Origin: Eurosta solidaginis
Taxonomy: Eukaryota; Arthropoda; Insecta; Diptera; Tephritidae
DNA length: 64,000 nt
Direction: 5' to 3'
Assembly (NCBI RefSeq): GCF_040869045.1
Contig: NC_090322.1
Span: 82,049,675-82,113,674 of the forward strand
Below are positions 1-64,000 of this stretch, piece after piece. Below the pieces are notes generated by a model. That model saw only the letters and a program-made list of their open reading frames with translations, ran no database searches and had not been told where the DNA came from. Numbering within the stretch: the first letter of the stretch is position 1; each line of letters begins with the position of its first letter. The translations under genes were made by a program, and so were the position numbers.

Positions 1-559
1 TTTCAAGTCAATAACTTTAGCGATATAAGAGCTACATCAATCCAAAATAGCTACTGGCCACACCTGTACTTGGTTATAAGTCCTAGGGTTAAATCTGATA
101 AATACCGCTTACGAATTTTTTTAACCAATTTGTTTTGGTTACTCGACGGCTCCTTCCTCGTTAGCTTATATATTGCCTTTTTCTAAATAAACTTACCGGC
201 CTAAAGGTTAAGCATGGTTAAAGTACGTAAGTCGTTTTGTTCAACAAATTTGAGTAGATCACTCAGCAGCTGTTTGCTTCAGAGCGACAATTTTTGAGAT
301 AGTTATTAAAACTTTTTAAAGGTTGTCAAACGTTTTTTCTCGTTTTATATCCTTTAATTCTAGAGTTAGATATGATAAAAACCGCGTACGAATTTGTTTA
401 ACCCATTCGTTTTGGTTACTCGACTGCTCAATCCTCGTGCAGCCTACATATTGCGTTTTTCTGAATAAACTTACCGGCCTAAAGGTTAAGCATGGTTAAA
501 ATACTTAAGCCGTTTTCTTCAACAAATTTGAGTAGATCACTCAGCAGTTGTTTGCTTCA

Positions 560-3500
560 GAGCAACAATTTTTGAGATAGTTATTAAAACTTTTTAAACG
601 TTGTCAAACGTTGTTTCTCGTTTTATATCCTTTAATTCTAGAGTTACATATTGTTTAACCCATTCGTGTTGGTTACTCGACCGCTCATTGCTCGTGTAGC
701 CTACATATTGCGTTTTCCTAAATAAACTTACCGGCCTAAAGGTTAAGCTTGCTTAAAATACGTAGGTCGTTTTGTTCAACAAATTTGAGTAGGTCACTCA
801 GCAGTTGTTTGCTTCAGAGCTACAATTTTTGATATAGTTAATTAAACTTTTTAAAGGTTGTCAAAGGTTGTTTCTCGTTGTGTATTCTTTAATTCTACAA
901 TTAAATCTGATAAAAACCGCGTACGAATTTTTTAACCCATTTGTTTTGGTTACTCGACGGCTCCGTCCTCGTTAGCTTACATACTGCGTTTTTTAAATAA
1001 ACTTTCCGGCCTAAAGGTTAAGCATTGTTAAAGTACGTAAGTCGTTTTGTTCAACAATTTTGAGTAGATCACTCAGCAGCTGTTTGTTTCAGAGCGACAA
1101 TTTTTGAGATAGTGATTAAAACTTTTTAAAAGTTGTCAAATGTTTTTTCTCGTTTTATATTCTTTAATTCTAGAGTTAAATATGATAAAAACCGTGTACG
1201 AATTTGTTTAACCCATTCGTTTTGGTTACTAAACCGCTCCGTCCTCTGGTAGCCTACATATTGCGTTTTTCTGAATAAACTTACCGGCCTAAAGGTTAAG
1301 CATGGTTAAAATACTTAAGTCGTTTTCTTCAACAAATTTGAGTAGATCACTCAGCAGTTGTTGGCTTCAGAACAATAATTTTTGATATAGTTATTAAAAG
1401 TTTTTAAAGTGTTTCAAACGCTGTTTCTCATTTTATATCCCATATTGCGTTTTTCTGAATAAACTTACCGGCCTAAAGGTTAAGCATGGTTAAAATACTT
1501 AAGTCGTTTTCTTCAACAAATTTGAGTAGAAAACTAAGCAGTTGTTGGCTTCAGAACAATAATTGTTGATATAGTTATTAAAAGTTTTTAAAGTGTTTCA
1601 AACGTTGTTTCTCGTTTTATATCCTTTAATTCTAGAGTTAAATATGATAAATACCGCGTACGAATTTTTTTAACCAATTTGTTTTGGTTACTCGACGGCT
1701 CCGCCCTCGTTAGCTTAAATATAGCGTTTTTTTTTAATTTGCTTAACGGTCTAAACGTTAAGCATGCTTAAAATACATAAGTCGTATTTTTCAACAAATT
1801 TGAGTAGATCACTCAGTAGTTGTTTGCTTCAGAGCTATAATTTTAGATATAGTTAATAAAACTTTTTAAAGGTTGTCAAACGTTGTTTCTCGTTTTATAT
1901 CCTTAAATTCTAGAGTTAAATACGATAAAACCGCGTACGAATTTGTTTAACCCATTCGTTTTGGTTACTCGACCGCTCCGTCCTCGTGTAGCCTACATAT
2001 TGCGTTTTTCTATATAAACTTACCGGCCTAAAGGTTAAGCATGCTTAAAATACGTAAGTCGTATTGTTGAACAAATTTGAGTAGATCACTCAGCAGTTGA
2101 TTGCTTCAGAGCTACAATTTTTGATATAGTTAATAAAACTTTTTAAAGGTTGTCAAACTTTGTTTATGGTTTTATATCCTTTAATTCTAGAGTTAAATAT
2201 GAAAAAACCTGTGTGCGAATTTTTTTAACCCATTCATTTTGGTTATTCGACCGCTCCGTCCTCGTGTAGCCTACATATTGCGTTTTTCTAAATAAATTTA
2301 CCGGCCTAAAGGTAAATAAACTTACCGGCCTAAAGGTTAATAAGCATGGTTAGAATACTTAAGTCGTTTCGTTCAATATATTTGAGTAGATCACTCAGCA
2401 GCTGTTGGCTTCAGAATAATAATTTTTGACATAGTTATTAAAACTTTTAAAGGTTGTCAAACGTTTTTTCTCGTTTTATATCCTTTAATTCTAGAGTTAG
2501 GTACGATAAAAACCGCGTACGAATTTGTTTAACCCATTCGTTTTGGTTACTCGACCGCTCCGTCCTCGTGTAGCCTACATATTGCGTTTTTTGAATAAAC
2601 TTACCGGCCTAAAGGTTGAGCATGGTTAAAATACTTAAGTCGTTTGCTTCACCTAATTTGAGTAGATCACTCAGCAGTTGTTGGCTTCAGAACAATAATT
2701 TTTGATATAGTTATTAAAAGTTTTTAAAGTGTTTCAAACGTTGTTTCTCGCTTTATATCCTTTAATATTAGAGTTAAATATGAAAAAACTGCTTACGAAT
2801 TTTTCTAACTCACTCGTTTTGATTACTCGACCACTCCGTCCTCGTGTAGCCTACATATTGCGTTTTTCTGTTTAAACTTACCGGCTTAAAGGCTAAGCAT
2901 GGTTAAAATACTTAAGTCGTTTGCTTCAACTAATTTGAGTAGATCACTCAGCAGTTGTTGGCTTCAGAACAATAATTTTTGATATAGTTATTAAAAGTTT
3001 TTAAAGTGTTTCAAACGTTGTTTCTCGTTTTATATCCTTTAATATTAGAGTTAAATATGATAAAACCACGTACGAATTTTGTTAACCCATTCGTTTTGGT
3101 TACTCGATCGCTCCGTCCTCGTGTAGCCTACATATTGCGTTTTTCTGAATAAACTTACCGGCCTAAAGGTTAAGCATGGTTAAAATACTTAAGTCGTTTC
3201 GTGCAACAAATGTGAGTAGATCACTCAGCTGTTGTTGGCTTTAGAACAATAATTTTTGATATAGTTACTAAACGTTTTTAAAGGGTGTCAAACGTTGTTT
3301 CTCGTTTTATATCCTTTAATTCTAGAGATAGTTATTAAAACTTTTTAAAGGTTGTGAAACGTTTTTTCCCGGTTTATATCTTTTAATTCTAGAGTTAAAT
3401 ATGATAAAAACCGCTTACGAATTTGTTTAACCCATTGGTTTGGGTTACTCGACTGCGGCGTCCTCGTATAGCCTACATATTGCGTTTTTCTAAATAAACT

Positions 3501-6500
3501 TATCGGCCTAAAGGTTAAGCTTGCTTAAAATACGTAAGTCGTTTTGTTCAACAAATTTGAGTAGATCACTCAGCAGTTGTTTGTTTCAGAGCTACAATTT
3601 TTGATATAGTTAATACAACTTTTTAAAGGTTATCAAACTTTGTTTCTCGTTTTATATCCTTTAATTCTAGAGTTAAATATGATAAAACCGCGTACGAATT
3701 TTTTTAACACATTCGTTTTGGTTACTCGACCGCTCCGTCCTCGTGTAGCCTACATATTGCGATTTTCTAAATAAACTTACCGGCCTAAAGGTTAAGCGTG
3801 GTTAAAATACTTAAGTCGTTTCGTTCAACAAATTTGAGTAGATCACTCAGCTGTTGTTGGCTTCAGAACAATAATTTTTGATATAGTTATTAAAAGCTTT
3901 TAAAGTGTTTCAAACGTTGTTTCTCGTCTTAAATCCCTTAATATTAAAGTTAAATATGATAAAAACTGCGTACGAATTTTTCTAACTCATTCGTTTTTAT
4001 TACTCGACCATTCCGTCCTCGTGTAGCCTACATATTGCGTTGTTCAACAAATTTGAGTAGGTCACTCAGCAGTTGTTTGCTTCAGAGCTGCAATTTTTGA
4101 TATAGTTAATTAAACTTTTTAAAGGTTGTCAAACGTTGTTTCTCGTTTTGTATTCTTTAATTCTACAATTAAATCTGATAAAAACCGCGTACGAATTTTT
4201 TAACCCATTTGTTTTGGTTACTCGATGGCTCCGTCCTCGTTAGCTTACATACTGCGATTTTTAAATAAACTTTCCGGCCTAAAGGTTAAGCATTGTTAAA
4301 GTACGTAAGTCGTTTTGTTCAACAATTTTGAGTAGATCACTCAGCAGCTGTTTGTTTCAGAGCGACAATTTTTGAGATAGTGATTAAAACTTTTTAAAAG
4401 TTGTCAAATGTTTTTTCTCGTTTTATATTCTTTAATTCTAGAGTTAAATATGATAAAAACATCGTACGAATTTGTTTAACCCATTCGTTTTGGTTGCTCG
4501 ACCGCTCCGTCCTCGTGTAGCCTACATACTGCGTTTCTCTGAAGAAACTTACCCGCCTAAAGGTTAAGCATGGTTAAAATACCTAAGTCGTTTTCTTCAA
4601 CAAATTTAACTAGATCACTCAGCAGTTGTTGGCTTTTGAACAATAATTTTTGATATAGTTATTAAAAGTTTTTAAAGTGTTTCAAACGTTGTTTCTCGTT
4701 TTATATCATTTAATATTAGAGTTAAATATGATAAAAACTGCGTACGAATTTTTTTAACCTATTCGTTTTGGTTACTCGACCGCTCCGTCCTCGTTTGGCA
4801 TGGTTAAAATACTTAAGTCGTTTCGTTCAACATATTTGAGTAGATCACTCAGCAGTTGTTGGCTTCAGAATAATAATTTTTGACATAGTTACTAAAACTT
4901 TTAAAGGTTGTCAAACGTTGTTTCTCGTTTTATATCCTTTAATTCTAGAGTTAGGTACGATAAAAACCGTGTACGAATTTGTTTAACCCATTCGTTTTGG
5001 TTACTAAACCGCTCCGTCCTCGGGTAGCCTACATATTGCGTTTTTCTGAATAAACTTACCGGCCTAAAGGTTAAGCATGGTTAAAATACTTAAGTCGTTT
5101 TCTTCAACAAATTTGAGTAGAAAACTAAGCAGTTGTTGGCTTCAGAACAATAATTGTTGATATAGTTATTAAAAGTTTTTAAAGTGTTTCAAACGTTGTT
5201 TCTCGTTTTATATCCTTTAATTCTAGAGTTAAATATGATAAATACCGCGTACGAATTTTTTTAACCAATTTGTTTTGGTTACTCGACGGCTCCGCCCTCG
5301 TTAGCTTAAATATAGCGTTTTTTTTTAATTTGCTTAACGGTCTAAACGTTAAGCATACTTAAAATACATAAGTCGTATTTTTCAACAAATTTGAGTAGAT
5401 CACTCAGTAGTTGTTTGCTTCAGAGCTATAATTTTATATATAGTTAATAAAACTTTTTAAAGGTTGTCAAACGTTGTTTCTCGTTTTATATCCTTAAATT
5501 CTAGAGTTAAATACGATAAAAACCGCGTACGAATATGTTTAACCCATTCGTTTTGGTTACTCGACCGCTCCGTCCTCGTGTAGCCTACATATTGCGTTTT
5601 TCTATATAAACTTACCGGCCTAAAGGTTAAGCATGCTTAAAATACGTAAGTCGTATTGTTGAACAAATTTGAGTAGATCACTCAGCAGTTGCTTGCTTCA
5701 GAGGTACAATTTTTGATATAGTTAATAAAACTTTTTAAAGGTTGTCAAACTTTGTTTATGGTTTTATATCCTTTAATTATAGAGTTAAATATGAAAAAAC
5801 CTGTGTGCGAATTTTTTTAACCCATTCATTTTGGTTATTCGACCGCTCCGTCCTCGTGTAGCCTACATATTGCGTTTTTCTAAATAAATTTACCGGCCTA
5901 AAGGTTAATAAGCATGGTTAGAATACTTAAGTCGTTTCGTTCAATATATTTGAGTAGATCACTCAGCAGCTGTTGGCTTCAGAATAATAAATTTTGACAT
6001 AGTTATTAAAACTTTTAAAGGTTGTCAAACGTTTTTTCTCGTTTTATATCCTTTAATTATAGAGTTATGTACGATAAAAACCGCGTACGAATTTGTTTAA
6101 CCCATTCGTTTTGGTTACTCGACCGCTCCGTCCTCGTGTAGCCTACATATTGCGTTTTTCTGAATAAACTTACCGGCCTAAAGGTTAAGCATGGTTAAAA
6201 TACTTAAGTCGTTTGCTTCACCTAATTTGAGTAGATCACTCAGCAGTTGTTGGCTTCAGAACAATAATTTTTGATATAGTTATTAAAAGTTTTTAAAGTG
6301 TTTCAAACGTTGTTTCTCGTTTTATATCCTTTAATATTAGAGTTAAATATGAAAAAAACTGCTTACGAATTTTTCTAACTCATTCGTTTTGATTACTCGA
6401 CCACTCCGTCCTCGTGTAGCCTACATATTGCGTTTTTCTGTTTAAACTTGCCGGCTTAAAGGCTAAGCATGGTTAAAATACTTAAGTCGTTTGCTTCAAC

Positions 6501-9500
6501 TAATTTGAGTAGATCACTCAGCAGTTGTTGGCTTCAGAACAATAATTTTTGATATAGTTATTAAAAGTTTTTAAAGTGTTTCAAGCGTTGTTTCTCGTTT
6601 TATATCCTTTAATATTAGAGTTAAATATGATAAAAACTGCGTAGGGATTTTTCTAACCCATTCGTTTTGGCTCCGTCCTCGTGTAGCCTACATATTGCGT
6701 TTTTCTGAATAAACTTACCGGCCTAAAGGTTAAGCATGGTTAAAATACTTAGGTCGTCTCGTTCAACCAATTTGAGTAGATCACTCAGCTGTCGTTGGCT
6801 TCAGAACAATAATTTTTGATATAGTTATTAAAAGCTTTTAAAGGGTTTCAAACGTTGTTTCTCGTTTTATATCCTTTAATATTAGAGTTAAATATGATAA
6901 AAACTGCGTACGCATTTTTTTAACCTATTCGTTTTGGTTACTCGACCGCTCCGTCCTCGTGTAGCCTACATATTGCGTTTTTTTGAATAAATTTACCGGC
7001 CTAAAGGTTAAACATGGTTAAAATACTTAAGTCGTTTCGTTCAACAAATTTAAGTAGATCACTCAGATGTTGTTGGCTTCAGAGCAATAAATTTTGATAT
7101 GGTTATTAAAAGTTTTTAAAGGTTGTCAAACGTTTTTTCCCAGTTTATATCCTTTAATTCTAGAGTTAAATATGATAAAAACCGCGTACGAATTTGTTTA
7201 ACCCATTCGTTTTGGTTACTCGACTGCGGCGTCCTCGCGTAGCCTACATATTGCGTTTTTCTGAATAAACTTACCGGCCTAAGGTTAAGAATGTTTAAAA
7301 TACTTAAGTCGTTTCGTTCAACAAATTTGAGTAGATCACTCAGCTGTTGTTGGCTTCAGAACAATAATTTTTGATATAGTTATTAAAAGCTTTTAAAGGC
7401 TTTCAAACGTTGTTTCTCGTTTTATATCCCTTAATATTAGAGTTAAATATGATAAAAACTGCGTACGAATTTTTCTAACTCATTCGTTTTGATTATTCGA
7501 CCACTCCGTCCTCGTGTAGCCTACATAATGCGTTTTTCTGTTTAAACTTTACGGCCTAAAGGTTAAGCATGGTTAAAATACTTAAATTGTTTTCTTCAAC
7601 AAAGTTGAGTAGATCGCTCAGCAGTTGTTGGCTTCAGAACAAAAATTTTTGATATAGTTATTAAAAGTTTTTAAAGTGTTTCAAACGTTGTTTCTCGTTT
7701 TATATCCTTTAATATTAGAGTTAAATATGATAAAACCACGTACGAATTTTGTTATCCCATTCGTTTTGGTTACTCGACCGCTCCGTCCTCGTGTAGCCTA
7801 CATACTGCGTTTTTCTGAAGAAACCTACCGGCCTAAAGGTTAAGCATGGTTAAAATACCTAAGTCGTTTTCTTCAACAAATTTGACTAGATCACTCAGCA
7901 GTTGTTGGCTTTAGAACAATAATTTTGATAAAGTTATTAAAAGTTTTTAAAGTGTTTCAAACGTTGTTTCTCGTTTTATATCATTTAATATTAGAGTTAA
8001 ATATGATAAAAACTGCGTACGAATTTTTTTAACCTATTCGTTTTGGTTACTCGACTGCTCCGTCCTCGTTTGGCATGGTTAAAATACTTAAGTCGTTTCG
8101 TTCAACATATTTGAGTAGATCACTCAGCAGTTGTTGGCTTCAGAATAATAATTTTTGACATAGTTACTAAAACTTTTAAAGGTTGTCAAACGTTGTTTCT
8201 CGTTTTATATCCTTTAATTCTAGAGTTAGGTACGATAAAAACCGTGTACGAATTTGTTTAACCCATTCGTTTTGGTTACTAAACCGCTTCGTCCTCGGGT
8301 AGCCTACATATTGCGTTTTTCTGAATAAACTTACCGGCCTAAAGGTTAAGCATGGTTAAAATACTTAAGTCGTTTTCTTCAACAAATTTGAGTAGAAAAC
8401 TAAGCAGTTGTTGGCTTCAAAACAATAATTGTTAATATAGTTATTAAAAGTTTATAAAGTGATTCAAACGTTGTTTCTCGTTTTATATCCTTTAATTCTA
8501 GAGTTAAATATTATAAATACCGCGTACGAATTTTTTTAACCAATTTGTTTTGGTTACTCGACGGCTCCGCCCTCGTTAGCTTAAATATAGCGTTTTTTTT
8601 TTATTTGCTTAACGGTCTAAACGTTAAGCATGCTTAAAATACATAAGTCGTATTTTTCAACAAATTTGAGTAGATCACTCAGTAGTTGTTTGCTTCAGAG
8701 CTATAATTTTATATATAGTTAATAAATCTTTTTTAAAGGTTGTCAAACGTTGTTTCTCGTTTTATATCCTTAAATTCTAGAGTTAAATACGATAAAAACC
8801 GCGTACGAATTTGTTTAACCCATTCGTTTTGGTTACTCGACCGCTCCGTCCTCGTGTAGCCTACATATTGCGTTTTTCTATATAAACTTACCGGCCTAAA
8901 GGTTAAGCATGCTTAAAATACGTAAGTCGTATTGTTGAACAAATTTCAGTAGATCACTCAGCAGTTGCTTGCTTCAGAGCTACAATTTTTGATATAGTTA
9001 ATTAAACTTTTTAAAGGTTGTCAAACTTTGTTTGTGGTTTTATATCCTTTAATTATAGAGTTAAATATGAAGAAACCTGTGTGCGAATTTTTTTAACCCA
9101 TTCATTTTGGTTATTCGACCGCTCCGTCCTCGTGTAGCCTACATATTGCGTTTTTCTAAATAAATTTACCGGCCTAAAGGTAAATAAACTGACCGGCCTA
9201 AAGGTTAATAAGCATGGTTAGAATACTTAAGTCGTTTCGTTCAATATATTTGAGTAGATCACTCAGCAGCTGTTGGCTTCAGAATAATAAATTTTGACAT
9301 AGTTATTAAAACTTTTAAAGGTTGTCAAACGTTTTTTCTCGTTTTATATCCTTTAATTCTAGAGTTATGTACGACAAAAACCGCGTACGAATTTGTTTAA
9401 CCCATTCGTTTTGGTTACTCGACCGCTCCGTCCTCGTGTAGCCTACATATTGCGTTTTTCTGAATAAACTTACCGGCCTAAAGGTTAAGCATGGTTAAAA

Positions 9501-12500
9501 TACTTAAGTCGTTTGCTTCACCTAATTTGAGTAGATCACTCAGCAGTTGTTGGCTTCAGAACAATAATTTTTGATATAGTTATTAAAAGTTTTTAAAGTG
9601 TTTCAAACGTTGTTTCTCGTTTTATATCCTTTAATATTAGAGTTAAATATGAAAAAAACTGCTTACGAATTTTTCTAACTCATTCGTTTTGATTACTCGA
9701 CCACTCCGTCCTCGTGTAGCCTACATATTGCGTTTTTCTGTTTAAACTTACCGGCTTAAAGGCTAAGCATGGTTAAAATACTTAAGTCGTTTGCTTCAAC
9801 TAATTTGAGTAGATCACTCAGCAGTTGTGGGCTTCAGAACAATAATTTTTGATATAGTTATTAAAAGTTTTTAAAGTGTTTCAAACGTTGTTTCTCGTTT
9901 TATATCCTTTAATATTAGAGTTAAATATGATAAAAACTGCGTAGGAATTTTTCTAACCCATTCGTTTTGTCTCCGTCCTCGTGTAGCCTACATATTGCGT
10001 TTTTCTGAATAAACTTACCGGCCTAAAGGTTAAGCATGGTTAAAATACTTAAGTCGTCTCGTTCAACAAATTTGAGTAGATCACTCAGCTGTCGTTGGCT
10101 TCAGAACAATAATTTTTGATATAGTTATTAAAAGCTTTTAAAGGCTTTCAAACGTTGTTTCTCGTTTTATATCCCTTAATATTAGAGTTAAATATGATAA
10201 AAACTGCGTACGAATTTTTTTAACCTATTCGTTTTGGTTACTCGACCGCTCCGTCCTCGTGTAGCCTACATATTGCGTTTTTTTGAATAAATTTACCGGC
10301 CTTAAGGTTACGCATGGTTAAAATACTTAAGTCGTTTCGTTCAACAAATTTAAGTAGATCACTCAGTTGTTGTTGGCTTCAGAGCAATAAATTTTGATAT
10401 GGTTATTAAAAGTTTTTAAAGGTTGTCAAACGTTTTTTCCCAGTTTATATCCTTTAACTCTAGAGTTAAATATGATAAAAACCGCGTACGAATTTGTTTA
10501 ACCCATTCGTTTTGGTTACTCGACTGCGGCGTCCTCGCGTAGCCTACAAATTGCGTTTTTCTGAATAAACTTACCGGCCTAAGGTTAAGAATGTTTAAAA
10601 TACTTAAGTCGTTTCGTTCAACAAATTTGAGTAGATCACTCAGCTGTTGTTGGCTTCAGAACAATAATTTTTTATATAGTTATTAAAAGCTTTTAAAGGC
10701 TTTCAAACGTTGTTTCTCGTTTTATATCCCTTAATATTAGAGTTAAATATGATAAAAACTGCGTACGAATTTTTCTAACTCATTCGTTTTGATTACTCGA
10801 CCACTCCGTCCTCGTGTAGCCTACATAATGCGTTTTTCTGTTTAAACTTTACGGCCTAAAGGTTAAGCATGGTTAAAATACTTAAGTTGTTTTCTTCAAC
10901 AAAGTTGAGTAGATCACTCAGCAGTTGTTGGCTTCAGAACAAAAATTTTTGATATAGTTATTAAAAGTTTTTAAAGTGTTTCAAACGTTGTTTCTCGTTT
11001 TATATCCTTTAATATTAGAGTTAAATATGATAAAACCACGTACGAATTTTGTTAACCCATTCGTTTTGGTTACTCGACCGTTCCGTCCTCGTGTAGCCTA
11101 CATATTGCGTTTTTCTGAATAAACTTACCGGCCTAAAGGTTAAGCATGGATAAAATACTTAAGTCGTTTCGTTCAACAAATTTGAGTAGATCACTCAGCT
11201 GTTTTTAGCTTCAGAACAATAATTTTTGATATAGTTACTAAACGTTTTTAAAGGGTGTCAAACGTTGTTTCTCGTTTTATATCCTTTAATTTTAGAGATA
11301 GTTATTAAAACTTTTTAAAGGTTGTGAAACGTTTTTTCCCGGTTTATATCGTTTAATTCTAGAGTTAAATATGATAAAAACCGCTTACGAATTTGTTTAA
11401 CCCATTGGTTTGGGATACTCGACTGCGGCGTCCTCGTATAGCCTACATATTGCGTTTTTCTAAATAAACTTATCGGCCTAAAGGTTAAGCTTGCTTAAAA
11501 TACGTAAGTCGTTTTGTTCAACAAATTTGAGTAGATCACTCAGCAGTTGCTTGTTTCAGAGCTACAATTTTTGATATAGTTAATACAACTTTTTAAAGGT
11601 TATCAAACTTTGTTTCTCGTTTTATATCCTTTAATTCTAGAGTTAAATATGATAAAACCGCGTACGAATTTTTTTAACACATTCGTTTTGGTTACTCGAC
11701 CGCTCCGTCCTCGTGTAGCCTACATATTGCGATTTTCTAAATAAACTTACCGGCCTAAAGGTTAAGCATGGTTAAAATACTTAAGTTGTTTTCTTCAACA
11801 AAGTTGAGTAGATCACTCAGCAGTTGTTGGCTTCAGAACAAACATTTTTGATATAGTTATTAAAAGTTTTTAAAGTGTTTCAAACGTTGTTTCTCGTTTT
11901 ATATCCTTTAATATTAGAGCTAAATATGATAAAACCACGTACGAATTTTGTTAACCCATTCGTTTTGGTTACTCGACCGCTCCGTCCGCGTGTAGCCTAC
12001 ATACTGCGTTTTTCTGAAGAAACCTACCGGCCTAAAGGTTAAGCATGGTTAAAATACCTAAGTCGTTTTCTTCAACAAATTTGACTAGATCACTCAGCAG
12101 TTGTTGGCTTTAGAACAATAATTTTGATAAAGTTATTAAAAGTTTTTAAAGTGTTTCAAACGTTGTTTCTCGTTTTATATCATTTAATATTAGAGTTAAA
12201 TATGATAAAAACTGCGTACGAATTTTTTTAACCTTTTCCTTTTGGTTACTCGACCGCTCCGTCCTCGTTTGGCATGGTTAAAATACTTAAGTCGTTTCGT
12301 TCAACATATTTGAGTAGATCACTCAGCAGTTGTTGGCTTCAGAATAATAATTTTTGACATAGTTACTAATACTTTTAAAGGTTGTCAAACGTTGTTTCTC
12401 GTTTTATATCCTTTAATTCTAGAGTTAGGTACGATAAAAACCGTGTACGAATTTGTTTAACCCATTCGTTTTGGTTACTAAACCGCTCCGTCCTCGGGTA

Positions 12501-15500
12501 GCCTACATATTGCGTTTTTCTGAATAAACTTACCGGCCTAAAGGTTAGGCATGGTTAAAATACTTAAGTCGTTTTCTTCAACAAATTTGAGTAGAAAATT
12601 CTAGAGTTAAATATGGTAAATACCGCGTACGAATTTTTTTAACCAATTTGTTTTGGTTACTCGACGGCTCCGCCCTCGTTAGCTTAAATATAGCGTTTTT
12701 TTTTTAATTTGCTTAACGGTCTAAACGTTAAGCATGCTTAAAATACATAAGTCGTATTTTTCAACAAATTTGAGTAGATCACTCAGTAGTTGTTTGCTTC
12801 AGAGCTATAATTTTATATATAGTTAATAAAACTATTTAAAGGTTGTCAAACGTTGTTTCTCGTTTTATATCCTTAAATTCTAGAGTTAAATACGATAAAA
12901 ACCGCGTACGAATTTGTTTAACCCATTCGTTTTGGTTACTCGACCGCTCCGTCCTCGTGTAGCCTACATATTGCGTTTTTCTATATAAACTTACCGGCCT
13001 AAAGGTTAAGCATGCTTAAAATACGTAAGTCGTATTGTTGAACAAATTTGAGTAGATCACTCAGCAGTTGCTTGCTTCTGAGCTACAATTTTTATATAGT
13101 TAATAAAACTTTTTAAAGGTTGTCAAACTTTGTTTATGGTTTTATATCCTTTAATTATAGAGTTAAATATGAAAAATCCTGTGTGCGAATTTTTTTAACC
13201 CATTCATTTTGGTTATTCGACCGCTCCGTCCTCGTGTAGCCTACATATTGCGTTTTTCTAAATAAATTCACCGGCCTAAAGGTAAATAAACTGACCGGCC
13301 TAAAGGTTAATAAGCATGGTTAGAATACTTAAGTCGTTTCGTTCAATATATTTGAGTAGATCACTCAGCAGCTGTTGGCTTCAGAATAATAATTTTTGAC
13401 ATAGTTATTAAAACTTTTAAAGGTTGTCAAACGTTTTTTCTCGTTTTATATCCTTTAATTCTAGAGTTATGTACGATAAAAATCGCGTACGAATTTGTTT
13501 AACCCATTCGTTTTGGTTACTCGACCGCTCCGTCCTCGTGTAGCCTACATATTGCGTTTTTCTGAATAAACTTACCGGCCTAAAGGTTAAGCATGGTTAA
13601 AATACTTAAGTCGTTTGCTTCACCTAATTTGAGTAGAACACTCAGCAGTTGTTGGCTTCAGAACAATAATTTTTGATATAGTTATTAAAAGTTTTTAAAG
13701 TGTTTCAAACGTTGTTTCTCGTTTTATATCCTTTAATATTAGGGTTAAATATGAAAAAAACTGCTTACGAATTTTTCTAACTCATTCGTTTTGATTACTC
13801 GACCACTCCGTCCTCGTGTAGCCTACATATTGCGTTTTTCTGTTTAAACTTACCGACTTAAAGGCTAAGCATGGTTAAAATACTGAAGTCGTTTGCTTCA
13901 ACTAATTTGAGTAGATCACTCAGCAGTCGTTGGCTTCAGAACAATAATTTTTGATATAGTTATTAAAAGTTTTTAAAGTGTTTCAAACGTTGTTTCTCGT
14001 TTTATATCCTTTAATATTAGAGTTAAATATGATAAAAACTGCGTAGGAATTTTTCTAACCCATTCGTTTTGGCTCCGTCCTCGTGTAGCCTACATATTGC
14101 GTTTTTCTGAATAAACTTACCGGCCTAAAGGTTAAGCATGGTTAAAATACTTAAGTCGTCTCGTTCAACAAATTTGAGTAGATCACTCAGCTGTCTTTGG
14201 CTTCAGAACAATAATTTTTGATATAGTTATTAAAAGCTTTTAAAGGGTTTCAAACGTTGTTTTTCGTTCTATATCCTTTAATATTAGAGTTAAATATGAT
14301 AAAAACTGCGTACGAATTTTTTTAACCTATTCGTTTTGGTTACTCGACCGCTCCGTCCTCGTGTAGCCTACATATTGCGTTTTTTTGAATAAATTTACCG
14401 GCCTAAAGGTTAAGCATGGTTAAAATACTTAAGTCATTTCGTTCAACAAATTTAAGTAGATCACTCAGTTGTTGTTGGCTTCAGAGCAATAAATTTTGAT
14501 ATGGTTTTTAAAAGTTTTTAAAGGTTGTCAAACGTTTTTTCCCAGTTTATATCCTTTAATTCTAGAGTTAAATATGATAAAAACCGCGTACGAATTTGTT
14601 TAACCCATTCGTTTTGGTTACTCGACTGCGGCGTCCTCGCGTAGCCTACATACTGCGTTTTTCTGAATAAACTTACCGGCCTAAGGTTAAGAATGTTTAA
14701 AATACTTAAGTCGTTTCGTTCAACAAATTTGAGTAGATCATTCAGCTGTTGTTGGCTTCAGAACAATAATTTTTGATATAGTTATTAAAAGCTTTTAAAG
14801 GCTTTCAAACGTTGTTTCTCATTTTATATCCCTTAATATTAGAGTTAAATATGATAAAAACTGCGTACGAATTTTTCTAACTCATTCGTTTTGATTACTC
14901 GACCACTCCGTCCTCGTGTAGCCTACATAATGCGTTTTTCTGTTTAAACTTTACGGTCTAAAGGTTAAGCATGGTTAAAATACTTAAGTTGTTTTCTTCA
15001 ACAAAGTTGAGTAGATCTCTCAGCAGTTGTTGGCTTCAGAACACAAATTTTTGATATAGTTATTAAAAGTTTTTAAAGTGTTTCAAACGTTCTTTCTCGT
15101 TTTATATCCTTTAATATTAGAGTTAAATATGATAAAACCACCTACGAATTTTGTTAACCCATTCGTTTTGGTTACTCGACCGCTCCGTCCTCGTGTAGCC
15201 TACATATTGCGTTTTTCTGAATAAACTTACCGGCCTAAAGGTTAAGCGTGGTTAAAATACTTAAGTCGTTTCGTTCAACAAATTTGAGTAGATCACTCAG
15301 CTGTTGTTAGCTTCAGAACAATAATTTTTGATATAGTTACTAAACGTTTTTAAAGGGTGTCAAACGTTGTTTCTCGTTTTATATCCTTTAATTCTAGAGA
15401 TAGTTATTAAAACTTTTTAAAGGTTGTGAAGCGTTTTTTCCCGGTTTATATCTTTTAATTCTAGAGTTAAATATGATAAAAACCGCTTACGAATTTGTTT

Positions 15501-16140
15501 AACGCATTGGTTTGGGTTACTCGACTGCGGCGTCCTCGTATAGCCTACATATTGCGTTTTTCTAAATAAACTTATCGGCCTAAAGGTTAAGCGTGGTTAA
15601 AATACTTAAGTCGTTTCGTTCAACAAATTTGAGTAGATCACTCAGCAGTTGTTTGTTTCAGAGCTACAATTTTTGATATAGTTTATAAAACTTTTTAAAG
15701 GTTGTCAAACTTTGTTTCTCGTTTTATATCCTTTAATTCTAGAGTTAAATATGATAAAACCGCGTACGAATTTTTTTAACTCATTCGTTTTGATTACTCG
15801 ACCATTCCGTCCTCGTGTAGCCTACATATTGCGTTTTTCTGTTTAAACTTACCGGCCTAAAGGTTAAGCATGGTTAAAATACTTAAGTCGTTTTCTTCAA
15901 CAAATATGAGTAGATCACTCAGCAGTTGTTGGCTTCAGAACAATAATTTTTGATATAGTTATTAAAGTTTTTAAAGTGTTTCAAACGTTGTTTCTCGTTT
16001 TTAGAGTTAAATATGATAAAAATTGCGTATGAATTTTTAACCCATTCGTTTTGGTTACTCGCCCGCTCCGTCCTCGTGTAGCGTACATATTGCGATTTTC
16101 TAAATAAACTTACCGGCCTAAAGGTTAAGCATGGTTAAAA
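560..16140. repeat. Higher-order repeat domain, 3.3-4.2-kb period
   Basis: The same ordered series of variant monomers recurs. The diagnostic variant 'gttactaaaccgc' has its 'aaacc' at 1231, 5006, 8281 and 12480. The truncated joint 'cctcgtttggcatgg' has its 'ggca' at 4797, 8072 and 12271. Both give spacings of 3,275 and 4,199 bp. The doubled 'taaataaac..accggcctaaagg' variant near 2300, 9170 and 13270 fits the same frame, and the 5880 copy lacks the extra block. This is a multi-monomer unit of about 12-15 monomers that was duplicated as a block. Confidence 0.85.
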
Positions 16141-16530
16141 TACGTAAGTCGTTTCGTTCAACTAATTTGAGTAGATCACTCAGCAGTTGTTGGCTTCATA
16201 ATTTTTTCTTTAGTTATTAAAAGTTTTTAAAGGGTGTCAAACGTTGTTTCTCGTTTTATATCCTTTAATTCTGGAGTTACGTATTGTTTAACCCATTCGT
16301 TTTGGTTACTCGACCGCTCCGTCCTCGTGTAGCCTACATATTGCGATTTTCTAAATAAACTTACCGGCCTAAAGGTTAAGCTTGGTTAAAATACGTAAGT
16401 CGTTTCGTTCAACTAATTTGAGTAGATCACTCAGCAGTTGTTGGCTTCATAATTTTTTCTTTAGTTATTAAAAGTTTTTAAAGGGTGTCAAACGTTGTTT
16501 CTCGTTTTATATCCTTTAATTCTAGAGTTA
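16100..16530. repeat. Short 251-bp monomer pair
   Basis: Two adjacent near-identical monomers carry 'ttggcttcataattttttct' in place of the usual 'cagaacaataatttttgata' segment. The landmark 'tggcttcata' lies at 16191 and 16442, a spacing of 251 bp. A third relative of this variant lies near 24,600. Confidence 0.75.
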
Positions 16531-16659
16531 AATCTGATAAATATAGCGTACGAATATTTCTAACCAATAATTTGTTTTGGTTACTCGACGGGTCCGTCCT
16601 CGTTAGCTTACATGTTGCGTTTTTCTAAATAAACTTTCCGGCTTAAAGGTTAAGCATGG

Positions 16660-19600
16660 TTAAAGTACGTAAGTCGTTTTGTTCAACAATTTGAGTAGAT
16701 CACTCATCAGCTGTTTGCTTCAGAGCTACAATTTTTGATATAGTTAATAAAATTTTTAAAGGTTGTCAAACGTTGTTTCTCGTTTTATATCCTTTAATTC
16801 TAGAGTTAAATATGATCAAACCGCGTACGAATTTGTTCAACCCATTCGTTTTGGTTACTCGACCGCTCCGTCCTCGTGTAGCCTACATATTGCGTTTTTC
16901 TGAATAAACTTACCGGTCTAACGGTTAAGCATGGTTAAAATACTTAAGTCGTTTCGTTCAACAAATTTGAGTAGATCACTCAGCTGTTGTTGGCTTCAGA
17001 ACAATAATTTTTGATATGGTTATTAAAAGTTTTTAAAGGGTGTCAAACGTTGTTTCTCGTTTTATATCCTTTAATTCTAGAGATAGTTATTAAAACTTTT
17101 TGAAGGTTGTCAAACATTTTTTCCCGGTTTATATCCTTTAATTCTAGAGTTAAATATGATAAAAACCGCGTACGAATTTGTTTAACCCATTCGTTTTGGT
17201 TACTCGACTGCGGCGTCCTCATGTAGCCTACATATTGCGTTTTTCTAAATAAACTTACCGGACTAAAGGTTGAGCATGCTTAAAATACGTAAGTCATTTT
17301 GTTTAACATATTTGATTAGAACGCTCCGTCCTTGTGTAGCCTACATATTGCGTTTTTCTGAATAAACTTACCGGCCTAAAGGTTAAGCATGGTTAAAGTA
17401 CGTAAGTCGTTTTGTTCAACAATTTGAGTAGATCACTCATCAGCTGTTTGCTTCAGAGCTACAATTTTTGATATAGTTAATAAAATTTTTAAAGGTTGTC
17501 AAACGTTGTTTCTCGTTTTATATCCTTTAATTCTAGAGTTAAATATGATCAAACCGCGTACGAATTTGTTCAACCCATTCGTTTTGGTTACTCGACCGCT
17601 CCGTCCTCGTGTAGCCTACATATTGCGTTTTTCTGAATAAACTTACCGGCCTAAAGGTTAAGCATGTTTAAAATACTTAAGTCGTTTTCTTCAACAAATT
17701 TGAGTAGATCACTCAGCAGTTGTTGGCTTCAGAACAATAATTTTTGATATAGTTATTAAAAGTTTTTAAAGTGTTTCAAACGTTGTTTCTCGTTTTATAT
17801 CCTTTAGTATTAGGGTTAAATATGATAAAAACTGCGTACGAATTTTTCTAACTCATTCGTTTTGATTACTCGACCGCTCCGTCCTCGTGTAGCCTACATA
17901 TTGCGTTTTTCTGAATAAACTTACCGGTCTAACGGTTAAGCATGGTTAAAATACTTAAGTCGTTTCGTTCAACAAATTTGAGTAGATCACTCAGCTGTTG
18001 TTGGCTTCAGAACAATAATTTTTGATATGGTTATTAAAAGTTTTTAAAGGGTGTCAAACGTTGTTTCTCGTTTTATATCCTTTAATTCTAGAGATAGTTA
18101 TTAAAACTTTTTGAAGGTTGTCAAACATTTTTTCCCGGTTTATATCCTTTAATTCTAGAGTTAAATATGATAAAAACCGCGTACGAATTTGTTTAACCCA
18201 TTCGTTTTGGTTACTCGACTGCGGTGTCCTCATGTAGCCTACATATTGCGTTTTTCTAAATAAACTTACCGGACTAAAGGTTAAGCATGCTTAAAATACG
18301 TAAGTCATTTTGTTTAACATATTTGATTAGAACGCTCCGTCCTTGTGTAGCCTACATATTGCGTTTTTCTGAATAAACTTACCGGCCTAAAGGTTAAGCA
18401 TGTTTAAAATACTTAAGTCGTTTCGTTCAACAAATTTGAGTTGATCACTCAGGTGTTGTTGGCTTCAGAACAATAATTTTTGATATAGTTATTAAAAGCT
18501 TTTAAATGGTTTCAAACGTTGTTTCTCGTTTTATATCCCTTAATATTAGAGTTAAATATGATAAAAACTGCGTACGAATTTTTCTAACTCATTCGTTTTG
18601 ATTACTCGACCACTCCGTCCTCGTGTAGCCTACATATTGCGTTTTTCTGTTTAAACTTACCGGCCGAAAGGTTAAGCATGTTTAAAATACTTAAGCCGTT
18701 TTCTTCAACAAATTTGAGTAGATCACTCAGCAGTTGTTGGCTGCAGAAGAATAATTTTTAATATAGTTATTAAAAGTTTTTAAAGTGTTTCAAACGTTGT
18801 TTCTCGTTTTATATCCCCTAATATTAGAGTTAAATATGATAAAAACTGCGTACGAATTTTTCTAACTCATTCGTTTTGATTACTCGATCGCTCCGTCCTC
18901 GTGTAGCCTACATATTGCGTTTTTCTGAATAGACTTACCGGCCTAAAGGTTAAGCATGGTTAAAATACTTAAGTCGTTTCGTTCAACAAATTTGATGAGA
19001 TCACTCAGCTGTTGTTGGCTTCAGAACAATAATTTTTGATATGGTTATTAAAAGTTTTTAAAGGGTGTCAAACGTTGTTTCTCGTTTTATATCCTTTAAT
19101 TCTAGAGATATTTATTAAAACTTTTTAAAGGTTGTCAAACATTTTTTCCCGGTTTATATATTTAATTCTAGAGTTAAATATGATAAAAACTGCGTACGAA
19201 TTTGTTTAACCTATTCGTTTTGGTTACTCGACTGCGGCGTCCTCGTGTAGCCTACATATTGCGTTTTTCTAAATAAACTTACCGGCCTAAAGGCTAAGCA
19301 TGCTTAAAATACGTAAGTCGTTTTCTTTAACAAATTTGATTGGACCGCTCCGTCCTCGTGTAGCCTACATATTGCGTTTTTCTGAATAAACTTACCGGCC
19401 TAAAGGTTAAGCATGTTTAAAATACTTAAGTCGTTTCGTTCAACAAATTTGAGTTGATCACTCAGGTGTTGTTGGCTTCAGAACAATAATTTTTGATATA
19501 GTTATTAAAAGCTTTTAAATGGTTTCAAACGTTGTTTCTCGTTTTATATCCCTTAATATTAGAGTTAAATATGATAAAAACTGCGTACGAATTTTTCTAA

Positions 19601-20050
19601 CTCATTCGTTTTGATTACTCGACCACTCCGTCCTCGTGTAGCCTACATATTGCGTTTTTCTGTTTAAACTTACCGGCCGAAAGGTTAAGCATGTTTAAAA
19701 TACTTAAGTCGTTTTCTTCAACAAATTTGAGTAGATCACTCAGCAGTTGTTGGCTTCAGAGCAATAATTTTTGATATAGTTATTAAAAGTTTTTAAAGTG
19801 TTTCAAACGTTGTTTCTCGTTTTATATCCCCTAATATTAGAGTTAAATATGATAAAAACTTCGTACGAATTTTTCTAACTCATTCGTTTTGATTACTCGA
19901 TCGCTCCGTCCTCGTGTGGACTACATATTGCGTTTTTCTGAATAAACTTACCGGCCTAACGGTTAAGCATGGTTAAAATACTTAAGTCGTTTCGTTAAAC
20001 AAATTTGATGAGATCACTCAGCTGTTGTTGGCTTCAGAACAATAATTTTT
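16660..20050. repeat. Higher-order repeat of about 1,012 bp
   Basis: Matched rare variants repeat at a constant distance. 'taccggtcta' at 16911 and 17922, and 'gaacgctccgtccttg' (c at 17322 and 18333), give 1,011 bp. 'ttgatcactc' at 18441 and 19454, and 'tttgatgaga' at 18991 and 20004, give 1,013 bp. 'cactcatcag' recurs at 16701 and 17434 (733 bp), so a shorter form also occurs. The lengths fit 344 + 113 + 277n bp. Confidence 0.85.
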
Positions 20051-21536
20051 GATATGGTTATTAAAAGGTTTTAAAGGGTGTCAAACGTTGTTTCTCGTTT
20101 TATATCCCTTAATTCTAGAGATAGTTATTAAAACTTTTTAAAGTTTGTCAAACGTTTTTTCTCGGTTTATATCTTTTAATTCTAGAGTTAAATATGATAA
20201 AAACCGCGTACGAATTTGTTTAACCCATTCGTTTTGGTTACTCGACTGCGCCGTCCTCGTGTAGCCTATATATTGCGTTTTTCTAAATAAACTTACCGGC
20301 CTAAAGGTTAAGCATGCTTAAAATACGTAAGTCGTTTTGTTCAACAAATTTGAGTAGATCACTCAGCAGTTGTTTGTTTCAGAGCTACAATTTTTGATAT
20401 AGTTAATACAACTTTTTAAAAGTTGTCAAACTTTGTTTCTCGTTTTATATCCTTTAATTCTAGAGTTAAATATGATAAAACCGCGTACGATTTTTTTTAA
20501 CACATTCAGTTTGGTTACTCTACGGCTCCGTCCTCGTGTAGCCTACATATTGCGTTTTGCTGAATAAACTTACCGGCCTAAAGGTTAAGCATGGTTAAAA
20601 TACTTAAGTCGTTTTCTTCAACAAATTTGAGTAGATTACTCAGCAGCTGTTGGCTTCAGAACAATAATTTTTGATATAGTTATTAAAAGTTTTTAAAGTG
20701 TTTCAAACGTTGTTTCTCGTTTTATATCCCTTAATATTAAAGTTAAATATGATAAAAACTGCGTACGAATTTTTTTAACTCATTCGTTTTGGTTACTCGA
20801 CCGCTCCGTCCTCGTGTAGCCTACATATTGGGTTTTTCTGAATAAACTTACCGGCCTAAAGGTTAAGCATGGTTAAAATACTTAAGTCGTTTCGTTCAAC
20901 AAATTTGAGTAGATCACTCAGGTGTTGTTGGCTTCAGAACAATAATTTTTGATATAGTTATTAAAAGCTTTTAAAGGGTTTCAAACGTTGTTTCTCGTTT
21001 TATATCCCTTAATATTAGATTTAAATATGATAAAAACTGCGTACGAATTTTTCTAACTCATTCGTTTTGATTACTCGACCACTCCGTCCTCGTGTAGCCT
21101 AAATATTGCGTTTTTCTGAATAAACTTACCGGCCTAAAGGTTAAGCATGGTTAAAATACTTAAGACGTTTCGTTCAACAAATTTGAGTAGATCACTCAGC
21201 TGTTGTTGGCTTCAGAACAATAATTTTTGTATAGTTATTAAAAGTTTTTAAAGGGTGTCAAACGTTTTTTCTCGTTTTATATCCTTTAATTCTAGAGATA
21301 GTTATTAAAACTTTTCAAAAGGTTGTCAAACGTTTTTTCCCGGTTTATATCCTTTAATTCTAGAGTTAAATATGATAAAAACCGCGTACGAATTTGTTTA
21401 ACCCATTGGTTTTGGTTACTCAACTGCGGCGTCCTCGTGTAGCCTACATATTGCGTATTTCTAAATAAACTTACCGGCCTAAAGGTTAAGCATGCTTAAA
21501 ATACGTAAGTCGTTTTGTTCAACAAATTTGAGTAGA

Positions 21537-23760
21537 CCGCTCCGTCCTCGTGTAGCCTACATATTGCGTTTTTCTGAATAAACTTACCGGCCTAAAGGTT
21601 AAGCATGGTTAAAATACTTAAGTCGTTTTCTTCAACAAATTTGAGTAGATTACTCAGCAGTTGTTGGCTTCAGAACAATAATTTTTGATATAGTTATTAA
21701 AAGTTTTTAAAGTGTTTCAAACGTTGTTTCTCGTTTTATATCCCTTAATATTAAAGTTAAATATGATAAAAACTGCGTACGAATTTTTTTAAGCCATTGG
21801 TTTTGGTTACTCGACCGCTCCGTCCTCGTGTAGCCTACATATTGCGTTTTTCTAAATAAACTTACCGCCCTAAAGGTTAAGCATGGTTAAAATACTTAAG
21901 TCGTTTCGTTCAACAAATTTGAGTAGACCGCTCCGTCCTCGTGTAGCCTACATATTGCGTTTTTCTGAATAAACTTACCGGCCTAAAGGTTAAGCATGGT
22001 TAAAATACTTAAGTCGTTTCGTTCAACAAATTTGAGTAGATCACTCAGCTGTTGTTGGCTTCAGAACAATAATTTTTGTATAGTTATTAAAAGTTTTTAA
22101 AGGGTGTCAAACGTTGTTTCTCGTTTTATATCCTTTAATTCTAGAGATAGTTATTAAAACTTTTCAAAAGGTTGTCAAACGTTTTTTCCCGGTTTATATC
22201 CTTTAATTCTAGAGTTAAATATGATAAAAACCGCGTACGAATTTGTTTAACCCATTGGTTTTGGTTACTCAACTGCGGCGTCCTCGTGTAGCCTACATAT
22301 TGCGTATTTCTAAATAAACTTACCGGCCTAAAGGTTAAGCATGCTTAAAATACGTAAGTCGTTTTGTTCAACAAATTTGAGTAGACCGCTCCGTCCTCGT
22401 GTAGCCTACATATTGCGTTTTTCTGAATAAACTTACCGGCCTAAAGGTTAAGCATGGTTAAAATACTTAAGTCGTTTTCTTCAACAAATTTGAGTAGATC
22501 ACTCAGCTGTTGTTGGCTTCAGAACAATAATTTTTATATAGTTATTAAAAGTTTTTAAAGGGTGTCAAACGTTGTTTCTCGTTTTATATCCTTTAATTCT
22601 AGAGATAGTTATTAAAAATTTTTAAAGGTTGTCAAACGTTTTTTCTCGGTTTATATCCTTTAATTCGAGAGTTAAATATGATAAAAACCGCGTACGAATT
22701 TGTTTAACCCATTCGTTTTGGTTACTCGACTGCGGCGTCCTCGTGTAGCCTACATATTGCGTTTTTCTAAATAAACTTACCGGCCTAAAGGTTAAGCATG
22801 GTTAAAATACTTAAGTCGTTTCGTTCAACAAATTTGAGTAGACCGCTCCGTCTTCGTGTAGCCTACATATTGCGTTTTTCTGAATAAACTTACCGGCCTA
22901 AAGGTTAAGCATGGTTAAAATACTTAAGTCGTTTCGTTCAACAAATTTGAGTAGATCACTCAGCTGTTGTTGGCTTCAGAACAATAATTTTTATATAGTT
23001 ATTAAAAGTTTTTAAAGGGTGTCAAACGTTGTTTCTCGTTTTATATCCTTTAATTCTAGAGATAGTTATTAAAACTTTTTAAAGATTGTCAAACGCTTTT
23101 TCCCGGTTTATATCCTTTAATTCTAGAGTTAAATATGATAAAAACCGCGTACGAATTTGTTTAACCCATTCGTTTTGGTTACTCGACTGCGGCGTCCTCG
23201 TGTAGCCTACATATTGCGTTTTTCTAAATAAACTTACCGGCCTAAAGGTTAAGCATGGTTAAAATACTTAAGTCGTTTCGTTCAACAAATTTGAGTAGAC
23301 CGCTCCGTCTTCGTGTAGCCTACATATTGCGTTTTTCTGAATAAACTTACCGGCCTAAAGGTTAAGCATGGTTAAAATACTTAAGTCGTTTCGTTCAACA
23401 AATTTGAGTAGATCACTCAGCTGTTGTTGGCTTCAGAACAATAATTTTTATATAGTTATTAAAAGTTTTTAAAGGGTGTCAAACGTTGTTTCTCGTTTTA
23501 TATCCTTTAATTCTAGAGATAGTTATTAAAAATTTTTAAAGGTTGTCAAACGTTTTTTCTCGGTTTATATCCTTTAATTCGAGAGTTAAATATGATAAAA
23601 ACCGCGTACGAATTTGTTTAACCCATTCGTTTTGGTTACTCGACTGCGGCGTCCTCGTGTAGCCTACATATTGCGTTTTTCTAAATAAACTTACCGGCCT
23701 GAAGGTTAAGCATGCTTAAAATACGTAAGTCGTTTTGTTCAACAAATTTGAGTAGACCGC
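21537..23760. repeat. 457-bp dimeric higher-order repeat
   Basis: The truncation joint 'gagtagaccgctccg' occurs at 21537, 21928, 22386, 22843, 23300 and 23757 (first c). From 21928 onward the spacing is 457-458 bp. Each unit holds one long monomer of 344 bp (22894 to 23238) and one short monomer of 113 bp (22781 to 22894). The long one repeats 67 bp internally around 'attctagagatagttattaa'. The short one lacks the span between 'gagtaga' and 'ccgctcc'. Copies are almost identical, so the expansion is young. Confidence 0.9.
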
Positions 23761-25497
23761 TCCGTCCTCGTGTAGCCTACATATTGCGTTTTTCTGAATA
23801 AACTTACCGGCTTAAAGGTTAAGCATGTTTAAAATACTTAAGTCGTTTCGTTCAACAAATTTGAGTAGATCACTCAGGTGTTATTGGCTTCAGAACAATA
23901 ATTTTTGATATAGTTATTAAAAGCTTTTAAAGGGTTTCAAACGTTGTTTCTCGTTTTATATCCCTTAATATTAGAGTTAAATATGATAAAAACTGCGTAC
24001 GTATTTTTCTAGCTCATTCGTTTTGATTACTCGACCACTCCGTCCTCGTGTAGCCCAAATATTGCGTTTTTCTGAATAAACTTACCGGCCTAAAGGTTAA
24101 GCATGGTTAAAATACTTAAGTCGTTTTCTTCAACAAATTTGCGTAGATTACTCAGCAGTTGTTGGCTTCAGAACAATAATTTTTGATACAGTTATTAAAA
24201 GTTTTTAAAGTGTTTCAAACGTTGTTTCTCGTTTTCTAAATAAACTTACCGGCCTAAAGGTTAAGCATGCTTAAAATACGTAAGTCGTTTTGTTCAACAA
24301 ATTTGAGTAGATCACTCAGCAGTTGTTTGTTTCAGAGCTACATTTTTGATATAGTTAATAAAACTTTTTAAAGGTTGTCAAACTTTGTTTCTCGTTTTAT
24401 ATACTTTAATTCTAGAGTTAAATATGATAAAACCGCGTACGTATTTTTTTAACATATTCGTTTTGGTTAATCGACCGCTCCGTCCTCGTGTAGCCTACAT
24501 ATTGCGATTTCTAAATAAACTTACCGGCCTAAAGGTTAAGCATGGTTAAAATACTTAAGTCGTTTCGTTCAACAAATTTGAGTAGATAACTCAGCAGTTG
24601 TTGGCTTCATAATTTTTTCTTTAGTTATTAAAAGTTTTTAAAGGGTGTCAAACGTTGTTTCTCGTTTTATATCCTTTAATTCTAGAGTTAAATCTGATAA
24701 ATATAGCGTACGAATTTTTCTAACCAATTTGTTTTGGTTACTCGACGGCTTCTTCTTGTTAGCTTACATATTGCGTTTTTTTTTAATTTGCCCTATCTAA
24801 AGGTTAAGCATGCTTAAAATACTTAAGTTGATTTGATCAACAAATTTGAGTAGATCACTCAGCTGTTGTTTGCTTCAGAGCAACAATTTTTGAGATAGTT
24901 ATTAAAACTTTTTAAAGGTTGTCAAACATTGTTTCTCGGTTTATATCCTTTAATTCTATTTTTTCTATTTTAATTCTATTTATTCTATTGTTTAACCCAT
25001 TCGTTTTGGTTACTCGACCGCTCCGCCCTCGTCTAGCCTACATATTGCATTTTTCTAAATAAACTTACCGGCCTAAAGTTTAGGCATGGTTAAAATATGT
25101 AAGTCGTTTTTTTTCAACAAATTTGAGTAGATCACTCAGCAGTTGTTTGCTTCAGAGCGACAATTTTTGAGATAGTTATAAAACTTTTAAAGGTTGTCAA
25201 ACGTTGTTTCTCGATTTATATCCTTTAATTCTAGAGTTAATATGATAAAAACCGCGTACGAATTTTTTAACGCATTTGTTTTGGTTACTCGACGGCTCCG
25301 TCCTCGTTAGCTTACATGTTGCGTTTTTCTAAATAAACTTCCCGGCCTAAAGGTTAAGCATGGTTAAAGTACGTAAGTCGTTTTGTTCAACAAATTTGAG
25401 TAGACGGCTCCGTCCTCGTGTAGCCTACATATTGCGTTCTTCTGAATAAACTTACCGGCCTAACTGTTAAGAATGTTTAAAATACTTAAGTCGTTTC
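23761..25497. repeat. Mixed satellite monomers without clear higher order
   Basis: Satellite monomers of both classes occur here with several truncation joints, for example 'ctcgttttctaaataaac' near 24,230. I could not see a regular multi-monomer period. Confidence 0.7.
24951..24990. repeat. Short 'ttctatt' simple repeat inside a monomer
   Basis: Within one monomer the usual 'taattctagagttaaa' segment is replaced by four or five irregular copies of 'ttctattt' or 'aattctatt', followed by a return to 'gtttaacccattcg'. It looks like local slippage on 'aattcta'. Confidence 0.75.
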
Positions 25498-25650
25498 TGT
25501 AATTGATATTAGAGAAAAATTGTAAGTTTACAAACGGCGATGGTTACTAGGACATGTTTCTGAATTTCACTTCTTCATCAGCTAGCTTTTCGGGAGCTGA
25601 GCGTTGAACTCGAGTCTCCAACATTCATATCAGTGCAAGCCTTTTTAGCT
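25498..25650. mobile_element. Non-satellite insertion, possible Penelope-like or retrozyme fragment
   Basis: About 153 bp unrelated to the satellite interrupts the array. The left satellite stops at 'aagtcgtttc' and the right resumes at 'aaaaggttaagcatgg'. About 40 bp of the monomer therefore appears on both sides, but the two flanks differ in sequence, so this is not a target-site duplication. The minus strand carries a hammerhead-like core (25,546-25,587). Such cores are known in Penelope-like elements and retrozymes, which suggests the source. No coding frame is visible. A tRNA-derived origin was also considered because 'gttcaacgc' on the minus strand resembles a B box. Confidence 0.5.
25546..25587 (-). 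ncRNA. Degenerate type I hammerhead-ribozyme-like motif
   Basis: Read on the minus strand from 25,587: 'agctag' (stem I, 5' side), 'ctgatga' (core, 25,581-25,575), a 14-nt arm whose inner 'gaa'/'ttc' can pair (stem II), 'gaaac' (25,560-25,556), a 2-nt loop 'at', then 'gtc' (25,553-25,551) and 'ctagt' (stem I, 3' side). Stem I can form G-C, A-T, T-A, C-G and a G-T wobble. Stem III is the minimal A-T plus C-G form. The order of parts matches the hammerheads known from Penelope-like elements. The first stem II pair next to the core is A opposite A instead of G-C, so activity is doubtful. The call is by eye only. Confidence 0.45.
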
Positions 25651-26179
25651 AAAAAGGTTAAGCATGGTTAAAGTACGTAAGTCGTTTCGTTCAACAAATT
25701 TGAGTAGATCACTCAGGTGTTGTTGGTTTCAGAACAATAATTTTTGATATAGTTATTAAAAGCTTTTAAAGGGTATCAAACGTTGTTTCTCGTTTTATAT
25801 CCCTTAATATTAGAGTTAAATATGATAACAACTGCGTACGAATTTTTCTAACTCATTCGTTTTGATTACTCGACCACTCCGTCCTCGTGTAGCCTACATA
25901 TTGCGTTTTTCTGTTTAAACATCCCGGGCTAAAGGTTAAGCATGGTTAAAATACTTAAGTCGTTTTGTTCAACAAATTTGAGTAGATCAATCAGCAGTTG
26001 TTGGCTTCAGAACATTAATTTTTGATATAGTTATTAAAAGTTTTTAAAGGGTGTCCAACGTTTTTTTTTCGTTTTATATCCTTTAATTCTAGAGATAGTT
26101 ATTAATACTTTTTAAAGGTTGTCAAACGTTTTTTCTCGGTTTATATCCTTTAATTCTAGAGTTAAATATGATAAAAACT

Positions 26180-29100
26180 GCGTACGAATTTTTTTAACCC
26201 ATTCGTTTTGGTTACTCGACCGCTCCGTCCTCGTGTATCCTACGTATTGCGTTTTTCTGAATAAACTTTCCGGCCTAAAGGTTAAGCATGTTTAAAATAC
26301 TTAAGTCGTTTCGTTCAACAAATTTGAGTAGATCACTCAGGTGTTGTTGGCTTCAGAACAATAATTTTTGATATGGTTATTAAAAGTTTTTAAAGGGTGT
26401 CCAACGTTTTTTTTTCGTTTTATATCCTTTAATTCTAGAGATAGTTATTAATACTTTTTAAAGGTTGTCAAACGTTTTTTCTCGGTTTATATCCTTTAAT
26501 TCTAGAGTTAAATATGATAAAAACCGCGTACGAATTTGTTTAACCCATTCGTTTTGGTTAATCGACTGCGGCGTCCTCGTGTAGCCTACATATTGCGTTT
26601 TTCTTAATAAACTTACCGGCCTAAAGGTTAAGCATGCTTAAAATACGTAAGTCGTTTTGTTCAACAAATTTGAGTAGACCGCTCCGTCCTCGTGTCGCCT
26701 ACATATTGCGTTCTTCCGAATAAACTTACCGGCCTAAAGATAAGCATGTTTAAAATACTTAAGTGGTTTCGTTCAACAAATTTGAGTAGATCACTCAGCA
26801 GTTGTTGGCTTCAGAAAAATTATTTTTGATTTAGTTATTAAAAGTTTTTAAAGTGTTTCAAACGTTGTTTCTCGTTTTATATCCTTTAATATTAGAGTTA
26901 AATATGATAAAAACTGCGTACGATTTTTTTTAACCCATTCGTCTTGGTTACTCGACCGCTCCGTTCTCGTGTAGCCTACATATTGGGTTTTTCTGAATAA
27001 ACTTACCGGCCTTAAGGTTAAGCATGGTTAAAATACTTAAGTCGTTTCGTTCAACAAATTTGAGTAGATCACTCAGCTGTTGTTGGCGTCAGAACAATAA
27101 TTTTTGATATAGTTATTAAAAGCTTTTAAAGGGTGTCAAACGTTGTTTCTCGTTTTATATCCTTTAATTCTAGAGATAGTTATTAAAACTTTTTAAAGGT
27201 TGTCAAACGTTTTTTCCCGGTTTATATCCTTTAATTCTAGAGTTAAATATGATAAAAACCGCGTACGAATTTGTTTAACGCATTGGTTTTGGTTACTCGA
27301 CTGCGGCGTCCTCGTGTAGCCTACATATTGCGTTTTTCTAAATAAACTTACCGACCTAGCGGTTAAGAATGCTTAAAGTACGTAAGTCGTTTTGTTCAAC
27401 AAATTTGAGTAGATCACTCAGCAGTTGTTTGTTTCAGAGCTACAATTTTTGATATAGTTAATAAAACTTTTTAATAAAGGTTGTCAAACTTTGTTTCTCG
27501 TTTTATATCCTTTAATTCTAGAGTTAAATATGATAAAACCGCATACGAATTTTTTTAACAAATTCGTTTTGGTTACTCGACGACTCCGTCCTCGTGTAGC
27601 CTACATATTGCGATTTTCTAAATAAACTTACCGGACTAAAGGTTAAGCATGGTTAAAATACTTAAGTCGTTTCGTTCAGCAAATTTGAGTAGATCACTCA
27701 GCTGTTGTTGGCTTCAGAACAATAATTTTTGATATAGTTATTAAAAGCTTTTAAAGGGTTTCAAACGTTGTTTCTCGGTTTAAATCCCTTAATATTAGAG
27801 TTAAATATGATAACAACTGCGTACGAATTTATCTAACTCATTCGTTTTGATTACTCGACCCTTCCGTCCTCGTGTAGCCTACATATTGCGTTTTTCTGTT
27901 TAAACTTACCGGCCTAAAGGTTAAGCATGGTTGAAATACTTAAGTCGTTTTCTTCAACAAATTTAAGTAGATCACTCAGCAGTTGTTGGCTTCAGAACAA
28001 TAATTTTTGATATAGTTATTAAAAGTTTTTAAAGTGTTTCAAACGTTGTTTCTCGTTTTATATCCTTTAATATTAGAGTTAAATATGATAAAAACTGCGT
28101 ACGAATTTTTTTAACCCATTCGTTTTGGTTACTCGACCGCTACGTCCTCGTGTAGCCTACATATTGCGTTTTTCTGTTTAAACTTACCGGCCTAAAGGTT
28201 AAGCATGGTTAAAATACTTAAGTCGTTTTCTTGAACAAATTTGAGTAGATCACTCAGCAGTTGTTGGCTTCAGAACAATAATTTTTGATATAGTTATTAA
28301 AAGTTTTAAAGGGTTTCAAACGTTGTTTCTCGGTTTAAATCCCTTAATATTAGAGTTAAATATGATAACAACTGCGTACGAATTTATCTAACTCATTCGT
28401 TTTGATTACTCGACCCTTCTGTCCTCGTGTAGCCTACATATTGCGTTTTTCTGAATAAACTTACCGGCCTAAAGGTTAAGCATGGTTAAAATACTTAAGT
28501 CGTTTCGTTCAACAAATTTGATAGACCACTCAGCTGTTGTTGGCTTCAGAACAATAATTTTTGATATAGTTATTATAAGTTTTTAAAGGGTGTTAAACTT
28601 TGTTTCTCGTTTTATATCCTTTAATTCTAGAGATAGTTATTAAAACTTTTTAAAGGTTGTCAAACGTTTTTTCTCGGTTTATATCCTTTAATTCTAGAGC
28701 TAAATCTGATAAATACCGCGTACGAATTTTTTTAACCAATTTGTTTTGGTTACTCGACGGCTCCGTCCTCGTCAGCTTACATATTGCGTTTTTTTAATTT
28801 GCTTGCCGATTTAACGTTAAGCATGCTTAAAATACGTAAGTCGTATTGTTCAACAAATCTGAGTAGATCACTCAGCAGTTGTTTGCTTCAGAGCGACAAT
28901 TTTTGAGATAGTTATTAAAACTTTTTAAAGGATGTCAAACGTTGTTTCTCGTTTTATATCCTTTAATTCTGGCGTTAAATCTGATAAATACCGCGTACGA
29001 ATTTTTTTAACCAATATGTTTTGGTTACTCGACGGCCACGTCCTCGTCAGCTTATATATTGCGTTTTTTTAATTTGTTTACCGTTCTAAACGTTAAGCAT

Positions 29101-31190
29101 GCTTAAAATACGTATGTCGTATTGTTCAACAAATTTGAGTAGATCACTCAGCAGTTGTTTTCTTCAGAGCGACAACTTTTGAGATAGTTATTAAAACTTT
29201 TTAAAGGGTGTCAAACGTAGTTTATCGTTTTATATCCTTTAATATTAGAGCTAAATATGATAAAAACTGCGTACGAATTTTTTTAACCCATTCGTTTTGG
29301 TTATTCGACCGCCCGTCCTCGTGTAGCCTACATATTGCTTTTTTCTAAATAAACTTACCGGCGTAAAGGTTAAGCATGGTTAAAATACTTAAGTCGTTTC
29401 GTTCAACAAATTGGAGTAGATCGCTCAGCAGTTATTGTCTTCAGAACAATAATTTTTGATATAGTTACTAAAAGTTTTTAAAGGGTGTAAAACGTTGTTC
29501 CTTGTTTTATATCCTTTAATTCTAGAGTTAAATCTGATAAATACCGCGTACGAATTTTTTTAACCAATTTGTTTTGGTTACTCGACGGCTCCGTCCTCGT
29601 CAGCTTACATATTGCGTTTTTTTAATTTGCTTACCGATCTAAACGTTAAGCATGCTTAAAATGCGTAAGTCGTATTGTTCAACAAATCTGAGTAGATCAT
29701 TCAGCAGTTGTTTGCTTCAGAGCGACAATTTTTGAGATAGTTATTAAAACTTTTTAAAGGATGTCAAACGTTGTTTCTCGTTTTATATCCTTTAATTATG
29801 GAGTTACGTATTGTTTAACCCATTTGTTTTGGTGACTCGACCGCTCCGTCCTCGTGTAGCCTACATATTGCGTTTTTCTAAATAAATTTACCGGCCTAAA
29901 GGTTAAGCATGGTTAAATATGTAAGTCGTTTTTTTCAACAAATTTGAGTAGATTACTCAGCAGTTGTTTGCTTCAGAGCAACAATTTTGAGATAGTTATA
30001 AAACTTTTAAAGGTTGTCAAACGTTGTTTCTCGATTTATATCCTTTAATATTAGAGTTAAATATGATAAAAACTGCGTACGAATTTTTTTAACCCATTCG
30101 GTTTGGTTACTCTACCGCTCCGTCCTCGTGCAGCCTACATATTGCGTTTTTCTGAATAAACTTTCCGGCCTAAAGGTTAAGCATGGTTAAAATACTTAAG
30201 TCGTTTCGTTCAACAAATTTGAGTAGATCACTCAGCAGTTGTTGGCTTCACAACAATAATTTCTGATATATTTATTAAAAGTTTTTAAAGGTTGTCAAAC
30301 GTTGTTTCTCGTATTATATCCTTTAATTCTAGAGTTAAATCTGATAAATACCGCATATGAATTTTTTTAACCAATTTGTGTTGGTTACTCGACGGCTCCG
30401 TCCTCGTCAGCTTACATACTGCGTTTTTTTTAATTTGCTTACCGATCTAAACGTTAAGCATGCTTAAAATACGTAAGTCGTATTGTTCAACAAATTTGAG
30501 TAGATCACTCAGCAGTTGTTTGGTCAGTGCGACAATTTTTGAGATAGTTATTAAAACTTTTTAAAAGGTGTCAAACGTAGTTTCTCGTTTTATATCCTTT
30601 AATATTAGAGCTAAATATGATAAAAACTGTGCACGAATTTTTTTAACCCATTCGTTTTGGTTATTCGACCGCTCCGTCCTCGTGTAGCCTACATATTTCG
30701 TTTTTCTAAATAAACTTACCGGCCTAAAGGTTAAGCATGGTTAAAATACTTAAGTCATTTCGTTTAACAAATTGGAGTAGATCACTCAGTAGTTGTTGTC
30801 TTCAGAACAATAATTTTTGATATTGTTACTAAAAGTTTTTAAAGGGTGTAAAACGTTGTTCCTCGTTTTATATCCTTTAATTCTAGAGTTAAATCTGATA
30901 AATACCGCGTACGAATTTTTTTAACCAATCTGTTTTGGTTACTCGACGGCTCCGTCCTCGTCAGCTTACATATTGCGTTTTTTTAATTTGCTTACCGATC
31001 TAAACGTTAAGCATGCTTAAAATACGTAAGTCGTATTGTTCAACAAATTTGAGTAGATCACTCAGCAGTTGTTTGCTTCAGAGCGACAATTTTTGAGATA
31101 GTTATTAAAACTTTTTAAAGGATGTCAAACGTTGTTTCTCGTTTTATATCCTTTAATGCTGGAGTTAAATCTGATAAATACCGCGTACGA
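26180..31190. repeat. First copy of a tandem segmental duplication in the satellite
   Basis: Rare variants here recur further right in the same order. 'tacgtattgcg' at 26241 recurs at 31244 (5,003 bp). 'gacctagcggttaagaatgc' near 27350 recurs near 31617, and 'ctagagctaaatctg' (first c at 28694) recurs at 32961 (both 4,267 bp). Dozens of private changes are shared over about 4 kb. Confidence 0.88.
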
Positions 31191-34100
31191 ATTTTTTTAA
31201 CCCATTCGTTTTGGTTACTCGACCGCTCCGTCCTCGTGTAGCCTACGTATTGCGTTTTTCTGAATAAACTTTCCGGCCTAAAGGTTAAGCATGTTTAAAA
31301 TACTTAAGTCGTTTCGTTCAACAAATTTGAGTAGATCACTCAGGTGTTGTTGGCTTCAGAACAATAATTTTTGATATGGTTATTAAAAGTTTTTAAAGGG
31401 TGTCCAACGTTTTTTTTTCGTTTTATATCCTTTAATTCTAGAGATAGTTATTAATACTTTTTAAAGGTTGTCAAACGTTTTTTCTCGGTTTATATCCTTT
31501 AATTCTAGAGTTAAATATGATAAAAACCGCGTACGAATTTGTTTAACCCATTGGTTTTGGTTACTCGACTGCGGCGTCCTCGTGTAGCCTACATATTGCG
31601 TTTTTCTAAATAAACTTACCGACCTAGCGGTTAAGAATGCTTAAAGTACGTAAGTCGTTTTGTTCAACAAATTTGAGTAGATCACTCAGCAGTTGTTTGT
31701 TTCAGAGCTACAATTTTTGATATAGTTAATAAAACTTTTTAATAAAGGTTGTCAAACTTTGTTTCTCGTTTTATATCCTTTAATTCTAGAGTTAAATATG
31801 ATAAAACCGCATACGAATTTTTTTAACAAATTCGTTTTGGTTACTCGACGACTCCGTCCTCGTGTAGCCTACATATTGCGATTTTCTAAATAAACTTACC
31901 GGACTAAAGGTTAAGCATGGTTAAAATACTTAAGTCGTTTCGTTCAGCAAATTTGAGTAGATCACTCAGCTGTTGTTGGCTTCAGAACAATAATTTTTGA
32001 TATAGTTATTAAAAGCTTTTAAAGGGTTTCAAACGTTGTTTCTCGGTTTAAATCCCTTAATATTAGAGTTAAATATGATAACAACTGCGTACGAATTTAT
32101 CTAACTCATTCGTTTTGATTACTCGACCCTTCCGTCCTCGTGTAGCCTACATATTGCGTTTTTCTGTTTAAACTTACCGGCCTAAAGGTTAAGCATGGTT
32201 AAAATACTTAAGTCGTTTTCTTCAACAAATTTGAGTAGATCACTCAGCAGTTGTTGGCTTCAGAACAATAATTTTTGATATAGTTATTAAAAGTTTTTAA
32301 AGTGTTTCAAACGTTGTTTCTCGTTTTATATCCTTTAATATTAGAGTTAAATATGATAAAAACTGCGTACGAATTTTTTTAACCCATTCGTTTTGGTTAC
32401 TCGACCGCTACGTCCTCGTGTAGCCTACATATTGCGTTTTTCTGTTTAAACTTACCGGCCTAAAGGTTAAGCATGGTTAAAATACTTAAGTCGTTTTCTT
32501 CAACAAATTTGAGTAGATCACTCAGCAGTTGTTGGCTTCAGAACAATCATTTTTGATATAGTTATTAAAAGCTTTAAAGGGTTTCAAACGTTGTTTCTCG
32601 GTTTAAATCCCTTAATATTAGAGTTAAATATGATAACAACTGCGTACGAATTTATCTAACTCATTCGTTTTGATTACTCGACCCTTCTGTCCTCGTGTAG
32701 CCTACATATTGCGTTTTTCTGAATAAACTTACCGGCCTAAAGGTTAAGCATGGTTAAAATACTTAAGTCGTTTCGTTCAACAAATTTGATAGACCACTCA
32801 GCTGTTGTTGGCTTCAGAACAATAATTTTTGATATAGTTATTAAAGTTTTTAAAGGGTGTTAAACTTTGTTTCTCGTTTTATATCCTTTAATTCTAGAGA
32901 TAGTTATTAAAACTTTTTAAAGGTTGTCAAACGTTTTTTCTCGGTTTATATCCTTTAATTCTAGAGCTAAATCTGATAAATACCGCGTACGAATTTTTTT
33001 AACCAATTTGTTTTGGTTACTCGACGGCTCCGTCCTCGTCAGCTTACATATTGCGTTTTTTTAATTTGCTTGCCGATTTAACGTTAAGCATGCTTAAAAT
33101 ACGTAAGTCGTATTGTTCAACAAATCTGAGTAGATCACTCAGCAGTTGTTTGCTTCAGAGCGACAATTTTTGAGATAGTTATTAAAACTTTTTAAAGGAT
33201 GTCAAACGTTGTTTCTCGTTTTATATCCTTTAATTCTGGCGTTAAATCTGATAAATACCGCGTTCGAATTTTTTTAACCAATATGTTTTGGTTACTCGAC
33301 GGCCACGTCCTCATCAGCTTATATATTGCGTTTTTTTAATTTGTTTACCGTTCTAAACGTTAAGCATGCTTAAAATACGTAAGTCGTATTGTTCAACAGA
33401 TTTGAGTAGATCACTCAGCAGTTGTTTTCTTCAGAGCGACAACTTTTGAGATAGTTATTAAAACTTTTTAAAGGGTGTCAAACGTAGTTTATCGTTTTAT
33501 ATCCTTTAATATTAGAGCTAAATATGATAAAAACTGCGTACGAATTTTTTTAACCCATTCGTTTTGGTTATTCGACCGCCCGTCCTCGTGTAGCCTACAT
33601 ATTGCTTTTTTCTAAATAAACTTACCGGCGTAAAGGTTAAGCATGGTTAAAATACTTAAGTCGTTTCGTTCAACAAATTGGAGTAGATCGCTCAGCAGTT
33701 ATTGTCTTCAGAACAATAATTTTTGATATAGTTACTAAAAGTTTTTAAAGGGTGTAAAACGTTGTTCCTTGTTTTATATCCTTTAATTCTAGAGTTAAAT
33801 CTGATAAATACCGCGTACGAATTTTTTTAACCAATTTGTTTTGGTTACTCGACGGCTCCGTCCTCGTCAGCTTACATATTGCGTTTTTTTAATTTGCTTA
33901 CCGATCTAAACGTTAAGCATGCTTAAAATGCGTAAGTCGTATTGTTCAACAAATCTGAGTAGATCATTCAGCAGTTGTTTGCTTCAGAGCGACAATTTTT
34001 GAGATAGTTATTAAAACTTTTTAAAGGATGTCAAACGTTGTTTCTCGTTTTATATCCTTTAATTATGGAGTTACGTATTGTTTAACCCATTTGTTTTGGT

Positions 34101-35460
34101 GACTCGACCGGTCCGTCCTCGTGTAGCCTACATATTGCGTTTTTCTAAATAAACTTACCGGCCTAAAGGTTAAGCATGGTTAAATATGTAAGTCGTTTTT
34201 TTCAACAAATTTGAGTAGATTACTCAGCAGTTGTTTGCTTCAGAGCGACAATTTTGAGATAGTTATAAAACTTTTAAAGGTTGTCAAACGTTGTTTCTCG
34301 ATTTATATCCTTTAATATTAGAGTTAAATATGATAAAAACTGCGTACGAATTTTTTTAACCCATTCGGTTTGGTTACTCTACCGCTCCGTCCTCGTGTAG
34401 CCTACATATTGCGTTTTTCTGAATAAACTTTCCGGCCTAAAGGTTAAGCATGGTTAAAATACTTAAGTCGTTTCGTTCAACAAATTTGAGTAGATCACTC
34501 AGCAGTTGTTGGCTTCACAACAATAATTTCTGATATATTTATTAAAAGTTTTTAAAGGTTGTCAAACGTTGTTTCTCGTATTATATCCTTTAATTCTAGA
34601 GTTAAATCTGATAAATACCGCATATGAATTTTTTTAACCAATTTGTGTTGGTTACTCGACGGCTCCGTCCTCGTCAGCTTACATACTGCGTTTTTTTTAA
34701 TTTGCTTACCGATCTAAACGTTAAGCATGCTTAAAATACGTAAGTCGTATTGTTCAACAAATTTGAGTAGATCACTCAGCAGTTGTTTGCTTCAGAGCGA
34801 CAATTTTTGAGATAGTTATAAAATTTTAAAGGTTGTCAAACGTTGTTTCTAGATTTATATCCTTTAATTCTATAGTGAAATATGATAAAAACCGTTTACG
34901 AATTTTTTTAACCCATTCGGTTTGGTTACTCTACCGCTCCGTCCTCGTGTAGCCTACATATTTCGTTTTTCTAAATAAACTTACCGGCCTAAAGGTTAAG
35001 CATGGTTAAAATACTTAAGTCATTTCGTTTAACAAATTGGAGTAGATCACTCAGTAGTTGTTGTCTTCAGAACAATAATTTTTGATATTGTTACTAAAAG
35101 TTTTTAAAGGGTGTAAAACGTTGTTCCTCGTTTTATATCCTTTAATTCTAGAGTTAAATCTGATAAATACCGCGTACGAATTTTTTTAACCAATCTGTTT
35201 TGGTTACTCGACGGCTCCGTCCTCGTCAGCTTACATATTGCGTTTTTTTAATTTGCTTACCGATCTAAACGTTAAGCATGCTTAAAATACGTAAGTCGTA
35301 TTGTTCAACAAATTTGAGTAGATCACTCAGCAGTTGTTTGCTTCAGAGCGACAATTTTTGAGATAGTTATTAAAACTTTTTAAAGGATGTCAAACGTTGT
35401 TTCTCGTTTTATATCCTTTAATGCTGGAGTTAAATCTGATAAATACCGCGTACGAATTTT
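31191..35460. repeat. Second copy of the segmental duplication, 736 bp shorter
   Basis: The copy matches 26.18-31.19 kb. The offset falls from 5,003 bp to 4,267 bp between the equivalents of 26,520 and 27,250, so 736 bp is absent here. A patch near 34,790-34,920 differs from its partner near 30,530-30,660, then agreement resumes ('tacatatttcgtttttc', 'gatattgttactaaaag'). That pattern suggests later conversion or exchange. Confidence 0.85.
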
Positions 35461-38400
35461 TTTAACCAATATGTTTTGGTTACTCGACGGCACCGTCCTC
35501 GTCAGCTTACATATTGCTATAATTTGCTTACCGATCTAAACGTTAAGCATGCTTAAAATACGTAAGTCGTATTGTTCAACAAATTTGAGTAGATCACTCA
35601 GCAGTTGTTTGCTTCAGAGCGACAATTTTTGAGATAGTTATAAAGTTTTAAAGGTTGTCAAACGTTGTGTCTAGATTTATATCCTTTAATTCTATAGTGA
35701 AATATGATAAAAACCGTTTACGAATTTTTTAACCCATTTGTTTTGGTTACTCGACGGCTCCGTCCTCGTTAGCTTACATGTTGCGTTTTTCTAAATAAAC
35801 TTTCCGGCCTAAAGGTTAAGCATGGTTAATATTCTTAAGTCGTTTCGTTCAACAAATTTGAGTAGATCACTCAGCAGTTGTTGGCTTCAGAACAATAATT
35901 TTTGATATAGTTATTTCGTTATTTCTCCTTTTATATCATTTAATTCTAGAGTTAAATCTGATAAATACCGTGTACGATTTTTTTTAACCAACTTGTTTTG
36001 GTTACTCGACGGCTCCGTCCTCGTTAGCTTACATATTGCGTTTTTTTTTTAATTTGCTTACCGGCCTAAAGGTTAAGCATGGTTAAAATACGTAAGTAGT
36101 TTTGTTCCACAAATTTGAGTAGATCACTCAGCAGTTGTTTGCTTCAGAGCTACAATTTTTGATATAGTTAATAAAACTTTCTAAAGGTTGTTAAACGTTG
36201 TTTCTCTTTTTATATCCTTTAATTCTAGAGTTAAATATGATAAAACCGCGTACGAATTTGTTTAACCTATTCGTTTTGGTTACTCGACCGCTCCGTCCTC
36301 GTGTAGCCTACATATTACGTTTTTCTAAATAAACTTACCGGCCTAAAGGTTAAGCATGGTTAAAATACTTAAGTCGTTTCGTTCAACAAATTTGAGTAGA
36401 TCAATCAGCAGTTGTTGGCTTCAGAACAATAATTTTTGATATAGTTATTAAAAATTTTTAAAGGGTTTCAAACGTTGTTTCTCGTTTTATATCCTTTAAT
36501 ATTAGAGCTAAATATGATAAAACCTGCGCACGAATTTTTTCAACCCATTCGTTTTGGTTACTCGACCGCTCCGTCCTAGTGTAGCCTACATATTGCGTTT
36601 TTCTGAATAAACCTTCCGGCCTAAAAGTTAAGCATGGTTAGAATACTTAGGTCGTTTCTTTCAACAAATTTCAATAGATCCCTCAGCAGTTGTTGGCTTC
36701 AGAGCAATAATTTCTGATATAGTTATTAAAAGTTTTTAAAGGTTGTCAAACGTTGTTTCTGGTTTTAAATCCTTTAATTCTAGAGTTAGATATGATAAAA
36801 CCGCGAACGAATTCGTTTAAGCCATTCCTTTTGGTTACTCGACAACTCCGTCTTCGCGTAGCCTACATATTACGTTTTTCTAAATAAACTCACCGGCCTA
36901 TAGGATAAGCATGGTTAAAATTCTTAAGTCGTTTCGTTCAACAAATTTAAGCAGATCAATCAGCAGTTGTTAGCTTCATAACAATAATTTTTGATATAAT
37001 TATTAAAAGTTTTTAAAGGGTTTCAAACGTTGTTTCTCGTTTTATATCCTTTAATATTAGAGTTAAATATGATAAAACCTGCGTACGAATTTGTTTAAAC
37101 CATTCGTTTTGGTTACTCGACCGCTCCGTCCTCGTGTAGCCTACATATTGCGTTTTTCTGAATAAACTTTCCGGCCTAAAGGTTAAGCATGGTTAGAATA
37201 CTTAAGTCGTTTCGTTCAACAAATTTGAGCAGATCACTCAGCAGTTGTTGGCTTCAGAACAATAATTTCTGATATAGTTATTAAAAGTTTTTAAAGGTTG
37301 TCAAACGTTGTTTCTGTTTTATATCCCTTAATTCTAGAGTTAAATCTGATAAATACCGCATACGAATTTTTTTAACCAATTTGTTTTGGTCACTCGACGG
37401 CTCCGTCCTCGTCAGCTTACATTTGGGTTTTTTTAATTTGATCACCGATCTAAACGTTTGGCATGTTTAAAATACGTAAGTCGTATTGTTCAAAATATTT
37501 GAGTAGATCAGTCAGCAGTTGTTTGCTTCAGAGCGGCAATTTTTGAGATAGTTATTAAAACTTTTTAAAGGGTGTCAAACGTTGTTTCTCGTTTTATATC
37601 CTTTAATATTAGAGCTAAATATGATAAAAACTGTGTACGAATTTTTATAACCCACTCGTTTTGGTTATTCGACCGCTCCGTCCTCGTGTAGCCTACATAT
37701 TGCGTTTTTCTAAATAAACTTACCGGCCTAAAGGTTAAGCATGGTTAAAATACTTAAGTCGTTTCGTTCAACAAATTGGAGTAGATCACTCAGCAGTTGT
37801 TGTCTTCAGAACAATAATTTTTGATATAGTTACTAAAAGTTTTTAAAGGGTGTAAAACGTTGTTTCTCGATTTATATCCTTTAATTCTAGAGTTAAATCT
37901 GATAAATACCGCGTACGAATTTTTTTAACCAATATGTTTTGGTTACTCGACGGCCCCGTCCTCGTCAGCTTACATATTGCGTTTTTTTAATTTGCTTACC
38001 GATCTAAACGTTAAGCATGCTTAAAATACGTAAGTCGTATTGTTCAACAAATTTGAGTAGATCACTCAGCAGTTGTTTGCTTCAGAGCGACAATTTTTGA
38101 GATAGTTATAAAAACTTTTTTAAGGGTGTCAAACGTAGTTTCTCGTTTTATATCCTGTAATATTGAGCTAAATATGATAAAAACTGCGTACGAATTTTTT
38201 TAACCAATTCGTTTTGGTTATTCGACCGCCCGTCCTCGTGTTGCCTACATATTGCGTTTTTCTAAATAAACTTACCGGCCTAAAGGTTAAGCATGGTTAA
38301 AATACTTAAGTCGTTTCGTTCAACAAATTGGAGTAGATCCCTCAGCAGTTATGGTCTTCAGAACAATAATTTTTGATATAGTTACTAAAAGTTTTTAAAT

Positions 38401-39660
38401 GGTGTTAAATTTTGTTTCTCGTTTTATATCCTTTAATTCTAGAGTTAAATCTGAGAAATACCGCGTACGAATTTTTTTAACCAATTTGTTTTGGTTACTC
38501 AACGGCTCCTTCCTCGTTGGCTTACATATTGCGTTTTTTTTGAATTTGCTACCCGATCTAAAGGTTAAGCATGCTTAGAATACGTAAGTCGATTTGTTCA
38601 AGAAATCTGAGAAGATCACTCAGCAGTTGTTTGCTTCAGAGCGACAATTTTTGAGATAGTTATTAAAACTTTTTAAAGGATGTCAAACGTTGTTTCTCGT
38701 TTTAAAACCTTTAATTCTGGAAATACGTATTGTTTAACCCATTCGTTTTGGTTACTCGGGCGCTCCGTCCTCATGTAGCCTACAAGTTGAGTTTTTCTAA
38801 ATAAACTTACGGGCCTGTGTAAAATACGTAAGTCGTTTTTCTCAACAAATTTGAGTAGATGACTCAGCAGTTGTTTGCTTCAGGGTGACAATTTTTGAAA
38901 TAGTTATTAAAACTCTTTAAAGGTTGTCAAACGTTGTTTCTCGTTTTATATCCTTTAATTCTTGAGTTAAATATGACAAAACGGCGTACGAATTTGTTTA
39001 ACCCTTTCCTTTTGGTTACTCGACCGCTCCGTCCTCGTGTAGCCTACATTGCGTTTTTCTAAATAAACTTACCGGCTTAAAGCTTAAGCATGGTTAAAAT
39101 ACTTAAGTCGTTTCGTTCAACAAATTTGAGTAGATCACTCAGCAGTTGATGGGTTCAGAACAATCATTTCTGATATAGTAATTAAAAGTTTTTAAAGGTT
39201 GTCAAACGTTGTTTCTCGTTTAAAAACCTTTAATTCTGGAGTTACGTATTGTTTAACCCATTCGTTTTGGTTACTCGGCCGCTCCGTCCTCATGTAGCCT
39301 ACATGTTGAGTTTTTCTAAATAAACTTACCGGCCTGTGTAAAATACGTAAGTCGTTTTTCTCAACAAATTTGAGTAGATGACTCAGCAGTTGTTTGCTTC
39401 AGAGCGACAATTTTTGAGATAGTTATTAAAAGTTTTTAAAGGATGTCAAATGTTGTTTCTCGTTTTATATCCTTTAATTCTGGAGTTACGTATTGTTTAA
39501 CCCATTCCTTTTGGTTACTCGACCCCTCCGTCCTCGTGTAGCCTACATATTGCGTTTTTCTAAATAAACTTACCGGCCAAAAGTTAAGCATGGTTAAATA
39601 TGTAAGTCGATTTGTTCAACAAATTTGAGTAGATCACTCAGCAGTTGTTTGCTTCAGAGC
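35461..39660. repeat. Diverged satellite monomers without clear higher order
   Basis: Mixed monomer classes show more private substitutions and small deletions than elsewhere, for example near 35,905-35,935 and 38,815. A variant with 'ggcctgtgtaaaatacgtaa' occurs near 38,815 and 39,333. I see no gene. Confidence 0.7.
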
Positions 39661-42600
39661 AACAATTTTTGAGATAGTTATTAAAACTTTTTAAACGTTG
39701 TCAAACGTTGTTTCTCGTTTTATATCCTCTAATTCTAGAGTTACATATTGTTTAACCCATTCGTGTTGGTTACTCGACCGCTCATTGCTCGTGTAGCCTA
39801 CATATTCCGTTTTCCTAAATAAACTTACCGGCCTAAAGGTTAAGCTTGCTTAAAATACGTAGGTCGTTTTGTTCAACAAATTTGAGTAGGTCACTCAGCA
39901 GTTGTTTGCTTCAGAGCTACAATTTTTGATATAGTTAATAAAACTTTTTAAAGGTTGTCAAACGTTGTTTCTCGTTTTGTATTCTTTAATTCTAGAGTTA
40001 AATCTGATAAAAACCGCGTACGAATTTTTTAACCCATTTGTTTTGGTTACTCGACGGCTCCATCCTCGTTAGCTTACATACTGCGTTTTTTAAATAAACT
40101 TTCCGGCCTAAAGGTTAAGCATTGATAAAGTACGTAAGTCGTTTTGTCCAACAATTTTGAGTAGATCACTCAGCAGCTGTTTGCTTCAGAGCGACAATTT
40201 TTGAGATAGTGATTAAAACTTTTTAAAGGTTGTCAAATGTTTTTTCTCGTTTTATATTCTTTAATTCTAGAGTTAAATATGATAAAAACCTCGTACGAAT
40301 TTGTTTAACCCATTCGTTTTGGTTGCTTGACCGCTCCGTCCTCGTGTAGCCTACATACTGCGTTTTTCTGAAGAAAATTACCGGCCTAAAGGTTAAGCAT
40401 GGTTAAAATACCTAAGTCGTTTTCTTCAACAAATTTGACTAGATCACTCAGCAGTTGTTGGCTTTAGAACAATAATTTTTGATATAGTTATTAAAAGTTT
40501 TTAAAGTGTTTCAAACGTTGTTTCTCGTTTTATATCATTTAATATTAGAGTTAAATATGATAAAAACTGCGTACGAATTTTTTTAACCTATTCGTTTTGG
40601 TTACTCGACCGCTCCGTCCTCGTTTGGAATGGTTAAAATACTTAAGTCGTTTCGTTCAACATATTTGAGTAGATCACTCAGCAGTTGTTGGCTTCAGAAT
40701 AATAATTTTTGACATAGTTACTAAAACTTTTAAAGGTTGTCAAACGTTGTTTCTCGTTTTATATCCTTTAATTCTAGAGTTAGGTACGATAAAAACCGCG
40801 TACGAATTTGTTTAACCCATTCGTTTTTGTTACTAAACCGCTCCGTCCTCGGGTAGCCTACATATTGCGTTTTTCTGATTAAACTTACCGGCCTAAAGGT
40901 TAAGCATGGTTAAAATACTTAAGTCGTTTTCTTCAACAAATTTGAGTAGATCACTCAGCAGTTGTTGGCTTCAATAATTTTTGATAATTTTTGATATAGT
41001 TATTAAAAGTTTTTAAAGTGTTTCAAACGTTGTTTCTCATTTTATATCCCTTAATATTAGAGTTAAATATGATAAAACTGCGTACGAATTTTTTTAACCC
41101 ATTCGTTTTGGTTACTCGACCGCTCCGTCCTCGTGTAGCCTACATATTGCGTTTTTCTGAATAAACTTACCGGCCTAAAGGTTAAGCATGGTTAAAATAC
41201 TTAAGTCGTTTTCTTCAACAAATTTGAGTAGAACACTAAGGAGTTGTTGGCTTCAGAACAATAATTGTTGATATAGTTATTAAAAGTTTTTAAAGTGTTT
41301 CAAACGTTGTTTCTCGTTTTATATCCTTTAATTCTAGAATTAAATATGATAAATACCGCGTACAATTTTTTTAACCAATTTGTTTTGGTTACTCGACGGC
41401 TCCGCCCTCGTTAGCTTAAATATAGCGTTTTTTTTAATTTGCTTAACGGTCTAAACGTTAAGCATGCTTAAAATACATAAGTCGTATTTTTCAACAAATT
41501 TGAGTAGATCACTCAGTAGTTGTTTGCTTCAGAGCTATAATTTTCGATGTAGTTAATAAAACTTTTTAAGGGTTGTCAAACGTTGTTTCTCGTTTTATAT
41601 CCTTAAATTCTAGAGTTAAATACGATAAAAACAGCGTACGAATTTGTTTAACCCGTTCGTTTTGGTTACTCGACCGCTCCGGCCTCGTGTAGCCTACATA
41701 TTGCGTTTTTCTATATAAACTTACCGGCCTAAAGGTTAAGCATGCTTAAAATACGTAAGTCGTATTGTTGAACAAATTTGAGTAGATCACTCAGCAGTTG
41801 TTTGCTTCAGAGCTACAATTTTTGATATAGTTAATAAAACTTTTTAAAGGTTGTCAAACTTTGTTTATGGTTTTATACCCTTGAATTCTAGAGTTAAATA
41901 TGAAAAAACCTGTGTGCGAATTTTTTTAACCCATTCATTTTGGTTATTCGACCGCTCCGTCCTCGTGTAGCCTACATATTGCGTTTCCTAAATAAATTTA
42001 CCGGCCTAAACGTAAATAAACTTACCGGCCTAAAGGTTAATAAGCATGGTTAGAATACTTAAGTCGTTTCGTTCAATATATTTGAGTAGATCACTCAGCA
42101 GCTGTTGGCTTCAGAATAATAATTTTTGACATAGTTATTAAAACTTTTAAAGGTTGTCAAACGTTTTTTCTCGTTTTATATCCTTTAATATTAGAGTTAG
42201 ATATGATAAAAACTGCCTAGGATTTTTTCTAACCCATTCGTTTTGGTTACTCGACCGCTCCGTCCTCGTGTAGCCTACATATTGCGTTTTTCTGAATAAA
42301 CTTACCGGCCTAAAGGTTAAGCATGGTTAAAATACTTAAGTCGTTTGCTTCACCTAATTTGAGTAGATCATTCAGCAGTTGTTGGCTTCAGAACAATAAT
42401 TTTTGATATAGTTATTAAAAGTTTTTAAAGTGTTTCAAACGTTGTTTCTCGTTTTATATCCTTTAATATTAGAGTTAAATATGATAAAAACTGCGTAGGA
42501 ATTTTTCTAACCCATTCGTTTTGGCTCCGTCCTCGTGTAGCCTACATATTGCGTTTTTCTGAATAAACTTACCGACCTAAAGGTTAAGCATGGTTAAAAT

Positions 42601-44200
42601 ACTTAAGTCGTCTCGTCCAACAAATTTGAGTAGATCACTCAGCTGTTGTTGGCTTCAGAACAATAATTTTTGATATAGTTATTAAAAGCTTTTAAAGGGT
42701 TTCAAACGTTGTTTCTCGTTTTATATCCTTTAATATTAGAGCTAAATATGATAAAAACTGCGTACGAATTTTTTTAACCCATTCGTTTTGGTTACTCGAC
42801 GGCTGCGTCCTCGTGTAGCCTACATATTGCTTTTTTTTGAATAAACTTACCGGCCTAAAGGTTAAGCATGGTTAAAATACTTAAGTCGTTTTCTTCAACA
42901 AATTTGAGTAGATCACTCAGCAGTTGTTGGCTTCAGAACAATAATTTTTGATATAGTTATTAAAAGTTTTTAAAGCGTTTCAAACGTTTTTTCTCGTTTT
43001 ATATCCTTTAATATTAGAGTTAAATATGATAAAAACTTCCTACGAATTTTTTTAACCCATTCGTTTTGGTTACTCGACCGCTCCGTCCTCGTGTAGCCTA
43101 AATATTGCGTTTTTTTGAATAAATTTACCGGCCTAAAGGTTAAGCATGGTTAAAATACTTAAGTCGTTTCGTTCAACAAATTTGAGTAGATCACTCAGTT
43201 GTTGTTGGCTTCAGAACAATAATTTTTGATATGGTTATTAACAGTTTTTAAAGGTAGTCAAACGTTTTTTCCCAGTTCATATCCTTTAATTCTAGAGTTA
43301 AATATGATAAAAACCGCGTACGAATTTGTTTAACCCACTCGTTTTGGTTACTCGACTGCGGCGTCCTCGTGTAGCCTACATATTGCGTTTTTCTAAATAA
43401 ACTTTCCGGCCTAAAGGTTAAGCATGCTTAAAATACGTAAGTCGTTTTGTTCAACAAATTTGAGTAGACCGCTCCGTCCTCGTGCAGCCTACATATTGCG
43501 TTTTTCTGAATAAATTTACCGGCCTAAAGTTAAGCATGTTTAAAATACTTAAGTCGTTTCGTTCAACAAATTTGAGTAGATCACTCAGCTGTTGTTGGCT
43601 TCAGAACAATAATTTTTGATTTAGTTATTAAAAGCTTTTAAAGGCTTTCAAACGTTGTTTCTCGTTTTATATCCCTTAATATTAGAGTTAAATATGATAA
43701 AAACTGCGTACGAATTTTTCTAACTCATTCGTTTTGATTACTCGACCACTCCGTCCCCGTGTAGCCTACATAACGCGTTTTTCTGTTTAAACTTAACGGC
43801 CTAAAGGTTAAGCATGGTTAAAATACTTAAGTTGTTTTCTTCAACAAAGTTGAGTAGATCACTCAGCAGTTGTTGGCTTCAGAACAAAAATTTTTGATAT
43901 AGTTATTAAAAGTTTTTAAAGTGTTTCAAACGTTGTTTCTCGTTTTATATCCTTTAATATTAGAGTTAAATATGATAAAAACTACGTACGAATTTTGTTA
44001 ACCCATTCGTTTTGGTTACTCGACCGCTCCGTCCTCGTGTAGCCTACATATTGCGTTTTTCTGAATAAACTTACCGGCCTAAAGGTTAAGCATGGTTAAA
44101 ATACTTAAGTCGTTTTCTTCAACAAATTTGAGTAGATCACTCAGTAGTTGTTGGCTTCAGAACAATAATTTTTGATATAGTTATTAAAGTTTTTAAAGTG
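39661..44200. repeat. Second block of the left-end higher-order repeat
   Basis: The block repeats variants otherwise seen only in the 0.5-16 kb domain. 'ccgctcattg' at 39778 matches 681 and 'agcattg' (attg at 40121) matches 1024, both with an offset of 39,097 bp. 'gaagaaa' near 40371 matches 4541. 'ttactaaacc' at 40835 and the doubled 'accggcctaaa' near 42009 also match. The same orientation is kept. Confidence 0.85.
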
Positions 44201-44938
44201 TTTCAAACGTTGTTTCTCATTTTATATCCTTTAATATTAGAGTTAAATATGATAAAAACTGCGTACGAATTTTTAACCCATTCGTTTTGGTTACTCGCGC
44301 GCCCCGTCCTCGTGTAGCCTACATATTGAGATTTTCTAAATAAACTTACCGGCCTAAAGGTTAAGCATGCTTTAAATAATTAAGTCAATTTGTTCAACAA
44401 ACACTCAGCTGTTGTTTGCTTCAGAGCAACAATTTTTGAAATAGTTATTAAAACTTTTTAAAGGTTGTCAAACGTTGTTTCTCGGTTTATATCCTTTAAT
44501 GCTGGAGATACGTATTGTTTAACCAATTCGTTTTGATTACTCGACCACTCCGTCCTCGTGTAGCCTACATATTGCGTTTTTCTAAAGAAACTTACCGACT
44601 TAAAGGTTAAGCATGGGTAAAATATATAAGTCGTTTTTTTTTCAACAAATTTGAGTAGATCACTCAGCAGTTGTTGGCTTCAGAACAATAATTTTTGATA
44701 TAGTTATTAAAAGCTTTTTTGTTTCTCGTTTTATATCCTTTGATATTAGAGTTAAATATGATAAAAACTGCGTACGAATTTTTTAACCCATTCGTTTTGG
44801 TTACTCGACCGCTCCGTCCTCGTGTAGCCTACATATTGCGTTTTTCTAAATAAACTTACTGGCCTAAAGGTTAGGCATGGTTAAAATATATAAGTGGTTT
44901 TTTTTTCAACAAATTTGAGTAGATCACTCAGCAGTTGT
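44201..44938. repeat. Distal satellite edge
   Basis: The last two to three monomers before the array ends. They contain small deletions, including loss of part of a monomer near 44,395-44,405 and a longer loss near 44,710. The array breaks off inside 'cactcagcagttgt' near 44,938. Confidence 0.8.
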
Positions 44939-45083
44939 CTTGACGCGAACCAAAACTCCAAAAGTTTGACCGGTCAAGTTTCAATGGAACGAAAATAAAT
45001 AAAAAGGTTGGTATTAATTTTAAGTATAAAGGTGCTAGTAATTATAAATTATTGTTCGATATGTATATATGTAACAATATTGA

Positions 45084-45361
45084 ATTACAGGTTACCTTGT
45101 ACAATCTGGAACAGGACGGCTGCGTGCGATCGGTAAGCAATCAAAATCCAAGTGGCGGAAAACTTATAAAAATGTTAGCACCGGTTGTTGTCGAACGGTT
45201 TATTCATCTGTGCGATGTTTTAACATAGATAGCTTAAACCGTTCGATCACCTCTGTTAACCTTATTGAACAAAAAGAAATACTAGGGCTACTTCAAAAGT
45301 ATGAGGTTTTGGACCGCTGGTCTAAACATGCCGGCCCCTTGCGTTACGCAACCCTGAACTA
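45084..45361 (+). other. Exon-like open frame, uncertain
   Basis: A frame without an ATG stays open for about 92 codons (45,084-45,361, stop TAG) and begins near an acceptor-like 'ttgaattacag' ending at 45,090. Its translation is mixed in composition, with 'SKSKWRKTY', 'NLIEQKEILGLLQKYE' and 'VLDRWSKHAGPLRYATLN'. A second frame (ATG at 45,061 to TAG at 45,228, 55 residues) overlaps it. Its GC content is higher than that of its surroundings. I do not recognise either product. It may be a fragment of a displaced exon, part of an unrecognised element, or chance. Confidence 0.25.
45191..45246. repeat. 12-bp perfect inverted repeat
   Basis: 'tcgaacggttta' (45,191-45,202) and 'taaaccgttcga' (45,235-45,246) are perfect complements separated by 32 bp. 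The repeat occurs once in the window. Its function is unknown. Confidence 0.8.
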
Positions 45362-46030
45362 GAACCGAACGCTTGCACCGCCGTGTTCCATTGACTACTG
45401 AAGGCTATTTCTTATTATCTAAGTATTTCTATCGCCTAGCCCTAGAACCTTGTACCTAGGCTAGATAGAGAAAAGAAAAAATAGGAACAAAAGTGGTTTC
45501 AAATTTCAATGGCACATTTATTCATTAAAAAAAATCAGATACGTATGCATATTCAAAATTTACTGTGAATTCACTTTTAGGTTCATCTGAATATAAATGC
45601 GAAAAGAAAGAAAAAATGATAAAATAAATAAAAATAAGTATATAGTTAGCCCGACAGGACCCATCTAAATATAGTATTTTGGGCCAGTAGTGGACCCAGT
45701 ATTCCAGCTGGAATGACCCCTAGTAAGATTTTAGGAAAAATGTCTGCACCCAGCACGAGACGAACTGGAGAAGCGACGTGGAAGCGCGGGTCCGCTAAAC
45801 GTAGATTTGAATATTTCCCCGCTATTGTGTCAACTAGTGTGGTTAGTGGCGTGCGTCGATTGAACTTCCGGAGGCATACTGCGTGCGTGGTGATGGTCGT
45901 GGATTGACCATGCTTCCCGCGCAACTTGATGAAGCAGCCCATCTGGCGATTTATGTAGGTCACACCTAGCTGCAGCTCTCGCGCGAAATCTTCACTGATT
46001 ATTGAGGTGGTGGCACAGGGATCGATCAGT

Positions 46031-46056
46031 GCCCTCACGAGATGCCCTCACGAGAT
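46031..46056. repeat. 13-bp tandem duplication causing a frameshift
   Basis: 'gccctcacgagat' occurs twice head to tail (46,031-46,043 and 46,044-46,056). Copies A and B have it once, at about 52,980 and 59,872. It shifts the copy 0 frame at the protease motif. Confidence 0.92.
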
Positions 46057-46183
46057 GCAGGCGCTCTCGGGCTTCAATTTTCACCACCGCGGTTGGAGCC
46101 ACTGATGTGAGGGACTGAACTGGTTGTGGTGGCGCTCTTACTGGGGCCACTCTTCCGGACCGGAAATTCCTCGAAGGCGTGAG

Positions 46184-46423
46184 GTGGAATGCTGAAGATT
46201 CCACTCTCTCGTGTTGACGGTGTTTACGGGATCTCTGTCGGGCTTTTGCGCTCTTTCTATTAGACGGTTGGAAAGTTTTCATTTCCAATCCGCTGGTTCT
46301 TTTTATTTCGTGCTGAAGTTGCGGTCGGAAACGCTGAGGTTCCGATCCGCCGACTATAGCTGGGTGGAATGCATGTGATTCCACTCCAGCCAGGTTTTCT
46401 AGGCGGAAAGCGAATGTTTCCGC
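46184..46423. repeat. Array of five covarying 21-bp inverted repeats (copy 0)
   Basis: On the plus strand the arms are gtggaat/attccac (46,184-46,204), ttggaaa/tttccaa (46,268-46,288), tcggaa/ttccga (46,325-46,345), gtggaat/attccac (46,364-46,384) and gcggaaa/tttccgc (46,403-46,423). Loops are 7 nt, or 9 nt in the third. Start-to-start spacing is 84, 57, 39 and 39 bp. The core ggaa..ttcc is fixed, and the outer two bases differ between units but always pair within a unit. On the coding strand each unit reads xExxxFx: VESSAFH, LEMKTFQ, SEPQRFR, VESHAFH, AETFAFR. Confidence 0.85.
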
Positions 46424-47095
46424 TCCAGAATGAGTATCGTTTCCTACTTCAGAGGCGTACAACGAGATTGCATCGCTGTCATCGGCGTCGTTTCCCTTGG
46501 GTCGTGGTGGTCGTCGTTGGCGTTTTGGTGCTTCCCCAATGTGGTCTATATGGAGCATTGTGTGATGGTGCTCGCTGCATCGACGGCATAATCACTCGTT
46601 GGTGCATTGAGATGCGAGGTGAGCCTCTGATAAGCAATTAGTGCAATAATTATATATGTGAGTATCGCGTAAACGTGCGGCTGGTTCTTTCGCCCGGAAA
46701 ACTGGGCATACTCTAAGCGGGTGCCGGTTACCGCATACACGACATACCAATGCGTAATGGTTTGCTTCAGCCCGTTTGCGAATGGTGGTGAAACGCGTCA
46801 TTTCTGTAAATAATAATTTTCCCATTGCAGCGATTTGCTTTTTTTTTGTTTTTGGTGGCGAGCAATATTTGCATGTTTGACTCTCTTATTGGTGGTTGGT
46901 GGAAACAGGGTTAACTAATTTACTAGCAAAATAGCCATTGAACTATTGTCGAACAAGTTCATTTGGCCAACAAATGATATCCTGGTGCCCTCAACACAAA
47001 CCCAACGAAGAAAGAAAAACGCTTCGAAAAATGCCCTAGAAAATCACCCACACATGCCATTCATTCAGTTCTGTACATTTATTTTGATGTGCACC

Positions 47096-47155
47096 CAATT
47101 CTTGGTCAAACTTAATCGTAATGGTCAGTGACCATAACGTTTGACCGAAAAATTG
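47096..47155. repeat. Long imperfect hairpin in the spacer
   Basis: 'ggtcaaac' pairs with 'gtttgacc' around an inner dyad 'tggtca g tgacca', and outer 'caatt' with 'aattg' extends it to about 60 bp with bulges. The same hairpin is kept at 54,033-54,092 and 60,923-60,982, about 270-330 bp upstream of each X gag start. Confidence 0.75.
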
Positions 47156-48232
47156 ATGGTATCCAGTGCCTATACTATCATGCAAATGTATCGAATTTAG
47201 TACATATTCGATAGCATATGCATATCCCTATAATGATGAAGCCGGAAGTTTTTGATTAAAAGTGAAACGTGTCGGTTTAATGTTTTTACGTGCGGGAGTG
47301 GTTTTCGCGTTTGCGACTTTGGATTTCCACGGGAATAACCAAGAAATAAGTTTCGTGAGTGATAGTGAAAATATAAAAACTGAAATAATATGAGGAAAGT
47401 GAAAAAAACGTGCGCCTTTAATTAAGGCAAAATTAATTCCTCAATCAAGTAAAAGAGCCTGTAAGGCCATTGTTTTCGTTTAAACATACAATAAGTGGCG
47501 GTGGTGTGATTTAGTTTTGTTGTTGTGCATAGTGAAAATGAAATAATGAAATGGCATGTTCCTACGGCACTTGTGTGTTAGGGTGTTTCCAAAAAAGTTG
47601 TTTTTTTTTTTGCTTGAGAATTCTCCTTTTTTTGTTTTAATAAAAGTTATGACTGGAACGACCAGTGAAACTAAAATAGGTAATTCTATAGTTTAGCTTG
47701 CTACTGCGTCAGGGTGTCCCAAATGTTGTGAAAAAAAAAAAAAATTTTTTTTTGTTGTGTGCGGTTTATAAATGACGGAAAAGGGTGAATTCAATGGAAT
47801 TGGTAGCGGATAAATATTTCTTGAGTGACGCTGCCTTTACCATTGTGATATCCTTTTCCCATCCTCCAATACACTTCGCGAAAGAAAAGCGACATAAAAA
47901 TTTACATTTTGAGGGCACCCTTATAGTGCAGTTTTAGCAACATAAAACGGCTTAAGCTAGGTGAATACGTTTGTATGTGTGGTAGAGTGTGTGGCCCCCT
48001 AAGAAAAATAAATATTTTTGCACTTGCAAAAAAAAATAAATTGTTTTCTGAAAAAGTAGATTTTCGAGGTCAGTCCAATGTGTCTGCACGCGGTATGTAT
48101 CTTTGTACATATGATAATGGTGACTACCCAGCAGGCAGTCTGTTCGGCCATGAGCCGAAAAAAAGCCCCGAAAGAAGTGAAGTTAAAGGGTGAAAAAACA
48201 TTATTAGCTGAAGTTGCTAAACATGTTCGGTA

Positions 48233-48250
48233 CCCTTTTTTTTCACTTTT
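48233..48250 (-). promoter_or_regulatory. Candidate polypurine tract (spacer 0/A)
   Basis: On the minus strand 'aaaagtgaaaaaaaaggg' lies about 115 bp past the integrase stop. In the other spacers the equivalents (55,132-55,148; 62,003-62,020) are followed by 'tg', as an LTR start would be; here the next bases are 'ta'. Its position fits a polypurine tract before a 3' LTR. No matching LTR end was found, so this is tentative. Confidence 0.3.
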
Positions 48251-48365
48251 AAAAGGACAAGACAAACCTTTGACGTGCATGCATTAGGCTGAAGCATACA
48301 AAATTTTTTTTTTTTTGATATTAAATATGATGTGGTATTCTGTTTGTACCTTCTTTGCTTTGTGC

Positions 48366-49549
48366 TTATTGTGTCTGTAAATTTGGGGTTGTCGTATCTT
48401 CGGTTTCCGCACTATTCGACGGTAGCAATACCAATTTGACGAGCGGTCTTGTCACTTCTCCTCTCTCAGTTAGGACATCTACCACGCGTACCCGGTTGTC
48501 GGAACCAAGGTGTAATTTGACAACTCGCCCTAATCTCCATTCATTGGGTGGCAGGCTGTCCTCCCGTATGACCACCATGTCTCCCACTTTTATGTTGGAC
48601 TTAGGATGTTTCCACTTGGTCCGCTTTTGAAGTTCTGAAAGATATTCTGTTTTCCACCTTCTGCAAAAGTTCTGATGCAAAGCCTTGAGTTTTTGCCACC
48701 TGTTCACAATTGAGGCCGGGTTTTCATCGACCTTGATTTCCGCTGGGGCTAGTAGGTGCCCTCCGACTAGAAAATGCCCTGGCGTTAGAGGCTCAAGGTC
48801 TGATGGCTCATTTGAGGCCGGACTGAGGGGTCGTGAGATAGACACGCCTCAATTCTGCATAATAATGTATTAAATTCTTCGAAGGTGAACTTTTGGCTGA
48901 AAGCTACCTTTTTGAAATGGGCTTTGAAACTTTTCACCCCAGCTTCCCACAGCCCCTCCATGTGCGGAGCCCCCGGTGGTATAAAATGCCAAGTCAATGC
49001 CTGATGGGAATGTTTGGAAAGCGTTTGGGTGCGGGCGTCAGCCAGAAAGGCTTTAAATTCCGCCTTAAATGCGCGTGACGCTCCGAAGAAATTGGTCCCG
49101 TTGTCTGAGTAGACATTTCTTGGACATCCACGTCTGGCTATGAATCGAGCAAAAGCTGCTGCAAAGGATGAGGTGCTCAAGTCGCTAGTGCCCTCTAAGT
49201 GGATGGCCTTAGTCGAAAAGCACACGAACAGACAAGCGTAACCTTTGGAAATGCGACACCCGCGCCCACTATAACTTTTAATATCGAAAGAGCCTGTGAA
49301 ATCCACCCCGGTATTAGTAAATGCGCGCGAGAAAGTCGTTCGCTCCTGGGGAAGAATGCCCATAAGCTGACTTTGGGCGCGTCTCTTATGGATTATACAT
49401 ATTTTGCAATTGTGAATGATTGACCTAATCAGGGTTTTTACTTTTATAATCCAGTACTGCGTTCGAATAATACGCAGCATGAGTTGGTTTTCACCGTGGA
49501 GAGTATCCTCATGAACAAACTGGACAAATAGACGTGTAAACCTACAATT
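48366..49549 (-). pseudogene. Copy A integrase (family Y), frameshifted
   Basis: It follows in frame after the stop at 49,552-49,550. An HHCC-type zinc site is visible (HX4H, then 'HNCKIC'), followed by the DDE core: 'GVDFTG', 'YSDNGTNF' and 'GLWEAGVKS'. The tail has 'PLTPGHFLVGGHLLAP' and a DUF5641-like end with 'KVGDMVVIREDSLPPNEWRLGRV', stopping at 48,366. The frame slips by one base at about 48,834-48,842 ('tgagatag' on the plus strand), splitting the protein into pieces 48,785-49,480 and 48,366-48,845. Copies B and C have the same slip. It would have inserted the cDNA, and is not functional as it stands. Confidence 0.88.
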
Positions 49550-51877
49550 TTATGGTAGTATTATTGGATGGCGCTCAGGATAAGGCATATCTTTGGATGC
49601 GCCGAGTCGCCCGCCAACCCTTAATACTTCGTTTTCATCAAGGAAAGGGTTAAGTGAGAGGATTTCGCTTTTAGACTCAAGTGATACTTTGGCTTTCAAT
49701 TTCGTGATCTCTGATCCGTAATGTTGCTTCTGAGCGAGTTTTATCAGACGGTTCGTCGTTGTTTTAATTTCATCGGATGAAATTAGACAAGAGTCCGGCT
49801 GGCTAGAAGCTCTTGTTTTCGGATGGGTTCTTTGAAGGAATCTCAAAATATAAGATATTACCCTCAAAGCTCGCAAAAGACTGGAAAACCTGTCAAGAAT
49901 ATCACTAATGTTGTCATTAATTGTTGCTGCATGAGCCTGCACTCGTTTTTCCTCAACGTTTGTTGTGAAGTCCGTTTCCTGGGTTGGCCACTTTTCCTTA
50001 TCTTCTTGTAGCCAAGAAGGTCCCTGCCACCACAGAGTGTTGTTGATCAATTCTTGAGCTAAAACGCCTCTGCTCGCTAAGTCTGCTGGATTTATACCTG
50101 AATCCACGTGATACCAAGTCGAATTTCCTACTTTGTCTAAGATTTTTGTGACTCGATGAGATACAAAAGTAGACCATGAACATGGGGGTTTGCGTATCCA
50201 CGCCAGTACGATCGTCGAATCAGTCCAAAGATGTATCGTAAGGTGGTCGAAGTCCACATTGTTGGATATCGATTCGATGATTTCGGCCAGTAGTACCGCC
50301 CCGCAAAGTTCCAATCTTGGGAGCGAAATGCATTTGACTGGAGCCACTCTCGTCTTTGCTAAAAGCAGGTTAACAAGTATGCCGTCATCCCTTTCCACGC
50401 GCAAGTAGACTGCTGCGGCATATGCCTTTTCAGATGCATCACAGAAACCGTGAATCTCGACGTTTTCAGTTGGCGAATATAATACCCATCGAGGAATCCG
50501 TATCTGGTCGATTTCCTTGTATGTTCTGGCAAAATTGTGCCATTTATCTAATGTGGAAGGAGATAACGTTTCATCCCAACCAGTACCCTCTAGCCATATA
50601 TTTTGCATAATAATTTTTGCGACAATAATTGTAGGAGCTAACCACCCTAATGGATCGAAGAGTTTCGCTATAGTTGACAAGACTGTCCTTTTGGTGAAAG
50701 TGGAATCTTCTTCTATTGACTTTGCTATAAAGTAGAATTGGTCAGAATATGCATTCCACTTAATGCCAAGAGCTTTCACGCTACTGGAATCCTCGAATTC
50801 TAAAAAATCTTCGCTAAGTAGATGAGCTTTTGGAATGCCTTTCAATACTTCGTTACTATTCGAGGTCCATTTACGTAAAGGAAACCCGGCTGATTTCAAT
50901 ATCCCTGAAACTTCATTTCTTGCCTTTACCGCGGAGGCAATAGTATGACCACCGGAAAGCACGTCATCTACGTACATATTTTTTCTCAAAATGTTAGAGG
51001 CAATTGGATGAGAACTTTCTGAGTCATCAGCCAGTTGGAGTAAAGTCCTTACTGCTAAATAAGGAGCACAATTTATACCAAAAGTAACCGTTTTAAGCTC
51101 GTAGAGACTGATTGGTTCATCTGGGCTTGGGCGGAAGACTATTCGTTGGTACTTTGTATGGTTAGGCTCTACTAGGATTTGCCTATACATTTTTTCAATA
51201 TCGCTGTTGAAAACATATTTGAAAAGTCTCCAGCGAATAATTAAGGTCGGTAAATCCGACTGAAGCACTGGGCCTGGGATAAGAATTTCGTTCAGACTGA
51301 CGCCATTCGAAGTTGAAGACGAGGCATTAAAAACCACCCTAACTTTTGTTGAAATACTCTCTTCTTTATTAACAGCATGATGAGGCAGATAATAATTGTC
51401 CACAGCGTCAGCTGACTGTATTGATGTTATTTTCGACATATGACCCATTTTCCCGTACTCCATAAGTACTCTATTATATTCCATTTGCAACTCTGGGTTT
51501 TTTCTAAGCCGCGTCCCAATTTTGTAAAATTGAGGACACGCGATTTTCAATGAGAGCCCCAGGCAAATATCTGCAGGAAATTCCGCTCTGAACGGAAGGG
51601 ACACGATGTACCTTCCTTCTGAGTTTCGCTGCGTTGTGCGCTCGTAGAGTTCTTCGCATATTTTTTCTTCTACTGTGGGGGATTTTGCCTTGGATATATC
51701 CTCAATTTCCCAGAATGACCTAAGCTGACTGTCTAAAGCCACTTCATTGAAAAAGGAAACCCGATTATTATTAGTTGGGCTGGCTGCATCAGCACGACCA
51801 GTCAGTATCCAACCGAAAACTGTTTCTTGGGCTACAAGTGTACTGAGAATGTTTTTCTTAATCCCGCCTAAGATTAT
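49550..51877 (-). pseudogene. Copy A protease end, reverse transcriptase and RNase H (family Y)
   Basis: The frame continues after the nonsense codon at 51,880-51,878. RT signatures are 'VRVVFNASS', 'FNSDIEKMYRQI', 'FGINCAPYLA' and the catalytic 'YVDD' (50,963-50,974). RNase H follows with 'HGFCDASEKAY', 'LPRLELCGA' (acidic E), 'LWTDSTIVLAWI' and 'NPADLASRG'. The frame ends 'HPIILP' with TAA at 49,552-49,550, just before the integrase zinc site. Since the next frame is in phase, the stop probably interrupts one former polyprotein. The same stop occurs in B and C. Confidence 0.9.
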
Positions 51878-53761
51878 TTACGGGTAGATGTCTACGCCCA
51901 GAACAAGATCGGCTTGTTCATTGACAAAGAATCGTTTGTCCGCCAGTACAAGGTCAGGAAATGCCTGTTGTGTTAGTGAACTGACGTCATGTGTGGGTAA
52001 ATTGCCTGTCAATTGTGGTAAAACTAACACAATAACATCAATTGATATAAGTGGGTCAACCGGTGACCGCAGTTCTATGGCACATGCCTCTTTTACCTGC
52101 GCAGAGATTGAACTATTGATGCCCGAAACTTGAGCATGCATTTTCCTAGTTGGCAGGTTGATTCTGCGTCTGAGCCTGTCTGTAATGAAAGAGCATTCAG
52201 AGCCAGAATCTATGAGGGCTCTTGCCGAAAGATCTGTACCATTATAGCGAATGGTTACACGAGCCGTTCCAAGTAATACACCTCTACTAGTATTCGCGAA
52301 ATTTGATTTCATATTAATTGTTTCTCCTGAACCTTTTGTTTTTTCTGAACTGTGGTGTAATCGCGCTTGTTTCGACGTAGACGCCGAAACATCCAATGAT
52401 TCTACAGCCGCTTTCGCCAGAGAAGGCTTCGTTTGAGCTGTCTGCAAATGCAGAAGGGAATGATGTCGTGTATGGCACGTGCTGCAGTTGTGTGAGCTTG
52501 TACACTTTGACACGGAATGCCTCGAAGAGAGACAGTTCAAACAGCAGTTGTTACGTTTGATAAAGGAAACCCTTTCAGATGGTGTCAAATTTCTGAATTT
52601 CTGGCATGTGTGGATTTTGTGGTCGCTGTTTTTGCACATTTTACATGCGTATTTGGCGACGGTGGTTTGGAATGACCCTAACTTTTTAGGCGGTGGTTCA
52701 GAGGAATGCTTGTTGCTTTGACCCTTGGGTGGTTTCGAAGGCTTGATTCCTCTTAAACCTGAAACCGATTCTAAGGTTTGGAACCTATTTGTGAGGAATC
52801 GATCCATATCCGCCCGCTTGGACGTTACTGCGTGCCTGGTGATGGTCGTGGATTGACCATGCTTCCCGCGCAACTTGATGAAGCAGCCCATCTGGCGATT
52901 TATGTAGGTCACACCTAGCTGCAGCTCTCGCGCGAAATCTTCGCTGATTATCGAGGTGGTGGCACAGGGATCGATCAATGCCCTCACGAGATGCGGACGC
53001 TCTCGGGCTTCAATTTTCACCACCGCGGTTCGAGCCACTGATGTGAGGGACTGAACTGGTTGTGGTGGCGCTCTTACTGGGGCCACTCTTCCGGACCGGA
53101 AATTCCTCGAAGGCGTGAGGTGGAATGCTGAAGATTCCACTCTCTCGTGTTGACGGTGTTTACGGGATATCTGTCGGGCTTTTGCGCTCTTTCTATTAGA
53201 CGGTTGGAAAGTTTTCATTTCCAATCCGCTGGTTCTTTTTATTTCGTGCTGAAGTTGCGGTCGGAAACGCTGAGGTTCCGATCCGCCGACTATAGCTGGG
53301 TGGAATGCATGTGATTCCACTCCAGCCAGGTTTTCTAGGCGGAAAGCGAATGTTTCCGCTCCAGAATGAGTATCGTTTCCTACTTCAGAGGCGTACAACG
53401 AGATTGAATCGCTGTCATCGGCGTCGTTTCCCTTGGGTCGTGGTGGTCGTCGTTGGCGTTTTGGTGCTTCCCCAATGTGGTCTATATGGAGCATTGTGTG
53501 ATGGTGCTCGCTACATCGACGGCATAATCCCTCGTTGGTGCATTGAGATGCGAGGTGAGCCTCTGATAAGCAATTAGTGCAATAATTATATATGTGAGTA
53601 TCGCGTAAACGTGCGGCTGGTTCTTTCGCCCGGAAAACTGGGCATACTCTAAGCGGGTGCCGGTTACCGCATACACGACATACCAATGCGTAATGGTTTG
53701 CTTCAGCCCGTTTGCGAATGGTGGTGAAACGCGTCATTTCTGTAAATAATAATTTTCCCAT
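51878..53761 (-). pseudogene. Copy A chimeric gag-protease (family X fused to family Y)
   Basis: This is a 627-codon open frame. Residues 1 to about 311 match copy 0 (family X): zinc knuckles at C28-C40 and C61-C74, the covarying repeat region, and the first half of a protease with 'ALIDPC' near residue 259. From about 312 (52,826) it is family Y: knuckles 'CKMCKNSDHKIHTC' and 'CLNCLSSRHSVSKC' (both CX2CX4HX4C), then 'CSTCHTRHH' and a protease with intact 'ALIDSGSECS' near residue 516. The joint is in frame. A nonsense codon at 51,880-51,878 ends the frame where copy B has Gln. Two zinc-knuckle and protease modules in series are not usual for BEL/Pao. Confidence 0.88.
53120..53359. repeat. 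Array of five covarying 21-bp inverted repeats (copy A)
   Basis: The same five dyads as copy 0 lie at 53,120-53,140, 53,204-53,224, 53,261-53,281, 53,300-53,320 and 53,339-53,359, all with arms unchanged. They fall in X gag residues of roughly 134-214. Confidence 0.85.
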
Positions 53762-55254
53762 TGCATCGATTTGCTTTTTTTTTTGTTCTTGGTGGCGAGC
53801 AATATTTGGTTGTTTGACTCTCTTATTGGTGGTTGGTGGAAACAGGGTTAACTAATTTACTAGCAAAATAGCAATTGAGCTATTGTCGAACAAGTTCATT
53901 TGGCCAACAAATGATATCCTGGCGCCCTCAACACAAACCCAACGAAGAAAGAAAAACGCTTCGAAAAATGCCCTAGAAAATCACCCACACATGCCATTCA
54001 TTCAGTTCTATACATTTATTTTGATGTGCACCCAATTCTTGGTCAAACTTAATCGTAATGGTCAGTGACCATAACGTTTGACCGAAAAATTGATGGTATC
54101 CAGTGCCTATACTATCATGCAAATGTATCGAATTTAGTACATATTCGATAGCATATGCATATCCCTATAATGATGAAGCCGGAAGTTTTTGATTAAAAGT
54201 GAAACGTGTCGGTTTAATGTTTTTACGTGCGGGAGTGGTTTTCGCGTTTGCTACTTTGGATTTCCACGGGAATAACCAAGAAATAAGTCTCGTGAAAAAA
54301 TGTGCGCCTTTAATTAAGGCAAAATTTATTCCTCAATCAAGTAAAAGAGCCTGTAAGGCCATTGTTTTCGTTTAAACATACAATAAGTGGCGGTGGTGTG
54401 ATTTAGTTTTGTTGTTGTGCATAGTGAAAATGAAATAATGAAATGGCATGTTCCTACGGCACTTGTATGTTAGGGTGTTTCCAAAAAAGTTGTTTTTTTT
54501 TTGCTGGAGAATTCCCATTTTTTTGTTTTAATAAAAGTTATGACTGGAACGACCAGTGAAACTAAAATAGGTAATTCTAGAGTTTAGCTTGCTACTGCGT
54601 CAGGGTGTCCCAAATGTTGTGAAAAAAAAAAAATTTTTTTTTGTTGTGTGCGGTTTATAAATGACGGAAAAGGGTGAATTCAATGGAATTGGTAGCAGAT
54701 AAATATTTCTTGAGTGACGCTGCCTTTACCATTGTGATATCATTTTCCCATCCTCCAATACACTTCGCGAAAGAAAAGCGACATAAAAATTTACATTTTG
54801 AGGGCACCCTTATAGTGCAGTTTTAGCAACATAAAACGGCTTAAGCTAGGTGAATACGTTTGTATGTGCGGTAGAGTGTGTGGCCCCCTAAGAAAAATAA
54901 ATATTTTTGCACTTGCAAAAAAAAATAAATTGTTTTCTGAAAAAGTAGATTTTCGAGGTCAGTCCAATGTGTCTGCATGCGGTATGTATCTTTGTACATA
55001 TGATAATGGTGACTACCCAGCAGGCAGTCTGTTCGGCCATGAGCCGAAAAAAAGCCCCGAAAGAAGTGAAGTTAAAGGGTGAAAAAACATTATTAGCTGA
55101 AGTTGCTAAACATGTTCGGCACCCTTTTTTTCACTTTTAAAAGGACAAGACAAACCTTTGACGTGCATGCATTAGGCTGAAGCATACAAAAATTTTTTTT
55201 TTTTTGATATTAAATATGATGTGGTATTCTGTTTGTACCTTCTTTGCTTTGTGC
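53762..55254 (-). other. Inter-unit spacer A/B
   Basis: It is equivalent to 46,826-48,365 but lacks 45 bp at about 54,294, between short 'gtga' repeats, a loss shared with the B/C spacer. It contains the hairpin at 54,033-54,092 and a polypurine-like tract (minus strand) at 55,132-55,148. No gene is seen. Confidence 0.65.
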
Positions 55255-56441
55255 TTATTGTGTCTGTAAATTTGGGGTTGTCGTATCTTCGGTTTCCGCA
55301 CTATTCGACGGTAGCAATACCAATTTGACGAGCGGTCTTGTCACTTCTCCTCTCTCAGTTAGGACATCTACCACGCGTACCCGGTTGTCGGAACCAAGGT
55401 GTAATTTGACAACTCGCCCTAATCTCCATTCATTGGGTGGCAGGCTGTCCTCCCGTATGACCACCATGTCTCCCACTTTTATGTTGGACTTAGGATGTTT
55501 CCACTTGGTCCGCTTTTGAAGTTCTGAAAGATATTCTGTTTTCCACCTTCTGCAAAATTTCTGATGCAAAGCCTGCTTGAGTTTTTGCCACCTGTTCACA
55601 ATTGAGGCCGGGTTTTCATCGACCTTGATTTCCGCTGGGGCTAGTAGGTGCCCTCCGACTAGAAAATGCCCTGGCGTCAGAGGCTCAAGGTCTGATGGCT
55701 CATTTGAGGCCGGACTGAGGGGTCCTGAGTTAGACACGCCTCAATTCTGCATAATAATGTATTAAATTCTTCGAAGGTGAACTTTTGGCTGAAAGCTACC
55801 TTTTTGAAATGGGCTTTGAAACTTTTCACCCCAGCATCCCACGGCCCCCCCATGTGCGGAGCCCCCGGTGGTATAAAATGCCAAGTCAATGCCTGATGGG
55901 AATGTTTGGAAAGCGTTTGGGTGCGGGCGTCAGCCAGAAAGGCTTTAAATTCCGCCTTAAATGCCCGTCACGCTCCGAAGAAATTGGTCCCGTTGTCTGA
56001 GTAGACATTTCTGGGGCATCCACGTCTGGCTATGAATCGAGCAAAAGCTGCTGCAAAGGATGAGGTGCTCAAGTCGCTAGTGCCCTCTAAGTGGATGGCC
56101 TTAGTCGAAAAGCACACGAACAGACAAGCGTAACCTTTGGAAATGCGACACCCGCGCCCACTATAACTTTTAATATCGAAAGGGCCTGTGAAATCCACCC
56201 CGGTATTAGTAAATGCGCGCGAGAAAGTCGTTCGCTCCTGGGGAAGAATGCCCATAAGCTGACTTTGGGCGCGTCTCTTATGGATTATACATATTTTGCA
56301 ATTGTGAATGATTGACCTAATCAGGGTTTTTACTTTTATAATCCAGTACTGCGTTCGAATAATACGCAGCATGAGTTGGTTTTCACCGTGGAGAGAATCC
56401 TCATGAACAAACTGGACAAATAGACGTGTAAACCTACATTT
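55255..56441 (-). pseudogene. Copy B integrase (family Y), doubly broken
   Basis: It has the same domain order as copy A: zinc site, 'GVDFTGPF', 'YSDNGTNF', 'FIPPGAPHMGGPWDAG' and the DUF5641-like tail ending at 55,255. It shares the one-base slip with A and C (about 55,726-55,733). A private nonsense codon lies at 55,970-55,968, right after 'NGTNFFGA', where A and C have Ser. 'PWDAG' replaces 'LWEAG', so the third acidic residue of the DDE triad is Asp here. Open pieces are 55,968-56,372, 55,677-55,889 and 55,255-55,737. Confidence 0.87.
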
Positions 56442-59400
56442 TTATGGTAGTATTATTGGATGGCGCTCAGGATAAGGCATATCTTTGGATGCGCCGAGTC
56501 GCCCGCCAACCCTTAATACTTCGTTTTCATCAAGGAAAGGGTTAAGTGAGAGGATTTCGCTTTTAGACTCAAGTGATACTTTGGCTTTCAATTTCGTGAT
56601 CTCTGATCCGTAATGTTGCTTCTGAGCGAGTTTTATCAGACGGTTCGTCGTTGTTTTAATTTCATCGGATGAAATTAGACAAGAGTCCGGCTGGCTAGAA
56701 GCTCTTGTTTTCGGATGGGTTCTTTGAAGGAACCTCAAAATATACGATATTACCCTCAAAGCTCGCGAAAGACTGGAAAATTTGTCAAGAATATCACTAA
56801 TGTTGTCACTAATTGTTGCTGCATGAGCCTGCACTCGTTTTTCCTCAACGTTTGTTTTGAAGTCCGTCTCCTGGGTTGGCCACTTTTCCTTATCTTCTTG
56901 TAGCCAAGAAGGTCCCTGCCACCACAGAGTGTTGTTGATCAATTCTTGAGCTAAAACGCCTCTGCTCGCTAAGTCTGCTGGATTTGTACCCGAATCCACG
57001 TGATACCAAGTCGAATTTCCTACTTTGTCTAAGATTTTTGTGACTCGATGAGATACAAAAGTAGACCATGAACATGGGGGTTTGCGTATCCACGCCAGTA
57101 CGATCGTCGAATCAGTCCAAAGATGTATCGTAAGGTGGTCGAAGTCCACATTGTTGGATATCGATTCGATGATTTCGGCCAGTAGTACCGCCCCGCAAAG
57201 TTCCAATCTTGGGAGCGAAATGGTTTTGACTGGAGCCACTCTCGTCTTTGCTAAAAGCAGGTTAACAAGTATGCCGTCATCCCTTTCCACGCGCAAGTAG
57301 ACTGATGCGGTATATGCCTTTTCAGATGCATCACAGAAACCATGAATCTCGAAGTTTTCAGTGGGCGAATATAATACCCATCGAGGAATCCGTATCTGGT
57401 CGATTTCCTTGTATGTTCTGGCAAAATTGTGCCATTTATCTAATGTGGAAGGAGATAACGTTTCATCCCAACCAGTACCCTCTAGCCATATATTTTGCAT
57501 AATAATTTTTGCGACAATAATTGTAGGAGCTAGCCACCCTAATGGATCGAAGAGTTTCGCTATAGTTGACAAGACTGTCCTTTTGGTGAAAGTGGAATCT
57601 TCTTCTATTGACCTTGCTATAAAGTAGAATTGGTCAGAATGTGCATTCCACCTAATGCCAAGAGCTTTCACGCTACTGTAATCCTCGAATTCTAAAAAAT
57701 CTTTGCTCAGTAGATGAGCTTTTGGAATGCCTTTCAATACTTCGTTACTATTCGAGGTCCATTTACGTAAAGGAAACCCGGCTGATTTCAATATCCCTGA
57801 AACTTCATTTCTTGCCTTTACCGCGGAGGCAATAGTATGACCACCGGAAAGCACGTCATCTACGTACATATTTTTTCTCAAAATGTTAGAGGCAACTGGA
57901 TGAGAATTTTCTGAGTCATCAGCCAGTTGGAGTAAAGTCCTTATTGCTAAATAAGGAGCACAATTTATACCAAAAGTAACCGTTTTAAGCTCGTAGAGAC
58001 TGATTGGTTCATCTGGGCTTGGGCGGAAGACTATTCGTTGGTACTTTGTATGGTTAGGCTCTACTAGGATTTGCCTATACATTTTTTCAATATCGCTGTT
58101 GAAAACATATTTGAAAAGTCTCCAGCGAATAATTAAGGTCGGTAAATCCGACTGAAGCACTGGGCCTGGGATAAGAATTTCGTTCAGACTGACGCCATTC
58201 GAAGTTGAAGACGAGGCATTAAAAACCACCCTAACTTTTGTTGAAATACTTTCTTCTTTATTAACAGCATGATGAGGCAGATAATAATTGTCCACAGCGT
58301 CAGCTGACTGTATTGACGTTATTTTCGACATATGACCCATTTTCTCGTACTCCATAAGTACTCTATTATATTCCATTTGCAACTCTGGGTTTTTTCTAAG
58401 TCGCGTCCCAATTTTGTAAAATTGAGGACACGCGATTTTCAATGAGAGCCCCAGGCAAATATCTGCAGGAAATTCCGCTCTGAACGGAAGGGACACGATG
58501 TATCTTCCTTCTGAGTTTCGCTGCGTTGTGCGCTCGTAGAGTTTTTCGCATATTTTTTCTTCTACTGTGGGGGATTTTGCCTTGGATATATCCTCAATTT
58601 CCCAGAATGACCTAAGCTGACTGTCTAAAGCCACTTCATTGAAAAAGGAAACCCGATTATTATTAGTTGGGCTGGCTGCATCAGCACGACCAGTCAGTAT
58701 CCAACCGAAAACTGTTTCTTGGGCTAAAAGTGTACTGAGAATATTTTTCTTAATCCCGCCTAAGATTATTTGCGGGTAGATGTCTCCGCCCAGAACAAGA
58801 TCGACTTGTTCATTGACAAAGAATCGTTTGTCCGCCAGTACAAGGTCAGGGAATGCCTGTTGTGTTAGTGAACTGACGTCATGTGTGGGTAAATTGCCTG
58901 TCAAATATGGTAAAACTAACACAATAACATCAATTGATATAAGCGGGTCAACCGGTGACCGCAGTTCTATGGCACATGCCTCTTTCACCTGCGCAGAGAT
59001 TGAACTATTGATGCCCGAAACTTGAGCATGCATTTTCCTAGTTGGCAGGTTGATTCTGCGTCTGAGCCTTTCTGTAATTAAAGAGCATTCAGAGCCAGAA
59101 TCTATGAGGGCTCTTGCCGAAAAATATGTACCATTATAGCAAATGGTTACACGAGCCGTTCCAAGTAATACACCTCTACTAGTATTCGCGAAATTTGATT
59201 TCATATTAATTGTTTCTCCTGAACCTTTTGTTTTTTCCGAACTGTGGCGTAATCGCGCTTGTTTCGACGTAGACGCCGAAACATCCAATGATTCTACAGC
59301 CGCTTTCGCCAGAGAAGGCTTCGTTTGAGCTGTCTGCAAATGCAGAAGGGAATGATGTCGTGTATGGCACGTGCTGCAGTTGTGTGAGCTTGTACACTTT

Positions 59401-60512
59401 GACACGGAATGCCTCGAAGAGAGACAGTTCAAACAGCAGTTGTTACGTTTGATAAAGGAAACCCTTTCAGATGGTGTCAAATTTCTGAATTTCTGGCATG
59501 TGTGGATTTTGTGGTCGCTGTTTTTGCACATTTTACATGCGTATTTGGCGACGGTGGTTTGGAATGACACTAACTGTTTAGGCGGTGGTTCAGAGGAATG
59601 ATTGTTGCTTTGACCCTTGGGTGGTTTCGAAGGCTTGATTCCTCTTAAACCTGAAACCGATTCTAAGGTTTGGAACCTATTTGTGAGGAATCGATCCATA
59701 TCCGCCCACTTGGACGTTACTGCGTGCCTGGTGATGGTCGTGGATTGACCATGCTTCCCGCGCAACTTGATGAAGCAGCCCATCTGGCGATTTATGTAGG
59801 TCACACCTAGCTGCAGCTCTCGCGCGAAATCTTCGCTGATTATTGAGGTGGTGGCACAGGGATCGATCAATGCCCTCACGAGATGCAGACGCTCTCGGGC
59901 TTCAATTTTCACCACCGCGGTTGGAGCCACTGATGTGAGGGACTGAACTGGTTGTGGTGGCGCTCTTACTGGGGCCACTCTTCCGGACCGGAAATTCCTC
60001 GAAGGCGTGAGGTGGAATGCTGAAGATTCCACTCTTTCGTGTTGACGGTGTTTACGGGATCTCTGTCGGGCTTTTGCGCTCTTTCTATTAGACGGTTGGA
60101 AAGTTTTCATTTCCAATCCGCTGGTTCTTTTTATTTCGTGCTGAAGTTGCGGTCGGAAACGCTGAGGTTCCGATCCGCCGACTATAGCTGGATGGAATGC
60201 ATGTGATTCCACTCCAGCCAGGTTTTCTAGGCGGAAAGCGAATGTTTCCGCTCCAGGATGAGTATCGTTTCCTACTTCAGAGGCGTACAACGAGATTGCA
60301 TCGCTGTCATCGGAGTCGTTTCCCTTGGGTCGTGGTGGTCGTCGTTGGCGTTTTGGTGCTTCCCGAATGTGGTCTATATGGAGCATTGTGTGATGGTGCT
60401 CGCTGCATCGACGGCATAATCCCTCGTTGGTGCATTGAGATGCGAGGTGAGCCTCTGATAAGCAATTAGTGCAATAATTATATATGTGAGTATCGCGTAA
60501 ACGTGCGGCTGG
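56442..60512 (-). pseudogene. Copy B chimeric gag-pol: X gag part, Y gag, protease, RT, RNase H
   Basis: The longest open frame of the window (1,314 codons from an internal ATG at 60,386) shows that X gag, Y gag-protease and Y RT/RNase H are one continuous frame. The X/Y joint is at about 59,718. The second protease keeps 'ALIDSGSECS' and runs through 'LLAQETVFGWILTG' into RT with 'YVDD' at 57,855-57,866 and RNase H with 'FCDASEKAY', 'LPRLELCGA' and 'WTDSTIVLAW'. It ends at the TAA (56,444-56,442) shared with A and C. The N-terminal 46 codons are cut off by a private nonsense codon. It is the best template for the unit's architecture. Confidence 0.9.
60012..60251. repeat. Array of five covarying 21-bp inverted repeats (copy B)
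   Basis: Dyads lie at 60,012-60,032, 60,096-60,116, 60,153-60,173, 60,192-60,212 and 60,231-60,251. One outer base of the fourth has changed (g to a at 60,192), which breaks one pair. The change is silent in the protein (His kept), so the break came after the array formed. Confidence 0.83.
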
Positions 60513-60653
60513 TTATTTCGCCCGGAAAACCGGGCATACTCTAAGCGGGTGCCGGTTACCGCATACACGACATACCAATGCGCAATGGTTTGCTTCAGCC
60601 CGTTTGCGAATGGTGGTGAAACGCGTAATTTCTGTAAATAATAATTTTCCCAT
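60513..60653 (-). pseudogene. Copy B X gag N-terminus, cut by a nonsense codon
   Basis: It starts MGKLLFTE at 60,653, as in copies 0 and A, and includes the first zinc knuckle C28-C40. It ends at TAA 60,515-60,513 in place of Glu47. Only one base (60,515) differs from copy A there. An in-frame ATG 16 codons upstream is not supported, because the A-rich stretch between them differs among copies. Confidence 0.85.
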
Positions 60654-62137
60654 TGCAGCGATTTTCTTTTTTTTGTTTTTGGTGGCGAGCAATATTTGCA
60701 TGTTTGACTCTCTTATTGGTGGTTGGTGGAAACAGGGTTAACTAATTTACTAGCAAAATAGCCATTGAACTATTGTCGAACAAGTTCATTTGGCCAACAA
60801 ATGATATCCTGGCGCCCTCAACACAAACCCAACGAAGAAAGAAAAATGCTCCGAAAAATGCCCTAGAAAATCACCCACACATGCCATTCATTCAGTTCTA
60901 TACATTTATTTTGATGTGCACCCAATTCTTGGTCAAACTTAATCGTAATGGTCAGTGACCATAACGTTTGACCGAAAAATTGATGGTATCCAGTGCCTAT
61001 ACTATCATGCAAATGTATCGAATTTAGTACATATTCGATAGCATATATATCCCTATAATGATGAAGCCGGAAGTTTTTGATTAAAAGTGAAACGTGTCGG
61101 TTTAATGTTTTTACGTGCGGGAGTGGTTTTCGCGTTTGCTACTTTGGATTTCCACGGGAATAACCAAGAAATAAGTCTCGTGAAAAAATGTGCGCCTTTA
61201 ATTAAGGCAAAATTAATTCCTCAATCAAGTAAAAGAGCCTGTAAGGCCATTGTTTTCGTTTAAACATACAATAAGTGGCGGTGGTGTGATTTAGTTTTGT
61301 TGTTGTGCATAGTGAAAATGAAATAATGAAATGGCATGTTCCTACGGCACTTGTGTTAGGGTGTTTCCAAAAAAGTTGTTTTTTTTTTTTGCTTGAGAAT
61401 TCCCCTTTTTTTGTTTTAATAAAAGTTATGACTGGAACGACCAGTGAAACTAAAATAGGTAATTCTAGAGTTTAGCTTGCTACTGCGTCAGGGTGTCCCA
61501 AATGTTGTGAAAAAAAAAATTTTTTTTTGTTGTGTGCGGTTTATAAATGACGGAAAAGGGTGAATTCAATGGAATTGCTAGCGGATAAATATTTCTTGAG
61601 TGACGCTGCCTTTACCATTGTGATATCATTTTCCCATCCTACACTTCGCGAAAGAAAAGCGACATAAAAATTTACATTTTGAGGGCACCCTTATAGTGCA
61701 GTTTTAGCAACATAAAACGGCTTAAGCTAGGTGAATACGTTTGTATGTGCGGTAGAGTGTGTGGCCCCCTAAGAAAAATAAATATTTTTGCACTTGCAAA
61801 AAAAAATAAATTGTTTTCTGAAAAAGTAGATTTTCGAGGTCAGTCCAATGTGTCTGCACGCGGTATGTATCTTTGTACATATGATAATGGTGACTACCCA
61901 GCAGGCAGTCTGTTCGGCCATGAGCCGAAAAAAAGCCCCGAAAGAAGTGAAGTTAAAGGGTGAAAAAACATTATTAGCTGAAGTTGCTAAACATGTTCGG
62001 CACCCTTTTTTTTCACTTTTAAAAGGACAAGACAAACCTTTGACGTGCATGCATTAGGCTGAACCATACAACAAATTTTTATTTTTTTGATATTAAATAT
62101 GATGTGGTATTCTGTTTGTACCTTCTTTGCTTTGTGC
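60654..62137 (-). other. Inter-unit spacer B/C
   Basis: It is like spacer A/B and also lacks the 45 bp. It has private small losses near 61,045, 61,352 and 61,638. It contains the hairpin at 60,923-60,982 and a polypurine-like tract (minus strand) at 62,003-62,020. No gene is seen. Confidence 0.65.
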
Positions 62138-63320
62138 TTATTGTGTCTGTAAATTTGGGGATGCCGTATCTTCGGTTTCCGCACTATTCGACGGTAGCAA
62201 TACCAATTTGACGAGCGGTCTTGTCACTTCTCCTCTCTCAGTTAGGACATCTACCACGCGTACCCGGTTGTCGGAGCCAAGGTGTAATTTGACAACTCGC
62301 CCTAATCTACATTCATTGGGTGGCAGGCTGTCCTCCCGTATGACCACCATGTCTCCCACTTTTATGTTGGACTTAGGATGTTTCCACTTGGTCCGCTTTT
62401 GAAGTTCTGAAAGATATTCTGTTTTCCACCTTCTGCAAAAGTTCTGATGCAAAGCCTTGAGTTTTTGCCACCTGTTCACAATTGAGGCCGGGTTTTCATC
62501 GACGTTGATTTCCGCTGGGGCTAGTAGGTGCCCTCCGTCTAGAAAATGCCCTGGCGTTAGAGGCTCAAGGTCTGATGGCTCATTTGAGGCCGGACTGAGG
62601 GATCGTGAGTTAGACACGCCTCAATTCTGCATAATAATGTATTAAATTCTTCAAAGGTGAACTTTTGGCTGAAAGCTACCTTTTTGAAATGGGCTTTGAA
62701 ACTTTTCACCCCAGCTTCCCACAGCCCCCCATGTGCGGAGCCCCCGGTGGTATAAAATGCCAAGTCAGTGCCTGATAGGAATGTTTGGAAAGCGTTTGGG
62801 TGCGGGCGTCAGCCAGAAAGGCTTTAAATTCCGCCTTAAATGCGCGTGACGCTCCGACGAAATTGGTCCCGTTGTCTGAGTAGACATTTCTGGGGCATCC
62901 ACGTCTGGCTATGAATCGAGCAAAAGCTGCTGCAAAGGATGAGGTGCTCAAGTCGCTAGTGCCCTCTAAGTGGATGGCCTTAGTCGAAAAGCACACGAAC
63001 AGACAAGCGTAACCTTTGGAAATGCGACACCCGCGCCCACTATAACTTTTAATATAGAAAGGGCCTGTGAAATCCACCCCGGTATTAGTAAATGCGAGCG
63101 AGAAAGTCGTTCGCTCCTGGGGAAGAATGCCCATAAGCTGACTTTGGGCGCGTCTCTTATGGATTGTACATATTTTGCAATTGTGAATGATTGACCTAAT
63201 CAGGGTTTTCACTTTTATAATCCAGTACTGCGTTCGAATAATACGCAGCATGAGTTGGTTTTCACCGTAGAGAGAATTCTCATGAACAAACTGGACAACT
63301 AGACGTGTAAACCTACAATT
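62138..63320 (-). pseudogene. Copy C integrase (family Y), doubly frameshifted
   Basis: Domains are as in copy A, with 'YSDNGTNFVGASRAF' intact. A private one-base loss in a C run on the plus strand (62,725-62,730; six C, against seven in copy B) shifts the frame at 'GAPHMGG', just before the catalytic Glu region. The shared slip lies at about 62,606-62,613. The tail ends at 62,138. Confidence 0.87.
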
Positions 63321-64000
63321 TTATGGTAGTATTATTGGATGGCGCTCAGGATAAGGCATATCTTTGGATGCGCCGAGTCGCCCGGCAACCCTTAATACTT
63401 CGTTTTCATCAAGGAAAGGGTTAAGTGAGAGGATTTCGCTTTTAGACTCAAGTGATACTTTGGCTTTCAATTTCGTGATCTCTGATCCGTAATGTTGCTT
63501 CTGAGCGAGTTTTATCAGACGGTTCGTCGTTGTTTTAATTTCATCGAATGAAATTAGACAAGAGTCCGGCTGGCTAGAAGCTCTTGTTTTCGGATGGGTT
63601 CTTTGAAGGAATCTCAAAATATACGATATTACCCTCAAAGCTCGCGAAAGACTGGAAAAGCTGTCAAGAATATCACTAATGTTGTCATTAATTGTTGCTG
63701 CATGAGCCTGCACTCGTTTTTCCTCAACGTTTGTTGTGAAGTCCGTTTCCTGGGATGGCAACTTTTCCTTATCTTCTTGTAGCCAAGAAGGTCCCTGCCA
63801 CCACAGAGTGTTGTTGATCAATTCTTGAGCTAAAACGCCTCTGCTCGCTAAGTCTGCTGGATTTATACCTGAATCCACGTGATACCAAGTCGAATTTCCT
63901 ACTTTGTCTAAGATTTTTGTGACTCGATGAGATACAAAAGTAGACCATGAACATGGGGGTTTGCGTATCCACGCCAGTACGATCGTCGAATCAGTCCAAA
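63321..64000 (-). pseudogene. Copy C RNase H end (family Y), runs off the window
   Basis: Only the C-terminal part is inside the window. 'DSGINPADLASRG', 'NNTLWWQGPSWLQEDKEK' and 'NRLIKLAQKQHYGSEI' lead to 'HPIILP' and the same TAA (63,323-63,321) as A and B. The sequence is very close to copy A over the overlap and appears open to the right edge. Confidence 0.88.

Follow-up and report, generated by a model that had tools for sequence, protein, structure and literature searches.

Five short inverted repeats inside a Gag-like coding region keep their two arms complementary while the letters of the arms differ from repeat to repeat, and the question raised by this locus is what keeps the pairing. 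The window, meaning the whole 64,000-nucleotide stretch of DNA that was analysed, had received a first-pass annotation in which dyads were placed at 46184-46204, 46268-46288, 46325-46345, 46364-46384 and 46403-46423. All five lie at these positions and have the form described, four with 7-bp arms and a 7-nt loop and the one at 46325 with 6-bp arms and a 9-nt loop. Each has the fixed core GGAA-N9-TTCC, the outer pairs are as they had been read, and the reverse complementarity of codon 1 and codon 7 was confirmed. The observation is real and the structure had been understated: on the coding (minus) strand, each 21-nt dyad continues outward into a longer hairpin, of which it forms the upper stem. 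This structure is well supported; the function proposed below is what we infer from it, and the acting strand could be either. The features of the locus are listed in Table 1.

Table 1. Positions of the hairpin array and of associated features in the window
Feature	Position	Strand	Basis
Hairpin unit 1 of copy 1, in which a bulged A separates a lower stem of 6 bp, one of them G-U, from a 7-bp upper stem with a 7-nt loop	46397..46430	-	
Hairpin unit 2 of copy 1, in which a bulged A separates a lower stem of 6 bp, one of them G-U, from a 7-bp upper stem	46358..46391	-	
Hairpin unit 3 of copy 1, in which a bulged A separates a lower stem of 4 bp from an upper stem of 6 bp and a C.U mismatch	46319..46352	-	
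Hairpin unit 4 of copy 1, in which a bulged A separates a lower stem of 4 bp, one of them G-U, from a 7-bp upper stem	46262..46295	-	
Hairpin unit 5 of copy 1, in which a bulged A separates a lower stem made up of 3 bp, an A.A mismatch and 2 bp from a 7-bp upper stem	46178..46211	-	
Five hairpin units, copy 2, identical in sequence to copy 1	53114..53366	-	
Five hairpin units, copy 3, three single-base stem differences	60006..60258	-	
Near-palindrome ttccggaccggaa, outside the unit family	46153..46165	.	7.9 bits against the unit model
Gag-like ORF X in copy 1, with zinc knuckles, the array and a protease-like end	45646..46825	-	
ORF of copy 2, in which the X part runs in frame into a BEL/Pao Gag C-terminus with protease	51878..53761	-	
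BEL/Pao pol ORF downstream of copy 2 (Peptidase_A17; RVT_1 below cut-off)	49550..51742	-	Pfam
Candidate RNA-binding segment of copy 2, the basic stretch SNRKSAKARQISRKHRQHER that lies between units 4 and 5	53141..53200	-	Net charge

The element cluster and gene X

A long satellite array with units of ~278 bp and related periods of 67, 113 and 229 bp fills the window to ~44.9 kb (1-44938) and adjoins the element cluster. The retroelement copies lie beyond the satellite end on the minus strand and include the Gag-like gene X three times: copy 1 spans 45646-46825, copy 2 lies inside 51878-53761, and copy 3 extends downward from ~60.65 kb. A 649-nt query spanning the array matched copies 2 and 3 at 96.8%, gaps counted. 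The minus strand of 45646-64000 is arranged in tandem with a period of ~6.9 kb, X being joined directly to BEL/Pao gag-pro-pol; in copies 2 and 3 this fusion is in frame, and copy 1 has a 3' end unlike that of the BEL/Pao-fused copies. Two lesions break copy 1, namely a stop at 46592 and, within 46030-46058, a duplication of 13 bp; copy 3 has a stop at 60513. The X part of copy 2 (52826-53761) is open but has no end of its own, and the fused frame terminates at 51878, ahead of the polymerase. BEL/Pao domains, among them the Pao peptidase (PF05380, E 3.9e-52), were found in the ORFs downstream of copy 2 and not in X. RVT_1 reached E 4.5e-06 in the pol ORF that follows copy 2, its 26.9 bits falling short of the 29.6 required, and DUF5641 matched a separate downstream ORF (48369-48845) with E 1.5e-33, the scan downstream of copy 2 having covered ORFs other than 48785-49480. 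Every tandem unit also carries, on the plus strand, a weak U6-like match (47652-47749, 54543-54640 and 61431-61528; 20-22 bits, cut-off 44).

Judged by its sequence, X is Gag-like, with zinc knuckles and an altered protease. The zinc knuckles (residues 28-40 and 61-74, with a third Cys/His cluster) are followed by the array (residues 132-216) and then by the protease-like segment. The dyads had been assigned to a retroelement gag coding region, which holds; their place within it is corrected to the linker between the zinc knuckles and the protease-like segment. When compared by blastp, one sequence against one, with the BEL/Pao Gag part of its own fusion, X was identical at 35 of 111 residues (E 2e-14), the resemblance being that of the zinc-knuckle region. 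Pfam matches of X to proteases were weak and all under their cut-offs, the best match to a solved structure was a nucleocapsid protein at a non-significant E of 0.44, and neither X nor the fused copy 2 ORF gave a match to a capsid family. The D-S/T-G motif is the catalytic motif of such proteases. The BEL part carries D-S-G as its active-site motif and X reads D-P-C there (46015-46023 and the equivalent sites of the other two copies), so the X protease may be inactive. A net charge of +7 was found in the 20-residue window beginning two residues before the basic stretch SNRKSAKARQISRKHRQHER. Just inside the start of X (~46800-46825, and in the other copies) the sequence ttattatttacag resembles, by eye, a 3' splice site, and an upstream X exon is therefore possible.

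Hairpin architecture and covariation

The longer hairpin was first revealed by the fold of the coding strand, for units 1, 2 and 5. From the base upward it has 3-6 bp of lower stem, a single bulged A in the 5' arm, an upper stem of 7 positions and a 7-nt loop. The five 34-nt units align without gaps and have the bulged A in 5/5, always as a third codon position (GGA in four units, AGA in one). Pairing in the lower stem amounts to 6, 6, 4, 4 and 5 of 6 positions in units 1 to 5 (25/30 in total). The outer boundary of the upper stem is the same in all units, and the bulge and the upper-stem length are constant whereas the loops vary. The three units nearest the zinc knuckles are separated by 5-nt linkers and have a 39-nt period, unit 4 lies 57 nt beyond unit 3, and unit 5 lies 84 nt beyond unit 4. 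Of the differences in copy 3, one reduces an outer pair to G-U and two break lower-stem pairs on the coding strand.

The 13-nt near-perfect palindrome ttccggaccggaa, with copies at 53089 and 59981, adjoins the array and had been counted in the first-pass annotation as a sixth dyad. Its position is right, and its membership of the family does not stand, its 7.9 bits against the unit model corresponding to E 4.5. Since the centre of this near-palindrome is 1 nt, it cannot close as a 6-bp hairpin; a putative use would be RNA dimerisation.

Covariation was scored over 13 pairs in five units (65 cells, all from the five units of one gene). Pairing was found in 59/65 cells and was Watson-Crick in 56/65; eight of the 13 pairs change on both sides, and the other five are invariant, hence uninformative. 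The lower stem, which had played no part in the choice of the units, also covaries. When the 3' letters were shuffled among units, in tests that treat the five units without modelling their kinship, the covariation score of 0.592 (0.213 in the shuffles) was reached by 0/500, the eight pairs with two-sided change (4.6) by 5/500, and the 12 further pair types (7.6) by 8/500. Sliding the partners by 1-3 columns lowered pairing to 25.5-52.3%. Two-sided changes that keep pairing thus exceed chance within the five units of one gene. For units of common origin, 8-12 two-sided changes would be needed in the most parsimonious histories on 15 trees, and the floor, with any number of steps through paired ancestors and G-U included, would be 6-9 by tree.

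The codon-shuffled control proposed in the first-pass annotation was run in two forms, again without modelling the kinship of the units. Resampling of codons by usage gave a mean of 45.1 pairs and a maximum of 56 (n=20000), and permutation of synonymous codons gave a mean of 45.0 and a maximum of 55 (n=20000), so that 0/40000 shuffles reached the 59 pairs observed. The 25/30 of the lower stem alone was reached by 11/20000 (usage) and 0/20000 (permuted), and its 22 Watson-Crick pairs by 10 and 1, respectively, each of 20000. For the upper stem, with 34/35 positions paired, the Watson-Crick count was reached by none of 20000 in either form, and the count with G-U by 0 (usage) and 1 (permuted). 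The register of the lower stem was picked after the fold had been seen, and 16 registers were then compared: the best is that with the single bulged A (25/30), the next two (21 and 17) are the same register begun one or two pairs outward, and the remaining 13 have at most 13 pairs each. The covariation counts, the codon shuffles and the lower stem, left aside when the units were chosen, support the earlier proposal that something acts at the level of the nucleic acid, beyond chance and beyond the protein.

Fold energy, strand and searches for related arrays

The predicted fold of the array is more stable than that of dinucleotide shuffles on both strands (z -4.67 coding, -3.52 other strand; reached by 0/200 on each). 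Against 200 codon shuffles the z of the array window was -2.65 (coding) and -2.58 (antisense). Two further windows of the copy 2 ORF, 52772-53041 (z -3.22) and 52367-52636 (z -3.12), beat the array against codon shuffles, and because other ORF windows score as well, fold energy alone is weak evidence. In the minimum-energy fold of the coding strand, units 3 and 4 take other partners. The predicted probability of the local stem on this strand is near certainty for units 2 and 5 and lower for the others (unit 1, 0.31-0.32; unit 3, 0.33-0.56; unit 4, 0.56-0.58); on the antisense strand, unit 4 and most of unit 3 are likelier. Forcing all five hairpins would cost 2.9 kcal/mol on the coding strand and 0.9 on the antisense strand, and in these models the antisense strand favours local hairpins at least as much as the coding strand does. 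As for marks of strand in the pairs themselves, the reference array has 3 G-U cells (coding) against 2 A.C cells (G-U on the other strand), to which copy 3 adds 1 and 2, respectively.

When GGAA..TTCC pairs with every gap of 7-15 were collected from the 64 kb, 17 were found; 15 are the units of the three copies, all with gap 9, and the other two have gap 15 and unpaired adjacent bases. A flanked pattern with up to 2 mismatches gave 15 matches, all known units (expected 1.32; maximum 4 in 100 shuffles). The unit model found no further units in the window: the minus strand returned only the 15 known ones, and the plus strand returned the known unit places again at 10-15.2 bits, the best other place having 12.4 bits (E 0.16). 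A chance origin of the array is rejected by the GGAA..TTCC counts together with the covariation and the codon shuffles.

No Rfam family matched at the array up to E = 1 (44900-64000 scanned), and no homologues of X were found among viral contigs or prokaryote genome contigs. As a control, 15 stretches (on 14 viral contigs) with at least three GGAA-N9-TTCC at gaps of 7-37 were inspected. Both outer positions pair in every unit in three of them (L002, L008 and L014), always with the same letters, and covarying outer pairs were present in 0/15, two stretches (L003 and L012) being readable only up to the match. Two flanked units occurred at four places in the prokaryote genomes and at none in the viral contigs searched with the same pattern. 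At one of the four (L016, within a 630-aa ORF, other strand) both units pair their outer positions with different letters; this pairing is taken as chance because the search pattern forced the flanks, and two units alone would not convince. In the literature, searched by titles and the starts of abstracts, no array of similar kind was found, which is no proof of absence in print.

Proposed function and comparison with known systems

The reading that we favour, tentatively, is that five related hairpins in a Gag-like gene descend from one duplicated unit, have been selected for pairing, and serve in RNA as a landing platform for a protein that marks the transcript for packaging or assembly; it may well be right. 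One hairpin unit would have been duplicated into the five-unit array and its base pairing kept by selection. Because the loop sequence varies and the distance to the bulge is fixed, recognition would go through stem and bulge rather than loop, the bulged A exactly seven positions below the variable seven-nucleotide loop acting with the stem as the recognition feature. The array would then present several sites for protein on the retroelement RNA, and five sites in a row could provide avidity. The putative reader would most simply be the zinc-knuckle, Arg-rich Gag-like product of X itself, and by such recognition the RNA may be singled out to be packaged or assembled into particles. This product is the closest candidate because, in the portion of PMC5035971 consulted, a retroviral zinc-finger nucleocapsid binds a packaging stem-loop and the packaging signals of several retroviruses extend into the gag coding sequence. 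Weighing against the proposal are the broken X genes of copies 1 and 3 and the missing X end of copy 2, the two lower-stem pairs lost in copy 3, the even balance of strand marks, the alternative partners of units 3 and 4 in the coding-strand fold, and the modest z against codon shuffles.

A stronger form of this proposal, which is possible but which we consider doubtful, is that the linker is primarily an RNA device, its tandem bulged-A hairpins forming an operator array read by the element's own Gag-like protein and the repeated peptide being a by-product. If this were true, insects would have an operator array of the phage coat-protein type, carried either by a retroelement or by a host gene of retroelement origin. 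The locus looks like a case of dual coding in which RNA pairing dictates amino acids, the outer residues varying while the pairs are kept. To our knowledge, the choice of RNA for packaging by BEL/Pao elements has not been worked out, and a literature search, mostly of titles, returned nothing on how these elements make it; a compact repeated hairpin would offer a direct handle on it.

Among the options raised in the first-pass annotation, RNA hairpins fit best. One alternative is a repeated protein motif (G-x-E-x-x-x-F-x-P) with codon bias and no role for the nucleic acid. The units are in frame and share E and F (5/5), a preceding G (four) and P (three), as this would have it, but the residues at the outer paired positions differ among units (V, L, S, A against H, Q, R) though pairing is kept, and shuffles that preserve protein and codon usage do not reach the observed pairing; on these grounds the explanation is rejected as scarcely credible. 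DNA sites for a dimeric protein, an option of the earlier annotation, would suit a GGAA-N9-TTCC core fixed with its spacing in 5/5. They fit poorly, since such sites require neither the mirroring of the outer variable bases, seen in 5/5 units of copies 1 and 2, nor the bulge; an extra A on the 5' side alone, followed by further pairing, is unexpected of a dimer site, and this reading is very improbable. The copying process suggested earlier could act on the nucleic acid: template switching at imperfect inverted repeats, in replication or reverse transcription and after duplication of the units, would have improved the match of the arms. Such switching needs no function, can change both arms at once and suits a reverse-transcribed element, and the Watson-Crick pairing of most cells (56/65) speaks for it too. 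A copied arm should nevertheless drop the bulge, and the bulged A, flanked by pairs on both sides, stays in 5/5 units, which copying does not predict. The constant outer boundary of the upper stem also counts against it, and copying in place of selection is an unlikely account.

A host RNA-binding protein could read the hairpins instead, for example in transport or localisation of the transcript, as Egalitarian-BicD does with the RNA of the I factor, a retrotransposon, in Drosophila. The localisation signal of the I factor sits in coding sequence and the Egalitarian-BicD machinery reads bulged stems, according to the available part of PMC13186709. In the same portion of that source, the five solved signals have in common two helices, an upper and a lower one, each 6 bp or longer, with a short segment carrying 3'-strand bulges between them, and 5'-strand bulges are tolerated without being a shared feature. 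The coding RNA of the array has its sole bulge on the 5' strand (5/5) and a lower helix of 6 bp in only 2/5 units. An antisense transcript would put the bulge on the 3' strand, the side used by these signals, and would fit the bulge side but not the helix length. A signal of the Egalitarian-BicD type is rejected on this comparison, and reading by a host protein in general is not likely.

The packaging signals of RSV, FIV, MPMV and MMTV resemble the array in being structured RNA in or near gag that is read by a zinc-finger Gag; as described in the part of PMC5035971 at hand, they are located in the 5' leader and the start of gag, whereas the array consists of five hairpins of one type downstream of the zinc-knuckle codons. 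The packaging region of Ty1 likewise belongs to an LTR retrotransposon and is a structured, Gag-bound RNA with palindromes near the 5' end, but it uses a pseudoknot and two palindromes, and the portion of PMC8396678 consulted does not mention a repeated array of bulged hairpins. The Egalitarian-BicD signals, as presented in the available part of PMC13186709, are like the array in being bulged stem-loops in insect transcripts, one of them in retrotransposon coding sequence, and differ in that both of their flanking helices measure 6 bp or more and the bulges belong to the 3' strand. In the main text of a BEL/Pao survey (PMC3118150) the terms 'hairpin' and 'secondary structure' have 0 occurrences. 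In copies 2 and 3 the ORF that carries the array runs on in frame into BEL/Pao gag-pol, and relative to BEL/Pao the X part is an extra module with zinc knuckles and a protease-like segment. The coat-protein operators of MS2 and PP7 are short hairpins in which a 5'-strand A bulges out at a constant distance from the loop. No homology being claimed, the array differs from these operators in loop size, bulge distance and organism, and shares with them the same plan of a 5' bulged A.
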